NCBI RefSeq assembly: GCF_022478115.1
Contig: NZ_JAKGSC010000001.1
Location: 434,001 to 498,000, forward strand
Direction: 5' to 3'
From: Tenacibaculum aquimarinum
GTDB taxonomy: Bacteria; Bacteroidota; Bacteroidia; Flavobacteriales; Flavobacteriaceae
Length of the DNA: 64,000 nt
The notes under the pieces: generated by a model
The model's database searches: none
Told to the model about the DNA's origin: nothing
The model's input: the letters and a program-made list of their open reading frames with translations, nothing else
Made by a program: the position numbers and the translations under genes
In this document: positions 1-64,000 of the stretch, piece after piece
Numbering within the stretch: the first letter of the stretch is position 1
Layout: each line of letters starts with the position of its first letter

Positions 1-2571
1 GGTCCGTATAAATTATTGGGACCAAATAACGAACCTGCAATTGTAATTGTTTCTGGAAGCGACAAGGTTTTTGTAAACGGAATTCAATTAAACAGAGGTG
101 AAACTAAAGATTATGTAATTGATTATAACATTGCCGAAATCCGTTTTAACACAAGATATCCAATTACAAACGATATGAGAATTCGTGTAGAATTCCAATA
201 TTCCGATAGAAATTACACACGATTTATAACTTATGAAAAAGCGGAATATAAAAGTGATAATTTTTCTATTTCCGGTCATTTTTACAATGAGAATGATGCT
301 AAAAATCAACCTTTACAGCAAAGTTTAACCGACGATCAAAAACAAATTTTAGCCAATGCAGGTAACGATACTTCGTTAATGGTTTCTGAAAGTGCGTTTT
401 TAGATGAATATTCGCCCAATAGAATTCAGTATAAAAAAACAATTGTTGGTGCTGTAGAAACCTTTGAACATTCTACAAATGAAAATGACGAATTATACAC
501 AGTAACTTTCACCAATGTTGGTACAAATCAAGGAGATTATGTTATTGATAACACAATTGCAATAGGAACTATTTTTCGCTACGCGGGAAATAACGCAGGT
601 AATTACAACCCAATTGTTAAATTGATTGCACCAACAAGTTTACAGATTTTTGACATAAATGCAAGTTACAATCCAACCGAAAAAACTACTATTAATGCAG
701 AATTAGCGTATAGTAATAACGATTCCAATTTATTTTCTTCCATAAATGATAGTGAAAACAAGCGTTTTGCAACTAAAATTAATTGGCAACAAGTACTTAT
801 TGATAAAAAATGGCAATTAAAAAGCGATGTCGATTATAAATATATTCAAGATAATTTTACAACTGTACAACGTTTTCAAAATGTGGAATTCAATCGAGAT
901 TGGAACTTGGTAAATCCAACTGGAAATCAACATCAAATTGGCGCAAAATTCATTCTTCAAAACAAAAAAAATGACTTTATTTCTTATGGTTTTCATCATT
1001 TAAATTTTGCAGATAATTTTAATGGAAGTAAACATGAAATCAACTCACAATTAAAATTCAACAAAACTACTTTTTCTACAGACGGAAGCTTACTTAATAA
1101 TACTTCGCTCGTTGATAAAGACAATTTCTTTAGATTAAAATCTACTATTGAACATAGTTTTGGAAAACCTTGGGCTGGAGCATTTATTAATTTTGAAACT
1201 AATGAACGAAAAGATAAAAACACAGATGAATTTAGTAATTTAAGTCATCAATTTAAAGAATACGAAACCTATGTTGGTGTTGGAGATTCTACTAAAATTT
1301 TTACGAAAATCGGATTTAATTACCGTACAAACGACAGTGTAAAAAGCAATAGTTTTACGCAAATAAATAATAGAAAAACGTTCTATATAGACAGTAAAAT
1401 TATTCAAAATAAAACAACAAACTTATCTCTGTATGCAAATTACAGATTGACCGAAAATGCGTTTGCTGAAAACGAAAAATCATTAAACTCTAAAATAATT
1501 TATAATCAGCAATTTTTTAATAATTTCTTGAATTTAGGAACTACGTACGAAACCTCATCTGGAAACATTGCAAGACAAGATTATGTGTATGTAAAAACAG
1601 AACCAGGACAAGGTTTTTATACTTGGATTGATTATAATAATGATGGAATTCAACAGTTTGAAGAGTTTGAAATCGCGCAATTTCAAGACCAAGCAGATTA
1701 CTTAAGAGTTGCCTTGCCAAACTTACGTTATGTGCCAACACAACGCGCAAAATGGAAACAATCTATTAGTTTAAATCCGGCAAGTTGGGCAAACAAAACT
1801 GGAGTTAAAAAGACACTTTCTCATTTTTACAATCAGACTTATTTATTAATTGATAATGAACAACAACGCGTTGGTGATTCTTTTAATTTAAATCCGTTTG
1901 ATTTAGACGAAGACAAATTATTGGCATTGGCTTTTAATTTTAGAAATAGCTTATATTTTAATAGAAATTTACAGAATTATAGCTTAACGTACACGTATGG
2001 AAACTCGAGAAATAAACAACAATACAACGTTGGAAATCAAGAGAACAATACGTTTATTCATCAATTAGAACTACAACATAAACTCTCTAAATTTTGGGTA
2101 TTTGATTTTAAAACAGCAACTTCAGAAAACAAGTTAGAAACTGAAAATTTTGCCAATAGAAATTACACTATTTCAAGTAAAGAAATTGCACCAAAATTCA
2201 CTTTTCTCTATAATAAAGACCATCGCTTTTCAATCTTTTATGAGTATGTGAAAAAAGAAAATAGTATTGAAGATTTTGAAGAATTAAACCAACAACAATT
2301 TGGTGCTTCGTACTTTTTTATCAGTAAAAAGAGAAATCAAATTAGTGCAGATATAACGATGTTTTTAAACGATTTTACAGGAAATGCTAATTCACCTGTT
2401 GGATATCAAATGTTAGAAGGTTTACAAATTGGCCGAAATTATACTTGGAACATGCTATTTAACCAGAAATTAAATTCTTATCTAAATTTAAACTTAAATT
2501 ATTTGGGTAGAAAAAGTGAAAATTCTAAAACCATTCATACAGGAATGGTACAATTAAAAGCTATTTTTTAA
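1..2571 (+). CDS. Large putative outer-membrane beta-barrel protein, C-terminal part (5' end outside window)
   Basis: The reading frame is open from the first base, so this is the last 856 residues of a longer protein. It is rich in Asn, aromatic residues and alternating polar/hydrophobic strands, and it ends in a hydrophobic residue plus Phe (KAIF), as outer-membrane barrels do. A calcium-loop-like stretch, DYNNDGIQQFEEFE, lies near nt 1630-1671. I infer a large surface barrel of a type common in Bacteroidota, but I cannot name the family. It is clearly not a short porin. Codon use matches its neighbours. It is followed by a small barrel-type gene on the same strand after 62 bp. Confidence 0.7.
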   Translation, partial: GPYKLLGPNNEPAIVIVSGSDKVFVNGIQLNRGETKDYVIDYNIAEIRFNTRYPITNDMRIRVEFQYSDRNYTRFITYEKAEYKSDNFSISGHFYNENDAKNQPLQQSLTDDQKQILANAGNDTSLMVSESAFLDEYSPNRIQYKKTIVGAVETFEHSTNENDELYTVTFTNVGTNQGDYVIDNTIAIGTIFRYAGNNAGNYNPIVKLIAPTSLQIFDINASYNPTEKTTINAELAYSNNDSNLFSSINDSENKRFATKINWQQVLIDKKWQLKSDVDYKYIQDNFTTVQRFQNVEFNRDWNLVNPTGNQHQIGAKFILQNKKNDFISYGFHHLNFADNFNGSKHEINSQLKFNKTTFSTDGSLLNNTSLVDKDNFFRLKSTIEHSFGKPWAGAFINFETNERKDKNTDEFSNLSHQFKEYETYVGVGDSTKIFTKIGFNYRTNDSVKSNSFTQINNRKTFYIDSKIIQNKTTNLSLYANYRLTENAFAENEKSLNSKIIYNQQFFNNFLNLGTTYETSSGNIARQDYVYVKTEPGQGFYTWIDYNNDGIQQFEEFEIAQFQDQADYLRVALPNLRYVPTQRAKWKQSISLNPASWANKTGVKKTLSHFYNQTYLLIDNEQQRVGDSFNLNPFDLDEDKLLALAFNFRNSLYFNRNLQNYSLTYTYGNSRNKQQYNVGNQENNTFIHQLELQHKLSKFWVFDFKTATSENKLETENFANRNYTISSKEIAPKFTFLYNKDHRFSIFYEYVKKENSIEDFEELNQQQFGASYFFISKKRNQISADITMFLNDFTGNANSPVGYQMLEGLQIGRNYTWNMLFNQKLNSYLNLNLNYLGRKSENSKTIHTGMVQLKAIF

Positions 2572-2633
2572 GTATGTTTGTGGTATTATAATTGATACAA
2601 TAAAAATTAAAATATTCATTTTAAAAATTATAT

Positions 2634-3131
2634 ATGAAAAAATTATTGATAGTAATAACGATATTTATTAGTTCGTTTTCTCAAGCGCAACAAGAAATTA
2701 GTGTAGATTTAGGTGATGCTTTGGCAATGAAAACATTGGAATTAACGTATGAATACTATATAAATCCGCAATCTTCAGTTGGTGTATCTGCATTATTTAA
2801 TTTTGAAGGAAGAACTTCAGATTTTAGATATAATGAAGATAGAATGATTACGCCTTTTTTCCGTCATTATTTTACAAACAATCAAAATTGGAATTATTTT
2901 GGTGAAGTTTTTCTAGGTGTAAATACTGGTGAAGATGAAGTAGAAATTGATGGAATAACAAGTTATGAAGATTATACAGATGGTGCTTTAGGAGTTTCCA
3001 TAGGTTCTAAATATGTTTCTAGTGGCGGCTTTGTTGTAGCCATTCATGGAGGAATTGGAAGAAATATGTTTGGGTCTGCATCGCCAATTATTGTACCAAG
3101 AGTTGGTGTTAATTTAGGATATAGATTCTAG
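2634..3131 (+). CDS. Small secreted outer-membrane beta-barrel-like protein
   Basis: The 165-residue product starts with a clear Sec signal peptide (MKKLLIVITIFISSFSQAQ, cleavage near residue 19). The rest alternates short amphipathic strands with Gly/Asn turns and ends in GVNLGYRF. A terminal Phe after alternating aromatic residues is the usual outer-membrane barrel ending. About 150 mature residues fits an eight-stranded barrel. Function is unknown. It lies downstream of the large surface protein and ahead of a strong terminator, so it may be the last gene of that unit. Confidence 0.65.
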   Translation: MKKLLIVITIFISSFSQAQQEISVDLGDALAMKTLELTYEYYINPQSSVGVSALFNFEGRTSDFRYNEDRMITPFFRHYFTNNQNWNYFGEVFLGVNTGEDEVEIDGITSYEDYTDGALGVSIGSKYVSSGGFVVAIHGGIGRNMFGSASPIIVPRVGVNLGYRF

Positions 3132-3151
3132 ATTATTAAACCATATAAAAC

Positions 3152-3184
3152 AAAAAAAACCGAGCAATATGCTCGGTTTTTTTT
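3152..3184. terminator. Bidirectional intrinsic terminator
   Basis: A perfect CCGAGC / GCTCGG stem with loop AATAT is flanked by eight A on the left and eight T on the right. It therefore works for both strands and separates the plus-strand barrel gene from the convergent cupredoxin-like gene. Confidence 0.9.
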
Positions 3185-3201
3185 GTTATTACCTTTTAAG
3201 A

Positions 3202-3570
3202 TTATTCAACAACTAATGTATATTGAGGTGTTTTGTTAAAAGGACAAAAGTATTTATACGTTCCTTTTTTTAAGATTACTTCTTTAGAAGATTCTTTTTT
3301 ACCGTGTTTTACCATTTGAGAAACATACGCGTCTTTTATATGGTTTTCTGGTTTAGAACCATCTTTACCGTCTTTTATTAAAACCAACCCAACTTCTGGA
3401 GCCGCATTGTTGTTTGAAACTTCAAAAACATAAGTTCCTTCTGAAAGGGTAAGTGATTTTTGAGTAAATTCTCCTGTTGTTTGCTCTAAAGAAACTGTTT
3501 TTACTGTTTGTGCATTTGTATTAAATGCAAATCCTAATACTATTACTACTACTGCTATTAATTTTTTCAT
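3202..3570 (-). CDS. Secreted cupredoxin-like protein
   Basis: The 122-residue product has a signal peptide (cleavage after about residue 20, NTNA|QT) and a beta-rich body with the pattern SLTLSEGTYVFEVSN ... KKGTYKYFCPFNKTP, which resembles one-domain cupredoxins. Cys109-Pro110 sits where a type-1 copper Cys would be. The usual His and Met a few residues later are absent, so copper binding in the canonical way is doubtful. His77 and His89 could be alternative ligands. It is the last gene of a minus-strand group with an AhpD-like protein, which suggests a role in periplasmic redox or metal stress. The function is inferred. Confidence 0.6.
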   Translation of the reverse strand: MKKLIAVVVIVLGFAFNTNAQTVKTVSLEQTTGEFTQKSLTLSEGTYVFEVSNNNAAPEVGLVLIKDGKDGSKPENHIKDAYVSQMVKHGKKESSKEVILKKGTYKYFCPFNKTPQYTLVVE

Positions 3571-3605
3571 GATGTTTATTTTTAAATATTAAAATTGATT
3601 GTTTT

Positions 3606-4154
3606 TTAAACCGTTGCTACTTCTAAAGATTGTGCTACTGGAAAATCTACAGCTACATCTGTTGTTTTATGGAAGTAGTTTGTAATTGTAATTTCTCCGA
3701 TTAAGATAATTGCATCTGCAAGATTTCCTTTTGTATATCCTTGTGCGTATAAATTTTCTACCGTTTCTGGTGTTGCAGCTCCTCTATTTAAAGCTACACT
3801 TCTAGAAAAATTAGCTAAAGCGTTTAATTTTGCATCAAATGATGCTTTACCAGCTCTTAATTCTAAAATTTGATCTTCAGAAAAACCGTTCATTTTACCT
3901 ATTGCTGTGTGTGCAGACAAACAATAAACACACTCGTTTACTTGACTTACTGCTAAATTAATTACTTCTTTTTCTTTTGCTGAAAAGCTTGTTTTACCAG
4001 CTCCTATTGCTAAGAAATTTCCTAAAGCAGTTTCACTGTGTGCAAATGCTGCATATAAGTTTGGTACAAAACCTAAACCTTTTTCTAATTGATCAAAAAT
4101 TGCTTGATTGTTTGCTGATACTTCTTCTCTTTTTGGTACGTTAAATGTGCTCAT
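3606..4154 (-). CDS. Carboxymuconolactone decarboxylase/AhpD-like protein
   Basis: The 182-residue all-helical protein carries the AhpD-type motif ECVYCLSAH with Cys75, Cys78 and His82. In this family that motif is a redox-active dithiol used for peroxide reduction. Length matches the peroxidase-related enzyme subgroup. There is no signal peptide, so it is cytoplasmic. It lies 35 bp upstream of the cupredoxin-like gene and 73 bp downstream of the small CxxC peptide gene, all on the minus strand, and the AraC-type gene beyond is the likely regulator. The physiological substrate cannot be told. Confidence 0.8.
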   Translation of the reverse strand: MSTFNVPKREEVSANNQAIFDQLEKGLGFVPNLYAAFAHSETALGNFLAIGAGKTSFSAKEKEVINLAVSQVNECVYCLSAHTAIGKMNGFSEDQILELRAGKASFDAKLNALANFSRSVALNRGAATPETVENLYAQGYTKGNLADAIILIGEITITNYFHKTTDVAVDFPVAQSLEVATV

Positions 4155-4227
4155 AATTTTCTGTGTGCTGAATTTAGTTCAGCATCTTTTTAAATTGTTT
4201 TATTATTTATTTTAAACTTGTTTACTT

Positions 4228-4326
4228 TTATTCTTTACACTCGCAAAGTTGTTGTTCTGGGTTTTGCTCATCATAAGTTTGGTAACCCCAACAGTTTGGA
4301 CATTGTGTGTTTTCTATTGTTTTCAT
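4228..4326 (-). CDS. 32-residue CxxC peptide (mini zinc-ribbon-like)
   Basis: A short ORF reads MKTIENTQCPNCWGYQ, then an acidic Gln-rich stretch, and ends LCECKE. It holds two Cys pairs (CPNC at 9-12 and CEC at 28-30), which could bind one zinc or iron ion. It starts with ATG and ends with TAA in the gap between the AraC gene and the AhpD-like gene, in the same direction. A minus-strand CATCTTTG, one base off the TAnnTTTG -7 consensus, lies just upstream near 4363-4371. Similar Cys-rich mini-proteins beside AhpD-like genes are, to my memory, common in flavobacteria. No function is known. Confidence 0.6.
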   Translation of the reverse strand: MKTIENTQCPNCWGYQTYDEQNPEQQLCECKE

Positions 4327-4446
4327 ATTGTTGGCTTTTTTAATTGTTATTGTTTTACACTGCAAAGATGCAACCAATAGCAACCTCAAAAATTGGACAA
4401 AAGTTCCTTCTGTTTGGACTGATAAAAAAAGTTGGCAAAAATACCC

Positions 4447-4592
4447 GCGTGAAGGATTGAAGTGACATCCTTTTTAATGTTAGTTCGAGTAATTTTCTTG
4501 AAGAATGAAAGAAAATTGTATCGAGAACAAATTAAAAAGATATAACGGAAAGCCTGACTTGGTCCTGATTGCTATCAGGATAAAGGCACGCC
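4447..4592 (+). repeat. Dispersed structured repeat, copy A
   Basis: Closing stem GCGTG (4447-4451) pairs with CACGC near 4586-4591. Inside are the type-1 arms TGACATCCTTTTT and AAAAAGATATAACGG, and then a side hairpin TCCTGAT/ATCAGGA. The tip of the main arm holds a second imperfect palindrome (GTTCGAGTAATTTTCTT with AAGAAAATTGTATCGAGAAC). Related copies are at 25.7, 27.2, 41.1, 58.0 and 61.0 kb. It sits between the AraC gene and the 32-aa peptide gene and accounts for most of this 284-bp gap. Confidence 0.75.
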
Positions 4593-4610
4593 ATAAGAAA
4601 AATGTTTAAT

Positions 4611-5450
4611 TTAATATTCCTTTTTAAACTGAAGTGGAGATTTTGAATTTGCTTTGGTAAAGAAGCGCGTAAAATAAGCTGGATCGTTAAAACCAAGTTC
4701 GAAAGCAATTTCCTTTACAGATTTATCTGTGTAAATTAGTTGACGCTTTGCTTCTAATAAAATTCGGTTTTTAATAAAGTCAGAAGGTGTTTTTGTGCCT
4801 AACTTTTGAAAGTGTTTGGTAATGGATTTTGGAGAAACACCCAATCGGTTTGCATAAGCTGTTACGGAATGAAGTGTTCTAAAGTTTTGCTCTACCAACA
4901 AACTAAAATCTTTAAAAAGACGAGTTTCTGTGTCTTCTTTAATTACGTGATTTTCTTTCTTTACACGAACAGCGCAAATAATAAATTGCTTTAAATAAGA
5001 TTGCAACATATCATATTGAGCGGTTTCGTTTTGCTGAAACTCTTCTATAAGATTCTCTAATATAAAACTAAGCTTTTTGGTGTCTTTTTCGCAAGGTTTT
5101 ACAAAAGGTGTTTCATAAATATTGTTGAATAGAATTCCGTTACAAGCTACTTCTTTATCGTGTGTTTGTATGCAGTAAAAGTCTCGCACAAAACTCAATT
5201 TATAAGCATTTTTAATTTGTTCGGAATCTACCGTAAACACTTGTCCAGGCGACAAGAAAAACAATACATTGTCTTCAAATTGATATTGTTCAAAATCTAT
5301 GTTATAAGTTCCTTTTCCTTCTTTAATCCAGTAAATAGAATAGGCATTTTGTTGCTCATTATGATCTATTGTACAAGCTTTTTCAAACTGAACTGTACTT
5401 ACCGAAAAAGTATCTTTAAAAGCGTATTTTACAATGTCTTGAACTGCCAT
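4611..5450 (-). CDS. AraC-family transcriptional regulator
   Basis: The 279-residue protein has an N-terminal cupin-like effector/dimerisation half (about 1-160). A C-terminal double helix-turn-helix of the AraC/XylS type covers about 180-277; visible hallmarks are SVTAYANRLGVSPKSITKHF and SVKEIAFELGFNDPAYFTRF. It is transcribed toward the CxxC peptide, AhpD-like and cupredoxin-like genes and is the obvious candidate to control them. A minus-strand TAACTTTA (5480-5487) resembles a -7 element. The inducer is unknown. Confidence 0.9.
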   Translation of the reverse strand: MAVQDIVKYAFKDTFSVSTVQFEKACTIDHNEQQNAYSIYWIKEGKGTYNIDFEQYQFEDNVLFFLSPGQVFTVDSEQIKNAYKLSFVRDFYCIQTHDKEVACNGILFNNIYETPFVKPCEKDTKKLSFILENLIEEFQQNETAQYDMLQSYLKQFIICAVRVKKENHVIKEDTETRLFKDFSLLVEQNFRTLHSVTAYANRLGVSPKSITKHFQKLGTKTPSDFIKNRILLEAKRQLIYTDKSVKEIAFELGFNDPAYFTRFFTKANSKSPLQFKKEY

Positions 5451-5618
5451 TTATTGGTTTTGTGTTGTTTTGGTCGGTGTAAAGTTAAGGAGTTTACTTT
5501 TTATTCTGGTTTGTTTCTAAACTTTTAAAAAACTACCTTTCGTGGACTTTGTATATAACGAATTAAAAACTGAGATATACCCAATATCACTTTGGATATC
5601 ATTTTATAAAACTACAAA

Positions 5619-6896
5619 ATGAATAAAAAAATAGGTTTAAAAGAAGCAATTTCTATTGGAATCGGTGGAATGGTAGGCGGAGGAATTTTTGCAGTCCTTG
5701 GACTTGCAGTATCACTCGCTAAAGGAGGAACACCAATAGCATTTTTATTTGCAGGAATTTTAGCATTAATAACGTCTTATAGTTATGTTAAGTTATCTAA
5801 AAAGTATCCTGACCGAGGAGGAACAGTTAAATTTATCAACCAAGGTTTTGGAAAAACAGTTTTTAGTGGTGGAATTAATAATCTATTGTGGATAAGTTAT
5901 ATAATTATGCTTTCGCTTTATGCTTCAGCATTTGGGTCTTATGCGCCAAATTTATTTGAACTAACCCAAGACAAAACAATTGATTCTCACATTTATGCAA
6001 GTGCAATTATTGTTTTAGCTACTGCAATTAATTATTATAGTATTACTGTTGTTGGTAAAATAGAATCTTACGCAGTAATTATTAAATTAGTAATTCTAAT
6101 TTCCTTTATTTTTATTGGTGCTTATGGATTAATTGGTAACCCAAATATTACTCAACTTGCAGTATCAAATTGGGAAGCTCCAGTTAAATTATTTGCTGGC
6201 GGAATGGTTATTTTTGTTGCTTATGAAGGATTTGAACTTATTGCTAATGCTGCTCCAGACATCATTAATCCTGAAAAGAATATTCCACGAGCTTATTATT
6301 ATTCTGTAATTTTTGTAATTATTTTATATATAATTATTGCTTTTGTAACTGTTGGTTCACTTCCTTTTACAAAAATTGCAACAGCACAAGATTATGTGTT
6401 GGCAGAAGCAGCAAAACCAATGTTAGGGAAAGTAGGTTTTTCAATAATTACAGTAGCTGCATTAATTTCAACTTTTTCTGCCATTAACGCATCTCTTTAC
6501 GGTGGAAGTAAGGTAAATTATGAAATAGCTGAGGATGATGAACTCCCTCACCACTTTTTAGCTAAAATTTGGAATCAGCCAATTGGCTTAATGATTACTG
6601 CTGTAGCAACATTAATTTTAGTAAACGTGCTTAAATTAGAAAGTATATCTACCGCAGGTAGTGTTGGTTTTTTACTCATTTTTGGTGTTGTTAATCTTGT
6701 TGGATATCGCTTATCTAAAGACACTGGTAGTAATAAAACAATTCCATTAGTAGGTTTTGTTTTATGTATGATAGCTACAATTATCTTAATTAATCAACAA
6801 TACTCTTCAAATACTACTGGTGTTATAATTTCAATAATAATTATTGGGTTTTGCTTTTTAATGGAATGGATTTATAAAAAGACAGAAAAGAAATAG
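5619..6896 (+). CDS. APC-family amino-acid permease
   Basis: The 425-residue integral membrane protein has about 12 hydrophobic segments. Its first segment carries the APC signature, a Gly-rich stretch (IGIGGMVGGGIFAVLG, about 13-28). A conserved YEGFELIANAAPD segment near 200 fits segment 6 of APC transporters. It probably imports or exchanges amino acids across the inner membrane, but the substrate cannot be read from sequence. It is a single gene, convergent with brnQ. Confidence 0.85.
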   Translation: MNKKIGLKEAISIGIGGMVGGGIFAVLGLAVSLAKGGTPIAFLFAGILALITSYSYVKLSKKYPDRGGTVKFINQGFGKTVFSGGINNLLWISYIIMLSLYASAFGSYAPNLFELTQDKTIDSHIYASAIIVLATAINYYSITVVGKIESYAVIIKLVILISFIFIGAYGLIGNPNITQLAVSNWEAPVKLFAGGMVIFVAYEGFELIANAAPDIINPEKNIPRAYYYSVIFVIILYIIIAFVTVGSLPFTKIATAQDYVLAEAAKPMLGKVGFSIITVAALISTFSAINASLYGGSKVNYEIAEDDELPHHFLAKIWNQPIGLMITAVATLILVNVLKLESISTAGSVGFLLIFGVVNLVGYRLSKDTGSNKTIPLVGFVLCMIATIILINQQYSSNTTGVIISIIIIGFCFLMEWIYKKTEKK

Positions 6897-6944
6897 TATT
6901 TAGATTTTTACAGAGTTATTACCAACAAATTCTACGCAAATACA

Positions 6945-8210
6945 TTAGCGAAGTTTCTTAAAGTTTAACACTAAAAAAGTAATAAGAGCTGGTAAAACCC
7001 AACCCAAACTAAACTGTGCAAACGGAATAAAGCTTTTTATTCCGGTTAAACTTTCTCGTGGAATAATAAATCCTAAAAAATCTGGAATACTAAATATAAA
7101 AGTTACTAATACTACCATTTTAAAAACCATTGCTGATGCGTATTTTTCTGGAAGTACATTCAGTAAAATAAGCACAATAGTTATTGGATATAAAAACATT
7201 AATGCTGGCACAGCCAATGTAATAATTAAATCTACTTTGTAACTTCCTACAACAATACCAATTATAGAGGCAATTACTGCTGTAATTATATATGCCTTTT
7301 TAGAATTTCTACAAATTCCTTTTACATAATCTGCGGTTCCAGTTACAATACCAACTGCTGTTGTAAAGCAAGCCAATGCAACTAAAACACTTAAAAACGT
7401 TGTTCCAAAATTTCCTAAAGTTTGGGTACTTAAACCTGATAAAACTTCAATTCTTGAAGCATTTTCTATAAAGGTTGAAGAAAATAGTGAGCCGCTTAAA
7501 ATTAAACCTCCGTAAATTAACAACAAACCTGTTCCAGCAATTAAACCTGCTTTTCTAATTAGTCTTCTTTTGGCTAAAAAAGTTGTGTGGCTACTATAGT
7601 TTAAAGAAATAATAATTACCGCACCAACAACAACACCACCAATTGCATCAAAAGTTTGATAACCTTCTAAAAGGCCGTCTATAAAAGGAGTTTTAAATAC
7701 TGAAGGCTTAACCATTTCTGGTGATGTAAAAATTGCAACCGCAATAATTCCAAGTAGAATTAAAACTATAATTGGCGTTAAAAACTTACCTATTAAACCA
7801 ATAACTCTGGATCGATTTATGGCAAAAATAAAAACCAATCCAAAATAGATAATACTTGTTAAAAGAGCAGGTGTTTCAAAAAATGGCTGCACTGTCATTT
7901 CGTGCGTTACCGCCGCCGTTCTTGGAGATGGAATTGCAATTGAAATTATATAAATTAGAAAACAGTAAACAGTACTAAAAAGAGGTGAAACTTTTTTACC
8001 AAAATCATACAGTGTTCCTTGTAGTTTTGCGTGTGCAAAAATTGCTAAAATAGGAATTGCAACAGCTGTTAAAACAAATCCCAAAACAACAATCCACCAA
8101 TCTAAACCCGATTTTACACCTAAAGTTGGAGGTAAAATTAAATTTCCAGCACCAAAAAAGAGTGAGAAAAGCGCAAAACCTGCAATCCAAATTTCTTTCG
8201 TTTTATTCAT
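6945..8210 (-). CDS. brnQ: Branched-chain amino-acid carrier, BrnQ/LIVCS family
   Basis: The 421-residue protein with about 12 membrane segments begins MNKTKEIWIAGFALFSLFFG, and the FALFSLFFGAGNLILPP segment is typical of LIVCS Leu/Ile/Val carriers. Sodium- or proton-coupled uptake of Leu, Ile and Val is the family function. It is divergent from the alpha/beta hydrolase gene, and both promoters share a small palindrome at 8221-8237. Length is normal for the family. Confidence 0.9.
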   Translation of the reverse strand: MNKTKEIWIAGFALFSLFFGAGNLILPPTLGVKSGLDWWIVVLGFVLTAVAIPILAIFAHAKLQGTLYDFGKKVSPLFSTVYCFLIYIISIAIPSPRTAAVTHEMTVQPFFETPALLTSIIYFGLVFIFAINRSRVIGLIGKFLTPIIVLILLGIIAVAIFTSPEMVKPSVFKTPFIDGLLEGYQTFDAIGGVVVGAVIIISLNYSSHTTFLAKRRLIRKAGLIAGTGLLLIYGGLILSGSLFSSTFIENASRIEVLSGLSTQTLGNFGTTFLSVLVALACFTTAVGIVTGTADYVKGICRNSKKAYIITAVIASIIGIVVGSYKVDLIITLAVPALMFLYPITIVLILLNVLPEKYASAMVFKMVVLVTFIFSIPDFLGFIIPRESLTGIKSFIPFAQFSLGWVLPALITFLVLNFKKLR

Positions 8211-8220
8211 TTTGTAAATT

Positions 8221-8237
8221 TATCTTTGCCGAAGATA
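8221..8237. promoter_or_regulatory. Back-to-back -7 promoter elements (brnQ and hydrolase)
   Basis: TATCTTTG (8221-8228, plus) matches the Bacteroidota -7 consensus TAnnTTTG. Its near mirror image CGAAGATA (8230-8237) gives TATCTTCG on the minus strand. The two form the palindrome TATCTT-TGCCG-AAGATA. The plus element lies 17 nt before the hydrolase ATG, and the minus element serves brnQ. Confidence 0.6.
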
Positions 8238-8245
8238 ACAGAAAA

Positions 8246-9025
8246 ATGATTTTACAACACAAAGGCATCAATATTTTTTATTCAGACGTTGGAAAAGGAA
8301 GCGCTGTAGTTTTATTACATGGTTTTTTAGAAAACGCTACAATGTGGAAAGACATTGTCCCAGAACTTTCAAAAAAAAATAGAGTAATTACTATTGATTT
8401 ATTAGGTCATGGTAAAACCGATTCTTTGGGTTATGTACATGCTATGGAAACAATGGCTGAAGCTGTTGAAGCTGTTTTAAAACATTTAAAATTGCGTAGA
8501 ATAACGTTAATTGGTCATTCTTTAGGCGGTTATGTTGCATTGGCGTTTGCTGAAAAAAATCAGAAAAAAATTAAAGGTTTGTGCTTAATGAATTCTACCG
8601 CACAAGCGGATGATGAAGAACGAAAAAAACTACGTGCTAGAGCTAATAAAATGGTTCAAAATAGTTTTGAAAGCATGGTTAAAATGTCTGTTGCCAATTT
8701 GTTTTCTTCGGAAAATTGGACGCGTTTTTCAAACGAAATAGAAATAACAAAAACGGAAGCATTAAAAACACCAATACAAGGTTATATTGCCACAAATGAA
8801 GGCATGAAAGAAAGACCAAATAGAGAAGCTGTTTTATTGAATTCGAGCTATAAAAAGTTGATGATTATTGGTGAAAAAGATCCAGTTTTAAATTACACTT
8901 CTTTGGTTGAAGAATGCAAAAGAACCCAAACAAAAACAGTTGTTTTTCCTGATGGACACATGAGTCACATTGAAAATAAAGAGGAGTTAATTACTACTTT
9001 AACTAACTTTATAGGAAGCTGTTAA
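8246..9025 (+). CDS. Alpha/beta-fold hydrolase
   Basis: The 259-residue protein has an oxyanion segment LLHGF (about 23-27), the nucleophile elbow IGHSLGG with Ser92, an acid in GEKDPVL and the catalytic His in DGHMSHIEN near the C-terminus. The open frame extends upstream into brnQ, but I chose the ATG at 8246 because the -7 element at 8221 and the family's N-terminus place the start there. Esterase, lipase or C-C hydrolase activity is possible. The substrate is unknown. Confidence 0.85.
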   Translation: MILQHKGINIFYSDVGKGSAVVLLHGFLENATMWKDIVPELSKKNRVITIDLLGHGKTDSLGYVHAMETMAEAVEAVLKHLKLRRITLIGHSLGGYVALAFAEKNQKKIKGLCLMNSTAQADDEERKKLRARANKMVQNSFESMVKMSVANLFSSENWTRFSNEIEITKTEALKTPIQGYIATNEGMKERPNREAVLLNSSYKKLMIIGEKDPVLNYTSLVEECKRTQTKTVVFPDGHMSHIENKEELITTLTNFIGSC

Positions 9026-9119
9026 ACTTGACTTTCCAATAAAAAAACGCTAACTTCGTTTAACGTTAAATATTAACAATTAAAACTGTGAATATTCTTA
9101 TACATTAGCAAAAATTAAA

Positions 9120-9638
9120 ATGAAAAAATTATTACGATTCAAATTTGTATTCATAAACCTGATTTTTATATTAATTCTAACAAATTGTTCAACAACTAGA
9201 ATAGATGGTGAAAAATTGATTTCAAAAAATGTCTCCTTTTATTTTGACAATTGTTGCTTGGCAACTTTTATAAAAGGAAATGGAAGAATTGATGTTTATG
9301 AAAAAAAACTGAAAATAAAGATTAACAAAGGTAGTATAAAAATTAATCCAGAATTTGATAATCCGACTTATACTGTCGGAGAAATTTATCTGAGTTTAGG
9401 GAAATATATTGACAAGGAAAAAGGCAGTTGGACAAGATACAATCACAGTAAATCGATAAATATTGACAAAAAAATTAATTCATTAAAAGATTCTATTGAT
9501 ATTTCTAATTTAACATTTGAAATACCTTATAAAGATTTAGATTTAATTGATTCTTGGATTATTATAACAACGACAAATGAAGAAAGGTATGGTTTAAATC
9601 ACTCACATTCAATAAATAAGTTTCAAAAATTTAATTGA
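9120..9638 (+). CDS. Hypothetical lipoprotein
   Basis: The 172-residue protein has a lipoprotein signal ending in the lipobox LTNC (Cys at about 23), so it should be anchored on a membrane. The mature part is Lys/Ile/Asn-rich with no motif I recognise. It stands alone between the hydrolase and thiL. The DNA around it has an 11-bp inverted repeat at its borders (9055-9065 and 9778-9788) and a hairpin behind it, as if the gene had been inserted as a unit. It could be a variable accessory gene. Confidence 0.6.
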   Translation: MKKLLRFKFVFINLIFILILTNCSTTRIDGEKLISKNVSFYFDNCCLATFIKGNGRIDVYEKKLKIKINKGSIKINPEFDNPTYTVGEIYLSLGKYIDKEKGSWTRYNHSKSINIDKKINSLKDSIDISNLTFEIPYKDLDLIDSWIIITTTNEERYGLNHSHSINKFQKFN

Positions 9639-9716
9639 GAAACAAAAACTTTTACTAACACCTCATAAAATTTATGCTTACTTTTAAACTAAATAACGAA
9701 CCGACAAACATTCAAC

Positions 9717-9788
9717 TAACGATTTGCTACGGCAGAAAAATCTCTGATTTTCCAGTCGCACAAATCTTATAAAAAACCGTTAAACGAA
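9717..9788. repeat. Long nested hairpin downstream of the lipoprotein gene
   Basis: Three nested stems are visible: TAACG (9717-9721) with CGTTA (9778-9782), GATTTG with CAAATC, and GAAAATC with GATTTTC around loop TCT. The last bases, CGTTAAACGAA (9778-9788), are the exact reverse complement of TTCGTTTAACG at 9055-9065, on the other side of the lipoprotein gene. Confidence 0.6.
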
Positions 9789-9795
9789 CCTGTTT

Positions 9796-10845
9796 TTATT
9801 CACTCTTAAAAGAACTCCAACCTTGCGCTTTTAATTCCATTTCTTGTCCAGAACGTGTTACTAAATTCATTCCTTGGTTTTCTTCCGTAATATGACCAAT
9901 AATAGAGAAATTAGGGTTTCCTTTTATACTGTCAAAATCTGCAATAGGAACTGTAAAAAGTAACTCGTAATCTTCGCCACCACTTAAAGCAACCATTGTA
10001 GAATCTATATCAAACTCTTCACAAGTAGAAATTACTTGAGGATCTAAAGGTAATTTGTCTTCGTAAATCTTACATCCAACTTTGCTTTGTGTAGCAATGT
10101 GCATAATTTCAGACGAAAGTCCGTCAGAAATATCTATCATAGAAGTTGGTTTAATGTTTAGTTCAGCCAACAATCCAGCAACATCTTTACGAGCTTCTGG
10201 CTTTAATTGACGCTCAACTAAATACGTATAGTTTTCTAAATCTGGTTGATTTTGAGGATTTACCTGAAATACTTGCTTTTCTCTTTCTAATACTTGTAAA
10301 CCTAAATACGCTGCACCTAAATCTCCAGTAACTACAATTAAATCGGTTGGTTTTGCTGTATTTCTATACACAACATCTTCTTTGTTTGCAGTTCCAATTG
10401 CGGTAACAGAAAGCAACATTCCTTTTGTAGAAGAAGTTGTGTCTCCACCAATTAAATCAACATTATAAGTTTCACAAGCAAGTTGAATTCCTGCATATAA
10501 TTCTTCCAACGCTTCTAAAGGAAAACGGTTAGAAACAGCAATTGAAACTGTAATTTGCTCTGCTTTAGCATTCATAGCATAGACATCAGACAAATTAACC
10601 ATAACGGCTTTGTAACCTAAATGCTTTAACGGCATGTAGCTTAAATCGAAATGTACGCCTTCAATTAATAAATCAGTAGTAACTAACGTTTCTTTTCCTT
10701 CTGAAGAGATAACAGCACAATCATCTCCAATTCCTTTAATTGTAGATGCTTGACTTATTTTAAAATATTGCGTTAAATGTTTTATTAAACCAAACTCACC
10801 AAGTTCAGCTAACGTTGTTTTCTCTTGATTTTTATCTTCTAACAT
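9796..10845 (-). CDS. thiL: Thiamine-monophosphate kinase
   Basis: The 349-residue protein belongs to the AIR-synthase-like kinase family that phosphorylates thiamine monophosphate to thiamine diphosphate. Motifs seen are IKGIGDDCAVI near the N-terminus, the metal-binding LIGGDTTSS, VTGDLGAAYLGL and MIDISDGLSSE. The frame is open for 28 more codons upstream. I chose the ATG at 10845 because a -7 element TATCTTTG ends only 4 nt before it. This also predicts a transcript with almost no leader. It is a single-gene unit, divergent from the surface-protein operon. Confidence 0.9.
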   Translation of the reverse strand: MLEDKNQEKTTLAELGEFGLIKHLTQYFKISQASTIKGIGDDCAVISSEGKETLVTTDLLIEGVHFDLSYMPLKHLGYKAVMVNLSDVYAMNAKAEQITVSIAVSNRFPLEALEELYAGIQLACETYNVDLIGGDTTSSTKGMLLSVTAIGTANKEDVVYRNTAKPTDLIVVTGDLGAAYLGLQVLEREKQVFQVNPQNQPDLENYTYLVERQLKPEARKDVAGLLAELNIKPTSMIDISDGLSSEIMHIATQSKVGCKIYEDKLPLDPQVISTCEEFDIDSTMVALSGGEDYELLFTVPIADFDSIKGNPNFSIIGHITEENQGMNLVTRSGQEMELKAQGWSSFKSE

Positions 10846-10849
10846 ACTG

Positions 10850-10857
10850 CAAAGATA
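10850..10857 (-). promoter_or_regulatory. -7 promoter element of thiL
   Basis: CAAAGATA on the plus strand is TATCTTTG on the minus strand, a perfect TAnnTTTG. Only four bases separate it from the thiL ATG, so the transcript probably starts at or next to the start codon. Confidence 0.6.
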
Positions 10858-10981
10858 CATGGAAACAAGAGAATTTAACAAGAATAACTTTAAATTCAAA
10901 AAAGCAAAATGTACATTTGTTAAACTCAATACTTTTTATTGAGTTTCTACGTTAAGTTAATACAATAAAATGATAGCAACT

Positions 10982-12439
10982 ATGAGTAAAAAAAGCACTT
11001 TATTTCTTTCAACAATCCTGTCTTTTATTATGCTTATTTTCATTGCTTGTGAAGAAGAAGGTATTAATCTTAACAATTTGGATGCTGATTTGGACACTAT
11101 TACAGATACTGTTGATAATTGTCCTAACACTGCAAATACAAACCAATTAGATACAGATAATGACGGAATTGGAAATGCTTGTGATACAGATGATGATAAT
11201 GATGGAGTTTTAGACACGATTGATAATTGCCCTTTAACACCAAATCCAAATCAAGAAGACACTGATTTAAATGGAATTGGAGATGTTTGTGAGTCCTTAC
11301 AAAGCGCAATACCTTTAAGTCCTTGTGAAGGAGGGTTTGCTGGAATTTACCCTTGTGATGGTTACGATTTAATGGCTTTTATTTCATTAAGAGATATGAG
11401 CTCCGCCGAAGGAAATGATTCTTGGGGTTGGACAGATCCAACAACAAATAAAGAATATGCAATTATGGGACTAGAAAACGGAACTGCATTCATAGATATT
11501 TCAGATACTGAAAATTTAGTTTACTTAGGTAAATTAACAACAGCAACAGTAAATAGTTCTTGGAGAGACATAAAAGTTTATAACAACCATGCTTTTATTG
11601 TAAGCGAAGCTTCGGGTCATGGAATGCAAGTTTTCGATTTAACAAAACTAAGAACAGTTACAAGTCCAGGAGCTACTTTTACAGCTGATGCACATTTTAC
11701 CGATTTTGGAAACGCACATAATATTGTAATAAACGAAGATTCTGGTTATGCTTATGCCGTTGGAACATCTCAATTTAGTGGAGGTCCAGTTTTTATCAAT
11801 ATTCAAAATCCAACAAATCCTATTGCAGAAGGAGGTTATGCAAATGATGGATATACACACGACGCACAGGTAATTACTTATAATGGGCCAGATTCAGATT
11901 ATGCTGGAAAAGAAATTTTAATTGGAAGTAACGGACAACGTTTTGGCGTAAACGAAGTTGCTGTTGTAGATGTTACTGATAAAGCAAATCCTACAGGAAT
12001 TTCAACAATTACATATGATAATGAATCTTATACACACCAAGGTTGGTTTACTCAAGATCAACGTTATTTTATTGTTGGAGATGAATTAGATGAAGTTGAT
12101 GGTAATGTTTCTAATACAAGAATTTTAATTTTTGACATGTTAGATTTGGATAATCCTATTTTATTAGAAGAGTATTTTGGACCAACTGAAGCTATTGATC
12201 ATAATGGATATGTAAAAGGCAATAATTATTATTTAGCGAACTATCGTGCTGGTGTTAGAGTACATGATATAAGTAATATTGCTTCTGGAACTATGACTGA
12301 AACTGGGTTCTTTGACACATATCCTCCAAATGATAATCCTGAGTTTAACGGAACTTGGAATGTTTACCCTTATTTCGCAAGTGGAAATATTGTGGTAAGT
12401 GATATTGAAAAAGGATTGTTTGTCATCAAAAAACAATAA
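10982..12439 (+). CDS. Choice-of-anchor B / LVIVD-repeat lipoprotein with calcium-binding repeats
   Basis: The 485-residue lipoprotein has a lipobox-like IFIAC near residue 23. Thrombospondin type-3 calcium repeats follow (DTDNDGIGNACDTDDDNDGV, about 50-100), and then a beta-propeller-like body of LVIVD-type repeats (for example GTAFIDISDTENLVYLG). This is the choice-of-anchor B architecture. The ATG at 10970 is possible, but 10982 gives a better signal peptide. It heads a four-gene operon in which the next gene starts immediately after its stop. A surface adhesion or scaffold role near the MbnP/MbnH pair is inferred. Confidence 0.8.
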   Translation: MSKKSTLFLSTILSFIMLIFIACEEEGINLNNLDADLDTITDTVDNCPNTANTNQLDTDNDGIGNACDTDDDNDGVLDTIDNCPLTPNPNQEDTDLNGIGDVCESLQSAIPLSPCEGGFAGIYPCDGYDLMAFISLRDMSSAEGNDSWGWTDPTTNKEYAIMGLENGTAFIDISDTENLVYLGKLTTATVNSSWRDIKVYNNHAFIVSEASGHGMQVFDLTKLRTVTSPGATFTADAHFTDFGNAHNIVINEDSGYAYAVGTSQFSGGPVFINIQNPTNPIAEGGYANDGYTHDAQVITYNGPDSDYAGKEILIGSNGQRFGVNEVAVVDVTDKANPTGISTITYDNESYTHQGWFTQDQRYFIVGDELDEVDGNVSNTRILIFDMLDLDNPILLEEYFGPTEAIDHNGYVKGNNYYLANYRAGVRVHDISNIASGTMTETGFFDTYPPNDNPEFNGTWNVYPYFASGNIVVSDIEKGLFVIKKQ

Positions 12440-13762
12440 ATGAAATTTCTTAAAACAAGTTTCTTATTTGCATTCATTTTACTTTTTTCATGCTCATCAG
12501 ACAGCATTGAAAGTACTAGTAATTTTAAAGGTGAAATTCTTCAATTAAATACTTTTGGAGGTACTAAAAATGAAAGTGCTTATAATGTTGTTACTACAAT
12601 AGACGATGGTTACGCAGTCTTCGGATTCACACAAAGTAATGACAATGATGTTACCGACAAAACAGATGAAAGCTTCGATTATTGGTTGTTAAAATTTTCT
12701 TCGGAAGATGAACTACAATGGTCTAAAACCTACGGAGGAAGTAATGATGACAGAGGAAGAAGTATTATTACAACTTCAGATGGAGGTTTCGCAATTGCAG
12801 GTTTTAGTCAAAGTAACGATGGCGATGTAACTGAAAATAATGGTTTATACGACTTTTGGCTGGCTAAATTAGATGTAAACGGAGCTGTTTCTTGGCAAAA
12901 ATCATTTGGTTTTTCTGGCACAGATCAGGCTTTTTCTATTATTCAAACTAACGATGGAGGTTATTTAGTAAACGGAATTTTAGATGTTACAGCTTCGGGC
13001 GGACAAGGAAATGCTCGTAATAACAGACACGCTGGTGGAGATTATTGGGCAATTAAAGTTGATGCAAACGGAAACCGCGAATGGTGGAATTATTACGGCG
13101 GAACAAATACAGATACTGCTTTTAAAGCAATTCAAACCAACGATAATGGTTTTCTGTTTTTTGGCTCTTCAGATAGTGACGATGTAGATATTACTGACAA
13201 TAAAGGTGTTTATGATTTTTGGGTTGTAAAAACAAATAATACAGGAGAAGTTCAATGGAAAAAAAACTACGGAGGTAGCGAACTTGACGAAGCTTTTGAC
13301 GCCATAAAAACTAATGATGGCAATTTTTTAATTGTAGGAAATACAAGAAGTAACGATAAAGACATTTTTGAAAGTAATGGTTCTTCAGATATTTGGGCAA
13401 TTAAAATTGATTCAAATGGAACTTTACTTTGGGAAGAAAGTTATGGAGGTTCTTCTTTTGATTTAGCTAACGGAATTACACAAGCTCAAGATGGCGGATT
13501 TTATATTGTTGGTAACACAAGAAGCTCTAATATAGACGTTACAAACAACAACGGAAATAAAGATGTTTGGGTTCTAAAAATTAACGCAAGCGGAAAATTA
13601 CTTTCACAAAAAACAATTGGAGGTAGCGAAATTGACAACGCAAATGATGTTGTACAATTAAGTAATGGAAATATTATTGTAGTTGGAGAAAGCTGGAGTT
13701 CTAACTTCGATATTACTGAAAATAAAGGTTTTTCGGATGCCTTAATTATAAAAATGAAATAG
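12440..13762 (+). CDS. Beta-propeller-like repeat lipoprotein
   Basis: The 440-residue lipoprotein has lipobox LLFSC near residue 18 and is then made of about six to seven repeats of roughly 60 residues. The repeat pattern is W-x3-YGGS-x2-D-x3-S-I-x3-DGGF, then G-x3-SND-x-DVT-x-N-x-G-x2-DFW. The pattern suggests a propeller with one blade per repeat. Its ATG follows the previous stop codon with no gap, so the two are translationally coupled. Function is unknown; it is probably exposed on the cell surface. Confidence 0.75.
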   Translation: MKFLKTSFLFAFILLFSCSSDSIESTSNFKGEILQLNTFGGTKNESAYNVVTTIDDGYAVFGFTQSNDNDVTDKTDESFDYWLLKFSSEDELQWSKTYGGSNDDRGRSIITTSDGGFAIAGFSQSNDGDVTENNGLYDFWLAKLDVNGAVSWQKSFGFSGTDQAFSIIQTNDGGYLVNGILDVTASGGQGNARNNRHAGGDYWAIKVDANGNREWWNYYGGTNTDTAFKAIQTNDNGFLFFGSSDSDDVDITDNKGVYDFWVVKTNNTGEVQWKKNYGGSELDEAFDAIKTNDGNFLIVGNTRSNDKDIFESNGSSDIWAIKIDSNGTLLWEESYGGSSFDLANGITQAQDGGFYIVGNTRSSNIDVTNNNGNKDVWVLKINASGKLLSQKTIGGSEIDNANDVVQLSNGNIIVVGESWSSNFDITENKGFSDALIIKMK

Positions 13763-13763
13763 T

Positions 13764-14537
13764 ATGAAAAAAATAATAAGCTTAGTATTCTTAATTCTAA
13801 TTAGCTTTATAAGTTGTGACGAGAAAGAGTGTTGTGTAAACTTAGAACCAGCTCAAGTTACATTAGATTTTACACATAATTGGAATGAAACTTCTGTAAA
13901 TGCTTCAGATTTTTCTGCTTTTAAATTTACAAATGAAAATGGAGAAGAAGTTAGTATAGAAAACCTTAGATATCTTCTTTCTAAAATTAAACTTACAGAT
14001 ACAAATAATCAAGAAATTGTATTAAAAGACTATCAATTAATTAATATTGGAGAAGAAACAGGTTTACAACTCATCACAGAGAATATTCCAACTGGTAATT
14101 ATAATCTTTCATTTACTTTTGGTTTTTCTGATGCTGATAATCAAGATGGAATTTACCAAGATTTAAACACGGCTAATTTTAATGTTCCAGGAATGTTAGG
14201 TGGCGGTTATCATTACATGCAATTCGATGGAAAATATTTAGACACAGCAAATATGGAAGCGCCATTTAATTACCATGCAATTAGAGCTGTAGATAGATCA
14301 GATCCTAATAATTTAATCCTAGAAGACACCTCATTTCTTGTAGATTTAGGAAATGTTGAAATTTCTAATGATATGAATATTGAAATTAAGATGAACATTT
14401 CAGAGTGGTTTAAAAATCCAAATACTTGGAATCTAAACGAATTAAATACCGTTTTAATGCCAAATTTTGCAGCCCAGAAATTAATAAGTGCTAATGGAGA
14501 ATCTGTATTTTCCTTGGGAGAAATAACAAGTAACTAA
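13764..14537 (+). CDS. MbnP-like copper-binding lipoprotein
   Basis: The 257-residue protein has lipobox SFISC (Cys18) and the MbnP-type beta-rich domain: VTLDFTHNW near 32-40, ENLRYLLSKIKL, FGFSDADNQDG and GGGYHYMQFDGKY. In methanotrophs, MbnP binds copper after a partner di-haem enzyme, MbnH, oxidises one of its Trp residues. Trp40 and two Trp near the C-terminus are candidates here. The next gene encodes the MbnH-like partner, one base after the stop. Copper binding in this organism is inferred. Confidence 0.8.
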   Translation: MKKIISLVFLILISFISCDEKECCVNLEPAQVTLDFTHNWNETSVNASDFSAFKFTNENGEEVSIENLRYLLSKIKLTDTNNQEIVLKDYQLINIGEETGLQLITENIPTGNYNLSFTFGFSDADNQDGIYQDLNTANFNVPGMLGGGYHYMQFDGKYLDTANMEAPFNYHAIRAVDRSDPNNLILEDTSFLVDLGNVEISNDMNIEIKMNISEWFKNPNTWNLNELNTVLMPNFAAQKLISANGESVFSLGEITSN

Positions 14538-14538
14538 A

Positions 14539-15603
14539 ATGAAAAAACTCCTAATTTATTTTATGTTTTTTGCATGCTTTACGAATTGCAATCAAGAAAA
14601 AATAAATTTTGGTGAGTACACTCCTGTTCCAGTTTCACTGGAAATTCCAACACTTTTTTCAGACAAATTAATTGAACCTTTAATACCTATAAACAATCCT
14701 TTAACGGAAGAAGGAATTGCTCTTGGAAAAAAATTATTCTTCGATAAAATTTTATCTGGTGATGGAACTCAATCTTGCGCAACGTGCCATAATCCCGAAA
14801 AAGCATTTACAGTTAACACACAGTTTAGTGACGGAATTGACGGTAATTTTGGAACAAGAAACTCAATGCCTTTATTTAATTTAGCATGGAATTTTGATGA
14901 ACGTTTTACTTGGGATGGAAAAGAAATTACTATAGAACATCAAGCTTTTGAACCCGTTATAAATCCAATTGAAATGCACAACAATTGGGTAATTGTTGCT
15001 CAGAAATTACAAAATCACCCAGAATATCCAACGTTATTTAAAAATGCTTTTGGAACTTCAACAATAGATTCAACTTTAGTAACAAAAGCAATTGCACAAT
15101 TTGAAAGAATTTTAATTTCTGGCAACTCTAAATTCGATAAATTTCAACGAGGAGAAACAACGTTAACACCACAAGAACAAAACGGATTCAATGTGTTTAT
15201 GGACGAAGATCGTGGAGATTGTTTTCACTGTCATGGAAGTGATAACAATCCGCTTTGGACAGATAACAAATTTCATAACAATGGTTTAGATGCTGTTTTT
15301 TCTGATTTAGGTTTGGGTGCAATTACTGGAGATCCAAATGATAATGGAAAATTTAAATCACCTTCAATAAGAAACTTAGCATTTACCGCTCCTTACATGC
15401 ATGATGGTCGTTTTTCTACTTTAGAAGAAGTTATAAATCACTATTCAGAAGGTTTACAAAACTCTTCAACTATAGATCCTTTAATGAAAAAAGTAAACGA
15501 TGGTGGTGTTCAACTTACAACCCAAGATAAAGCCGATTTAAAGGCATTTTTACTTTCTCTTTCAGATAACGATTTTATTAGCAATCCAAACTTCCGAGAA
15601 TAA
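14539..15603 (+). CDS. Di-haem cytochrome c peroxidase family protein, MbnH-like
   Basis: The 354-residue lipoprotein (FTNC, Cys17) has two haem c sites, CATCH at 80-84 and CFHCH at 228-232. The arrangement is that of bacterial di-haem peroxidases, MauG and MbnH. Other family segments are GEKLF-like GKKLFFD and FTAPYMHDGRF near the second haem. Pairing with an MbnP-like gene points to MbnH activity (oxidation of a partner Trp) rather than plain peroxide removal. It is the last gene of the operon, and no clear terminator is visible before the suf promoter. Confidence 0.85.
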   Translation: MKKLLIYFMFFACFTNCNQEKINFGEYTPVPVSLEIPTLFSDKLIEPLIPINNPLTEEGIALGKKLFFDKILSGDGTQSCATCHNPEKAFTVNTQFSDGIDGNFGTRNSMPLFNLAWNFDERFTWDGKEITIEHQAFEPVINPIEMHNNWVIVAQKLQNHPEYPTLFKNAFGTSTIDSTLVTKAIAQFERILISGNSKFDKFQRGETTLTPQEQNGFNVFMDEDRGDCFHCHGSDNNPLWTDNKFHNNGLDAVFSDLGLGAITGDPNDNGKFKSPSIRNLAFTAPYMHDGRFSTLEEVINHYSEGLQNSSTIDPLMKKVNDGGVQLTTQDKADLKAFLLSLSDNDFISNPNFRE

Positions 15604-15645
15604 TCAGTAAAACCAATGCTTTTATAGTAAAACACAATGAAAGGT

Positions 15646-15679
15646 TTTGCGGCTAAATGAGACTTATATCGTATATTTG
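15646..15679 (+). promoter_or_regulatory. Promoter of the suf operon
   Basis: TTTG at 15646-15649 (-33) and TATATTTG at 15672-15679 (-7), with about 22 bp between them, fit the Bacteroidota TTTG / TAnnTTTG promoter. The -7 element lies 31 bp before the sufA ATG. It excludes a longer open frame that would start at 15657. Confidence 0.65.
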
Positions 15680-15710
15680 CAATCAATTTAGATTTAATCT
15701 ATTTAAAATT

Positions 15711-16040
15711 ATGATAAAAGTTTCAGACACAGCAAAAAAGAAAGTCATAGAACTAATGACTGACGATGGTTTTGACGCAACAAAAGACTATGTTAGAGTT
15801 GGGGTAAAAAGCGGCGGTTGTTCAGGTTTATCGTATGATTTAACATTTGATAAAACACAACAAGAAAACGATAAACTTTTTGAAGAAAATGATGTAAAAA
15901 TTGTTGTTGACAAAAAGAGTTTTTTATATTTAGTTGGAACAACCCTAGAATATTCTGGAGGTTTAAACGGAAAAGGTTTTGTATTTAATAACCCAAACGC
16001 AAATAGAACTTGTGGTTGTGGAGAATCATTTTCACTTTAA
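15711..16040 (+). CDS. sufA: HesB/IscA/SufA-type Fe-S assembly protein
   Basis: The 109-residue A-type carrier has the three conserved cysteines of the family: Cys37 in GGCSGL, and Cys101 and Cys103 in the C-terminal TCGCGESF. It carries or delivers Fe-S clusters in the cytoplasm. The start at 15711 is chosen because the promoter lies inside the longer open frame. It is first in the suf operon, 12 bp before sufB. Confidence 0.9.
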   Translation: MIKVSDTAKKKVIELMTDDGFDATKDYVRVGVKSGGCSGLSYDLTFDKTQQENDKLFEENDVKIVVDKKSFLYLVGTTLEYSGGLNGKGFVFNNPNANRTCGCGESFSL

Positions 16041-16052
16041 AATTAGACAAAA

Positions 16053-17501
16053 ATGTCAAAGTATACAGAGGAAGATTTAGAACAAGAGTTAAAAACCAAA
16101 GAATATGAATATGGTTTTTATACAGATATAGAAAGTGAAACCTTTGCAAAAGGGCTAAATGAAGATGTAGTTCGTGCTATTTCTAAAAAGAAAAACGAAC
16201 CACAATGGATGACCGATTGGCGTTTAGAAGCATTTAGAGTATGGCAAAAAATGGAAGAACCAGATTGGGCAAATGTAAATTACCCTAAACCAAACTTTCA
16301 AGAAATAGCCTATTATTCTGCACCTAAAAAGAAACCAAAATTAAATTCTTTAGACGAAGTAGATCCAGATTTATTGGAAACTTTTAAGAAATTAGGTATT
16401 TCTATAGATGAACAAAAGAAACTTGCAAATGTTGCAGTTGATATTGTTATGGATTCTGTTTCAGTTGCTACTACTTTCAAGAAAACTTTAGGTGAAAAAG
16501 GGATAATTTTTATGCCAATTTCTGAAGCAATTCAAGAACATCCAGAATTAGTTAGAAAATATTTAGGAACCGTTGTACCAACAACAGATAATTTTTATGC
16601 GGCATTAAATTCGGCAGTTTTTTCTGATGGATCTTTCTGTTACATTCCAAAAGGTGTTCGTTGCCCAATGGAATTATCAACTTATTTTAGAATTAATGAA
16701 GGTGGAACTGGTCAGTTCGAACGAACTTTAGTAGTTGCAGATGAAGGAAGTTACGTTTCTTATTTAGAAGGTTGTACTGCACCGCAAAGAGATGAAAACC
16801 AATTACACGCTGCTGTTGTAGAATTAATTGCAATGGATGATGCAGAAATAAAATACTCAACAGTTCAAAACTGGTTTCCTGGTGATGAAAATGGAAAAGG
16901 TGGTGTTTTTAACTTTGTAACCAAAAGAGGTTTATGTGAAACAAACGCAAAAATTTCTTGGACGCAAGTAGAAACTGGTTCTGCTGTTACTTGGAAATAT
17001 CCTTCATGTATTTTAAAAGGAAATAATTCAGTAGGCGAGTTTTATTCAATTGCTGTAACTAACCATTATCAACAAGCAGATACAGGAACAAAAATGATTC
17101 ACCTTGGTAAAAACACCAAGTCAACTATTATTTCTAAAGGTATTTCTGCAGGAAAATCACAAAACTCATATAGAGGTTTAGTTCAGATAAATTCAAGAGC
17201 AGAAAATGCTCGTAATTTCTCTCAATGTGATTCTCTTTTAATGGGTAATGAATGTGGAGCACATACATTTCCTTATATAGAAGCAAAAAATAAATCGGCA
17301 CAAATAGAACACGAAGCAACTACAAGTAAAATTGGTGAAGACCAACTTTTCTATTGTAACCAACGTGGTATAGATACTGAAAAAGCTATCGCTTTAATTG
17401 TAAACGGTTTTAGTAAAGAAGTATTAAATAAATTACCAATGGAATTTGCTGTAGAAGCTCAAAAATTATTGGAGATTAGTTTAGAAGGTTCTGTAGGATA
17501 A
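16053..17501 (+). CDS. sufB: Fe-S cluster scaffold subunit SufB
   Basis: The 482-residue protein is a full-length SufB of the SufBCD complex, which assembles Fe-S clusters. Recognisable segments are [40 protein letters not shown] and, near the end, [18 protein letters not shown]. It acts with SufC (ATPase) and SufD encoded just downstream. It is separated from sufC by an inserted lipoprotein gene, which is unusual for a suf operon. Confidence 0.95.
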
Positions 17502-17512
17502 AAAATATAATA

Positions 17513-18349
17513 ATGAAAAAAATAATTTTCTTATTACTTGCAATTAGCATAGTAAGCTGTAAAAAATCAGAAAAAAAAGCTGAAGAAACAAAACAAGTTG
17601 ACGTAAAATTACATCAATTAGTTGGTGGTTCTATTTTAGTGAAAAAACTAGAGGTTTTTTCTCAAGACACAACCTATACAGGTCAACAAAAACAATTTAC
17701 AGATGCATACTATGTAATTTCTCATCCAAAAGGAAACTTAATGTGGGATGCAGGTTTACCAGAACAATTAGTAGTTGCTGAGTCTTTTCATGAACCAAGC
17801 GGAGTTTTTGCAATTCAAAGACCAGATTCACTAGCAAATCAATTAAAAACTATTGGTTTAAAAATTGAAGACTTTAAATATTTTGCAATGTCTCATTCTC
17901 ATTTTGATCATATTGGACACGCAAGTTATATGAAAGATGCAACTTGGATTGTACAGGAAAATGAATATAATGCAACAGTTGGTGATTCAGTAAAAGTGAA
18001 AAACCCATCGTTAACTGCTTTAACAAACGTTAAAAAAATCAATGGAGATTATGATGTTTTTGGAGACGGAACGGTAGTTATAAAATACATGCCAGGTCAT
18101 ACAGTTGGGCATCAAGTATTATATGTTGAAGTTGCCGGTTTAGAAAAACCTGTTTTATTAACGGGAGATTTATATCACTTTGAAGAAAATAGAACAAATA
18201 AAGGAGTTCCTTCTTTTAACTATAATGTTGAACAAACATTAGAAAGTATGGATAAATTTGAAACTTTTGCAAAAGAAAAAAATGCAGAAGTTATTATTCA
18301 ACATTCTCCAATAGCATTTGAAAAATTAGAAAAATTATTAAAAAAATAA
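17513..18349 (+). CDS. Metallo-beta-lactamase-fold lipoprotein, AHL-lactonase-like
   Basis: The 278-residue lipoprotein has lipobox IVSC (Cys16) and the two-metal motif HSHFDHIGH with His128, His130, Asp132 and His133. Further ligand segments are GHTVGHQ and LLTGDLYHF. Overall similarity is to the N-acyl homoserine lactonase branch of the MBL superfamily, so it probably hydrolyses a lactone or related ester outside the inner membrane. It lies 12 bp after sufB and 40 bp before sufC in the same direction, so it is co-transcribed with Fe-S genes although its expected location is periplasmic. The true substrate is not known. Confidence 0.75.
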   Translation: MKKIIFLLLAISIVSCKKSEKKAEETKQVDVKLHQLVGGSILVKKLEVFSQDTTYTGQQKQFTDAYYVISHPKGNLMWDAGLPEQLVVAESFHEPSGVFAIQRPDSLANQLKTIGLKIEDFKYFAMSHSHFDHIGHASYMKDATWIVQENEYNATVGDSVKVKNPSLTALTNVKKINGDYDVFGDGTVVIKYMPGHTVGHQVLYVEVAGLEKPVLLTGDLYHFEENRTNKGVPSFNYNVEQTLESMDKFETFAKEKNAEVIIQHSPIAFEKLEKLLKK

Positions 18350-18388
18350 ACGCTTAAAGCAAAAGCTTAAGGCATATAGCAAATAATC

Positions 18389-19141
18389 ATGTTAAAAATC
18401 AACAATTTACACGCGTCAATAGAAGATAAATCAATTTTAAAAGGATTGAATTTAGAAGTAAAAGCAGGTGAAGTTCACGCAATAATGGGACCAAATGGTG
18501 CTGGTAAAAGTACATTAGCTAATATTGTTGCTGGAAAAGAAGACTATGAAGTTACAGATGGATCTATTGAATTAAATGGAGAAGATATTAGCGAATTAGC
18601 AGCTGAAGAAAGAGCGCATAATGGTGTGTTTTTATCATTTCAATATCCTGTAGAAATTCCTGGAGTTTCTGTAACAAACTTTATTAAAACAGCTATTAAC
18701 GAAACTCGTAAAGCCAAAGGTTTAGAAGACATGCCTGCAAAAGACATGTTAAAAATGATTCGTGAGAAATCTGAATTATTAGAAATAGACCGTAAATTCT
18801 TATCTCGTTCTTTAAACGAAGGTTTTTCTGGAGGTGAAAAGAAAAGAAATGAGATTTTTCAAATGGCAATGTTAGAGCCAAAATTAGCTATTTTAGATGA
18901 GACAGATTCAGGTTTAGATATTGATGCTTTACGTATTGTTGCTAATGGTGTAAACAAGTTAAAATCTAAAGACAATGCAGTAGTTGTAATTACACACTAC
19001 CAACGTTTATTAGATTATATCGTTCCAGATTTTGTACACGTTTTACACGATGGAAAAATTGTAAAAACTGGAGATGCTTCTTTAGCTTTAGAATTAGAAG
19101 CAAAAGGATACGATTGGATTAAACAAGAAGTAAATTCTTAA
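18389..19141 (+). CDS. sufC: Fe-S assembly ATPase SufC
   Basis: The 250-residue ABC-type ATPase has Walker A GPNGAGKST (34-42), signature FSGGEKKRNE and Walker B LAILDETDSGLDID. The DETDSGLD form is characteristic of SufC. It hydrolyses ATP to drive cluster assembly on SufBD. It is 16 bp upstream of sufD. Confidence 0.95.
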   Translation: MLKINNLHASIEDKSILKGLNLEVKAGEVHAIMGPNGAGKSTLANIVAGKEDYEVTDGSIELNGEDISELAAEERAHNGVFLSFQYPVEIPGVSVTNFIKTAINETRKAKGLEDMPAKDMLKMIREKSELLEIDRKFLSRSLNEGFSGGEKKRNEIFQMAMLEPKLAILDETDSGLDIDALRIVANGVNKLKSKDNAVVVITHYQRLLDYIVPDFVHVLHDGKIVKTGDASLALELEAKGYDWIKQEVNS

Positions 19142-19156
19142 CAGGTAAATTGCAAA

Positions 19157-20470
19157 ATGGAATTAAAAGATAAAATAGTATCGTCTTATGTTGCTTTTGA
19201 AAATGATGTTGACATCAATTCAGAAATACATAATATACGTACAAAGGCATTACAAAATTTTGAAGAGTTAGGTTTTCCAACCAAAAAATTGGAAGCATGG
19301 AAATACACTTCTTTAAATTCAGTTTTAAAGAACGATTTTAGTATTTTTCCTAATAAAGAAAATACAATTGAATTTGCTGATGTAAAAAAATACTTTATAC
19401 ACGATATTGACACGTATAAAATTATTTTTATTGATGGGAAATACAGCTCTTTTCTTTCTGATGTAACGCACGATGGAAAAGATATTTGCTTACTATCTTC
19501 TGCTTTATCAAAAGCAAAATACAGTCCGGTAATTGAAAACTACTTCAATAAAATTGCAAAACAAGATAATTTAACATCGTTAAATACTGCATTTGCAAAC
19601 GAAGGTGCTTACATCTATATTCCTAAAAATGTAGAGGTAGAAAAGCCAATTCAAATTATAAACTTTACAACAGGTTCTGAAGCTGCAACTATGATTCAGC
19701 CAAGAAATTTAATTGTTGTTGAAGAAAATGCACATGTTCAAATTATAGAACGTCACCAAAGCTTAACAGACAATGCAGTATTGTCTAATATTGTAACAGA
19801 GGTGTATGCAGCTAAAAGTTCTACGGTAGATATTTATAAAATTCAGAACGATAATATAAATGCTTCATTAGTTGACAATACTTACATTGAGCAAAAAGAT
19901 AATAGTGTAGTTTCTGTACATACTTTTTCTTTTGGAGGAAATATTACTCGTAATAATTTAAATTTCTATCAACGTGGAGAACACATGGACTCTATCTTAA
20001 AAGGGATTACAATTATTGAAGGAAAACAACACGTAGATCACCACACTTTGGTACATCATATTGAACCAAATTGCGAATCTCATCAAGATTATAAAGGAAT
20101 TTTTGACGAGCGTTCTACAGGTGTTTTTAACGGTAAAGTAATTGTAAATAAAGAAGCTCAGAAAACAAATGCTTATCAACAAAACAACAATGTTTTAATA
20201 AGTGATAAAGCTACAATTAACGCAAAACCACAATTAGAAATTTTTGCTGATGATGTAAAATGTTCTCACGGTTGTACAATTGGTCAGTTAGATGATGATG
20301 CTTTATTTTACATGCAACAGCGTGGTATTCCTAAGAAAGAAGGAAAAGCATTGTTAATGTATGCTTTTGCAAATACAGTTTTAGAAAGTGTAAGAATACC
20401 AGAAGTAAAACAACGAATTAATAGGTTAATAGCGAAAAAATTAGGTGTTGATATTGGCTTTGATTTATAA
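19157..20470 (+). CDS. sufD: Fe-S assembly protein SufD
   Basis: The 437-residue paralogue of SufB has the SufD C-terminal segment VKCSHGCTIGQLDDDALFYMQQRG in outline. The conserved Cys and His of DVKCSHGCT lie near the SufB interface in the family. It completes the SufBCD complex. A strong terminator follows, so sufS, the cysteine desulfurase usually next in flavobacteria, is not in this operon here. Confidence 0.92.
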   Translation: MELKDKIVSSYVAFENDVDINSEIHNIRTKALQNFEELGFPTKKLEAWKYTSLNSVLKNDFSIFPNKENTIEFADVKKYFIHDIDTYKIIFIDGKYSSFLSDVTHDGKDICLLSSALSKAKYSPVIENYFNKIAKQDNLTSLNTAFANEGAYIYIPKNVEVEKPIQIINFTTGSEAATMIQPRNLIVVEENAHVQIIERHQSLTDNAVLSNIVTEVYAAKSSTVDIYKIQNDNINASLVDNTYIEQKDNSVVSVHTFSFGGNITRNNLNFYQRGEHMDSILKGITIIEGKQHVDHHTLVHHIEPNCESHQDYKGIFDERSTGVFNGKVIVNKEAQKTNAYQQNNNVLISDKATINAKPQLEIFADDVKCSHGCTIGQLDDDALFYMQQRGIPKKEGKALLMYAFANTVLESVRIPEVKQRINRLIAKKLGVDIGFDL

Positions 20471-20494
20471 TATCTAATAACACTTTATTATATT

Positions 20495-20523
20495 AAAAAA
20501 CCACGCAATTTGCGTGGTTTTTT
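20495..20523 (+). terminator. Terminator of the suf operon
   Basis: Stem CCACGCA (20501-20507) / TGCGTGG (20511-20517) has a 3-nt loop. It is preceded by six A and followed by seven T, so it could work in both directions. Confidence 0.9.
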
Positions 20524-20535
20524 TACGTCTTGTAA

Positions 20536-20597
20536 CTCCTGCGAAGGCAGGAATCTATTCTTACTTTATTTGGATTCCTGCCTTTGCAGGAATGACA
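20536..20597. repeat. REP-like inverted repeat pair, copy 1
   Basis: Two arms each form a small hairpin: TCCTGCGAAGGCAGGA on the left and TTCCTGCCTTTGCAGGAA on the right. The arms are also inverted relative to each other. A second copy is at 38243-38320. Both lie between convergent genes. Confidence 0.8.
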
Positions 20598-20621
20598 GAT
20601 AACCTAAAAACGCAAAATTTT

Positions 20622-21500
20622 CTATTCAGCTATTTTTTCTCCCATTTTAACAAAAGATTCAATCTTATTTTTTGTGTTGGTAAGAATATCTTGGTCAATT
20701 TTAATTTTGTCTTTATCTACTAAAATAACAACTGTAGAACCTCCAAAAGCAAAATAACCCATTTCATCTCCTTTATTCAAAGGTTTATTTGGTGTATAGG
20801 TTTCTATAATAGTTCCTACCATTGTAGCACCTACAGGAGCCAATAAAACTTCACCTTTATCTTCTGTTTTTAACTCACAAAACTCACGTTTATTTTCACA
20901 AAAAACTTTGGTAAAATTACTTGCTAAAGCGTGTGGAGAAACAGAAAAATAACTCCCTTTTATTGTTGTGGTTTTTGTTGGAATACCATCATACGGAAAA
21001 TGAAAACGGTGATAATCATTAGGTGCTAATCTTAAAATTAACATGGAAGCATTTTTATACTTTTCAGCTAAGCTTTCACTTCCTAAAAATTCTGAAAGTG
21101 TAAACTCTCTTCCTTTTACAAAGAAGTTATGAACTTCAGAAATATCTTCAAAGGCTAACAATCTTCCATCTCCGGGTGAAACAAAATTACTTTCTATTGG
21201 ACGTGCTGATGGTTTTAGTTTTCGATAGAAAAAATCGTTAAACGTAGTAAATTCTTCTATTTTTTTAACCGACTCGGTCATGTCAATTTTTAACTCTTCA
21301 ACAAAACCTTTAATCTTTTCAACAGATGAAGGTTTGTCCATTCTTCTACCATAAAAAGAAGAAATAAACTTTCGTTTTGCTATTGGTAACAAGGTTAACT
21401 TTGCAAACGGATTGTTGTAAAAAAACTTAAGTAAGTTTTCTGCAGGCGGAGTTTCTGTTTGTAATTCGCCAGTTTTTCTGTTTATATATTTAATTGTCAT
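20622..21500 (-). CDS. psd: Phosphatidylserine decarboxylase
   Basis: The 292-residue protein belongs to the membrane-associated decarboxylase family that makes phosphatidylethanolamine. Seen are SPGDGRLLAFE (Asp of the maturation triad region), LAPNDYHRFHFP and the C-terminal self-cleavage region FGGSTVVIL, in which the Ser becomes the pyruvoyl group. The GGST form in place of LGST is common in Bacteroidota. It is adjacent to the helicase gene on the same strand. Confidence 0.92.
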   Translation of the reverse strand: MTIKYINRKTGELQTETPPAENLLKFFYNNPFAKLTLLPIAKRKFISSFYGRRMDKPSSVEKIKGFVEELKIDMTESVKKIEEFTTFNDFFYRKLKPSARPIESNFVSPGDGRLLAFEDISEVHNFFVKGREFTLSEFLGSESLAEKYKNASMLILRLAPNDYHRFHFPYDGIPTKTTTIKGSYFSVSPHALASNFTKVFCENKREFCELKTEDKGEVLLAPVGATMVGTIIETYTPNKPLNKGDEMGYFAFGGSTVVILVDKDKIKIDQDILTNTKNKIESFVKMGEKIAE

Positions 21501-21543
21501 TAAAAAATTTTATAAAGAATGGTTAAAGATAATGCTTCAGAAA

Positions 21544-23952
21544 TTAAACTTCCATAGACATTAAAACCATTTTTAATTCCATATAGGTAAAACTTGGATC
21601 CACCTTTTCTTTTAGTGCTGTTAATCCTTTTACATCGCCAGCTGCTTCTACTTCATTTAATATTTTTTTATAGCGCTTTAATTCAATTAATTCTAGCACA
21701 TCTATTTCTCCTGAAGAAATATAATTTGCTAAATGATTTTCTATAGTTCCGGCAGTTAAACTGCGTGCTTTTGCAATTTCTTTTATAGAAAGTCCAGATT
21801 TAAACAACTCAAATGTTATTTGTTTCGTTGGTTTTTTGTCTTCCTTTTTTTGCTCGTTGAATTTGTTGATTCCGTTTTCTTCACAATAACTGTTTATTAC
21901 TTCTAAAATTTCTTCGCCATATTTAGAAACTCTAATTTTACCCATTCCTGAAATTTTTAACAATTCAGATTCGGTTCTTGGAAGAAGATCACACATTGCG
22001 TATAAAGTTTCTTGCGTAAAAATTTGAAAAGCAGGTATACTTTCGGTAATTCTAATTTCGTCTCTTAATTCACGTAATTTTAACGCTAAAATAGGATCTC
22101 TTTTAGAAGAAAGTTTCTTTTTCTTTTTGGTTGGCGCTGTTTTTTGTAAAACCGCTTTAGCTCTTACTTCTAAATAACTTTTGGTTTTAAATCCATTATT
22201 CATTTTCTGAAGCGCAAATAATTTTTCCATCAATTTTTCTTGCAACGCATCAAACTGTTTTGAGAAATCTTTTTTTACCGCTTTATTATCTGTTGAAAAC
22301 TCTATAGCATTCAACGGTTTTAAAATATTCTCTTTTGTTTGCGTTATAAAATAATCGAGTGCTTTTGCAAAACGTTCTTGAATTTGCGAGCTATTTTCAG
22401 GTAAAATACCATCTTCATTAATTTGAGCCAATTGATTTCTAAATCCGCTTGAAACTTTCATTAACGCAACAACTCCTTTGTCTTTTATAATTTGAAGATG
22501 ATCAATAACTTCTCCTTTTATACTTGTTCTATTTTTATAAAAGATATCAATTAAACGTGTTGTTGGATATAAAAAAGGTTGATAGTCGAATAATTCTGAG
22601 ATTAAATTCAACTGAAATTGTTGTTCCGATTTGTTTAAAATACGTTCATCTGGATGATTTTCTTCAACGGATTCATTAAAAGAACTTACTGTTTTATCAT
22701 TTATAATTGCGTTGCTTGTAATTGGTGTTTTTAAGACCAAACCTTCTAAAGAGGTACATCTACTCATTGCAACATACGTTTGTCCGTGTGCAAATGAAGC
22801 TTCCGCATCAATAATTGCTTTTTCAAAGGTTAAACCTTGACTTTTATGAATGGTAATTGCCCAAGCCAAGCGTAATGGAATTTGTTTAAACGAACCTGAA
22901 ACATCTTCTTTTATCTCTTTTGTTTCTTCGTTAATTGAATAATTTATGTTTTCCCAAGTTTCTCTTTCTGCTACTATTTCGTCAATTTCATCGCCACATT
23001 GTACGGTTACATTTTCTCTTGTAATATCAGTTACAATTCCTATTTTACCGTTGAAAAATCTTTTTTCTGGCGAAGAATCATTTTTGATAAACATAACTTG
23101 CGCACCAACTTTTAATTCTAGTTTTTCTGAATTTGGAAACGAATTTTCATTGAATTTACCAGAAACCTCAGCATCAAAAAAGTAACTTCTGTTAGAAATT
23201 TTATTCAGTTCAGAATCGTTAATTAAATTGGCTCTGTTATTATGTGTAGTTAAAGTTATGTAACCTTCTTCTTTGGTTGGTGAAAAAGTTGGATTGTAGC
23301 GTTTGTTTAAAATTTCAGCAGATTTTTCTGATAATTTATCGTTTCTAATTTCATTTAGAATTGTTATAAAGTCTTCATTCTTCTGACGATAAATATGCTT
23401 CAATTCAATAGAAACCACATTTGCTTCCTGGTACGCTTGAGAACTAAAAAAGTAAACGGTATTGTAATATTGTTGCAGTAAACTCCATTCGTTTGGTCTA
23501 ACAACTGGCGCTAATTGTTGCAAATCTCCAATCATTAAAACTTGCGCGCCACCAAATACTTTGTTTCGGTTTTTGTATCTACGCATAACTTGATCTATTC
23601 CATCTAACAAATCGGCTCTTACCATAGAAATTTCATCAATAATTACTAAATCAAGCGATTTTATAATATCAATTTTTGTTCTTGAAAACTTACGTTGTTG
23701 GTTTGTATTGGCAATCTGATTTGGTAAAATAGGTCCAAATGGCATTTGAAAAAACGAATGAATAGTAACACCTTTTGCGTTAATTGCTGCAACACCTGTT
23801 GGCGCAACAATTACCATTCTTTTTAAAGATTCGCTTTTAATTTTATGTAGAAACGTAGTTTTTCCTGTACCTGCTTTTCCTGTGATAAAAAGATTTCTAT
23901 CGGTTTTTTCTATAAACTGTAAGGCAAGTTCTAATTCAGGATTTTTAGGCAT
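21544..23952 (-). CDS. PIF1/RecD-like DNA helicase with HRDC and HTH domains
   Basis: The 802-residue SF1B helicase has Walker A GKAGTGKTT (25-33), Walker B VIIDEIS and a C-terminal helicase motif region AWAITIHKSQGLTFEKAI (motif V/VI). An HRDC-like region (near 640-710, LRELRDEIR ... ISGMGKIRVSKYGEEIL) follows. A helix-turn-helix of the HTH_40 type (KSGLSIKEIAKARSLTAGTI) lies near 735-760. This fusion is frequent in Bacteroidota. It probably unwinds DNA during repair or recombination. No partner genes are near. Confidence 0.88.
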   Translation of the reverse strand: MPKNPELELALQFIEKTDRNLFITGKAGTGKTTFLHKIKSESLKRMVIVAPTGVAAINAKGVTIHSFFQMPFGPILPNQIANTNQQRKFSRTKIDIIKSLDLVIIDEISMVRADLLDGIDQVMRRYKNRNKVFGGAQVLMIGDLQQLAPVVRPNEWSLLQQYYNTVYFFSSQAYQEANVVSIELKHIYRQKNEDFITILNEIRNDKLSEKSAEILNKRYNPTFSPTKEEGYITLTTHNNRANLINDSELNKISNRSYFFDAEVSGKFNENSFPNSEKLELKVGAQVMFIKNDSSPEKRFFNGKIGIVTDITRENVTVQCGDEIDEIVAERETWENINYSINEETKEIKEDVSGSFKQIPLRLAWAITIHKSQGLTFEKAIIDAEASFAHGQTYVAMSRCTSLEGLVLKTPITSNAIINDKTVSSFNESVEENHPDERILNKSEQQFQLNLISELFDYQPFLYPTTRLIDIFYKNRTSIKGEVIDHLQIIKDKGVVALMKVSSGFRNQLAQINEDGILPENSSQIQERFAKALDYFITQTKENILKPLNAIEFSTDNKAVKKDFSKQFDALQEKLMEKLFALQKMNNGFKTKSYLEVRAKAVLQKTAPTKKKKKLSSKRDPILALKLRELRDEIRITESIPAFQIFTQETLYAMCDLLPRTESELLKISGMGKIRVSKYGEEILEVINSYCEENGINKFNEQKKEDKKPTKQITFELFKSGLSIKEIAKARSLTAGTIENHLANYISSGEIDVLELIELKRYKKILNEVEAAGDVKGLTALKEKVDPSFTYMELKMVLMSMEV

Positions 23953-24006
23953 TGTAGCTTTTTAGGATGCAAGGTAAAGAATACCTATTTATTTTCTTAC
24001 TATTTT

Positions 24007-25170
24007 CTACCTCTTTCTCAATGAAATTAAACCTAATATTGGGCCAATTGCTAAAATCATAAAAATTTTATTTGAATCTACTATATTGGTTAAACTAGTA
24101 ATATATTGAATACTAATAATTGTAATAGAAAAACCAATACAATTAACAATTGTAAGCGCAGTTCCTTTTAATTTTATAGGTGCATTTTGCGCAACTAGAG
24201 TAGACAAAAGAGGCGAGTCTGCTATAACAACAAATGCCCAAAATATTAGAAAACTTAAAAATAATATTTCATTGTTACTCCCCAAAATTAATGGAGAAAT
24301 AATACAACATAAACAAGACAAAAACAATGCGATAAAAGCGGTTTTCTTTATACCAATTAACTTAGAAATATAACCACTAAAAATACAAGCAATGCTTCCT
24401 GTTGCAATAATTATAAAAGACCAAAGAGAAATATTAAGAGACAGTTCTTGATGTAAGCTATATTTCTTTAAAATAACTGGAACAAATGCCCAAAAAGCAT
24501 ACAATTCCCACATATGTCCAAAATAACCAAAAGCAGCGGATCTAAATTTTTTATGACGGAAGACTTTAAAGAATGCAAATAAATTTGTTTTCTGACTAGG
24601 TTTCCTAAAAGGCCCATTAGGAACAAGTAGTAACATTATTAAACCTCCTAAAAAGGCAAGTGTAGATGTTGTAAGTATTGTGTATTTCCAAGAGTAATAA
24701 CCTGTTATATTTTTTAGTAAATGCGGAAAAGCTGTTCCTAAAACTAAAGCTCCAACTAAAAACCCTAAAGATTTACCAAGATTATCTTTATAATAATCGG
24801 CAGCTATTTTCATTCCTACAGGATAGATTCCTGCTAGAAAAAAACCTGTAAAAAAACGCATTGAAAGTAAACTGGCTATGTTATTGTGGTCCCATAAAAC
24901 ACCTAAATTTAATAAAGCACCCAAAAAAGCACTTATAAAAAATACTTTAGAAGGAGAAAAGCGATCTACAACTGTTAAAATAGCAAATGTTAACGTACCA
25001 ATAATAAATCCAAACTGTACTGCTGAAGTTAAATGGCCTAATGCATTATTATTTAAGTTGAAAGTAGTAACTAAATCATTAATAACGCCATTACCTGCAA
25101 ACCAAAGAGAGGTGCAGAAAAATTGAGAAATTACAATTATCGGAAGAATTATCTTAGCGTTTCTAGGCAC
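24007..25170 (-). CDS. Major facilitator superfamily transporter
   Basis: The 387-residue protein has about 12 hydrophobic segments and MFS-type loops (VDRFSPSKVFF after segment 2). Substrate is unknown; the CynX/YPT-like subfamily is possible. Its start overlaps the end of the upstream DUF2200 gene by 8 bp, so the two form an operon. Confidence 0.8.
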   Translation of the reverse strand: MPRNAKIILPIIVISQFFCTSLWFAGNGVINDLVTTFNLNNNALGHLTSAVQFGFIIGTLTFAILTVVDRFSPSKVFFISAFLGALLNLGVLWDHNNIASLLSMRFFTGFFLAGIYPVGMKIAADYYKDNLGKSLGFLVGALVLGTAFPHLLKNITGYYSWKYTILTTSTLAFLGGLIMLLLVPNGPFRKPSQKTNLFAFFKVFRHKKFRSAAFGYFGHMWELYAFWAFVPVILKKYSLHQELSLNISLWSFIIIATGSIACIFSGYISKLIGIKKTAFIALFLSCLCCIISPLILGSNNEILFLSFLIFWAFVVIADSPLLSTLVAQNAPIKLKGTALTIVNCIGFSITIISIQYITSLTNIVDSNKIFMILAIGPILGLISLRKR

Positions 25171-25531
25171 GTAAAATCTTTTCCATTTTTCTACCTTTAG
25201 CTAATTCATCTATTAGCTTTTCCATTTGTCTGCATTGTTTGTATAATGTAAACTCCTCTTCAATTTCTTCAATTCTATAACCACAAACAACACCTTTTAT
25301 CATGTGTGAATTAGGATGTAAAGTAGCTTCTTCAAAAAAGGTTCTATAGGTTACTTTTTCTTCAATAAGCGATTTCAATTTTTCTTCATTAAAACCCGTA
25401 AACCATTCTAATACTTGATGAAAATCTTCTCTTGTTCTACCATTTTTCTCCAATCTATTCCAGTAAAGTGGATAAATAGTTGCGAAGATCATATTGGCAA
25501 CTTGCTCGTTTTTTTTGGTGGTTACTTTCAT
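25163..25531 (-). CDS. DUF2200-family protein
   Basis: The 122-residue soluble protein begins with MKVTTKKNEQVANMIFATIYPLY in outline and contains VLEWFTGF and the C-terminal MEKLIDELAKGRKMEKILR. This is the DUF2200 pattern of small bacterial proteins of unknown function. Length is typical. It overlaps the MFS gene by 8 bp. Confidence 0.85.
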   Translation of the reverse strand: MKVTTKKNEQVANMIFATIYPLYWNRLEKNGRTREDFHQVLEWFTGFNEEKLKSLIEEKVTYRTFFEEATLHPNSHMIKGVVCGYRIEEIEEEFTLYKQCRQMEKLIDELAKGRKMEKILRA

Positions 25532-25604
25532 TTTATAGGTTCTAAATAATGATGGAGCAATTTACGAAATTATGTTAATGTAAATACTTGGATTTTTTAG
25601 CAAG

Positions 25605-25663
25605 TTCGCTAACGTTAACACTGATATGTGTCGTTTCAATGACTTATATCAGTAGTTAGCGAA
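25605..25663. repeat. Inverted repeat between DUF2200 and sucB
   Basis: TTCGCTAAC (25605-25613) pairs with GTTAGCGAA (25655-25663), and the inner ACTGATAT (25620-25627) pairs with ATATCAGT (25646-25653), around a loop of about 18 nt. The 367-bp gap 25532-25898 holds this hairpin, a dispersed-repeat copy and the sucB terminator. I see no gene in it. Confidence 0.65.
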
Positions 25664-25739
25664 GTTATCTTTTTTTAAGGAGAAAGTCAAGAGGAAAAAC
25701 GCTAACATTAAGAATCAAAAAAAACTCGCAAACAAGTTT

Positions 25740-25818
25740 AGCCCTGATTGAGCGGTTTGTTTGAGCTCTTTTTTGAGGAACGAAAAAAAAGCGAGTAGCG
25801 AAAGCAGGAAATAGCTTC
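25740..25818 (+). repeat. Dispersed structured repeat, copy B
   Basis: The closing pairs are AGCCCTG ... CAGG(AAAT)AGCT. The inner arm is type 2: TTTGAGCTCTTTTTT ... AAAAAAAAGCGAGTAGCG. It has the same flanks as copy E at 57985-58053 but a different inner arm. Confidence 0.75.
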
Positions 25819-25822
25819 AAAC

Positions 25823-25854
25823 AAAAAAAATCCCAAGTATAAAACTTGGGATTT
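25823..25854 (-). terminator. Terminator of sucB
   Basis: AAATCCCAAGT (25828-25838) pairs with ACTTGGGATTT (25844-25854). On the minus strand the stem is followed by a run of T, so it ends transcription from sucB. Confidence 0.88.
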
Positions 25855-25898
25855 GTATCTCTAAAAATCTAATTGTCTAAAATTCTGACAATCTAATA

Positions 25899-27113
25899 CT
25901 ACATTTCAAATGCTTTTGTTGGGTTGTTGTCTAATAACAATTCCATCGGATTTTCTAATGCTTCTTTAACAGCCACTAAGAAACCAACCGATTCTTTACC
26001 GTCAATAATTCTGTGATCGTACGATAAAGCAACGTACATAATTGGCTGAATTACCACTTGTCCATCAACAGCCATTGGTCTGTTTACAATGTTGTGCATT
26101 CCTAAAATTGCACTTTGCGGTGGATTGATAATTGGTGTAGATAACATAGAACCAAAAACACCTCCGTTTGTAATTGTAAACGTTCCTCCAGTCATTTCAT
26201 CCACTGTAATTTGTCCATCACGAGCTCTAATTGCTAAACGTTTTACTTCGCTTTCTACACCTCTAAAAGATAAGTTTTCTGCATTTCTAATTACAGGAAC
26301 CATTAATCCTTTTGGTCCAGAAACTGCGATAGAAACATCTATAAAATCGAATGATACCATTTCTTTTCCGTCAATCATAGAATTTACTGCTGGGTACATT
26401 TCTAATGCACGTGCAACTGCTTTTGTAAAAAAGCTCATAAATCCTAAACCAACACCATGTTTTTCTTTAAAAGGAACTTTAAATTGAGAACGTAAATCGA
26501 AAATTGGCTGCATGTTTACTTCGTTAAACGTAGTTAACATTGCAGTTTCATTTTTTACAGTAACTAAACGTTCTGCAACTTTTCTACGTAACATAGACAT
26601 TTTCTTGCGAGAAGTTCCACGAGTTCCGCTTGCTGGTTGTGTTCCCATAGAAGGTACTGCTTTTACAGCGTCTTCTTTAGTTACACGACCGTCTTTTCCT
26701 GTTCCTTTAACAGTACCGGCTTCCATTCCTTTTTCAGCTAAAATTTTCTTTGCTGCTGGAGATGCAGTTCCTGTTGCATAGGTTGCAGCTTTGGGAGCTT
26801 CTTTAACTTCTACTTTCTTTTCTTCTGGTTTAGTTTCTGCTTTTGGAGCAGTAGAAGAACCTTCTGGTTTTGCAGCAGCAGTATCAATTAAACACACAAC
26901 TGCGCCAACTTCTACAGCATCACCTTCTTCAGCTTTTAAAGTAATAATACCACTTTCTTCTGCCGGTAATTCTAACGTTGCTTTGTCTGAATCTACTTCG
27001 GCAATTGGTTGATCTTTTTCAACATAATCGCCATCTTCAACTAGCCAAGTTGCAATTTCTACTTCTGTAATTGATTCTCCCGGAGAAGGAACTTTCATTT
27101 CTAAAACACTCAT
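25899..27113 (-). CDS. sucB: 2-oxoglutarate dehydrogenase E2, dihydrolipoyl succinyltransferase
   Basis: The 404-residue protein has an N-terminal lipoyl domain with Lys44 in [11 protein letters not shown], an Ala/Pro/Glu-rich linker and a peripheral subunit-binding domain ([12 protein letters not shown], about 115-150). The catalytic domain carries DHRIIDG with His367 and Asp371 near the C-terminus. It transfers succinyl groups to CoA in the TCA cycle. It is downstream of sucA, about 140 bp away, with a dispersed repeat copy between them, so expression of the two may be partly separate. The E3 gene is not in this window. Confidence 0.95.
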
Positions 27114-27170
27114 GGTTTCTTAATTTATTTTAATCTGAAATTCTATTTTATTCTTTTTGGACGTTTTAAC

Positions 27171-27236
27171 GGGCTTTCCACTATATCTTTTTTATTTTTC
27201 ATAAAAAAGGATGCCATTTCAATCCCTAACGCACGC
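27171..27236 (-). repeat. Dispersed structured repeat, copy C
   Basis: Read on the minus strand it starts GCGTGCGTTAGGGATTGAA and then has the type-1 arms TGGCATCCTTTTTT and AAAAAAGATATAGTGGAAAGCCC. The distal closing strand is diverged here. It lies between sucA and sucB, inside what would be a common transcript. Confidence 0.7.
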
Positions 27237-27256
27237 TTACTTATTATGTTCTGTTA

Positions 27257-29983
27257 TTAATCGAACACTTTATCTAATACTTCTTGATGACGTTTTTTAT
27301 AACGTGTACTTGAACCTGCAGCTGGTGCAGCTTGGTATCCTCTAGAAGCAACTTCTAATCTATCTACAAAATCGAAACGTTCTAACATATAACCCCAAGC
27401 TCCCATATTTTTAGGCTCTTCTTGTGCCCAAACATAACGTTCAGCATTCGGATAATTTGCTATTACAGCTTTAATTTTTTCTTCGTGTAATGGAAACAAT
27501 TGTTCAATTCTTACCAAAGCAACATCTTCTCTTCCTAATTGTTCGCGTTCCGCTAACATATCATAATAGAATTTACCCATACAGAACACCATTTTAGTTA
27601 CGTTCTTTGGGTTAATTGTATCGTCTATTACTTCGTTAAAACCTCCTTCAGCTAACTCTTCAATAGTATTTACAGCCTTTGGATGGCGTAATAAACTCTT
27701 TGGTGTAAAAACAACTAAAGGTTTTCTAAAATCACGTTTCATTTGTCTACGCAACAAATGGTACATATTTGCAGGATTAGAACAATTTGCAACCGTAATA
27801 TTATCTACAGCACATTGTTGTAAAAAACGTTCTATTCTACCTGAAGAATGTTCTGGTCCTTGACCTTCATATCCATGAGGTAATAAAACTACCAATCCGT
27901 TTTGCAACTTCCACTTATCTTCTGCAGACGTTATATATTGATCAAAAACAATTTGTGCTCCGTTGGCAAAATCTCCAAACTGTGCTTCCCAAATAGTTAA
28001 TGTTTTTGGTGTTGCCATTGCATAACCATAATCGAATCCTAAAACTCCGTATTCCGATAAATGACTATTATAAATTGTTAATTTTCCTTTATTATTTGTG
28101 TTTGTGTTTAATAAGTTAACACGTTCTAAAGTGTTTTCGTCGCGCATAATTGCATGACGGTGAGAGAATGTTCCTCTCTCTACATCTTCTCCAGAAATTC
28201 TAACATCAAAACCTTCTTCTAATAAACTTCCGTATGCTAAGTTTTCAGCAATTCCCCAATCTAAAGAGTTTTCTTGAAACACCATTTTCTCACGGCCTTG
28301 TAAAATACGTTCTGCTTTACGTACAAACTTATGCCCTTCTGGAGTTGTTGAAATTACTTTAGCAATATTTTTCAATTTATCTGCCGAATACGTTGTGTCA
28401 GTAGACTGCAACATATCTTTTAGTTGCTTACGAACAAAACCATCCCAAACTTCTGGCATAAACTCTTGAATCTTAGAAGTAGTTTTCTTTTTAGATTGTT
28501 TAAACTCTTCTTCTAAGTGCTCTTTAAATTCATTGGTAATTTGTGTTACATATTCTGGAGCAATAGTGTTTTCGGCAATTAACCTTTCCGCATAAATTTC
28601 TTTAGCATTTTTATGTTTTGATATTGCTTTATATAATTTTGGCTGCGTAAAACGAGGTTCATCACCTTCGTTATGCCCGTATTTTCTATATCCTAATAAG
28701 TCTATGTAAATGTCTTTTTTAAACTTCATTCTGTATTCTACAGCTATTTCCATAGCGTGACATACAGCTTCTGCATCATCTGCATTTACATGTAATACAG
28801 GCGATAAAGTTACTTTTGCTACATCTGTACAATAAGTACTAGAACGTGCATCTAAATAATTGGTAGTAAAACCAACTTGATTATTTACAACTACATGAAT
28901 AGTTCCACCAGTTTTATAACCGTTTAAAGTCATCATTTGTGCTATTTCGTAAGCAATTCCTTGCCCAGCAATTGCAGCATCTCCGTGTACTATAATAGGT
29001 AATATTTTACTATTATCTCCTTCGTAAACTTTATCAATCTTTGCTCTTACTATTCCTTCTGCAACCGCAGCTACAGTTTCTAAATGTGATGGATTTGGAA
29101 CTAAATTCATCTTCATTTCTTGACCACCTTTATAGGCTTTACTTAATGTTAATCCTAAGTGATACTTAACATCTCCACTAATTGTTTGGTCTTCGAAATC
29201 TTTTCCTTCAAACTCGCTAAATAAATCTCTAACAGGTTTTTTAAAGATATTTACCAATGTATTTAAACGACCACGGTGTGCCATTCCTAAAACACATTCT
29301 TTAACACCATATTTTTCAGCGGCATCTCTAAGCGCTACACTAATTCCAGGAATTAATGTTTCTCCTCCTTCTACAGAAAAACGTTTTTGACCAACATATT
29401 TTGTTTGTAAAAAACTTTCAAACGTTGAAGCTTGATTTAGTTTTGTAAGAATATATTTTTTTGCTTCTAAATCGTAACTTGGGTGGTTATCGTTTTTGTT
29501 AACACGAGTTTGCCACCATTTTAATTCATCAGGATTACGCAAATACATATATTCTACTCCAATACTATCACAATAAATTGCTTTTAAATGCTCAATAATT
29601 TGCGATAATGTTTTTGCTCCAATACCTAAAATTTCTCCGGCACTAAATACTGTAGATAAATCTTCTTTAGTTAAGCCAAAGTTTTCAAACTCTAAATGCG
29701 GAGTATATTTTCTACGTTCACGAACCGGGTTCGTTTTAGTAAACAAATGTCCACGTGTTCTGTAGCCATTAATTAAATCTATTACTAAAAACTCCTTACG
29801 AACTGCTTCTGGAATTTCTGAAGAAACCTCTTCATCATCTAAATATTCTTCATTTGCAAGGTCATATCCTTGAAAAAAACTTCTCCAACTTGGTTCTACT
29901 GCATCTGGGTTTTTTTGATATTGCTCGTACAATTCGGCTATAAACCCTGTATGTGCTGCATTTAAGAACGAAAACTTATCCAT
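27257..29983 (-). CDS. sucA: 2-oxoglutarate dehydrogenase E1 component
   Basis: The 908-residue thiamine-diphosphate enzyme decarboxylates 2-oxoglutarate in the TCA cycle. Segments seen are DLINGYRTRGHL, LGMAHRGRLNTLVNI, HGDAAIAGQGIAYE and LPHGYEGQGPEHSS. Length is normal. I chose the ATG at 29983 because AAGGAG lies seven bases upstream, a rare clear Shine-Dalgarno for this phylum. The open frame runs six codons further. The -7 element TATTTTTG is at 30016-30023. Confidence 0.95.
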   Translation of the reverse strand: MDKFSFLNAAHTGFIAELYEQYQKNPDAVEPSWRSFFQGYDLANEEYLDDEEVSSEIPEAVRKEFLVIDLINGYRTRGHLFTKTNPVRERRKYTPHLEFENFGLTKEDLSTVFSAGEILGIGAKTLSQIIEHLKAIYCDSIGVEYMYLRNPDELKWWQTRVNKNDNHPSYDLEAKKYILTKLNQASTFESFLQTKYVGQKRFSVEGGETLIPGISVALRDAAEKYGVKECVLGMAHRGRLNTLVNIFKKPVRDLFSEFEGKDFEDQTISGDVKYHLGLTLSKAYKGGQEMKMNLVPNPSHLETVAAVAEGIVRAKIDKVYEGDNSKILPIIVHGDAAIAGQGIAYEIAQMMTLNGYKTGGTIHVVVNNQVGFTTNYLDARSSTYCTDVAKVTLSPVLHVNADDAEAVCHAMEIAVEYRMKFKKDIYIDLLGYRKYGHNEGDEPRFTQPKLYKAISKHKNAKEIYAERLIAENTIAPEYVTQITNEFKEHLEEEFKQSKKKTTSKIQEFMPEVWDGFVRKQLKDMLQSTDTTYSADKLKNIAKVISTTPEGHKFVRKAERILQGREKMVFQENSLDWGIAENLAYGSLLEEGFDVRISGEDVERGTFSHRHAIMRDENTLERVNLLNTNTNNKGKLTIYNSHLSEYGVLGFDYGYAMATPKTLTIWEAQFGDFANGAQIVFDQYITSAEDKWKLQNGLVVLLPHGYEGQGPEHSSGRIERFLQQCAVDNITVANCSNPANMYHLLRRQMKRDFRKPLVVFTPKSLLRHPKAVNTIEELAEGGFNEVIDDTINPKNVTKMVFCMGKFYYDMLAEREQLGREDVALVRIEQLFPLHEEKIKAVIANYPNAERYVWAQEEPKNMGAWGYMLERFDFVDRLEVASRGYQAAPAAGSSTRYKKRHQEVLDKVFD

Positions 29984-30015
29984 ATTGTTACTCCTTGTCA
30001 TATATATAATTAAAA

Positions 30016-30023
30016 CAAAAATA
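30016..30023 (-). promoter_or_regulatory. -7 promoter element of sucA
   Basis: CAAAAATA on the plus strand reads TATTTTTG on the minus strand, 32 bp before the sucA ATG. The region also contains an AAGGAG ribosome-binding site at about 29990-29996. Confidence 0.5.
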
Positions 30024-30100
30024 CAAATTTAAAGAACTTTAGCTATTGTTTTAGATTGAAAATAAAAAATGAAATAAAAATGATTTTTTTTTAATTTTTA

Positions 30101-30131
30101 TTTGGCAGTTTTCAAAAATGGTATATATTTG
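30101..30131 (+). promoter_or_regulatory. Promoter of the tRNA-Asn/Gly/Leu operon
   Basis: TTTG (30101-30104), a 19-bp spacer and TATATTTG (30124-30131) match the Bacteroidota promoter consensus exactly. The first tRNA starts 33 bp further on. Confidence 0.75.
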
Positions 30132-30163
30132 CACTCGCTAAACACAAATGGTGTTATGCAAAC

Positions 30164-30237
30164 TCCTCCTTAGCTCAGTTGGTTAGAGCATCTGACTGTT
30201 AATCAGAGGGTCTTAGGTTCGAGTCCTAAAGGAGGAG
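30164..30237 (+). tRNA. tRNA-Asn (anticodon GTT)
   Basis: The 74-nt gene has acceptor arms TCCTCCT / AGGAGGA, anticodon arm TCTGA-CTGTTAA-TCAGA with GTT, and T-arm TTAGG-TTCGAGT-CCTAA. CCA is not encoded. It is first of three tRNAs. Confidence 0.97.
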
Positions 30238-30263
30238 CAAAAAAGTTCATTAAAATAAAGACT

Positions 30264-30335
30264 GCGAAAGTAGCTCAGGGGTAGAGCATCACCTTGCCAA
30301 GGTGGGGGTCGCGGGTTCAAATCCCGTCTTTCGCT
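30264..30335 (+). tRNA. tRNA-Gly (anticodon GCC)
   Basis: The 72-nt gene has acceptor arms GCGAAAG / CTTTCGC, anticodon loop TTGCCAA (GCC) and T-loop TTCAAAT. It lies 26 bp after tRNA-Asn. Confidence 0.96.
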
Positions 30336-30358
30336 CTATACTTTGAAAAAAATTCCAA

Positions 30359-30442
30359 GCTGAAGTGGTGGAATTGGTAGACACGTTGGACTTAAAATCC
30401 AATGTCCATTAGGACGTGCGGGTTCAAGTCCCGCCTTCAGTA
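30359..30442 (+). tRNA. tRNA-Leu (anticodon TAA)
   Basis: The 84-nt class-II tRNA has acceptor arms GCTGAAG / CTTCAGT, anticodon loop CTTAAAA (TAA), a long variable arm (TGTCCATTAGGACGTG) and T-arm CGGG-TTCAAGT-CCCG. It is last in the operon, before a terminator. Confidence 0.96.
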
Positions 30443-30444
30443 CT

Positions 30445-30477
30445 AAAGCCTTAACGATAATCGTTAAGGCTTTTTTT
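30445..30477 (+). terminator. Terminator of the tRNA operon
   Basis: AAAGCCTTAACGA pairs with TCGTTAAGGCTTT around a 3-nt loop and is followed by T, giving a long intrinsic terminator. Confidence 0.92.
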
Positions 30478-30506
30478 ATTTATAATAATATTGTTTTAGG
30501 AAAAAG

Positions 30507-30546
30507 AAAAACCGTAATCATTTTTAAAAATGATTACGGTTTTTTT
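30507..30546. terminator. Palindromic terminator beside the left attachment site
   Basis: AAAAACCGTAATCATTTTT is followed directly by its exact reverse complement. It ends in T on the plus side and, read on the minus strand, also ends in T. Before the element inserted, this would have been the terminator of tRNA-Leu(CAA), because it abuts the displaced 3'-end copy of that tRNA. Confidence 0.8.
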
Positions 30547-30562
30547 GTACTCGAGGTGGGAA
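30542..30562. other. Left attachment site (displaced tRNA-Leu 3' end)
   Basis: It carries TTTTT plus GTACTCGAGGTGGGAA, identical to the tRNA-Leu(CAA) 3' end at 35664-35684. The following bases, up to about 30573, still resemble the tRNA T-arm (GTGGG ... CCCAC), but the loop is changed (AACAGAAA instead of AATCGAA). Confidence 0.85.
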
Positions 30563-30700
30563 CAGAAACCCACTATCTTTAACACTTAACAACCCGCTTA
30601 AAACACTGGTAAATCATTTTAAAATCAATAAAAGCACCATTAATAAAGGAATTTGTTATTGTTTAATAAAATTGAAATAAATTTAATACAATGTAAAAAT

Positions 30701-30719
30701 GGTTGGCAAAGGGTTGGCA
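30701..30719 (+). promoter_or_regulatory. Left pair of putative integrase arm-binding repeats
   Basis: GGTTGGCA occurs at 30701-30708 and again at 30712-30719, an 11-bp period. The same heptamer pair with the same period and strand is at 35593-35610, near the other end of the element. It lies just before the integrase gene. Confidence 0.6.
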
Positions 30720-30765
30720 AGAACCTAAAAAGTTTGTATATTAGTATTGTTCAAAACACAAAACT

Positions 30766-32079
30766 ATGGCTTCAGTTAAATATCAACTTCTTACAGAAAA
30801 AGAAAACGCACCAATTTATTTAAGACTTTCAGTAAGTCGAAAAGTAAACACACGTACAAAAACTGGGTTACATATAAATGCAAAAGATTGGAGCACCTCG
30901 AGTTTTCCAAAAACAAATACAGAAACTAATAAAAATTTAAAATCTGAATTACAGAAATTAGAAATCTATATTTTGGATGAGGTTAATAATGCAAATAGTA
31001 TTGGCGAAAAGATAAACACCGCGTGGTTGAAATTTAAAATAGATGTACACTTTAAAAGAGCAACAGAAAACAAACAAAGTGACTTATTAATAGATGCAAT
31101 ACAAACAATAATAGATGAAGCACCAACAAGAAAAAACGCAAAGGGCGGGATTGGTTTGTCTAAGAGTAGAGTAAACTCTTATACTTCATTAAAAAACATA
31201 CTTACAGAATATCAAAAGAATAACACGTTTAAGGTTAAAGATGTAGATGTAAAATTTGCTAAGAATTTTTTAAAGTGGCTACTAAATTCTAAGAAGTACC
31301 AAAAAACAACAGCATTAAAAAAGATATCAGATTTAAAGACCGTTTGTAATGATGCTTCATTTTATGGAATTGAAACAAGTGTACAACTAAAAAAAATAGA
31401 TAGCACAAAAGCAAAAAAAGACAAAATACTGTATTTAACACCCCAAGAACTAAAAAAGATAGAAGACACACCGCTTTTAAACGAAGCGTATAAGAACGCA
31501 AGAAAATGGCTTTTATTAGGTTGCCAAGTTGGGCAACGTGGTGGCGATTTGTTAAACCTCAACGAAAGTAATTTTATAAACTTAAACGGACTGGATGTAA
31601 TACAGTTAAAGCAACAAAAAACAGATAAGACCGTAACAATACCAGTATTAGAAAAAACGCAAGAAATAATAAAAAGCGGGTTGCCTTATAAAATATCTAT
31701 TCAGAAATTCAATAAACACATTAAAGAGGTTTGCAAATTAGCAGAAATAAACGAACCGATAGAAGATAGCAAGATAACTGTAACTGTAAAAGGTAAGGGA
31801 AATAAAGAGAAAAGAAAAATTAACGGAACTTATGAGAAATGGGAATTAATGGCTTCACACGTTTGTAGACGTTCTTTTGCTTCTAACTTATACGGCACAC
31901 TTCCGACACCTCTAATAATGAGTATAACGGCTCACAGTTCAGAAAAAATGCTATTAAATTATATCGGTAAAGACAGTTTAGACTATGCGCAACAAATAGC
32001 AGATTTCTATACGTTACAAGCATTAAAAAATAAAAAAGAAACTCAATTAAAAGTTGTAAAAAACGCGTCGAGTCAGTAA
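30766..32079 (+). CDS. Tyrosine recombinase / integrase
   Basis: The 437-residue integrase has an N-terminal arm-binding domain of the Bacteroidota type (about 1-100), a SAM-like core-binding domain (about 105-205) and a catalytic domain (about 220-415). Active-site residues are all present: Arg258 (GQRGGDLL), Lys285, His365 and Arg368 (HVCRR), His390 and Tyr399 (LNYIG). It should recombine the tRNA-Leu attachment sites. It is first in the element, reading inward from the left attachment site, and looks intact. Confidence 0.93.
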   Translation: MASVKYQLLTEKENAPIYLRLSVSRKVNTRTKTGLHINAKDWSTSSFPKTNTETNKNLKSELQKLEIYILDEVNNANSIGEKINTAWLKFKIDVHFKRATENKQSDLLIDAIQTIIDEAPTRKNAKGGIGLSKSRVNSYTSLKNILTEYQKNNTFKVKDVDVKFAKNFLKWLLNSKKYQKTTALKKISDLKTVCNDASFYGIETSVQLKKIDSTKAKKDKILYLTPQELKKIEDTPLLNEAYKNARKWLLLGCQVGQRGGDLLNLNESNFINLNGLDVIQLKQQKTDKTVTIPVLEKTQEIIKSGLPYKISIQKFNKHIKEVCKLAEINEPIEDSKITVTVKGKGNKEKRKINGTYEKWELMASHVCRRSFASNLYGTLPTPLIMSITAHSSEKMLLNYIGKDSLDYAQQIADFYTLQALKNKKETQLKVVKNASSQ

Positions 32080-32349
32080 TATTTCAGATAATTTAATTTT
32101 AAAGTATAAATAATACCTTTAAAATTTATTTTTAGAGGGCTTATATTGCTTTTATTTGACTGTAAACCAATTACTTGTATTTTTATAATCCTTAGGAACA
32201 AATCGTTGCCGTTTCTAAAAACAGTGTTTAATTAGTTGATTTATGTTTTTTAAACAACTGATTTTTAGTTATTTATGTTTTTTGAAGTTATTGACAAGGG
32301 ACTTTTTTGTTAATAATTAGAAGTGTTTCGTTAATAACGATATACTTAT

Positions 32350-32490
32350 ACCTTATTAAACCTCATTATATTTACCAAAGTAAAAAAGAGCAAACTACCA
32401 ACTTGCGTCGAAAAGAATGCCCTTGTACTTAGGAAATACAAAGATACACCTTTTCGCGTAATTGACACCTAATAAGGTTGTGGTGGTTTG
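32350..32490. other. Structured intergenic region within the element (possible ncRNA or origin)
   Basis: The 440-bp gap 32080-32519 has no gene I can support. Its right half contains CGAAAAG (32409-32415) / CTTTTCG (32450-32456) enclosing TTGTA / TACAA; ACCTTATTA (32350-32358) / TAATAAGGT (32470-32478); and CAAACTACCA (32391-32400) against TGGTGGTTTG (32481-32490). The last two pairs cross each other, as in a pseudoknot or two alternative folds. A minus-strand TATCTTTG lies inside. The left half shows nothing. Confidence 0.5.
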
Positions 32491-32519
32491 TTAAGTATTA
32501 ATTTTAAAATATTTAACCA

Positions 32520-32798
32520 ATGAAGCAAGTTCAATTAGTGGGTATTACACCCGAAGAAAACAACAAGCCAATTTTTGAGTACATCGACAAAAAATTTGAT
32601 GACTTAAAAAAATTCTACCAACCAAAGAAACCTACGGAATACCTAACAAGGCAAGAAACCGCAGACCTTTTAAAAGTTGATTTGTCAACTATTCACAATT
32701 ACACTAAACGTAAAGTATTAAATGCTTGGGCAATTCAAGGTAGAGTTTATTATAAACGTTCTGAAGTTGAAGGTTCAATTATCAAACTTAATAAATAG
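32520..32798 (+). CDS. Helix-turn-helix protein, excisionase-like
   Basis: The 92-residue protein has a C-terminal winged helix-turn-helix of the MerR/excisionase type (LTRQETADLLKVDLSTIHNY, about 42-61, then GRVYYKRSEVEGSI). The N-terminal 40 residues are charged and helical. In integrative elements such proteins act as excision factors or control replication genes. It starts 4 bp before the next ORF begins, so the two are probably co-transcribed. Confidence 0.85.
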   Translation: MKQVQLVGITPEENNKPIFEYIDKKFDDLKKFYQPKKPTEYLTRQETADLLKVDLSTIHNYTKRKVLNAWAIQGRVYYKRSEVEGSIIKLNK

Positions 32799-32802
32799 AG
32801 TT

Positions 32803-33186
32803 ATGATGAAAGCACCACAACCAATTATTCACGTATTCAAGGAATTTAACGTGGGTAAATTTAAGGGAGTAAAACACTACGAACTTGAAGAAGTAAGCAA
32901 AGGAACTTCTTTGCTGTCTAATCAAATAAATTTAAGTATCAATAGAAATTTTGCCAAATCAAGTCCAGAGTATTGGCTTAAAATAAGAGAGGGCGAAAAA
33001 TGGAGTAATTGTATTACTGGTTTATTTAAAACCAAAGAAGAAAATATTTTTAAAGGAGATGTAGAAAGGAAAAAACATTTACTAATATTTAGACTTTCTT
33101 TTGACGCAAGAACACTAACAGTCTATTACTTTTTAGACTACCATACAAACGATTTAAGCGAGGTAATGCATTTGCTTAGAAGATAA
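32803..33186 (+). CDS. Hypothetical element protein (127 aa)
   Basis: It begins with two adjacent ATG codons 4 bp after the HTH gene; the open frame upstream overlaps that gene and is ignored. The protein is basic and mixed alpha/beta (for example SLLSNQINLSINRNFAKSS, HLLIFRLSFDARTLTVYYF) with no motif I can name. A terminator follows. Position between the HTH gene and the replication gene suggests a replication accessory or single-strand-binding role, but this is only inference. Confidence 0.6.
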   Translation: MMKAPQPIIHVFKEFNVGKFKGVKHYELEEVSKGTSLLSNQINLSINRNFAKSSPEYWLKIREGEKWSNCITGLFKTKEENIFKGDVERKKHLLIFRLSFDARTLTVYYFLDYHTNDLSEVMHLLRR

Positions 33187-33202
33187 CACAAACAATTCTT
33201 TT

Positions 33203-33225
33203 GAGGGTGTAAAAACCCTCTTTTT
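33203..33225 (+). terminator. Terminator between the accessory and replication genes
   Basis: GAGGGT (33203-33208) pairs with ACCCTC (33215-33220) around a 6-nt loop and is followed by five T. Confidence 0.75.
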
Positions 33226-33302
33226 CTCAATATTAATATTTAGGAGTTATAGCAACGTAACATCTGAATACAAACACTCTATTCTATATTTTGATAGACA
33301 AT

Positions 33303-34400
33303 ATGCCATTTAAAACATCTGATGAGGTTAGTATGCATAACGCGTATTATAACCCCTTATTAGAGTTTGTAAGTAAGACAGAGGTGGCAAATAAAACGAC
33401 TTCAGAATGTTACTACTATGTCAAAACAAAATACTTAAATCTATCATTTGTATTTATGTTTAATTACAAGAATGAGATGCAAGAATTAACCGTTAGGGGC
33501 TCAATTCATACATTTTACAACAATGGGCTTCATAATGCAAACAGATTAACATTTGAGCAATTTAAAACCTCTTTAGATAAATATACTTCAATCTTTGGTA
33601 TTGACTTGACAAAGTGCAAACTTTTACCATTAGAAAACGGTACAAACTTGTATTTAAACAACTTTAAAAATCATATATATAATGTTGATGAAATAATAGA
33701 AAACACTATTTGCGTTAAAAGAAATATGTTTAATCGTAATGCAGGAATAGATACTTCTTTAATTTCAGGAACATCTAAAAATGAAGTAAGAATTAAGTTT
33801 TATTCTAAATCGGCAGATTATCCAAAATATTGTACAGATACATTAAGAACAGAAGATAAACTATCTAAAATAAGAGGACTTAATAAAAAAGGGATTGTAT
33901 TTGTTTCAGATTTATATAATATCAAAAATCATATAATTTTACTTGAAAAACATTTAGAGAATGTGTCCAATATAGTTCTGTTTGATTACACAATTAAGAT
34001 GCCTAAAAAAAGTAAATACTTAAAGATAATTAACGAGTTAAAGAACCCTAATTATTGGAAAAAGTTAATTAAAAACTGTAAAAACTCAAAAGAGTATAAC
34101 ACGAAATACAACGAAAAAGTAAAACTATTAAATAGTTTGTCAAAAAGGTATGGAACAAATCTACTTCAAAACATTATACAAGAAACTGAAAAACAATCAC
34201 TTAAAGATTTGGGTGTTTGTAATTTTAGTACCTTTAAAATAAGTAAAACACTAAAGAATGCACTATTTGTAAAACCAAAGAATGCACCCTTATATATATG
34301 GTGCACTCCTTATCCATATAAAGTAGAAAGAATTGGTTTCATTCAATGTAATACAGATATTAAAAACACCTCTTTACAATCACTACCATATAATCATTAA
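33303..34400 (+). CDS. Putative replication initiator, phage gene II/X (Phage_CRI)-like
   Basis: The 365-residue basic protein has the pattern VRGSIHTFYNNGLHNANR ... LTFEQF near 65-90, then an EVRIKFYSK strand and later a predicted helical part. To my recognition this resembles the filamentous-phage gene II/X and plasmid replication proteins of Bacteroidota, which nick DNA to start rolling-circle replication. I cannot mark the catalytic residues with certainty. The ATG at 33303 is preferred to a TTG at 33291. A TATATTTTG at 33285-33293 may be its -7 element. Palindromic repeats follow its stop codon. Confidence 0.6.
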   Translation: MPFKTSDEVSMHNAYYNPLLEFVSKTEVANKTTSECYYYVKTKYLNLSFVFMFNYKNEMQELTVRGSIHTFYNNGLHNANRLTFEQFKTSLDKYTSIFGIDLTKCKLLPLENGTNLYLNNFKNHIYNVDEIIENTICVKRNMFNRNAGIDTSLISGTSKNEVRIKFYSKSADYPKYCTDTLRTEDKLSKIRGLNKKGIVFVSDLYNIKNHIILLEKHLENVSNIVLFDYTIKMPKKSKYLKIINELKNPNYWKKLIKNCKNSKEYNTKYNEKVKLLNSLSKRYGTNLLQNIIQETEKQSLKDLGVCNFSTFKISKTLKNALFVKPKNAPLYIWCTPYPYKVERIGFIQCNTDIKNTSLQSLPYNH

Positions 34401-34449
34401 TGATTTTTTTTTGATTAATCAATATTTGATTTCTTTTGATTAATCAATA
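34392..34449. repeat. Cluster of palindromes after the replication gene
   Basis: AATCATTAATGATT (34392-34405) overlaps the stop codon. TTTTGATTAATCAATA then occurs twice (34409-34424 and 34434-34449), 25 bp apart, each containing the palindrome TTGATTAATCAA. They could be operators for the HTH protein, replication iterons or part of an origin. Confidence 0.7.
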
Positions 34450-34506
34450 CTTTTTCAATTACAAAAATTCAGTTTACTGATTTATATCGATTATTTATTT
34501 AATACT

Positions 34507-34514
34507 TATATTTG
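34507..34514 (+). promoter_or_regulatory. -7 promoter element of the secreted DUF4468-like gene
   Basis: TATATTTG fits TAnnTTTG and lies 18 bp before the ATG at 34533. It shows that this gene has its own promoter within the element. Confidence 0.6.
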
Positions 34515-34532
34515 AAGTAAATAAAAAAAACT

Positions 34533-35105
34533 ATGAAAAAATATCTGTTAGTAATTGCATTATTATCACCGCTTGTATTTATGGCGCAAGGGAAAAGTTT
34601 TCAATTAAATAAGGAGACTCCAGAATTAATCAATCAATATGTTGTAATAGAAAGAGACTCTATGACAATAAGTGATGGTTATGACAAAATAATTGAATGG
34701 GTAAATATAACTTATAACACACCTAAAGAAGTTATAAAGTCACAGTTAAAAGATGAGTATATAAGGATTGAAGGAATTAATCAATCAATGACAAGTCAAA
34801 AAATATTAGGAAGAAAATTTTCATATAAAGGCAAATACTCTTTAACTTTTGAGTTTAAAGAAAATAAGATTAAGATGGAATTAACTAACCTACAAATTTA
34901 CTATGAAGGAACGAAATACACTACTGGTGGTTGGATGAATGATAACCCATCTCTTGCAAGTCAAACTAAAAAGAACGGCAAGACTAAAAAAGGAAAAGCA
35001 AGATTTAATCAAGGGATTATAGATAGTGTAAACGAATTAAGACTAAGTATTCAAGATTACATTGATAATAAGAATAAATCTATTATAAAAAAAAATGATT
35101 GGTAG
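34533..35105 (+). CDS. Secreted DUF4468-like protein (element cargo)
   Basis: The 190-residue protein has a Sec signal peptide (cleavage near MAQ|GK, residue 19). The body contains the DUF4468-type core: an N-terminal helix-strand (IIEWVNITYNTPKEVI), a central beta-sheet (YSLTFEFKENKIKMELTNLQ) and a C-terminal helix. DUF4468 domains have a TBP-like fold and are common in secreted Bacteroidota proteins, with unknown role. It is the only gene of the element that looks like cargo, has its own promoter, and is followed by a terminator. Confidence 0.7.
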   Translation: MKKYLLVIALLSPLVFMAQGKSFQLNKETPELINQYVVIERDSMTISDGYDKIIEWVNITYNTPKEVIKSQLKDEYIRIEGINQSMTSQKILGRKFSYKGKYSLTFEFKENKIKMELTNLQIYYEGTKYTTGGWMNDNPSLASQTKKNGKTKKGKARFNQGIIDSVNELRLSIQDYIDNKNKSIIKKNDW

Positions 35106-35206
35106 GGTAAAATAATTCACCAATCTAATGCTTACGTATAAAGGCTTTTTGACGGTCACACGCGCGTATTGTTTTGTTTTTTGCTAAAGTTATAATTCAG
35201 AAAATT

Positions 35207-35237
35207 AAAAAGCCACTCTTTTAAGAATGGCTTTTTT
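35207..35237 (+). terminator. Terminator after the DUF4468-like gene
   Basis: AAAAGCCA pairs with TGGCTTTT through a stem extended by TCTT/AAGA and is followed by T. The sequence between 35106 and 35354 otherwise shows no gene. Confidence 0.85.
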
Positions 35238-35354
35238 GCTATGAAAAAGAAAAAATGCTATGAGCACTTTTAATTTGTTTAAATATACAATAAAAAAAGG
35301 AGAAAACGAAAAACCTTACCTTTTGCACTTCGTTGTTGTCTGTTCGCGTGTGTG

Positions 35355-35600
35355 TTATATGTAGTGAAGTTCTCTAATAAATATAATAAGTTGTTCTTCA
35401 AATTGCTTAATTGTTTTAAGTTTATTAGAATAGCAAGTTTTTACTTTCCCTTTACTGATATAGAATTTAAAAAAAACAGAATTATATTCTAATTCTATTC
35501 TGTACCCTTGCATTATTGCAGTTCTATAACCTTGTGAGTTTCTTATTTCCGTTCTACTTGGCAACATAAAAAAGATGAGGTTTTTAAAAATTGTTGGCAT
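35355..35600 (-). CDS. Small hypothetical protein (81 aa) at the right end of the element
   Basis: The minus-strand ORF has protein-like composition in its second half (YRIELEYNSVFFKFYIS, then a Lys-rich stretch and FEEQLIIFIREL). Its ATG at 35600 sits inside one of the GTTGGCA repeats. An internal ATG 11 codons later is an alternative start and would give 70 residues. It is convergent with the DUF4468-like gene. Function unknown. Confidence 0.45.
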   Translation of the reverse strand: MPTIFKNLIFFMLPSRTEIRNSQGYRTAIMQGYRIELEYNSVFFKFYISKGKVKTCYSNKLKTIKQFEEQLIIFIRELHYI

Positions 35601-35610
35601 ATGGTTGGCA
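35593..35610 (+). promoter_or_regulatory. Right pair of putative integrase arm-binding repeats
   Basis: GTTGGCA at 35593-35599 and 35604-35610 repeats with an 11-bp period in the same strand sense as the pair at 30702-30719. It lies about 55 bp inside the right attachment site. Confidence 0.6.
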
Positions 35611-35663
35611 AATAAAAAGCCAATAAACTAAAAAACCATTGAAAATCAGATGATTAACAACGG

Positions 35664-35684
35664 TTTTTGTACTCGAGGTGGGAA
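35664..35684. other. Right attachment site within tRNA-Leu(CAA) 3' end
   Basis: This is the same 21-bp sequence as 30542-30562. It covers the last bases of tRNA-Leu(CAA) and the T-run behind it. Confidence 0.85.
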
Positions 35685-35751
35685 TCGAACCCACACTCTC
35701 GAAAGAACTGGATTTTGAATCCAGCGCGTCTACCAATTCCGCCACTCGAGC
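35670..35751 (-). tRNA. tRNA-Leu (anticodon CAA), integration target
   Basis: The class-II tRNA has acceptor arms GCTCGAG / CTCGAGT, anticodon arm CTGGA-TTCAAAA-TCCAG with anticodon CAA, a long variable arm and T-arm GTGGG-TTCGATT-CCCAC. CCA is not encoded. The element kept the tRNA intact by supplying its own copy of the 3' end. The original 3' end and terminator are now at 30.5 kb. Confidence 0.95.
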
Positions 35752-35831
35752 AATAAATAAACTTACTGCAAAGCTAAAAAATATTTTTCTGTTAATCTTC
35801 TAATAATATAGATAACTCATTAAATAATTTC

Positions 35832-35839
35832 TATTTTTG
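35832..35839 (+). promoter_or_regulatory. -7 promoter element of prs
   Basis: TATTTTTG lies 38 bp before the prs ATG and fits TAnnTTTG. Confidence 0.55.
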
Positions 35840-35877
35840 CACTCAACAACAACACTAACTTAAATATTTTATCTCAA

Positions 35878-36819
35878 ATGACTGGACAACAGTTAACTCC
35901 AAAAATTTTTGCTTGTAGACAAAGCATAAAATTAGCTGAAAAAATAGCAAAACAATACGGTGCAGAACTTGGCGATGTAGAAATAACCCCATTTAGTGAC
36001 GGTGAATTTCAACCTGCTTTTAAAGAATCTGTAAGAGGTAGAAGAGTTTTTATTATTGGCTCTACAAACCCACCAGGAGACAATTTAATGGAAATGTTAT
36101 TAATGCTAGACGCAGCCAAAAGAGCTTCAGCAAGACACATTACTGCCGTTATGCCTTATTTTGGTTGGGCTCGCCAAGACAGAAAAGACAAACCTCGTGT
36201 TGCAATTGGCGCTAAAATGGTTGCAAATTTATTACAAACTGCTGGTGCAACAAGAATTATGACTATGGATTTGCATGCAGATCAAATTCAAGGGTTCTTT
36301 GAAAAACCAGTTGATCATTTATTTGCATCAACAATATTTCTTCCATATATAAAGTCTTTAAATTTAGACAATTTAACAATTGCTTCACCAGATATGGGTG
36401 GTTCTAAAAGAGCGTATGCATATTCTAAATACTTAGAAAGTGATGTAGTTATATGTTACAAACAACGTACAAAAGCAAATGTTATCGGTCACATGGAATT
36501 AATTGGTAATGTAGAAGGAAAGAATGTAATTCTTGCTGATGACATGATTGACACAGGTGGAACATTAGCAAAAGCTGCCGAAATAATGATGGAAAGAGGA
36601 GCAAAATCAGTACGTGCAATTTGTACACACCCAATACTTTCTGGAGGTGCTTATGAAAAGATTCAAAATTCTAAATTAACAGAGTTAATTGTTTCAGACA
36701 CAATTCCTTTAAAACAAGAAATTTCTAAAATTAAAGTTGTATCTTGCGCGCCCTTATTCGCTGATGTGATGGACAAAGTTCAAAACAATACATCGATAAG
36801 TGGTCAATTTTTAATGTAG
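35878..36819 (+). CDS. prs: Ribose-phosphate pyrophosphokinase
   Basis: The 313-residue enzyme makes PRPP from ribose 5-phosphate and ATP. Segments seen are FSDGEFQPAF, the flexible catalytic region YFGWARQDRKDKPR, the metal site MDLHADQIQGFF and the PRPP loop LADDMIDTGGTLAKAA. Length is standard. It is followed by rplY after 61 bp, and the pair is conserved in flavobacteria. Confidence 0.96.
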   Translation: MTGQQLTPKIFACRQSIKLAEKIAKQYGAELGDVEITPFSDGEFQPAFKESVRGRRVFIIGSTNPPGDNLMEMLLMLDAAKRASARHITAVMPYFGWARQDRKDKPRVAIGAKMVANLLQTAGATRIMTMDLHADQIQGFFEKPVDHLFASTIFLPYIKSLNLDNLTIASPDMGGSKRAYAYSKYLESDVVICYKQRTKANVIGHMELIGNVEGKNVILADDMIDTGGTLAKAAEIMMERGAKSVRAICTHPILSGGAYEKIQNSKLTELIVSDTIPLKQEISKIKVVSCAPLFADVMDKVQNNTSISGQFLM

Positions 36820-36880
36820 TTTCGGCTACGATCAACGTCCAAAAAGGAAGTTGAAAATTTAATTTATTTAATAAAAAGTA

Positions 36881-37498
36881 ATGAAATCAATTACAATCAA
36901 AGGATCTCAAAGAGAAAGCGTAGGTAAAGTAGCAACTAAAGCCTTACGTAATGCTGGTCAGGTACCTTGCGTATTATACGGAGGAGACAAACCAGTACAC
37001 TTTTCAGCTGAAGAATTAGCTTTTAAGAAATTAGTGTATACTCCAAATGTATATACTGCAACGATTGAAGTAGAAGGAGCAACATACGCTGCTATTTTAC
37101 AAGACATTCAATTTCACCCAGTAACTGACAGAATTTTACACGTAGATTTCTATCAATTATTTGATGATAAAGAAATTACAATGAACATTCCTGTAAAATT
37201 AACAGGGACTTCTCCAGGTGTATTAAATGGTGGTTCTTTACGTTTTACAAATCGTAAACTAAGAGTAAAAGCTTTACCAGCTAATTTACCAGATTTTATA
37301 TCTGCTGATATTTCTAGTTTAAAAATTGGAAGCAAGTTATTATTATCTTCTTTATTTAATGAAGATTATACTTTTATGCACCCAGACAATACAGTTGTTG
37401 TACAAGTTAGAACTTCTCGTAATGCAACTGCTGAAGATGATACAGAAGAAGCAGAAACTGCTGAAGGAGCTGAAGCTGCTGCACCAGCTGCAGAATAA
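36881..37498 (+). CDS. rplY: 50S ribosomal protein L25 (CTC/TL5 type)
   Basis: The 205-residue protein has the L25 domain at about 1-95 ([46 protein letters not shown]). The TL5/CTC-type beta-domain follows, and then a Glu/Ala-rich acidic tail typical of Bacteroidota. It binds 5S rRNA. It lies between prs and pth, a usual arrangement, and a terminator follows. Confidence 0.95.
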
Positions 37499-37518
37499 GT
37501 TTTATTCACATAAATTAC

Positions 37519-37549
37519 AAAAAGCGTTACATAAATGTAACGCTTTTTT
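37519..37549 (+). terminator. Terminator after rplY
   Basis: AAAAAGCGTTACAT and ATGTAACGCTTTTT pair around a 2-nt loop, followed by T. Confidence 0.9.
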
Positions 37550-37595
37550 ATTGTCCTGATTTTTTTTCAGGATCTCAAAAACAATAAATTCTTCT

Positions 37596-37603
37596 TATTT
37601 TTG
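37596..37603 (+). promoter_or_regulatory. -7 promoter element of pth
   Basis: TATTTTTG ends four bases before the pth ATG at 37608, the same spacing as at thiL. A transcript from it would have no leader if that ATG is used. Confidence 0.5.
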
Positions 37604-37607
37604 AAAA

Positions 37608-38237
37608 ATGAATATTATTCAATTTTTTAAAAATCTGTTGGGATTTAAAAAAGAAACGCAAGAAGATATAATGAAGAAGTTTTTAATTGTTGGTTTAGGA
37701 AATATTGGTGAAAAATACAACAACACTCGCCATAATATAGGTTTTCAAATAGTAGATGCTTTTGTAAAAGAACACGAAGAAACTTTTTCTACAGATAAAC
37801 TTGGTGATATTGCTAAGCTAAAAATTAAAGGTAAAACCGTTATTGTTTTAAAACCAAACACTTACATGAATTTAAGCGGAAAAGCTGTTCAGTTTTGGTT
37901 GAAAAAAGAAAATATTAACGTTGAAAACCTTTTAGTAATTACCGACGATTTAAATATTGACTTCGGAAAAATACGTATTAAAGGAAAAGGAAGTTCTGGC
38001 GGACATAATGGATTAAAAGATATTCAAGAAAAATTTAATACCGGAGCGTATCCAAGATTTAGGTTTGGTGTTGGAAATTCTTACGGAAGAGGAAAACAAG
38101 TAGATTATGTACTTGGCGAATGGAATAAAGAAGAACAAAGCGAAATGATTGAAAGAATACCATTTTGCGTTAATGCCGTAACTTCTTTTATTACGGCAGG
38201 TTTATCTAATACTATGAATGAGTTTAATGGAAAGTAA
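37608..38237 (+). CDS. pth: Peptidyl-tRNA hydrolase
   Basis: The 209-residue enzyme releases tRNA from peptidyl-tRNA. Conserved segments are LIVGLGNIGEKYNNTRHNIGF with catalytic His42, LKPNTYMNLSG and GSSGGHNGLKDI. The first 21 residues are an N-terminal extension (FFKNLLGFKK), which is frequent in flavobacteria. The alternative start is the ATG at 37671. It is separated from rplY by a terminator and has its own -7 element. Confidence 0.93.
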   Translation: MNIIQFFKNLLGFKKETQEDIMKKFLIVGLGNIGEKYNNTRHNIGFQIVDAFVKEHEETFSTDKLGDIAKLKIKGKTVIVLKPNTYMNLSGKAVQFWLKKENINVENLLVITDDLNIDFGKIRIKGKGSSGGHNGLKDIQEKFNTGAYPRFRFGVGNSYGRGKQVDYVLGEWNKEEQSEMIERIPFCVNAVTSFITAGLSNTMNEFNGK

Positions 38238-38242
38238 GTTTT

Positions 38243-38320
38243 TGTCATTCCTGCGTAGGCAGGAATCCATTTAAAAACTTGTTCACCTTTATTAAGATTC
38301 CTGCCTTCGCAGGAATGACA
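38243..38320. repeat. REP-like inverted repeat pair, copy 2
   Basis: TGTCATTCCTGCGTAGGCAG starts the left arm (38243) and ATTCCTGCCTTCGCAGGAA forms the right arm. It is the same unit as 20536-20597 and lies between convergent pth and queD, touching the queD stop codon. Confidence 0.82.
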
Positions 38321-38322
38321 GA

Positions 38323-38775
38323 TTATAAATTATCACTCGCAAACCACTCAGCAAAACTTGTTTCAGTTTCTTGTAATCTTAATGAATGTAAATTAATGTT
38401 CTCAGGTAAACGATTCTTAATTTTTTCAGCAAAATCAATAACCATCATTTCACTAGTTGGTTGATAATCTACCAAAATAACATGATGTCCACGATCTTGT
38501 AGTTCTTTTGCCAACTCTACATGCGGCGTATTTTTGTTAAAAACAGTTGCATGATCAAACGCATCAACAATTTCTTCTTTCACAACTTTTTTTAAGTCAG
38601 AAAAATCGATAACCATTCCAAATTTTACGTTTGAACTATCTGTAATTGGACTACCAATAACAGTTACTGAAAGTTTATAACTATGTCCGTGTACATTTTT
38701 ACACTTACCATCGTAACCATATAATGCATGACCAGTTTCAAAATTAAACTGCTTTGTAATTCTAATAGTACTCAT
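38323..38775 (-). CDS. queD: 6-carboxytetrahydropterin synthase family protein
   Basis: The 150-residue protein has the zinc and catalytic pattern of the PTPS/QueD family: His16 (ETGHALYG), Cys25 and the pair His29/His31 (KNVHGHSY). QueD makes 6-carboxytetrahydropterin for queuosine synthesis. Its ATG overlaps the stop of a 26-residue membrane peptide gene by one base. Confidence 0.9.
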   Translation of the reverse strand: MSTIRITKQFNFETGHALYGYDGKCKNVHGHSYKLSVTVIGSPITDSSNVKFGMVIDFSDLKKVVKEEIVDAFDHATVFNKNTPHVELAKELQDRGHHVILVDYQPTSEMMVIDFAEKIKNRLPENINLHSLRLQETETSFAEWFASDNL

Positions 38776-38855
38776 TAACGTTTTCTTTTTTTATTGTAAA
38801 AATATACAACTACTAAACCTACTGCTAAAATTGCAAATAAATAATCTCCACCCAT
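38775..38855 (-). CDS. 26-residue single-pass membrane peptide
   Basis: The ORF reads MGGDYLFAILAVGLVVVYFY followed by NKKRKR. This is one hydrophobic helix with a strongly basic C-terminus, which predicts a membrane anchor with the tail in the cytoplasm. The stop codon and the queD start overlap as TAATG, so translation is coupled. It is too short to identify. Confidence 0.5.
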   Translation of the reverse strand: MGGDYLFAILAVGLVVVYFYNKKRKR

Positions 38856-38897
38856 AATTTAAATTTTTATATAATCCTTCTAAATGTAGCTTGGCTA

Positions 38898-39665
38898 CTA
38901 TTTTTTAAATTTGTTTAATGCGTTTTTTGTGAATTCTGACAACACTAATTTTCCTGACATTTCTGCCCTTTCAATTAATAAATTGTTCCAGTTTTCTGTT
39001 CCAAGCCAAAGCGCTTTTTTCATTGCTGATAAAGCTTCTGGATTGTAAGATGCTAATTTTTCTGCTAACAAGTCTACTTCTTTATCTAATTCTGAAGTAT
39101 TTTCTAAAACTTTTGCATATAAACCTTTGTCTTTTGCCCAATAAGCAGTTTTCCAACTTGTAGCATCTATAGTTAATTCTGCTAAACCACTTACACCAAT
39201 TTTACGTTCTACTGCCGGAGCAATTACAAAAGGTCCAATTCCTATTGTGAATTCCGATAATTTTATAGATGCGTGTTCTGTAGCCAAAACATAATCGCAC
39301 GCAGCTGCTAAACCAACTCCGCCACCAACAGTTTTACCTTGTACACGCCCAATAATTAATTTTGAACAGTTTCTCATGGCATTTATAACATTGGCAAAAC
39401 CAGAGAAAAAAGCTTTTCCTTCTTCTAAATTAGAAATTGCAACCAGTTCATCAAACGAAGCTCCAGCACAAAAAGCACGATCACCTTCAGATTTTAAAAC
39501 GATAACTGAAACAGTTTCATTTTCTGATAAGACGTTCAATTCCTTGGTTAATCTATCTAACAATTCACTCGGAAAAGAGTTACTTGCCGGATGACCAAAC
39601 TCTACCGTTGCAATGTTATTTTGAATATCTGTGTATAAACTTCCGTTTTGTCGGTTAGTTGTCAT
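38898..39665 (-). CDS. Enoyl-CoA hydratase/isomerase family protein
   Basis: The 255-residue crotonase-fold protein has the oxyanion-hole segments RAFCAGASFDEL and GRVQGKTVGGGVGLAAACDY. It probably acts on an unsaturated acyl-CoA (methylglutaconyl-CoA hydratase is one candidate). I chose the ATG at 39665 because a -7 element TAACTTTG lies 18 bp upstream, overlapping the end of the MATE gene. The open frame extends seven codons further. Confidence 0.82.
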   Translation of the reverse strand: MTTNRQNGSLYTDIQNNIATVEFGHPASNSFPSELLDRLTKELNVLSENETVSVIVLKSEGDRAFCAGASFDELVAISNLEEGKAFFSGFANVINAMRNCSKLIIGRVQGKTVGGGVGLAAACDYVLATEHASIKLSEFTIGIGPFVIAPAVERKIGVSGLAELTIDATSWKTAYWAKDKGLYAKVLENTSELDKEVDLLAEKLASYNPEALSAMKKALWLGTENWNNLLIERAEMSGKLVLSEFTKNALNKFKK

Positions 39666-39688
39666 GTAAAATTGATTTTTTGTCAAAG

Positions 39689-41023
39689 TTAACTTTTTTC
39701 CACAAGCGGAATAAACTTTCTTCTAAATTTGATGATTAAAGGTAAACCTCGGGCAATTATCCAACCAAAAAAGGCAATCCAAATTGCATATAACTTATAC
39801 TCTAAGTGATTAAAATATAATAAAAGAGGAATAAACACAAAGCTTGTGGCTAAAATTAATAAGTTTCTAAGAAACTTCATTTTTCCCATTCCTTTAAACA
39901 TTGCATCAAAAACAAATGTAATTCCACAAATAGGTTGCATTATTAAAATTACCCAAAAACTTATATAAAACTGCTCTAAAACAAGTTTGTCTTTTGTGAA
40001 AATTCTTCCTATTGGTTCGTAAAATATAAATCCTACAATAGCCATAAAAACACCTGTTAAAAAACCATATAACAATAATTTGTTGCTTAATTTTAAAAGT
40101 GTTTTATAATCTTTTGCTCCTAATAGTTTACCCGATAAAATATTGCCTGCGCTAGAATATCCGTCAATACTAAAAGCGCCTAATAACCAAAGATTAAGAC
40201 CAATTGTGTAGGCAGCAATATAGTTGTCTCCGTAACTTGTTGCATAAGAAGCTCCAAAATACAACGCAACGTTTAACGCAATTGTTCTAACAAATAAATT
40301 TAAAATCATGCCAATCACTTTTTTTATTTCTTTGTTAAAAGGCATTGTGATTTTTAATGAAATGGATGTTTTAAAAAACAACAAAACTGCTGCAATAATT
40401 GCCATTGTTACTTGTGCTATTACACTTGCATAGGCTGCTCCTTTTATATTCATTGCTGGTATAAAACCTTCTATTCCGTAAACAAAAGCATAATCTAAAA
40501 CAATATTTAAAAGTGCTCCAATAATTGCAATTATCATTGGATAAAAGGTGTTTTGTAAGCCTCTAAAGGTTCCGAAAACTCCAAAAACAAAAAGAGCAAA
40601 TGGAAAACCGAAAATTCTTATTTTATAATATTCTATACAATATTCTAAAATAGTTCCTGATGCGTTATAAAATTGAAAAATTTGTTTTGCAAACGGATAC
40701 GTAATTAGCAAAACTAATAAGCTTGTTGCCACAACAATGGTAATGGCTTGTGCTGGTAAATTTTTTACTTCGTTTAATTTATTGGCTCCAACATATTGTG
40801 AGATAATTGAAGAGATTGCGCTTCTACTTTGTCCAAAAACCCAAACCAACATAGATAAAAATGCACCAACAATACCAACGGCGGCTAAACTTTCTGTTGC
40901 ATTATTTTCTATATGACCAATAATTGCTGTGTCTGTTATTGATAATAGTGGTTCTGCAATTCCTGCAATTAATGCCGGAATTGCTAATTTATTAATGTTT
41001 TTAAAACTGATTTCTTGATTCAC
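39689..41023 (-). CDS. MATE-family efflux transporter
   Basis: The 444-residue, about 12-helix exporter resembles DinF/NorM-type MATE proteins (LAIPALIAGIAEPLLSITDT at the start; GSAGNILSGKLLG-like SSAGNILSGKLLG later). It probably exports drugs or metabolites with an ion gradient. No suitable ATG exists near the N-terminus. I propose GTG at 41023 because TATATTTG at 41043-41050 lies 19 bp upstream, inside the longer open frame. Confidence 0.82.
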   Translation of the reverse strand: MNQEISFKNINKLAIPALIAGIAEPLLSITDTAIIGHIENNATESLAAVGIVGAFLSMLVWVFGQSRSAISSIISQYVGANKLNEVKNLPAQAITIVVATSLLVLLITYPFAKQIFQFYNASGTILEYCIEYYKIRIFGFPFALFVFGVFGTFRGLQNTFYPMIIAIIGALLNIVLDYAFVYGIEGFIPAMNIKGAAYASVIAQVTMAIIAAVLLFFKTSISLKITMPFNKEIKKVIGMILNLFVRTIALNVALYFGASYATSYGDNYIAAYTIGLNLWLLGAFSIDGYSSAGNILSGKLLGAKDYKTLLKLSNKLLLYGFLTGVFMAIVGFIFYEPIGRIFTKDKLVLEQFYISFWVILIMQPICGITFVFDAMFKGMGKMKFLRNLLILATSFVFIPLLLYFNHLEYKLYAIWIAFFGWIIARGLPLIIKFRRKFIPLVEKS

Positions 41024-41042
41024 GAAAAAATAATTGCAAGTA

Positions 41043-41050
41043 CAAATATA
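41043..41050 (-). promoter_or_regulatory. -7 promoter element of the MATE gene
   Basis: CAAATATA on the plus strand is TATATTTG on the minus strand, and it decides the GTG start at 41023. Confidence 0.55.
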
Positions 41051-41083
41051 GTGAGTATTTATACATTCCGTAAGCAAGTAAGT

Positions 41084-41196
41084 GCGTTAGTGATAGAGCG
41101 GTATGTTTGAGCTCTTTTTAGGTTTTGTAAACCTAAAAAAGCGAGTAGCGAAAGCACGACTTTAATCCTGAATGTCTTCAGGATAAAGTAACGCCC
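41084..41196 (+). repeat. Dispersed structured repeat, copy D
   Basis: Closing stem GCGTTA (41084-41089) pairs with TAACGC (41189-41194). The inner arm is type 2 (TTTGAGCTCTTTTT ... AAAAAAGCGAGTAGCG) with tip palindrome GGTTTTGTAAACC, and a side hairpin TCCTGAA/TTCAGGA follows. It lies between divergent MATE and universal-stress genes. Confidence 0.78.
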
Positions 41197-41219
41197 AAAA
41201 CAATATCCTTTTTTTTAAG

Positions 41220-41227
41220 TATCTTTG
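41220..41227 (+). promoter_or_regulatory. -7 promoter element of the universal stress gene
   Basis: TATCTTTG lies 22 bp before the ATG at 41250. Confidence 0.55.
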
Positions 41228-41249
41228 CGGTCTTATTAAAATCTTGATT

Positions 41250-42044
41250 ATGAAACATATTTTGGTTCCTATTGGTTCTACGGAAAACTCGATAAACACG
41301 TTGCAATATGCTATTAATTTTGCTAAAGAAATTGATGCAAAAATATTTGTAATGCGTGCTTATCAAGTGTTATCTAAAGCGGGTGCTTTTGTAAATGCTG
41401 ATGCAACAATGCAACGCGAAACCAACTTGTACCTAAATTCTATGGTTAGAGGTTGCGATACAAAAGGTGTTGAGATTAAGTTAATTGCTTCAAAAGGAAA
41501 TGTAATTGATAGTATTACAGCAATTGACAGAGAAATTGGAATCGATTTAATTGTTGTTGGACCAAAAAGTAACTCGATTAAAGATGAAGTTTTCTTAGGA
41601 AAGACATCTGGAAAGATTGTAAAACAAACTGAAATACCTGTTTTAGTGATTCCTGAAGGTTATAAATATGTTCCTGTTCGTAGAATTTTAACTGCGTTTA
41701 AATCTGGTATCCTTAATAAGAAAAAAGTATTAAAACCTTTAAAAACAGTTTTAGAAGCTTTTAATATAAAAGCTACTTTATTATTAGTAAAAACGCCTGG
41801 GTTTACTGATGAAGATTTAGTTTTAGACTCTAAATTAGATGCTTTAAAAAGCGAATTAATTATTACTGAAAACGCAACTACTTTTCAAGGTGTATTAGCC
41901 AATTTTCAAGCACAAAACCCAGATATGTTATGTGTTTTTAGACGTAAACGTGGTTTCTTTAAAAAACTTTGGGAAAGTAATACTATTTTAAAGGAAGAGT
42001 TTCACTGTAATGTTCCTTTATTAGTGTTGAGCGGGAAGAAATAG
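41250..42044 (+). CDS. Universal stress protein family protein
   Basis: The 264-residue protein has an N-terminal UspA domain (HILVPIGSTENSINTLQYAI; DLIVVGPKSNS; GKIVKQTEIPVLVIP) and a degenerate second half. The nucleotide-binding G-x2-G-x9-G motif is only partly kept (GKTSGKIVKQTEIPVLV). Such two-domain proteins help stress survival in many bacteria, and the precise role is unknown. The ATG at 41250 is preferred to an in-frame TTG six bases upstream. Confidence 0.82.
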   Translation: MKHILVPIGSTENSINTLQYAINFAKEIDAKIFVMRAYQVLSKAGAFVNADATMQRETNLYLNSMVRGCDTKGVEIKLIASKGNVIDSITAIDREIGIDLIVVGPKSNSIKDEVFLGKTSGKIVKQTEIPVLVIPEGYKYVPVRRILTAFKSGILNKKKVLKPLKTVLEAFNIKATLLLVKTPGFTDEDLVLDSKLDALKSELIITENATTFQGVLANFQAQNPDMLCVFRRKRGFFKKLWESNTILKEEFHCNVPLLVLSGKK

Positions 42045-42092
42045 GTTTTGGTTTATACGTTTATTTGTGTAATTGTTTATTCGGGTAAATGC

Positions 42093-44834
42093 TTAAAAAG
42101 GCAAATCTGCTGGTTCTTTAAAGGTGATTTCTTTGTTGTAAATTTCTTTAATCAAACCTTTTAATTGCGATATAAAATCAGCTAAAATTTCTTCTGTAAT
42201 TTCATTGTCTTGTCCACCTCTTTTTTCTGAAAAATTGAGTTTTAAAAATCCGTTATTCAGGTTTTTAAAGGAATAAATTCCGCCTTCAATTGGCTTATTA
42301 AAGCTATAATTTTGAGTTTTTGTGTATAAATAACTGTACAGTAAAACCTGTATGGCTTTTGCGTATTTAAAATCGTTTAAGACATCAAAGTCTACAATTT
42401 TTAAATCGGATGCTTTTACCATTCCGGTTTTGTAATCTATAATTCTGGTTACACCATTTAGCTCATCTACTCTATCTACTTCTCCGTGTATTTTTATTGG
42501 AAAATCGATGCCTTCAACTTCAATTTCAAAAGCGTATTTTTTCTCAGTATCTATTATTTTTAACTGGTTATTCTTGTCTTTTAAAAGTGTTTTTTCTTGC
42601 GACAGGAAGTTTTGTGTAAATCGTTTGGCAACTTCAAAAATCAATCTATTTTTTCCTGTTGAAATATCGCCATCTTTAAATTGAATTTTAAAATGTTTTT
42701 GCGTTAATTCTTCAACTTTTTGCTGCATTTTAGTAACGTTGTCAGCGGTTATAAATTTACCCACAAATGGTTTGTATAATTCATCTAAAACTTCGTGAAC
42801 TACGGTTCCCATTGTGTTTGCTGCAACAGTTTCTTCTACATCATCAAACTCTCTTATTCTTAATATTTTCTGCTTGTAAAACGCAATTGGGTTGTACAAA
42901 TAGTTAGTTAAAGCAGAAGGTGACAATCCGCTTTCTGCAATTACTTTTAATCTAACTTCAGTTTGGGGTGATTTAGATATTTCTTTTAATTCCGTTGGAG
43001 AAGTTACTACTTTAGGACTTATTATTTTTTCAGAAAAATCTTTTTTGAGCATTTCTAATTGAGTAATAAATCGGCTTTTTTCTCCGCTTCCAAAAGAATC
43101 GTGTTCTGTGTTGTATAAAATGTATACATTTTTAGCGCGTTGAATTAATCTAAAAAAGTGATACGAGAAAATAGCATCTTTTTCTCTGTAGGTTGGCAAA
43201 TCGAACGCTACTTTTACATCAAAAGGAATAAATGTGTTTTGGGTAGCACTTGCTGGTAAAACACCTTCGTTTACTGATGTTAGAATTACGTTTTCGAAAT
43301 CTAAAACACGTGTTTCTAACATTCCCATTAGTTGCAAACCTTGTAATGGTTCTCCTTGAAATGACAACGTTTCAGAATCTATTAATTGCTTAAAAAATTG
43401 ATATAAAGTTTTTAAATCTTGAATATAATTGTACTCTAAATGTAAATTTTGAAGCTGTGTAAAAGCAGTGTAAAAACGAAACAAATATTCCTTTTCTAAA
43501 ACAGTTGTATCTTCTTTTAACAGCTCTATTAGTTGTAAAATTCTATCTAAAAAATCGGTGATTATTACAAACGGTTTAAAAATACTTGCTATGGTCTTAT
43601 TTATTTCTTCGGAAGTTGAAGTTAATTGAGCATCAATAAAATTCTCGTCTATAAAAGTGCTGTTTTGACTAGCAATTTTTGTGGCAATTTCTTCAGCTAT
43701 TTCTGGCAATAACTTATAAATAGCGGCTTGTTTAAAAAAACCGATTACATCTTTATAATAAAACTGATTTACAACTGTTTTTTGTAATTTTTCTTGCGTT
43801 AAAAACAATTGAAAAACAGCAAAAATTAAACTTGTAGTTGGTATATCTTTTAACGGGTAACCCATTGTAATATTTATAGCTTGGGTATTCTTTGGCAACG
43901 AGTTTAATGTAATTGGTAATAAACTTTCATCTGCTAAAACCAGAGCCGTTTTATTATGATTTGGCATTTTTTGCAAAATTTCGCCTGCATATTTTACCTG
44001 TGTAATATTTTTTGAAGCACCAATTATCTGAATATTTTTTTCTTCTGAAAAAGTATTTCCAACTGTGTTTAGTGCATTCTTCTCATAATACTTCCAATTC
44101 TTTTTATATTTTCTAATAAATCTTCCTGCTTGGTGGTTTCCTTTTAAAAATACTGTATCAATATCCCAAAAAACTTGTGTATTTCCTGACATTAACATTT
44201 TTTGAAATAGCAGTTCTTCAGCTTTATTCAGAGCGTTAAAACCTATAAAGAAGAATTTTTTATGTGCATTTCTCTCTATAAAACCATCAATTTTATTAGT
44301 TGCTTCTCTATATAAAATACCTTGATAACCAATTCCTTTTTCAAGTAAAAACTGATAAAACTTATCATAATATTTACTCAGTTTTTCCATAAAAGATAAA
44401 TGATCTTTTATCAATTCGGTTTCTTTAAACTCTCCTTTTACTGACCATTTTTTTAAGCGATGAATGTCTCGTAAATACACAAAAATCTCTTTTGCAGCTA
44501 CCAAATGTTGATCTATCTCATTAAAATCTTGAATAATTGTAAATGCCCAAGAAGAAAACACATCAAACGTTACTGGCTCTTGTTCTTCTTGTTTGTAAAT
44601 TCCATATAAGTGAAATAATAATTGAACTGAATCTATTTTTTTTATTTCAGATACTTCGGAAACAAATTGTTCTATGTTTAAAATTTCAGGTAAAAAACCT
44701 GCAGAAATATGATTTTTTAACTCTTGTTTTACAAAAACTCCTGCACGTTGTGATGGTAACACAAAACATACATTATCAAAAGATTGTGTTGTTTTTAAGA
44801 TTTGTAAAAGTGTCTCTGAAATAAAAGTTTGCAT
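42093..44834 (-). CDS. AddB-like helicase-nuclease subunit (PD-(D/E)XK)
   Basis: The 913-residue protein begins with an inactivated helicase part (FVLPSQRAGVFVKQEL). It ends with a RecB-type nuclease domain, with GEVDRVDE and IIDYKTG as catalytic motifs and an upstream LSPSALTNYLYNPIAFY segment typical of PDDEXK_1. It probably pairs with an AddA encoded elsewhere to process DNA double-strand breaks for recombination. No AddA or RecB gene is adjacent. Confidence 0.85.
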   Translation of the reverse strand: MQTFISETLLQILKTTQSFDNVCFVLPSQRAGVFVKQELKNHISAGFLPEILNIEQFVSEVSEIKKIDSVQLLFHLYGIYKQEEQEPVTFDVFSSWAFTIIQDFNEIDQHLVAAKEIFVYLRDIHRLKKWSVKGEFKETELIKDHLSFMEKLSKYYDKFYQFLLEKGIGYQGILYREATNKIDGFIERNAHKKFFFIGFNALNKAEELLFQKMLMSGNTQVFWDIDTVFLKGNHQAGRFIRKYKKNWKYYEKNALNTVGNTFSEEKNIQIIGASKNITQVKYAGEILQKMPNHNKTALVLADESLLPITLNSLPKNTQAINITMGYPLKDIPTTSLIFAVFQLFLTQEKLQKTVVNQFYYKDVIGFFKQAAIYKLLPEIAEEIATKIASQNSTFIDENFIDAQLTSTSEEINKTIASIFKPFVIITDFLDRILQLIELLKEDTTVLEKEYLFRFYTAFTQLQNLHLEYNYIQDLKTLYQFFKQLIDSETLSFQGEPLQGLQLMGMLETRVLDFENVILTSVNEGVLPASATQNTFIPFDVKVAFDLPTYREKDAIFSYHFFRLIQRAKNVYILYNTEHDSFGSGEKSRFITQLEMLKKDFSEKIISPKVVTSPTELKEISKSPQTEVRLKVIAESGLSPSALTNYLYNPIAFYKQKILRIREFDDVEETVAANTMGTVVHEVLDELYKPFVGKFITADNVTKMQQKVEELTQKHFKIQFKDGDISTGKNRLIFEVAKRFTQNFLSQEKTLLKDKNNQLKIIDTEKKYAFEIEVEGIDFPIKIHGEVDRVDELNGVTRIIDYKTGMVKASDLKIVDFDVLNDFKYAKAIQVLLYSYLYTKTQNYSFNKPIEGGIYSFKNLNNGFLKLNFSEKRGGQDNEITEEILADFISQLKGLIKEIYNKEITFKEPADLPF

Positions 44835-44887
44835 AAATCGAATTTACAATTTTTATCTTATTTTTGAGAAACCTTCAATTTTAAATT

Positions 44888-45673
44888 TTGACAAAAACGA
44901 ATACTTTAGAAGCTGCTGTTTTACAAGCCGATTTGGTTTGGGAAAATGCCGTTGAAAATAGAAATCAGTTTACAAAAATAATTGATTCACTTTCTACAGA
45001 AGTGGAACTGATTATTTTACCAGAAATGTTTACTACTGGTTTTACAATGAATGCTGAAAAAGTAGCTGAAACCATGAACGGAGATACAGTTTTATGGATG
45101 CAGAAAATTGCCAAAATAAAACAAACTGCTATTTGTGGAAGTGTTGTTGTTAAAGAGAATAACCAGTACTTTAATAGGTTCTTGTTTGTACATCCTTCCG
45201 AAAAAGTTGAGTTTTATGATAAACGACATACATTTACTTTGGCTGGTGAGCATAAAGTTTATACTGCTGGAGAAAATAAATTGATTGTAAATTATAAGGG
45301 TTGGAAAATTTGCCCACTAATTTGTTACGATTTACGTTTCCCAGTTTGGGCAAGAAACGCTGAAAATTACGATTTACTTCTTTATGTTGCTAGTTGGCCT
45401 AAACAAAGAATTAATGCTTGGAATTCGCTATTGCAAGCAAGAGCCATTGAAAATATGAGTTATACAATTGGTGTAAATAGAGTTGGAAAAGATGCCAATA
45501 ATTATGAATATAATGGCAATTCTGCTATTTATGACTGTTTAGGAAATACTGTTAAACATTTTGAAAACGGTACGATTGAGCCTGTACTATTTACTTTAGA
45601 CAAGAATCAGCAAGACAAACTACGTGAAAAATTTAGTTTTCTAGAGGATAAAGATACTTTTACAATTCAATAA
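44888..45673 (+). CDS. Nitrilase-superfamily amidohydrolase (omega-amidase-like)
   Basis: The 261-residue enzyme has the complete catalytic triad Glu46 (LPEMF), Lys112 (YDKRH) and Cys146 (ICYDLRFPVW). It resembles YafV/omega-amidase, which repairs deaminated glutamine or glutathione. The start is TTG, because no ATG occurs before motif one. A -7 element TATTTTTG at 44859-44866 supports it. It is divergent from the AddB-like gene. Confidence 0.88.
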   Translation: MTKTNTLEAAVLQADLVWENAVENRNQFTKIIDSLSTEVELIILPEMFTTGFTMNAEKVAETMNGDTVLWMQKIAKIKQTAICGSVVVKENNQYFNRFLFVHPSEKVEFYDKRHTFTLAGEHKVYTAGENKLIVNYKGWKICPLICYDLRFPVWARNAENYDLLLYVASWPKQRINAWNSLLQARAIENMSYTIGVNRVGKDANNYEYNGNSAIYDCLGNTVKHFENGTIEPVLFTLDKNQQDKLREKFSFLEDKDTFTIQ

Positions 45674-45702
45674 AAAAAGCAACCGGAAAAGGTTGCTTTT
45701 TT
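45673..45702. terminator. Bidirectional terminator, nitrilase and desaturase genes
   Basis: AAAAAAGCAACC pairs with GGTTGCTTTTTT around loop GGAAAA. The A and T runs on both sides suit both convergent genes. Confidence 0.92.
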
Positions 45703-45710
45703 ATTATTTA

Positions 45711-46691
45711 CTATAGCGGGTTCATCCACTTAAACTGAAATTTTGTATCTGGAATTATAATTCTTTCTGTAATTCTGTACATTCTGTCTGGCAATTTCAT
45801 TAACCAATCTCTTGCTTTTTCTGCTTCTGGAGTTAAGTTTGAAATCTTATCTATTTCCCAGGCTGTATTTAATTTTTTGATAATATCGACATAATCAAAA
45901 CCTGTATAAACTCCTATTCTTTGAGCTACAGCAGAAAAATCATCAAATAATGTGCCTTTAGCTTCGTGAGAATGTCTTAGATGTAATGCAGGCATAACAA
46001 TCTTATATTTCATCATGTCTCTAAAAGCAAGCATCATTTCTGATGGATCTATTTTAAATATTTGCTTCACAAAATCGGTATAAGCTATGTGATGACGCAT
46101 TTCGTCTCCTGCAATAATTTTAGACATTTTGGCTAATGCTTTGTGTCCTTTTTTACGTGCTATTTTTGCAACATTATTATGAGAAATATACGTGGCTAGT
46201 TCTTGAAAACTTGTGTAAACAAAGTTTTTGTAAGGATCTGTTGAAGTCCCAATATCAAAACCGTCTGCAATTAAATGTTGTGTGGTAATTTCTACTTCAC
46301 GCATGTTAACTCTTCCTGATAAATACAAGTATTTGTTTAAAGTATCTCCATGTCTATTTTCTTCAGAAGTCCAAGCTCTTACCCATTTTGCCCAGCCGTT
46401 ATCTGGATCTTGGTGAACGCCATCTAGGTCTAACAACCAAGATTCATAGGTTGGTAAGGCTTCTTCTGTAATTGTATCTCCTACTAAAACTACCCAAAAA
46501 TCGTCATCTAATTCTTTAGATAATTCTCTAATTTCTTCTACTTCACTTATAAAAGAATCTTTTTGAGAGTTCGGTAAAAAATCTGTTGGTTGCCATATTT
46601 TTTCTGGTGGAATTAAAAATTGATCAACAAAACTGTCAATATTTTTTTCCAATGCTTGCATTACTTCCTTACGAATGTTTTTTATAGACAT
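45711..46691 (-). CDS. Acyl-ACP desaturase
   Basis: The 326-residue soluble di-iron desaturase has two iron-binding motifs, EENRH (Glu111-His114) and DEMRH (Glu197-His200). It introduces a double bond into acyl-ACP, probably with reduced ferredoxin, and so sets membrane fluidity. Length fits the family. The ATG directly follows the stop of plsC, so desaturation and phospholipid acylation are co-expressed. Confidence 0.92.
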   Translation of the reverse strand: MSIKNIRKEVMQALEKNIDSFVDQFLIPPEKIWQPTDFLPNSQKDSFISEVEEIRELSKELDDDFWVVLVGDTITEEALPTYESWLLDLDGVHQDPDNGWAKWVRAWTSEENRHGDTLNKYLYLSGRVNMREVEITTQHLIADGFDIGTSTDPYKNFVYTSFQELATYISHNNVAKIARKKGHKALAKMSKIIAGDEMRHHIAYTDFVKQIFKIDPSEMMLAFRDMMKYKIVMPALHLRHSHEAKGTLFDDFSAVAQRIGVYTGFDYVDIIKKLNTAWEIDKISNLTPEAEKARDWLMKLPDRMYRITERIIIPDTKFQFKWMNPL

Positions 46692-47426
46692 CTAGTTGTT
46701 GTTTATGTTGTTTGTTATAGTTGTTTCTACTTCTTTAATAAGCTCTTTAAAATCTAAAGATTTTACTTGAATTGGCTTATGTGTTTCAATAGTTATTGGA
46801 CTAAAAATACCTAATGGAAATTTCCCATATTTAAATACTTTCCAAGAATTATTTATTGTTAAAGGTACAACAAATGCTTCTGGATTGTATTTTGCTATCA
46901 TTTTTAAGCCATTTGCTGAAAAAGATTTTGGCTTACCGTTTCTACTTCTTGTTCCTTCTGGAAAGATAACTGCAGACCAATTTTCTTTATTTATTTTCTT
47001 TGCAAACTTACCTAAAGCAGTAATTGCTTGTTTACCATCTTTTCTATCTATTAATGCTGCGCCTCCATGACGTAAGTTAAATGAAATACTTGGAATACCT
47101 TTGGATAACTCAATTTTAGATACAAACTTTGGGTGGTGTTTTCTAAATGTCCATATTATAGGAGAAATATCAAACATACTTTGGTGGTTTGCAACAAATA
47201 TTAATGTTGTATTTTCTGGAAGAGTGTGTTTATTATTAACTGTAACTTTAATTCCTATTATTAACAGGGTTTTCATTAAGAACCAATTCATTGTATCAAC
47301 AACAAATTTATGTCCTTTATAACCAAATATTTTTAAACCTAACCATTGTAATGGATGAAAAATAAATAGAAACAGGAAAAAAACAACTGCAAAAACAGAT
47401 GATAAAATATAACTTAAAAACTTCAT
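46692..47426 (-). CDS. plsC: 1-acyl-sn-glycerol-3-phosphate acyltransferase
   Basis: The 244-residue membrane protein has an N-terminal hydrophobic anchor, the HxxxxD motif NHQSMFD (His81, Asp86) and the substrate motif FPEGTRSRNG. It makes phosphatidic acid. It directly abuts the acyl-ACP desaturase gene downstream. Confidence 0.9.
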   Translation of the reverse strand: MKFLSYILSSVFAVVFFLFLFIFHPLQWLGLKIFGYKGHKFVVDTMNWFLMKTLLIIGIKVTVNNKHTLPENTTLIFVANHQSMFDISPIIWTFRKHHPKFVSKIELSKGIPSISFNLRHGGAALIDRKDGKQAITALGKFAKKINKENWSAVIFPEGTRSRNGKPKSFSANGLKMIAKYNPEAFVVPLTINNSWKVFKYGKFPLGIFSPITIETHKPIQVKSLDFKELIKEVETTITNNINNN

Positions 47427-47473
47427 TATTAATTTTTAAATATGTTTCCGCTTTCGCGGGAAAAATAACACTT

Positions 47474-47887
47474 TTATACCAACCAATTAGACCACGGAAT
47501 TCTTGATAGAATAATGACTAAAGCTAATCCATAGAAAATAGCAAAAGACTTAAACTTAGATTCGCTTTTCACTTGTTTTTTGTGTTTAGACCAACCCATT
47601 GTTATTAATACAATAGCAATAATCATCATTAAAGGATGCTCTAAAGCTAATAAACGTGTTGCTGAGTTTTTCATATCACTAAGAAAACTATACCAACTGC
47701 CAACAATATAAACTGCCAACCCAATTAATAGTTGAATATGAGTTAAGATTAAAGCGAATAACCCAAGTCTAAAATCTTTATGAGTAAATTCTTTCTTTTT
47801 TAGCAAACCAATTATGGCGTTTACTACAGCAAAAATTAATACTGCAAGTACAATAAAGGCCCAGTATGAATGTATATTTTTCATCAT
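47474..47887 (-). CDS. Four-helix membrane protein, cytochrome b-like annotation possible
   Basis: The 137-residue protein has four hydrophobic segments (about 8-28, 42-62, 84-100 and 113-130). His residues near their ends (LTHIQLLIG, LEHPLMM) could bind haem, and similar proteins are often labelled cytochrome B in flavobacterial genomes. I cannot confirm haem binding. It is upstream of plsC on the same strand with 47 bp between them, which include a small GC hairpin. Confidence 0.55.
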   Translation of the reverse strand: MMKNIHSYWAFIVLAVLIFAVVNAIIGLLKKKEFTHKDFRLGLFALILTHIQLLIGLAVYIVGSWYSFLSDMKNSATRLLALEHPLMMIIAIVLITMGWSKHKKQVKSESKFKSFAIFYGLALVIILSRIPWSNWLV

Positions 47888-47935
47888 AATTTTATCTTAT
47901 TATTTATAAATGTAAATGTACTGATTTTTGGGTAT

Positions 47936-47962
47936 AAAAAAACCACCTCGTTTGAGGTGGTT
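47936..47962 (-). terminator. Terminator of the repeat lipoprotein gene
   Basis: AACCACCTC pairs with GAGGTGGTT around loop GTTT. On the minus strand it is followed by a run of T. Confidence 0.88.
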
Positions 47963-47994
47963 CTTAATATTTATAAAGTTCTAAAATTAGAAGC

Positions 47995-49077
47995 TTATTG
48001 CTTTACATATTCAGTTCCTACTTTAATAACATTTAAAGCCCAAACTGCATCTGCACCATTATATACGTTATAAGAAACGATATATTTTTGACCTTCTGCG
48101 TCTGATGGGAAATTGTTTTTAAGAATAGTATTAATTTTCTCTAATCTTACAGACTCTTCTGCTTCAGCTTTTCCTGCTCTTACATCAAAATTTGCGTAAT
48201 AACCATTATCAACTAAATCATAATCTGCTTGAGTTAAAGTATACTTAATTGTATTATCTGGAACCCAAGAAGTACCATCGTGTCCAAACTTAATTGATTC
48301 TTGAACTACATTTTCATATTCAGACCAAGTTGATCCATCATAGATATAGCTTACAAGAAAACTTTGAGTAGAACCACTAACATACAGTTTGTACATTATT
48401 GTTTCAATATCTCCAGCTACTTTACCATCATACTTAAATTTCTCTACTAAAAATACAGGTATCTTAGTTAAAGCTTCTGTTTCACTAGAAAAATTAGGGT
48501 AACTTTCTCCCATTGTATTGTATTCTTCATCTGTAAAACCTTGAGCCATTTCCCAAGTACCGTCTACATTTAAAAATCCATTATTAAGAGTAGCAACACT
48601 ACCTGAATAATATTTGTACGTTAAAGAAACTAACAATCTGTGAGCTGCATTTGGGTATTTAGTATCTAAAAACTCAGTAATATCTGAAGAGCTACTAAAG
48701 TTTCCATAAGTATGACCTCCAGCTGCATAATCTGCAGAGCTAACTGTGTAAACCTCTAAACTTCTTTCATCAAACTTTGGTGCATATAAATCGAAATTTA
48801 CAGTTACTAAAGATTCATTTCCCCAAGCTGGGTATTTAGCTGATAAAAAAGCTGGTAATTCTGCTTTTGCATCATCTTCAGAACTAAAGTTTGGAAAGCT
48901 AAAACCTAAACCACCGTCTTCAACATCTCCAGTATAATCGTCTTCTGTTAAAGTGTAAGTCGCTTCACCAGAAACAACAGATTCTAAAGCGTCAACTTCA
49001 TTATGGATATCCTCTAATGGATCACATGAAGTAAGGATCAAAGTAAAAATTGCGAAATAATAAACTACTTTTTTCAT
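47995..49077 (-). CDS. Lipoprotein with four internal repeats, partner of the TonB receptor
   Basis: The 360-residue lipoprotein has lipobox ILTSC (Cys18). The body shows about four repeats of 75-85 residues with the pattern YTLTEDDY ... G ... FPNFSSEDDAKAELPAFL and KYP, varied at residues about 40-115, 105-170, 180-240 and 275-345. It lies 11 bp after the TonB receptor gene, so it probably sits on the surface as its accessory binding protein. It is not SusD-like. Ligand unknown. Confidence 0.65.
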   Translation of the reverse strand: MKKVVYYFAIFTLILTSCDPLEDIHNEVDALESVVSGEATYTLTEDDYTGDVEDGGLGFSFPNFSSEDDAKAELPAFLSAKYPAWGNESLVTVNFDLYAPKFDERSLEVYTVSSADYAAGGHTYGNFSSSSDITEFLDTKYPNAAHRLLVSLTYKYYSGSVATLNNGFLNVDGTWEMAQGFTDEEYNTMGESYPNFSSETEALTKIPVFLVEKFKYDGKVAGDIETIMYKLYVSGSTQSFLVSYIYDGSTWSEYENVVQESIKFGHDGTSWVPDNTIKYTLTQADYDLVDNGYYANFDVRAGKAEAEESVRLEKINTILKNNFPSDAEGQKYIVSYNVYNGADAVWALNVIKVGTEYVKQ

Positions 49078-49088
49078 TTTTTTGTTTT

Positions 49089-51638
49089 TTAAAATTTAAT
49101 TTTTGCACTTAAGTTAAATGTTCTTCCGAAACCATACCATACTAAAGCTGTTTGAGAAGTACCATCTAATGCGTCTGAAATGTAATCTGTATTAAATACA
49201 TTATTCATTCTAGCCGTAATTGTTGTATCTAAACCACCGATTTGGAAACCATGTCTTAAACTAGCGTCAAAAAGACTATAGTTTGGTACTTTCCATGGTT
49301 GAACACCTTCTTTAGTAGAATCTGTTCTATCGTTAGGATCATAATCAGAATATAAATTTCCGTAGTAATTATAATCTACAGTTACACTTGTTTTTTCCCA
49401 GAATTTATAATCTAAACCTAATGCTGCAGTTGTTTGAGCTGCATCACCAACTTTTAAATCTTTAATATACAAGTCAATTGTAGCAATTCTTTCTTGAGCA
49501 TCGTTAAAAACAGGAACATCTAATACATTGTCTGTCCAGTTCCAGTCTCCAATAGAAGCCATACCTGTAATTGTTAATTTATCAGTAGCTTTATAGTTAA
49601 AGTCTACCTCTACACCTTGGTGTAATGCATTTACTCCTTGTAAGTTAAAAGCAAAATCTTGTCCAAATGTAGGAGATCCAGCAAGTCTATCTGTATAGAA
49701 ATCTGTAAAAGTTCTATCTTTCCACTGTGTTCTGTAAATATTAATGTTTGCAGCAAATTTCTCGCTTCTGAATCCGTAACCTAACTCTACACTAAATATT
49801 TTTTGGTTTTCAGCATCAGGATTGATGTTTTCATTATCGAAATTTTGGAATACTGCATCAAAACCAGCTGCTTTTTCAAAGTAACCAACGTTTGCAAATA
49901 TGTTGTGGTTTTCATTTAATCTGAAGTTAGCACCACCTTTTGTTCCAAAACCTAAAAAGTTATAAGTATCTGTAGTTTGTAATGGATCACTATCTAAATA
50001 GTTAAAATAATCTACTCTTTGGTAAGATGTATTAGATAAAGAAGCAGATAAAAATGCAGATACATTTTCTTTTTCAAGCTCTAATTGTGCAAAGAAACCT
50101 TGCCAACCAACATTACCGTCATTATAGTAATCTCTTTTATCTCCAACTTTTAAAGTTCTATTTGGATTGTTAACGTCTGCATCATCTAAAGCATATTGTC
50201 CTCCTAATAAATCTGTAACTTCAGAAAAGTGAATACCTGTGTACTCTCTTAAATCAATACCTGCTACAAGTGCAAGTTCATCAGTTACATCATTTTTATA
50301 AGTAGATAAGATTCCGTACCATTCATGATCGTTTCTTGAAGCTCTTAAATATGCTTCAGAACCTAAAGCTCCGTTATTTCTATTAATTTCAACAATTGCG
50401 TCTAAATCTACTGGTTGGTCATCTCCACCTATTCTATTTTTAAATAAGTCTCTGTTTGTTCCAGCAGTTCCACCTCCACCACCATTACCGAATGATACGT
50501 ATAATGCAGTTGATAAGTTAGATCTATCGTTAATTGTCCAATAGTGATTTAAAGAAGTTTGAGATTTGTGGTAAAAGTTATCTTCAATATGAGTTACTTG
50601 ACCATTTTTATAACCCCAATCTGGATTAAATTTTATTCCTTGTTCAGCATTTCTATAAGTAGCTATTGTACTTCTATTTTGTCTTTGTCCATGTCTTTGT
50701 GGAGCTCCAAAAGTTGTGAACGATAATTTATGACTATCGTTGAACTTTTTAGATACGTTAACGAAATAGTTGTATCCATCAAACTCAGTACCATCTACAT
50801 AACCTTCTCCTGTAGTTTTAGAAGCAGATACTGTAGCAGCTAATCCGTTATCCATTAATCCTGTAGATAATGTCATACCGTATTTTTGGTATCCATCATT
50901 ACCAGTAGACATAATAATATTTCCACCTTTTTCAACATCCGTAGTTTTAGATAAAATATTAATAGTACCTCCAATAGAAGGAACGGCAACTTTAGATGCA
51001 CCTAGACCTCTTTGAACCTGCATTGCAGATGTAACATCTGAAAGACCTGCCCAGTTAGACCAGTATACTCTACCATTTTCCATATCATTAACAGGAACTC
51101 CGTTAATTAATACAGCAACATTTTCTGAATTAAATCCACGTAGGTTAATTCTTGAATCTCCAAATCCACCACCAGATTTAGTAGCATAAACACCTGGAGT
51201 TGATTTTAAAACTTCAGGAAATTCCTGAGATCCTAATTTTCTTTCAATATCTGCAGCTTTTAATGTAGAAATTGCAACTGGAGTTTTTCTATCTATTGCA
51301 AATGAAGTAGCTGTAATTACTATTTCATCTAAGATATCACCATCTGTTGCTAATTGAATTCTTCCTAAATCAGTATTAGCTGAAGAAAAACTTACTAGTT
51401 TGTTAGCATAGTTAACAAATGATACTACAACTGTTCCAGAGTTTGATTTTGTGTTTAAAATAAACTTCCCATCAAAATCGGTAGCAGTTCCGTTAGTAGT
51501 TCCTTGTTCAAGAACTCCTGCACCTGGTAAAGGCTCGCCAGTTTCATCAACAACGATACCTGTAATTTTTGTTTGTCCAAGAACTAGTGCTGATGTAAAA
51601 AACATCGCAATTAGTAATAGATTTTTAAAATTTCTCAT
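49089..51638 (-). CDS. TonB-dependent receptor with carboxypeptidase-like N-terminal domain
   Basis: The 849-residue outer-membrane receptor has a signal peptide (about 1-21) and a CarboxypepD_reg-like domain (TGIVVDETGEPLPGAGV, about 26-95). A plug domain (about 110-220; STPGVYATKSGGGFGDSRI, NINGVPVNDMENGRVYWSNW-like) is followed by a 22-strand barrel ending in Phe. It imports a substrate too large for porins using TonB energy. Substrate unknown. It is paired with a repeat lipoprotein rather than SusD. Confidence 0.92.
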   Translation of the reverse strand: MRNFKNLLLIAMFFTSALVLGQTKITGIVVDETGEPLPGAGVLEQGTTNGTATDFDGKFILNTKSNSGTVVVSFVNYANKLVSFSSANTDLGRIQLATDGDILDEIVITATSFAIDRKTPVAISTLKAADIERKLGSQEFPEVLKSTPGVYATKSGGGFGDSRINLRGFNSENVAVLINGVPVNDMENGRVYWSNWAGLSDVTSAMQVQRGLGASKVAVPSIGGTINILSKTTDVEKGGNIIMSTGNDGYQKYGMTLSTGLMDNGLAATVSASKTTGEGYVDGTEFDGYNYFVNVSKKFNDSHKLSFTTFGAPQRHGQRQNRSTIATYRNAEQGIKFNPDWGYKNGQVTHIEDNFYHKSQTSLNHYWTINDRSNLSTALYVSFGNGGGGGTAGTNRDLFKNRIGGDDQPVDLDAIVEINRNNGALGSEAYLRASRNDHEWYGILSTYKNDVTDELALVAGIDLREYTGIHFSEVTDLLGGQYALDDADVNNPNRTLKVGDKRDYYNDGNVGWQGFFAQLELEKENVSAFLSASLSNTSYQRVDYFNYLDSDPLQTTDTYNFLGFGTKGGANFRLNENHNIFANVGYFEKAAGFDAVFQNFDNENINPDAENQKIFSVELGYGFRSEKFAANINIYRTQWKDRTFTDFYTDRLAGSPTFGQDFAFNLQGVNALHQGVEVDFNYKATDKLTITGMASIGDWNWTDNVLDVPVFNDAQERIATIDLYIKDLKVGDAAQTTAALGLDYKFWEKTSVTVDYNYYGNLYSDYDPNDRTDSTKEGVQPWKVPNYSLFDASLRHGFQIGGLDTTITARMNNVFNTDYISDALDGTSQTALVWYGFGRTFNLSAKIKF

Positions 51639-51842
51639 TTTTAAATTTTAGTTATTAAATGTCTTGCAAAAGTCTTGCTTTTAGATAACTCCAATATTAA
51701 TTTAATGTTAAGTTTTAACAATAAATTAAGAATTGAAAAAACAACCTAAATCCTTGTAAACAGGGAGTTATCAGATTTTTTATGTTAACAAAATAGAACT
51801 TTAATGTTAAAAAACATAATTTTTAACATTTAAAAACCTTGT

Positions 51843-53414
51843 TTACTCTTTTGCTAATAGTTTATTTGCTAATTCTTTTCCTAATTCTACTCCAAATTGA
51901 TCGTAACTGAAAATATTCCACACAATTCCTTGTACAAATATTTTGTGTTCATACATTGCTATAAGTTTTCCTAAAGATTTAGGTGTTAACTTTTTAAATA
52001 ATATTGAAGTATTTGGCTTGTTACCTTCAAAAACTTTATATGGTAATAATTGATTAATTTCCCCTTTGTTTCCTGATGTTTTTAATTCCAAATGAACTTC
52101 TTCTTTAGTTTTACCTAATGTAAGCGCATCCATTTGTGCATAATAATTAGCCATTAATTTTTTATGATGATCTGTTAATCCATGTAAAGATTCTTCAAAA
52201 CCAATAAAATCTGCTGGAATTACTTTGGTTCCTTGATGTACAAGTTGCATAAAAGCATGTTGCATATTTGTACCTGTACTTCCCCAAATGATTGTACCTG
52301 TTTGATAATCTACAGCATTCCCATTTCTATCTACACTTTTACCATTACTTTCCATAATTGCTTGCTGCAAATATGGCGGTAACTTAGATAAATATTGAGA
52401 ATATGGTAAAACTGCTTCAGTTTCATATCCAAAGAAATTATTATACCATACACTTATTAATGCTAATAAAACTGGAATATTTTTATCAAAATCTTCATTT
52501 TTAAAATGAATGTCCATTTCTTCTGCTCCATCTAATAAGCTTCTAAAGTTATCAAACCCTACAGAAAGGGAAATTGACAAACCTACAGCTGACCAAAGCG
52601 AAAAACGACCACCAACCCAATTCCACATTGGAAAAACATTTTCTTTTGCAATTCCGAAGTTTTTTACCGCTTCTAAATTTGTTGATACTGCCACAAAGTG
52701 CTTAGGAACGTCAAACAATGTTGCTCCGTTTTGCAAAAACCAATTTCTTATTGTATTGGCGTTTGTTATGGTTTCTTGCGTGGTAAAGGTTTTAGAAACT
52801 ATAACAAAAAGTGTGGTTTCTGGGTTAATGTTTCTTAATACTTCAGAAACATGATCTCCATCAATATTAGAAACAAAGTGTGTGTTTAATTTATTTTTAT
52901 AAAATTTCAAAGATTCTACAACCATATCTGGACCAAGGTCAGAACCTCCAATTCCAATATTTACTATATCTGTTATAGATTTACCTGTATAACCCTTCCA
53001 TTTACCAGAAATTACTTTATTACTAAATGCTCTAATTTTACGTAATGCTGAGTTAATTTTTGGTTTTATATCTTTTCCTTCTATTAAAATCTCTTTATCT
53101 GAATTACTTCTTAAAGCTGTATGCAACACTGCTCTATCTTCGGTTGAATTAATTACTTCTCCAGAAAAATATTTTTGAATAGCATCATCTAGTTCAACCT
53201 CTTTAGCTAAATCTAATAATAAATCTATAGTTTTTTGAGTAAGCTTATTCTTTGAATAATCAACTACTAAATCATTAAAAACAATTGAAAATTCAGATTT
53301 TCTGTTAGGATTATCTTTAAACAACGTTTTTAATTTTAACTCTTCTACTTCTGTAAAATGAGTCTCTAATTTTTTCCAAGCTTCCGTATTTGTTGGATTA
53401 ATATTTTTTAACAT
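51843..53414 (-). CDS. pgi: Glucose-6-phosphate isomerase
   Basis: The 523-residue enzyme interconverts glucose 6-phosphate and fructose 6-phosphate. Seen are TDIVNIGIGGSDLGPDMV in outline, IVSKTFTTQET, GGRFSLWSAVGL (PGI signature 1) and WNIFSYDQFGVELGKELA (signature 2). Length is standard. It begins 6 bp after the M23 peptidase gene. Confidence 0.96.
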   Translation of the reverse strand: MLKNINPTNTEAWKKLETHFTEVEELKLKTLFKDNPNRKSEFSIVFNDLVVDYSKNKLTQKTIDLLLDLAKEVELDDAIQKYFSGEVINSTEDRAVLHTALRSNSDKEILIEGKDIKPKINSALRKIRAFSNKVISGKWKGYTGKSITDIVNIGIGGSDLGPDMVVESLKFYKNKLNTHFVSNIDGDHVSEVLRNINPETTLFVIVSKTFTTQETITNANTIRNWFLQNGATLFDVPKHFVAVSTNLEAVKNFGIAKENVFPMWNWVGGRFSLWSAVGLSISLSVGFDNFRSLLDGAEEMDIHFKNEDFDKNIPVLLALISVWYNNFFGYETEAVLPYSQYLSKLPPYLQQAIMESNGKSVDRNGNAVDYQTGTIIWGSTGTNMQHAFMQLVHQGTKVIPADFIGFEESLHGLTDHHKKLMANYYAQMDALTLGKTKEEVHLELKTSGNKGEINQLLPYKVFEGNKPNTSILFKKLTPKSLGKLIAMYEHKIFVQGIVWNIFSYDQFGVELGKELANKLLAKE

Positions 53415-53420
53415 AGTTGA

Positions 53421-54716
53421 TTAGTTGTTAGCAATTAGATGTTCTTCTTCAATTAAGTTTTCTTGATTATTTTCCTCTAAACTTATAGTATCCAATTTAT
53501 CTTTAAGTGGTTTAATATATTCAAAATAATCAGGTTTTATAGCTTCATCCATTGGTTTTGCAGATGGTAATTTTTGCTTAAAAGGATCTACTTGTCTTCC
53601 GTTTTTCCAAAAACGATAACAAACGTGTGGGCCACTTGTGTTACCTGTCATACCAACCCATCCAATAATATCTCCTTGTTGCACAAAATCTCCCTTTTTA
53701 ACATTACGTCGCTTCATATGCAAATACTGAGTAGTATAAGTACTATTGTGTTTTACTTTTACATAATTTCCATTACCTCCTCTACGAGCAGACTCTACAA
53801 CAGTTCCGTTTGCTGTTGACATAATTGGCGTACCTCTTTTGGCAGCAAAGTCAGTACCTTTATGCGCTCTAACTCTATTTCCGTATAACTTTATTCTTCT
53901 TCTTAAATTATATCTAGATGAAATTCTATATTGAAACTTTATAGGAGACTTTAAAAATTGTCTACGCAACAAACCTGCTTCATCATCAAAATACTCTGGT
54001 ATTTTTTTTATAGAATCTGCAACATATCTATAAGCATACAAATCTTTTCCTTTGTGATTAAAAACGGCAGCTTTTATTTTCCCATAACCTGCAAAAGTAG
54101 TGTCATTAATAAATTTTTCTTCGTAAATAAGCTTAAAAGTATCTCCCTTTTGTAATTTAAAGAAATCTAAAGTCCAAGCATAAATATCTGCTACTTCATT
54201 TGTTAAATTGTGTTTTAACCCTAAACTATCCATAGTTACAGAAAAGTTTGAGTTTACAACACCCATTATCTTTTTTTCTACAGTTTGAATTGGTTTTTTG
54301 TAGGTATAAGCATTTATCGTAGAGTCTTTAAAATTGATAATTGTTGCATCAATTTTATTATGTTTATAAATAAAAACTTGAGCTTTAGTTAAAGAATCTT
54401 TAGAAGCTAAAATGGTATAAGGTTTTCCTGAGCGTACTCTTCTTACATCAAAAGTATCTTTTATTGAAGATGCAATTTTATTAATTTTTGGGTATAAAAC
54501 ATGATGTCTATCCATTATAACCCCAAAACTTTCACCAGTTTTAATAGTGTCATTTATTACCTCAAAGTCATTCAATTTAAAACCATATTCAAATATTTCA
54601 ATAGGTTTTATTACTTCGGTAATTTTTGCAGGAATAGCATCTTTTTTACAAGAATAAAAAAACAATACTACTATTATGGGGATTAAATAAGTTCTCAAGA
54701 AAAATGTTTTTATCAA
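53421..54716 (-). CDS. M23-family peptidoglycan endopeptidase-like lipoprotein
   Basis: The protein has a lipoprotein signal ending FFYSC and an N-terminal region with an OapA/LysM-like scaffold. A C-terminal LytM domain has HKGTDFAA (zinc His and Asp), YLHMK (catalytic His) and SGPHVCYRFW. In LytM the last motif is H-x-H; here the second His is Cys (HVC), so a zinc ligand is changed, although Cys can bind zinc. No ATG is available. The minus-strand -7 TATTTTTG at 54730-54737 means the start must be a TTG at 54716 or 54698. Confidence 0.8.
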   Translation of the reverse strand: MIKTFFLRTYLIPIIVVLFFYSCKKDAIPAKITEVIKPIEIFEYGFKLNDFEVINDTIKTGESFGVIMDRHHVLYPKINKIASSIKDTFDVRRVRSGKPYTILASKDSLTKAQVFIYKHNKIDATIINFKDSTINAYTYKKPIQTVEKKIMGVVNSNFSVTMDSLGLKHNLTNEVADIYAWTLDFFKLQKGDTFKLIYEEKFINDTTFAGYGKIKAAVFNHKGKDLYAYRYVADSIKKIPEYFDDEAGLLRRQFLKSPIKFQYRISSRYNLRRRIKLYGNRVRAHKGTDFAAKRGTPIMSTANGTVVESARRGGNGNYVKVKHNSTYTTQYLHMKRRNVKKGDFVQQGDIIGWVGMTGNTSGPHVCYRFWKNGRQVDPFKQKLPSAKPMDEAIKPDYFEYIKPLKDKLDTISLEENNQENLIEEEHLIANN

Positions 54717-54797
54717 TAAGTTTGAAAAACAAAAATACAAATAAATTAAGTTTATTTAAGGACTTTAACAATATGCAAACAATTGTTATAAAAAGAG

Positions 54798-55574
54798 TTA
54801 GTCAAAAACTACTTTAAAAGAATTAGCAAGTCCTTTATAACCTTCTAATTCCGCACTCAAAGAACCTACAGATAACGAAGCTTTCATTTTAATTGGTATT
54901 TTATTATCGTCTGCAGTTATCCAAACGGTAACGCTTTCTTGTTCTTTAAAAACTCGACCAGCTTGTACAATTGGTCTAAACTTTAAAGTTTTTACTTTTC
55001 CGAACTTTGTCTTAAGCGTTTCTCTACCTAAGAATTTTAATTTAAAAGGGTATGTTTTCTCATCAAAAAACATATTTATCTCAATAGCTTCTCCTTCTTT
55101 TAAGTTATCTGTATTTTGATTTCTTAAATAATAAAAGGCAGAAATCATGTCTTGGACATTAGTTATTGAAACCGATGTGTCTTTTCTCTTTAAAACATCT
55201 TTAACATATGCTTTTTTATCATTGTAGTTAAAACGAATTTCTTTCTTCTTTTTATAACCACCTTCATCAATATTACGTTTAAAAAAATAAGGTTTTCCTG
55301 TAGCTTGGTCAAAATAGCTTTCGTAAGTGTCTTTTACTTTAAAAAACCAACTTACCATACCAGAAGTCCATCCTTTTGCTGTAGAATGAAAAACTTTTTT
55401 CCCATCTAACTCTTTTTCCTTAACAGACAACTCTGCAGAACCTGCTTTTAGAAAACCACTATAACTCATCTTATAACGCAACCATTCTCCACCTTTAAAA
55501 GCCTTAGACTTTGTTTGACTTGATAGAATTGTTGTTAAGAATAATAGTGTAATAAAAAGTATTTTCTTATTCAT
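54798..55574 (-). CDS. DUF3108-family periplasmic protein
   Basis: The 258-residue protein has a signal peptide (cleavage near SSQ|TK). Its beta-rich body matches the DUF3108 pattern: KGGEWLRYKMSYSGFLKAG, SWFFKVKDTYESYFD and GRVFKEQESVTVWITADDNK. Role is unknown. I chose the ATG at 55574, five bases after a minus-strand -7 TAAGTTTG (55580-55587). It follows the kynA-like gene. Confidence 0.85.
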   Translation of the reverse strand: MNKKILFITLLFLTTILSSQTKSKAFKGGEWLRYKMSYSGFLKAGSAELSVKEKELDGKKVFHSTAKGWTSGMVSWFFKVKDTYESYFDQATGKPYFFKRNIDEGGYKKKKEIRFNYNDKKAYVKDVLKRKDTSVSITNVQDMISAFYYLRNQNTDNLKEGEAIEINMFFDEKTYPFKLKFLGRETLKTKFGKVKTLKFRPIVQAGRVFKEQESVTVWITADDNKIPIKMKASLSVGSLSAELEGYKGLANSFKVVFD

Positions 55575-55674
55575 AATTTCAAACTTATAAAAAAGGAATG
55601 ACAATATTCGTTCCAAAAATAAAAAAGCCAATTATTTTACTAAATAAATGGCTTTTTAACTGAATTTTAATACT

Positions 55675-56595
55675 TTAAAAAGTTCCCCAGTTTTTTATTT
55701 CTTCTTCACTCCATAAATACGGAAAGAATATTCTTCTTTGATATTTAGGATGCATGTATTTGCGCCAGTTACTTCCTCCAGTAGCTTCTAAATCTTTATC
55801 GCCGCCGCCTAAATATTTACCTGCTGCATTGTAGTGAGCCATAACCCATTTAACATTTACAGTATAATCATAATGACGCATTGCTTTTATCAACTCTTCA
55901 TTTTGTTGAACCTCTTCTGGTAATTGCTGAAATTTTTTAGATAAATTACAATCGTTATAATCTTCCATAAAATCAATAAAATCTCCCATGTATTTTTTTT
56001 CAAAAAGCTGAATTAAAATCGATTTTTCTCCAGTTTTATGATTTTTACCTGCTGCTTGCCAATACAAATGTTCAAAGGCATTTCTAAAAGATGAATTTCT
56101 ATCTATTGTATCTCTATACCTTGCATCTATTAAATTGATAAGTTCTGTTGAAGCAAACTCAATTTTACGGTATTGCGCAGATTGAAATCCACTTGCAGGC
56201 GCTAAAGTATTTCTGAACTTTAAATACTGATCTACATCCATTCCATCTCCCATTACACTAAAAGAACTACAAAGCATATCAAAATATCTACTGATACGCA
56301 TTAAATGTTTAGAAAATTTTTCTGCTGTAATTTCTTTAGTTGAAAGTGAAATTTGATCAATTTCCCATAAAATCATTTTAAACAACAACTCGTTTACCTG
56401 ATGATACATGATAAAAACCATTTCATCTTTTTCTGTTGTTCTTGGAATTTGTAATCCTAATAAAGCATCAGTTTGGATATAATCCCAATACGTTATTGGT
56501 GTACTATGCAATAAACCTTCTAACATAGTTTCGATTGGAACACCTAATTTACTGTATTTCTCTTCTATTGCTTTTAAAATTTCGTCTTTACTCAT
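55675..56595 (-). CDS. kynA: Tryptophan 2,3-dioxygenase family protein
   Basis: The 306-residue haem dioxygenase is recognised from FIMYHQVNELLFKMILWE, LAPASGFQSAQYRKIE and the C-terminal GGSNWRKYMHP. It opens the indole ring of Trp to give N-formylkynurenine. It is downstream of hppD and hmgA on the same strand, so aromatic amino-acid breakdown genes are grouped here. No kynureninase or formamidase is in the window. Confidence 0.9.
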   Translation of the reverse strand: MSKDEILKAIEEKYSKLGVPIETMLEGLLHSTPITYWDYIQTDALLGLQIPRTTEKDEMVFIMYHQVNELLFKMILWEIDQISLSTKEITAEKFSKHLMRISRYFDMLCSSFSVMGDGMDVDQYLKFRNTLAPASGFQSAQYRKIEFASTELINLIDARYRDTIDRNSSFRNAFEHLYWQAAGKNHKTGEKSILIQLFEKKYMGDFIDFMEDYNDCNLSKKFQQLPEEVQQNEELIKAMRHYDYTVNVKWVMAHYNAAGKYLGGGDKDLEATGGSNWRKYMHPKYQRRIFFPYLWSEEEIKNWGTF

Positions 56596-56772
56596 TTTTA
56601 TATTTTTATTAATTAAAATTTACTTTTCACTCTGTTAAAAAGTAAATTCTATGAGAAAGGTGATTTTATATTTTTGAAATTTCTATTCATTTTAAATGAT
56701 GGATAAAGAGAATAAAACCAAGATCAAAGAGTTTTTTGTCTTGTATCTTGGCTATTTCTTCTTGTTTCTATT

Positions 56773-57933
56773 TTACAAAGTTCCTCTTTTTTCTTGTTCT
56801 CTTTCTATAGATTCGAACAATGCTTTAAAGTTACCAGCTCCAAAACCTCTTGCTCCCATTCTTTGAATAATTTCAAAAAACAACGTTGGTCTGTCTTCTA
56901 CAGGTTTTGTGAAAATTTGTAATAAATATCCTTCCTCATCTGCATCAATCATAATACCTAAACCTTTTAGTTTTTCGATATCTTCTTTTAATTCGTGACT
57001 AAATTCTTCTAAACGTCCAGGAACTGCTCTATAATATTCTTCTGGTGGTGTTGATAAAAATTCAACTCCGTTTGCTCTTAATTGTGATACTGTTTTTAAA
57101 ATATCATCGGTTGCAACCGCAATGTGTTGCACTCCTGCACCTTCGTAAAAGTCTAAATATTCTTCAATTTGAGAACGTTTTGCTGCTTTAGCTGGTTCAT
57201 TTATAGGAAACTTAATTCTACCATTTCCGTTAGACATTACTTTACTCATTAATGCTGAGTATTCTGTATGAATCTGCTTATCATCAAACGATAAGAAGTT
57301 CTCAAATCCCATAACATCTTCGTACCATTTTACCCAAACGTCCATTTGATTCCAACCAACATTACCAACCATGTGATCTATATACTTTAAACCTGCACTT
57401 GGCGGATTGTAGTCTGATTCCCATTTTTCGAAACCTGGTAAAAACGCTCCGTTGTAGTTTTTACGCTCAACAAACATGTGTACCGTTTCTCCGTATGTAT
57501 AAATTCCTGCTCTTACAACTTCTCCATGTTCATCTGTTTCTACAGTTGGTTCCATGTAAGATTTTGCGCCGCGTGAAGTAGTTTCTTTATAAGCTTGTCT
57601 TGCATCTTCTACCCAAAGTGCTACAATTTTAACTCCGTCTCCATGTTTTACAATATGGTCGTTTATTGGTGATTTACTACTTAACGGAGTTGTAAGCATC
57701 AATTTGATTTTATCTTGTGTTAATACATAAGACACAGAATCTTTAGCTCCAGTTTCTAATCCGCGATATGCGTGCGATTGAAATCCGAATGCTGTTTTGT
57801 AAAAATGCGCTGCTTGTTTTGCGTTACCTACGTAAAACTCAACGTAATCTGTTCCTAAAAGTGGAAGAAAGTCTTGTGCTCCTTCAAATATTTTTTCTAA
57901 ACCGTAGTTTACTGATTTTATTTCTTTTGCCAT
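56773..57933 (-). CDS. hppD: 4-hydroxyphenylpyruvate dioxygenase
   Basis: The 386-residue iron enzyme converts hydroxyphenylpyruvate to homogentisate. The three iron ligands are visible as His in YIDHMVGNV, His in VQHIAVATDD and Glu near the C-terminus in LFFEIIQRMG. It feeds its product to hmgA, encoded just upstream, with a dispersed repeat between the two. Confidence 0.95.
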   Translation of the reverse strand: MAKEIKSVNYGLEKIFEGAQDFLPLLGTDYVEFYVGNAKQAAHFYKTAFGFQSHAYRGLETGAKDSVSYVLTQDKIKLMLTTPLSSKSPINDHIVKHGDGVKIVALWVEDARQAYKETTSRGAKSYMEPTVETDEHGEVVRAGIYTYGETVHMFVERKNYNGAFLPGFEKWESDYNPPSAGLKYIDHMVGNVGWNQMDVWVKWYEDVMGFENFLSFDDKQIHTEYSALMSKVMSNGNGRIKFPINEPAKAAKRSQIEEYLDFYEGAGVQHIAVATDDILKTVSQLRANGVEFLSTPPEEYYRAVPGRLEEFSHELKEDIEKLKGLGIMIDADEEGYLLQIFTKPVEDRPTLFFEIIQRMGARGFGAGNFKALFESIEREQEKRGTL

Positions 57934-57984
57934 CTTGAGATGATTTTAATGTTTTGTTTGTGCTAATTGTTAGCAAATATGTTT

Positions 57985-58053
57985 AGCCCTGATTGAAGTG
58001 ACATCCTTTTTGTTTTTCACAAAAAGATATAGCGGAAAGCAGGAAATAGCTTC
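57985..58053 (+). repeat. Dispersed structured repeat, copy E
   Basis: AGCCCTG ... CAGGAAATAGCT flanks a type-1 inner arm, TGACATCCTTTTT ... AAAAAGATATAGCGG. Its outer parts match copy B while its inner arm matches copy A. It lies between hmgA and hppD and touches the hmgA stop codon. Confidence 0.78.
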
Positions 58054-59222
58054 TAATGTTTATTCTCTTCTAACCACGATTTATAATAATCTTCATCGGC
58101 AATTTTCATGGCTTCTTCTGTAACCATTAAAGGTTTAAAAGTGTCTACCATAACCGCCAATTCTTCGGTTTTAGTTTTACCTATACTTTTTTCCGTGGTT
58201 CCTGGGTGTGGACCATGAGGAATTCCGGCTGGATGTAAGGAAATATGGCCTTGATCGATGTCGTTTCTACTCATGAAATCGCCATCTACATAGTATAAAA
58301 CCTCATCAGAATCTATATTACTGTGATTGTAAGGCGCAGGAATTGAATTTGGGTGATAATCGTATAAACGTGGAACAAACGAACAAATTACAAAAGTATT
58401 TGTCTCAAAAGTTTGATGCACTGGTGGCGGTTGATGAACACGACCTGTTATTGGCTCAAAATCGTGAATAGAAAATGCATATGGGAAATTGTAACCGTCG
58501 TAACCAACCACATCAAAAGGATGTGAAGCGTATACCATTTCTATGATTTCGCCTTGTTTTTTTACTTTAATTAAGAAATCTCCAAGTTCATTATTTGTTT
58601 CTAGTTCGTAAGGTCTTCTTAAATCTCGCTCACAAAATGGTGAATGTTCTAATAATTGACCAAACCAGTTTCTATAACGTTTTGGTGTATAAACTGGCGA
58701 ATAAGATTCTACAATAAACAGTCTGTTGTTTTCATCATCGAAATCTAATTTATAAATAACTCCACGCGGAATTACTAAATAATCTCCGTATTTAAAATCG
58801 ATATTTCCAAGATGTGTTCTTAATTTTCCTGTTCCTTTATGGATGAAAATTACCTCATCTGCATCGGTATTTTTATAGAAATAATCTTTAGTCGATTGTT
58901 TTGGTGCAGAAAGAATAATATTACAATCGGAATTTGTTAAAACTACTTTTCTACTTTCTAAATAGTCGTTTTCTGGCGGCACTTGAAATCCACGAAACCT
59001 ATAAGATTGAATATTGTTTGCTTTGGCAATTTTAGGTTTTACTGAATATTGCTTGCGTATTTCTTTGACCATTGTTGGTCTGTGCTCGTGATATGAGTTG
59101 GTAGACATTCCATCGAAACCAATGGTACCAAACAATTGTTCGTAATATAAAGAACCATCTTTTTTACGAAATTGTGTGTGTCTTTTGGGTGGAATACTTC
59201 CTAATTTATGATAAAAAGGCAT
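58053..59222 (-). CDS. hmgA: Homogentisate 1,2-dioxygenase
   Basis: The 389-residue cupin-fold iron enzyme cleaves the homogentisate ring to maleylacetoacetate. Seen are the N-terminal RHTQFRKKDGSLYYEQ, the central YLVIPRGVIYKLDF and the C-terminal GHISLHPAGIPHGPHPGTTE, which carries iron-binding His residues. It is upstream of hppD in the Tyr/Phe breakdown group. The gap 59223-59460 shows no gene. Confidence 0.94.
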   Translation of the reverse strand: MPFYHKLGSIPPKRHTQFRKKDGSLYYEQLFGTIGFDGMSTNSYHEHRPTMVKEIRKQYSVKPKIAKANNIQSYRFRGFQVPPENDYLESRKVVLTNSDCNIILSAPKQSTKDYFYKNTDADEVIFIHKGTGKLRTHLGNIDFKYGDYLVIPRGVIYKLDFDDENNRLFIVESYSPVYTPKRYRNWFGQLLEHSPFCERDLRRPYELETNNELGDFLIKVKKQGEIIEMVYASHPFDVVGYDGYNFPYAFSIHDFEPITGRVHQPPPVHQTFETNTFVICSFVPRLYDYHPNSIPAPYNHSNIDSDEVLYYVDGDFMSRNDIDQGHISLHPAGIPHGPHPGTTEKSIGKTKTEELAVMVDTFKPLMVTEEAMKIADEDYYKSWLEENKH

Positions 59223-59460
59223 ATTGCTTAATGTTTAAATGAATTAATATAAGAATGTAGCAATTAAAAAATTGATACATTTTAACATTGACAAATTAGT
59301 ACATTAAACCCTTATTCTGGATTACGCTTTATCAAATATTTTAAAAGTGACAGTAAGTCTAAATACATTTTTTAGCCCTTTTAAGTTGGTTGCTCTACAA
59401 ATATACAGAAAGTTTTTGTAGAAGTTATAAGTTAAGAGCTGGAAGTTGGATGTTGAAAAA

Positions 59461-59796
59461 TTAACTTTCTGGAGCTAGTTCTACTTCTAATCCGTTCATT
59501 TCTGGTGTTATTTGTATTTGACAACCTAACCTGCTATTATCTTCTACATGAAATGCTTCTGCTAACATTAAATCTTCATCAATACCCATTTCTGGCAACT
59601 CATGGTCAGATTTTACATAACATTGGCAAGATGCACACATTGCCATTCCGCCACAAATACCAATGGTTCCTTCTGGAGCTAATTCGTAAGAACGCACTAC
59701 TTCCATTAAATTCATTGCCATATCTGTTGGCGCTAGAATTTCATGTAAAGTTCCTTCTCTGTCAGTAATTTTTATGGTGATGTCTGGGTTGTTCAT
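59461..59796 (-). CDS. 2Fe-2S ferredoxin
   Basis: The 111-residue adrenodoxin-type ferredoxin has cluster ligands Cys48, Cys54, Cys57 and Cys92 (CGGMAMCASC and RLGCQI), with the C-x5-C-x2-C spacing. The ATG at 59796 is chosen over a longer frame that would overlap the reductase gene by 53 bp. It directly follows the ferredoxin-NADP reductase gene, its likely electron donor, and might serve the desaturase or the aromatic pathway. Confidence 0.9.
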   Translation of the reverse strand: MNNPDITIKITDREGTLHEILAPTDMAMNLMEVVRSYELAPEGTIGICGGMAMCASCQCYVKSDHELPEMGIDEDLMLAEAFHVEDNSRLGCQIQITPEMNGLEVELAPES

Positions 59797-59797
59797 C

Positions 59798-60853
59798 TTA
59801 CTCAATCTTTTTAACAATCGCTTTTGGCGCTTCTTTACGCGTTCCATCAAAACCGTCTACACCACCAACTGTTGTGTATTTCATTACATACTTTTTATCT
59901 GGGAAAATACGTTTGTATGCACTTTGACACATTAATGTTGCTTCGTGGAAACCACATAAAATCAACTTTAATTTTCCTGGATACGTATTTACATCTCCAA
60001 TGGCGTAAATTCCTTCTCGGTTGGTTTGATAATCTAACGCGTTATTTACCTTAATAGCATTTTTTTCTATTTCTAATCCCCAATTTGCAATTGGCCCTAA
60101 CTTTGGAGACAATCCAAAAAGCGGAATAAAATGATCGGTTTCTATTGTAAATGGTTCTTCTCCTTTTTGTACAACAGAAACACCTTCTACTTTATCGGTT
60201 CCAACAATTCCTTTTACTTCTGCTGGTGTTATCATTGTAATTTTACCAGCATCTTTTAATTCTTGTACTTTATCTACAGAATCTAAAGCACCTCTAAATT
60301 CGTTTCTTCTGTGAATTAAGGTTACTGAAGAAGCTACATCAGTTAAGAAAATAGACCAATCTAAGGCAGAATCTCCTCCTCCTGAAATTACTACTTTTTT
60401 GTCTCTATAAAATTCTGGATCACGAATTATATACTCTACACCTTTGTCTTCAAAATCTGCAATGTTTGGAATTGGTGGTTTTCTTGGCTCGAAAGAACCC
60501 AATCCACCAGCAATTGCAACTACTTTTGCTTGATGCTTTGTACCTTTATTTGTGGTTACAATAAATGAACCATCTTCTTGCTTGTCTATTGTTTCTGCAC
60601 GTTCTCCTAGCGTAAAACCTGGTTCAAATTGTTTAATTTGTTCCATTAACTTATCGGTTAAATCACCCGCTAAAATTTCTGGATAAGCAGGAATGTCGTA
60701 GATAGGTTTCTTCGGATAAATCTCAGAACATTGTCCGCCAGCTTGTGGCAACGCATCTATTAAATGACAACGAAGTTTTAATAAACCTGCTTCGAAAACC
60801 GTAAAAAGTCCAGTTGGACCTGCTCCTATAATTAAGATATCTGTAGTAATCAC
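59798..60853 (-). CDS. Ferredoxin-NADP reductase, thioredoxin-reductase-like type
   Basis: The 351-residue FAD protein has an N-terminal GAGPTG FAD motif (about 9-14) and a central SGGGDSALDW NADPH motif. It lacks the Cys-x2-Cys of true thioredoxin reductase, and the family is the YumC-type ferredoxin-NADP reductase. It ends one base before the ferredoxin ATG. The start is GTG at 60853. A palindrome at 60870-60906 lies just before it. Confidence 0.85.
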   Translation of the reverse strand: MITTDILIIGAGPTGLFTVFEAGLLKLRCHLIDALPQAGGQCSEIYPKKPIYDIPAYPEILAGDLTDKLMEQIKQFEPGFTLGERAETIDKQEDGSFIVTTNKGTKHQAKVVAIAGGLGSFEPRKPPIPNIADFEDKGVEYIIRDPEFYRDKKVVISGGGDSALDWSIFLTDVASSVTLIHRRNEFRGALDSVDKVQELKDAGKITMITPAEVKGIVGTDKVEGVSVVQKGEEPFTIETDHFIPLFGLSPKLGPIANWGLEIEKNAIKVNNALDYQTNREGIYAIGDVNTYPGKLKLILCGFHEATLMCQSAYKRIFPDKKYVMKYTTVGGVDGFDGTRKEAPKAIVKKIE

Positions 60854-60869
60854 TTTTTTTTATTTTTTT

Positions 60870-60906
60870 AGGCCTCACAAATTTAAAATTTGTGAGGCCT
60901 TTTTTA
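60870..60906. terminator. Long palindrome before the reductase gene
   Basis: AGGCCTCACAAATTT pairs with AAATTTGTGAGGCCT and is followed by six T on the plus strand. No plus-strand gene precedes it, so it may end antisense transcripts or act as a stem in the leader of the reductase mRNA. It could also be a repeat unit rather than a terminator. Confidence 0.55.
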
Positions 60907-60917
60907 TGCTGTTGAGC

Positions 60918-61009
60918 GCGTTAGGGATTGAAGCAACTGTTTGAGCTCTTTTTTACTTTTTTCAAGTAAAAAAAGCGAGTGCGAAAAGCCCGACCTTTAG
61001 GTAACGCCC
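60918..61009 (+). repeat. Dispersed structured repeat, copy F
   Basis: Closing stem GCGTTA (60918-60923) pairs with TAACGC (61002-61007), as in copy D. The inner arm is type 2 (TTTGAGCTCTTTTTT ... AAAAAAGCGAGTGCG) with tip palindrome ACTTTTTTCAAGT. The side hairpin is shortened to GCCCGACCTTTAGG. It lies between the reductase gene and the NifU-type gene. Confidence 0.78.
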
Positions 61010-61053
61010 AAAATTATATTTTTTTTAATGTTTAAAAACTGATTTTTATCAGC

Positions 61054-61290
61054 TTACTGCACATTTATAACTTCTGTAATTTCTGGCGCGTACTTTTTAA
61101 TGGTAGCTTCAACGCCGTTTTTCAACGTCATTTGGTTTACGGAACAACCTATACAAGCGCCTTCTAATTGCACTTTTACTGTATTGTTTTCTATAGATAA
61201 AAGCTTAATGTTTCCGCCATCACTTACTAAAAATGGACGAATTTCTTCTAAAGCTTTTTCTACGTTATTTTGTGTTTCTGTTGCTGTCAT
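61054..61290 (-). CDS. NifU-type Fe-S scaffold protein (Nfu domain)
   Basis: The 78-residue single-domain protein has the Nfu CxxC motif at Cys46 and Cys49 (GACIGCS) and the family start EEIRPFLVSDGGNI. It can hold and transfer Fe-S clusters. It follows the Mrp gene after 9 bp, so the two are one unit for cluster delivery. Confidence 0.93.
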   Translation of the reverse strand: MTATETQNNVEKALEEIRPFLVSDGGNIKLLSIENNTVKVQLEGACIGCSVNQMTLKNGVEATIKKYAPEITEVINVQ

Positions 61291-61299
61291 AATCTGAGA

Positions 61300-62433
61300 T
61301 TATTTTGTGCTACAACCACTCATTGTTGTAATTCTTACAACTTCGGTTGGTGGTAAATTTGCATTTCTTTTTAATAATTGAGAAACCATTTCTTTGGTAA
61401 TATCGGCAAAAGCTTTTTCTAACTTTGTTCCGTTTTGTAATGCTACCGGATGACCAACGTCACCAGCTTCTCTTACGCTTTGTACTAAAGGAATTTCTCC
61501 TAAAAATTGTGTTTTTATGTCTTCTGCAAGATTTTTTGCACCGTCTTTACCGAAGATATAATATTTATTTTCTGGCAATTCTTCTGGTGTAAAATATGCC
61601 ATATTTTCTATAATTCCTAAAACAGGAACGTTTATACTGTCTTGCTGAAACATTGCAACTCCTTTTTTAGCATCTGCCAAGGCAATGTTTTGTGGTGTAC
61701 TTACAACAACCGCACCGTTTATTGGTAAGGCTTGTACTATTGATAAATGTACATCTCCTGTTCCTGGTGGTAAATCGATTAGTAAGAAATCTAACTCGCC
61801 CCAATCTGCATCAAAAATTAATTGATTTAATGCTTTTGAAGCCATTGGTCCACGCCAAATTACTGCTTGATCTGGATTTGTAAAAAAACCTAAAGACAAT
61901 AATTTTACGCCGTAATTTTCTACGGGTCTCATTTTAGAACGACCTTCTACTTTTACTGAAAGTGGTCTTTCTTTTTCTACATCGAACATTATGTGTTGTG
62001 ATGGTCCGTAAACATCGGCATCTAAAACACCAACCTTAAAGCCCATTTTTGCTAAAGAAATAGCAGTATTTGCTGTAATTGTAGATTTACCAACTCCTCC
62101 TTTACCTGAAGCTATGGCAATAATATTCTGAATATTTGGAATTTCTTTTCCGCGAATTTGATTCGGGTTTTCCTTTGGTGCAGCGGCAACAACTTTTACA
62201 GTTACTTTTACGTCAATCTCTTCACCAAAAGCAGTTTTTAAAGCTTTTGTAATTTCTGTATCAACTTTCTTTTTTGCTTGTAAAGTTGGGTTGCTAATTG
62301 TTACATCTATTAACACTTCGTTACCGAAAGTTACAACGTTTGTAACGTTATTATTTTCTATTAAACTTTTACCTTCTCCTGGTGCAGTAATAGTTTCTAA
62401 TACTTTGTATATATCTTGTTTCTTAAAACTCAC
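61300..62433 (-). CDS. Mrp/NBP35-family Fe-S carrier ATPase
   Basis: The 377-residue protein has an N-terminal MIP18-like domain (about 1-80), P-loop GKGGVGKST (110-118), LLIDLPPGTGDVHLS and ENMAYF. The usual Cys pair of Mrp is replaced near 290-300 by a segment without Cys (FTPEELPENKYYIFG), while a single Cys is at the C-terminus (SGCSTK). It probably carries Fe-S clusters to client proteins. It is co-transcribed with the NifU-type gene. Confidence 0.9.
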   Translation of the reverse strand: MSFKKQDIYKVLETITAPGEGKSLIENNNVTNVVTFGNEVLIDVTISNPTLQAKKKVDTEITKALKTAFGEEIDVKVTVKVVAAAPKENPNQIRGKEIPNIQNIIAIASGKGGVGKSTITANTAISLAKMGFKVGVLDADVYGPSQHIMFDVEKERPLSVKVEGRSKMRPVENYGVKLLSLGFFTNPDQAVIWRGPMASKALNQLIFDADWGELDFLLIDLPPGTGDVHLSIVQALPINGAVVVSTPQNIALADAKKGVAMFQQDSINVPVLGIIENMAYFTPEELPENKYYIFGKDGAKNLAEDIKTQFLGEIPLVQSVREAGDVGHPVALQNGTKLEKAFADITKEMVSQLLKRNANLPPTEVVRITTMSGCSTK

Positions 62434-62533
62434 GTCTTATCTTTATTTAATCTTGATTGCAAAGATACGGCTTAGTAAGCAGAAAATAAAGCAAGTAGAT
62501 TGTGATTATTTATGGATTGATAAGTAGTGCTTA

Positions 62534-62863
62534 TTATAATTCTTCGGAAGGATTCCAAAAGACTTTTTCTAAATCTTGAATTTGATTTTCAACAACAACA
62601 ATTCCTTCGTTTTCCAGTAATTGTTGCATTAAATTGGTTCCATCAAAATGATGCTTTCCTGTTAGTAAACCTTTTCTATTTACAACTCTATGTGCTGGAA
62701 TATCTTCTAAATTATGAGCTTTGTTCATTGCCCAACCAACCATTCTTGCAGAACGTGCTGCACCAAGATAGGTTGCAATTGCTCCGTAACTGGTTACTTT
62801 TCCTAACGGAATTAAACGCGCTACTTTATAAACTCTTTCAAAAAAATTATCGGATTCTTTCAC
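62534..62863 (-). CDS. Alkyltransferase-like protein (ATL, MGMT family)
   Basis: The 109-residue protein has the MGMT DNA-binding fold, but the active Cys is Ala57 (IPAHRV in place of PCHRV). It is therefore an ATL protein, which binds O6-alkylguanine and hands it to excision repair. I chose GTG at 62863, which gives the standard start MKESDNFFERVYKVARLIP. An in-frame TTG 15 bases upstream overlaps a TATCTTCC promoter-like sequence. Confidence 0.88.
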   Translation of the reverse strand: MKESDNFFERVYKVARLIPLGKVTSYGAIATYLGAARSARMVGWAMNKAHNLEDIPAHRVVNRKGLLTGKHHFDGTNLMQQLLENEGIVVVENQIQDLEKVFWNPSEEL

Positions 62864-62889
62864 GAAGGGAAGATACAACCTTTAATAAG

Positions 62890-62910
62890 ATTCTGAAACA
62901 AATTCAGAAT
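62890..62910. repeat. Small REP-like palindrome
   Basis: ATTCTGAA pairs with TTCAGAAT around a short loop, between the ATL gene and trmB. It is the kind of short palindrome often scattered in flavobacterial genomes. Confidence 0.5.
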
Positions 62911-62919
62911 GACAAAAAA

Positions 62920-63591
62920 CTAATAGTTGAGCTTAAAACGAATATAAGTAATTGCTTTATCTGTTTCTAAATACTGTTTTTCGTAGAAAGTTTGTGTAGA
63001 TAAAACATCTTCTGGAGCGCCTTCATTTTTATAAACCGTATGGTTTGCATATAAAACTTCATGACCTTCTCCATGCAATAATCCTAAAGTATAACCGTGC
63101 ATGAATTCAGAATCTGTTTTAAGATTCATAATTCCGTCTTCCTTTAAAATGTGATGGTATTTCTTTAAAAATGACGTGTTTGTCATTCTATGTTTTGTTC
63201 TTTGGTATTTTATTTGCGGATCTGGGAAAGTAATCCAGATTTCATCAACTTCATTTTCAGCAAAAATAAAATCTACTAACTCAATTTGAGTTCTAATAAA
63301 AGCTGCATTTTCTAAATTCTCTTCAGTAGCAGTTTTAGCACCACGCCAAAAACGAGCACCTTTAATATCTATACCAATAAAGTTTTTTTCAGGGTATTTT
63401 TGAGCTAAAGCAACTGTATATTCACCTTTACCACAACCTAATTCTAAAACAATAGGATTATCGTTCTTAAAAAAAGTGTTCCATTTTCCTTTTAAAGAAA
63501 AACCGGTAACAACCTCTTCTCTAGTTGGCTGAATTACATTTTTAAACGTTTTGTTTTCTTCAAAACGCTTTTGTTTGTTTTTGCTTCCCAA
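62920..63591 (-). CDS. trmB: tRNA (guanine-N7)-methyltransferase
   Basis: The 223-residue SAM-dependent enzyme methylates G46 of tRNA. It has the SAM motif LELGCGKGEYTV near 48-59, NFIGIDIKGARFWRG and the catalytic-region EIWITFPDPQIKYQRTKHRM in outline. Length is standard. The gene upstream encodes a small membrane protein. Confidence 0.94.
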   Translation of the reverse strand: MGSKNKQKRFEENKTFKNVIQPTREEVVTGFSLKGKWNTFFKNDNPIVLELGCGKGEYTVALAQKYPEKNFIGIDIKGARFWRGAKTATEENLENAAFIRTQIELVDFIFAENEVDEIWITFPDPQIKYQRTKHRMTNTSFLKKYHHILKEDGIMNLKTDSEFMHGYTLGLLHGEGHEVLYANHTVYKNEGAPEDVLSTQTFYEKQYLETDKAITYIRFKLNY

Positions 63592-63603
63592 AATTAGTAG
63601 AAA

Positions 63604-63825
63604 TTAAGCTCTGTCTTCAGTTCCGTTTTTTGCAAATTTCTTAGACTCTCCCATCCAATATGCAAAAAGAACAATAAGTACAAGTAAGAAAAGCCAGTTA
63701 ACTCCGTTTGAGAGCCACCAACCATATTCTTGATTTGCAAGATCTAAACGTAACCAATTAAAAGGTAGAAATAATAAATCAGTAAATAAACTACCAATCC
63801 ATTTAAAAATATTGAATGCTAACAT
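63604..63825 (-). CDS. Small membrane protein (73 aa)
   Basis: The protein starts MLAFNIFKWIGSLFTDLLFL and has two hydrophobic stretches (about 8-25 and 43-60), Trp-rich, with a charged tail. Proteins like this precede trmB in some flavobacteria. The longer open frame upstream is rejected because a minus-strand -7 element lies inside it and a divergent gene starts at 63867. Function unknown. Confidence 0.65.
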   Translation of the reverse strand: MLAFNIFKWIGSLFTDLLFLPFNWLRLDLANQEYGWWLSNGVNWLFLLVLIVLFAYWMGESKKFAKNGTEDRA

Positions 63826-63833
63826 AACTTGAG

Positions 63834-63854
63834 TATCTTTACACTGCAAAAATA
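63834..63854. promoter_or_regulatory. Overlapping divergent promoters
   Basis: TATCTTTA (63834-63841) on the plus strand serves the gene at 63867. CAAAAATA (63847-63854), that is TATTTTTG on the minus strand, serves the gene ending at 63604. The two elements are only 5 bp apart. Confidence 0.55.
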
Positions 63855-63866
63855 TAAAAAGAAACG

Positions 63867-64000
63867 ATGTTAGCCAATTTTTTCGCAAAATCTAAGCCTA
63901 TAACTTTTGTAGTTCTAGGATTATTGTTTGTAGTGTACTTGTTTTTGGCGCTTTTTACTGGTTTTGACATCAGTTTTTATTTCAAGAATTCTATTTTTTC
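63867..64000 (+). CDS. DUF6427-like membrane protein, N-terminal part (3' end outside window)
   Basis: Only 44 residues are visible. They begin MLANFFAKSKPITFVVLGLL and run into a hydrophobic helix. This start is typical of the flavobacterial DUF6427 multi-pass membrane proteins (often near ubiE), but too little is present for certainty. The reading frame is open to the window edge. Confidence 0.6.
   Translation, partial: MLANFFAKSKPITFVVLGLLFVVYLFLALFTGFDISFYFKNSIF

Follow-up and report, generated by a model that had tools for sequence, protein, structure and literature searches.

A probable reduced integrative mini-plasmid at the tRNA-Leu(CAA) gene of Tenacibaculum aquimarinum

The pSAM2-type AICEs are tRNA-seated elements that bring together int, xis and an RCR rep and encode an FtsK-like transfer protein. 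In Firmicutes, the ICEs and IMEs that bear MobT (Tn916, ICEBs1 and streptococcal IMEs) combine an integrase with a Rep_trans-type protein used in transfer, and in Tn916 and ICEBs1 this protein also maintains the excised form (PMC5704250, in the part consulted). The same source places NBU1 at the 3' end of a tRNA-Leu, the kind of site described here. Among plasmids, Rep_trans initiators are found in the pT181 family, the RNAI of pT181 measuring 87 nt (PMC5703833, in the part consulted). Rep-Arvir, a group of archaeal Rep_trans-like initiators of archaeal viruses and plasmids, was described in 2026 in a paper whose main text does not contain the string 'Bacteroid' (PMC13107129). Here we describe an element of about 5.1 kb inserted at the 3' end of the tRNA-Leu(CAA) gene of Tenacibaculum aquimarinum, within a window (the whole stretch of DNA analysed) of 64,000 nucleotides. 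The segment is an integrative element and, as we consider probable, a reduced integrative mini-plasmid that would excise as a circle and undergo Rep-driven rolling-circle replication.

Ends of the element and target tRNA

The element is bracketed by the 21-bp repeat TTTTTGTACTCGAGGTGGGAA, present on the plus strand in two exact copies, attL (30542-30562) and attR (35664-35684). attR forms the 3' end of the target gene, tRNA-Leu(CAA), which was called intact by ARAGORN and Rfam (35669..35751, minus strand), and attL is an orphan fragment of the tRNA 3' end; the 16-base tRNA part of the repeat has no further exact copy within the 64-kb window. A perfect palindrome of 19+19 nt (30507..30544) abuts attL and probably served tRNA-Leu(CAA) as its terminator before it was displaced to the left end, while an imperfect hairpin belonging to the element (about 35630..35668, read from the sequence) is its probable replacement. 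Two pairs of direct repeats near the ends, GGTTGGCAA at 30694..30720 and its counterpart at 35585..35611 (both plus strand; 89% identity between the pairs), look like arm-type sites of the integrase. An earlier sequence-only reading of this DNA had proposed an integrative element with a 21-bp duplication at both ends, a tRNA-Leu(CAA) 3' end rebuilt by the right copy, and a left copy reduced to an orphan tRNA fragment beside the terminator; the ends as given here bear it out on each point.

The same reading called for an empty tRNA-Leu(CAA) site in related genomes. Regarding the genus, 30 prs loci and 30 tRNA-Asn-Gly-Leu(TAA) loci from 58 genomes were compared, the own genome included. Of the 29 other prs loci, 27 have tRNA-Leu(CAA) next to prs, and a hairpin with a T-rich end follows this tRNA in all 27 other loci with an ARAGORN call, as judged by a permissive test without shuffled control in which the stems of two loci (L060 and L067) are weak. 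An insert-free facing pair of tRNA-Leu(TAA) and tRNA-Leu(CAA) did not occur in the fetched genus stretches (about 1.5 kb on each side). The exact empty site was not found in these loci, among which a close relative is lacking.

Gene content and the putative initiator

The five main ORFs, all open, encode a tyrosine integrase, an excisionase-like HTH protein, a 127-aa protein, a putative initiator and a DUF4468 protein. The integrase (437 aa; 30766..32079, plus strand) matches PF13102 (1.4e-10), PF00589 (5.9e-9) and phrog_216 (6.3e-17), and the residues R, K, HxxR, H and Y were recognised in it by eye; a comparison with solved structures by sequence gave no match. The 440-base gap behind int shares no more than short DNA matches with relatives, and a DNA-fold z of -2.3 in this gap was set aside as evidence. 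The excisionase-like protein (92 aa; 32520..32798, plus strand) matches HTH_17 (PF12728, 1.7e-8) and phrog_66 (1.5e-6). The 127-aa protein, u127 (32803..33186, plus strand), belongs to a family without known function that comprises 37 proteins, the window's own included; its model is a predicted beta barrel with a C-terminal helix (pLDDT 90.7), for which no clear match, and nothing above noise, was obtained among PDB structures. The cargo consists of the DUF4468 protein (190 aa; 34533..35105, plus strand; PF14730, 6.3e-5; phrog_4002, 2.2e-7), which is predicted to be secreted on account of a signal peptide recognised by eye. An 81-aa ORF on the minus strand (35355..35600), taken from the ORF list and without family in the profile scans, may not be a real gene. 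Among the six ORFs scanned, no match to capsid, terminase, relaxase, Zot or secretion families was found. The integrase, HTH and secreted proteins and the absence of capsid, relaxase, Zot and secretion genes had been named in the sequence-only reading and agree with these scans. Its putative replication gene is borne out as a probable one; the encoded protein has the principal residues expected at the active site of a Rep_trans-type initiator.

That gene, rep (33291..34400, plus strand), encodes a predicted Rep_trans-like initiator of 369 aa from TTG 33291 or 365 aa from ATG 33303. TTG is the probable start, because in the longer form all 62 alignment rows with a letter at residue 3 have Asp there (9 further rows are gapped). 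The putative active-site residues are D3, E115, K169, Y171, K173, R186 and E188; the three carboxylates predicted to bind metal and the R/K-x-Y-x-K and R-x-E motifs of Rep_trans are all present, the residues having been matched by order and spacing, without superposition, to those in the part of PMC4797284 consulted. The catalytic domain has a RepDE-like predicted fold, and a GSxHxxxNxGxHN motif is also conserved. By its active-site pattern, rep is a putative initiator of the plasmid rolling-circle type, with nicking as its predicted activity. The strictly conserved R140 of the Rep_trans motif (PMC4797284) has no counterpart in the rep alignment, where 30 of the 71 rows have N at this position, 27 have P, and R lies outside the eight commonest letters; this slightly lowers our confidence in the mini-plasmid reading. 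The PF02486 profile does not match the window rep, which is too distant in sequence, and finds nothing in 0/118 Bacteroidota genomes beyond that count of zero yielded one chance row (E 1.7) when compared by sequence with solved structures.

Relatives across Bacteroidota and the rep leader

The core genes are common to elements across the phylum Bacteroidota: among the 38 fetched rep loci an integrase lies upstream of rep in 33 and a related HTH protein is present in 34. Repeats of at least 15 bp at Leu, Cys, Asp, Asn, Arg or Ala tRNAs were found at 13 of 37 distinct rep loci (the search took the longest identical stretch of at least 11 bases and had no shuffled control). One locus, L035, has a tRNA behind rep and no att repeat; the remaining loci without a repeat lack either a tRNA behind rep or an integrase upstream of it. 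The gene order was thus found again at other tRNA sites, where the sequence-only reading had suggested looking for it. Among the relatives of rep listed (120 of 155), source names are hypothetical or uncharacterized, with two exceptions (FecR-domain and Skp-chaperone labels). No paper on this family was found in the literature searched, the scope of which leaves out most subscription journals; the element in the part of PMC12324425 consulted is a different one. The best reading of the window element is as a reduced member of an integrative mini-plasmid family absent from that literature.

The leader of the window rep contains two hairpins, H1 (GAGGGTGTAAAAACCCTC, 33203..33220) and H2 (GTTATAGCAACGTAAC, 33246..33261); H2 may alternatively be a nick site. 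A compact antisense-RNA-like unit occurs in 12/47 distinct rep leaders: 15 were chosen by eye, one (L047) was dropped, and 12/14 show the promoter box, core and T-tail, a count that is not blind, as the patterns accept the variants seen. A stricter descriptor found 9 places (8 distinct) in 723 kb, all in rep leaders, and 2 in one block-shuffled control. For H1, arms were selected by hand from 11 sequences, so that pairing with their own partners is by choice; they represent 7 distinct stems, and arms swapped between different stems were 67% paired. In MAFFT alignments of the unit the hairpins fell out of register, and for this reason there is no covariance model. By analogy with pT181, rep expression in these relatives is predicted to be held down by a small antisense RNA encoded opposite the rep leader. 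The window leader is without the minus-strand promoter box and T-tail, both of which are present in near relatives among the fetched loci (L034 and L005), and the window copy may therefore be poorly regulated or only resident.

Nature of the element and comparison with known systems

The sequence-only reading had left integrative plasmid and phage satellite side by side. The former is favoured, because Rep_trans-type residues are kept and some relatives carry the antisense-like unit opposite rep; the latter found little positive evidence. In the mini-plasmid reading, the integrase and HTH protein would excise the element as a circle, which the Rep_trans-like protein would nick to start rolling-circle replication. 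Transfer between cells would depend on a helper, as neither a transfer gene nor a capsid gene was recognised in the element.

A competitor, to which we give appreciable weight short of an even chance, is an integrative and mobilizable element whose Rep-like protein works chiefly as a relaxase, a resident conjugative element carrying the strand, as for MobT (a relative of Rep_trans) in Firmicutes. Published work is in its favour (PMC11389934). Rep could serve as a relaxase, and integrase, excisionase-like gene and att repeats at the integration site are all present, with no T4SS gene recognised; in one relative (L049) an RteC-family gene lies between int and the HTH gene. Against this, Bacteroidetes TraG occurs in 9/27 genomes with rep and 101/370 without (Fisher p 0.51), the window's own genome has neither TraG nor a PF03432 relaxase, and an unsystematic look recognised no oriT. 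It is less likely than not that the element is an immobile relic, in which genes persist after movement and replication were lost. The open main ORFs, the preserved putative catalytic residues of Int and Rep, and the identity of the att copies across 21 bp argue against decay, whereas the missing antisense promoter box and T-tail, decay at 5/30 rep places and the few genes beyond the core point towards it. A satellite packaged by a helper phage is improbable: few genes suffice for satellites, compact integrase, excisionase-like and replication genes do sit at a tRNA, and phrog_4002, matched by the cargo, is a phage family without known function, but the six scanned ORFs contain no packaging, capsid, capsid-redirecting or terminase family as would be expected of PICI, P4-like or cfPICI satellites, rep has no match in 50,697 phage records or IMG/VR, and relatives share no common size, ranging from 4.8 to 12.2 kb. 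A filamentous phage (inovirus) remnant is very improbable, since, judged on the window alone, no Zot or coat family occurs among its six scanned ORFs, against which stand the Rep_trans-type initiators known in inoviruses and a very weak structural match to an Inoviridae Rep.

The mini-plasmid reading provides a recognisable core (int, HTH, rep and sometimes u127) for tRNA-seated islands whose rep is annotated only as hypothetical; if true, it would extend pT181-type rolling-circle initiators to Bacteroidota and yield both a compact replicon and an antisense control unit open to testing. In some relatives rep has defence genes as neighbours, restriction genes among them, which suggests one possible route for the spread of defence systems. 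We tentatively propose, as a possibility rather than an expectation, an undescribed phylum-wide mini-plasmid family of Bacteroidota in which a Rep_trans-like initiator not known to Pfam both replicates the excised circle and acts as its relaxase, under the control of an antisense RNA from the rep leader, and the slot behind rep commonly carries anti-phage defence, the window holding one of the smallest, deregulated members.

NBU1, NBU2 and Tn4555 are, like the window element, integrase-borne elements of Bacteroidota; these IMEs use MobP relaxases, whereas the window element and its genome are without a PF03432 relaxase. The pSAM2-type AICEs, likewise seated at a tRNA, resemble the window element in having int, xis and an RCR rep, and no counterpart of their FtsK-like transfer protein was matched among the six scanned ORFs. 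The MobT-bearing ICEs and IMEs likewise pair an integrase with a Rep_trans-type protein, but the window rep has no matched HTH domain, the host belongs to another phylum, and neither transfer genes nor an oriT were recognised. Rep-Arvir resembles the window rep as a diverged Rep_trans-like family that occurs in integrative elements and has a site of three acidic residues and a tyrosine. Unlike pT181-family plasmids (RepC, RepD and RepDE, Rep_trans), the window element is integrated at a tRNA and carries int and an excisionase-like gene, and its rep lies beyond the reach of PF02486, is without the R140 counterpart and has the extra conserved motif; it shares with them the predicted Rep fold and the metal ligands, tyrosine and basic neighbours in the same order and spacing, and some of its relatives also share an antisense-RNA-like unit of about 70-90 nt opposite the rep leader.

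Element ends and target tRNA

The element occupies positions 30542-35684 (5.1 kb) in a genome of 2.83 Mb and is flanked at both borders by an exact 21-bp repeat, which bears out the duplication proposed in the sequence-only reading. Its assignment of the two copies was likewise borne out: an intact tRNA-Leu(CAA) has the right copy as its 3' end, and the left copy is an orphan fragment that adjoins a perfect palindrome. Among the tRNA-Leu(CAA) loci fetched from the genus (30, own locus included; two without an ARAGORN call), a hairpin with a T-rich end was found behind the tRNA in 27 of the 27 other loci with a call, using a permissive test. Given this pattern, the most plausible reading makes the palindrome the displaced terminator of the tRNA gene, and the hairpin at 35630-35668 a replacement supplied by the element. 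Direct repeats in pairs near both element ends look like integrase arm sites. The G+C content of the element is 28.2%, versus 31.3% for the remainder of the window. Inspection by eye revealed different direct-repeat pairs directly behind tRNA-Leu(CAA) in about seven other loci of the genus (L053, L057, L065, L071, L075, L077 and L079), as if other integrases used this tRNA in those members; the 3' site may thus be an integration hot spot.

Related elements and their cargo

Among 397 sampled genomes of the family Flavobacteriaceae, 27 (own genome included) carry rep, the Rep_trans-like putative initiator gene (33291-34400, plus strand, in the window). The GTDB collection gave 18 loci, whose hosts range from Flavobacterium and Chryseobacterium through Dyadobacter, Labilibaculum and Saprospiraceae. 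Together with 20 others, these 18 gave 38 long loci (37 distinct, L049 and L115 being the same stretch). An integrase lies upstream of rep in 33 of the 38 (counting L040 and L045, each with a partial integrase at a contig end), the excisionase-like HTH protein of the window cluster is present in 34, and the 127-aa protein family in ten. At 13 distinct loci, DNA before the integrase repeats exactly, over 15-25 bp, the 3' end of a tRNA gene situated behind rep; the tRNAs concerned are Leu(TAA), Leu(TAG), Cys, Asp, Asn, Arg(TCG) or Ala(GGC), and the repeat-to-repeat spans are 4.8-12.2 kb. By size, the element in the window belongs to the smallest; that at L048 is smaller. Locus L035 has a tRNA behind rep, yet no repeat was found there in the att-repeat comparison of long loci; the remaining long loci had no tRNA behind rep or no integrase upstream.

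In an alternative layout, L128 and L130 have the integrase on the strand opposite to rep and a long way behind it. Dyadobacter alkalitolerans (L051:9824-12343) has an in-frame fusion of the rep homologue with a tyrosine integrase (839 aa; PF00589 6.8e-12, PF13102 1e-11); a separate integrase also lies upstream, and the fused one did not match the profile built from upstream integrases. At L121 (genome G283) the place of rep contains four in-frame stops and adjoins a row of around twelve ORFs (82-174 aa each) encoded on the opposite strand.

Twenty proteins were scanned for cargo at nine loci, which were chosen for large ORFs behind rep and hence yield no rate. Strong defence matches occurred behind rep in seven: type IIG enzymes (L037, L041), type III restriction with AbiD (L038), PDC-S37/Hhe (L042), DndD/PbeC with a DndH-like protein (L117), type III (L128) and a type I nuclease-like protein (L129). 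No defence match was found among the scanned proteins behind rep at L112 and L118. Only L117 carries defence genes between ends set by att repeats; the others are assigned to the element by position, L128 being without an upstream integrase. Ten genes between integrase and HTH protein were scanned; eight had no match and one (L035) encodes a Fic protein. The gene in this slot in Lutibacter litoralis (L049:8474-9019) is of the RteC family (PF09357, 6.5e-14), regulators known from CTnDOT. Proteins resembling the DUF4468 cargo of the window turn up again at other loci: one with direct similarity (L044:12451-13059), one recognized through similarity to that L044 protein (L112, oriented 11644-12288) and one on the other strand, several kb away from rep (L131).

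Proposed mobility

The earlier reading as an integrative element with a probable replication gene is supported; in kind the element is probably a variant integrative plasmid or IME. Most likely, the integrase, together with the HTH protein, would excise a circle, which Rep would nick for rolling-circle synthesis; an antisense unit, where retained, would restrain Rep; reintegration at tRNA-Leu would restore gene and terminator, and spread between cells would depend on a helper. The window copy is possibly a relic, since the antisense unit and certain genes found in its relatives are missing from it. For a phage as the helper there is little positive evidence. Co-occurrence gives no indication of a conjugative helper: TraG is present in 9 of the 27 rep-bearing genomes and in 101 of the 370 that lack rep (p 0.51). 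The host genome has neither TraG nor a PF03432 relaxase.

Rep and its leader compared with known systems

Across 71 aligned rep sequences, among them the window protein (numbered from TTG 33291), D3 is shared by all 62 rows that have a residue at this position, E115, K169-x-Y171-x-K173 (each residue) and E188 by 70 of 70, and R186 by 69 of 70. For RepDE, PMC4797284 gives D46, D142 and E214 as metal ligands, Y191 as the tyrosine, accompanied by R189 and K193, and also R212. The order of residues and the R/K-x-Y-x-K and R-x-E spacings are identical, from which we infer a putative pairing with the RepDE active site (T176, Y178 and G180 were left out of the comparison). In this pairing, E115-x-G-x-N takes the place of D142-x-A-x-D of RepDE. 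Most rows have N or P at the position of R140, which speaks against the pairing. The PF02486 profile matched none of 118 Bacteroidota genomes; the family is Rep_trans-like and lies outside PF02486, not being a member of Rep_trans.

Part of the relatives' rep leaders contain, on the minus strand, a -7 box TAnnTTTG/A, hairpin H2, CATTTGAAC or a variant, hairpin H1 and a T-tail; the flavobacterial consensus in PMC9723704 is TAnnTTTG. Selection by eye among 47 distinct leaders gave 15, of which 14 were analysed; box, core and tail occur together in 12 of these, and the window and L043 do not have the full set. In many other leaders, hardly any or no intergenic DNA separates rep from the gene before it. 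The window (33203-33284) keeps H1 (33203-33220) and H2 (33246-33261) but, unlike its near relatives L034 and L005, is missing the minus-strand promoter box and T-tail. Fold z-scores for six sequences were -3.1 to -3.6 in four, -1.3 in the window and about 0 in one ending before its terminator. A nick site in H2 is also conceivable. The leader unit is predicted to encode an antisense RNA opposite the rep leader, alike in position and form to pT181 RNAI, which PMC5703833 describes as an 87-nt antisense RNA of the repC leader.
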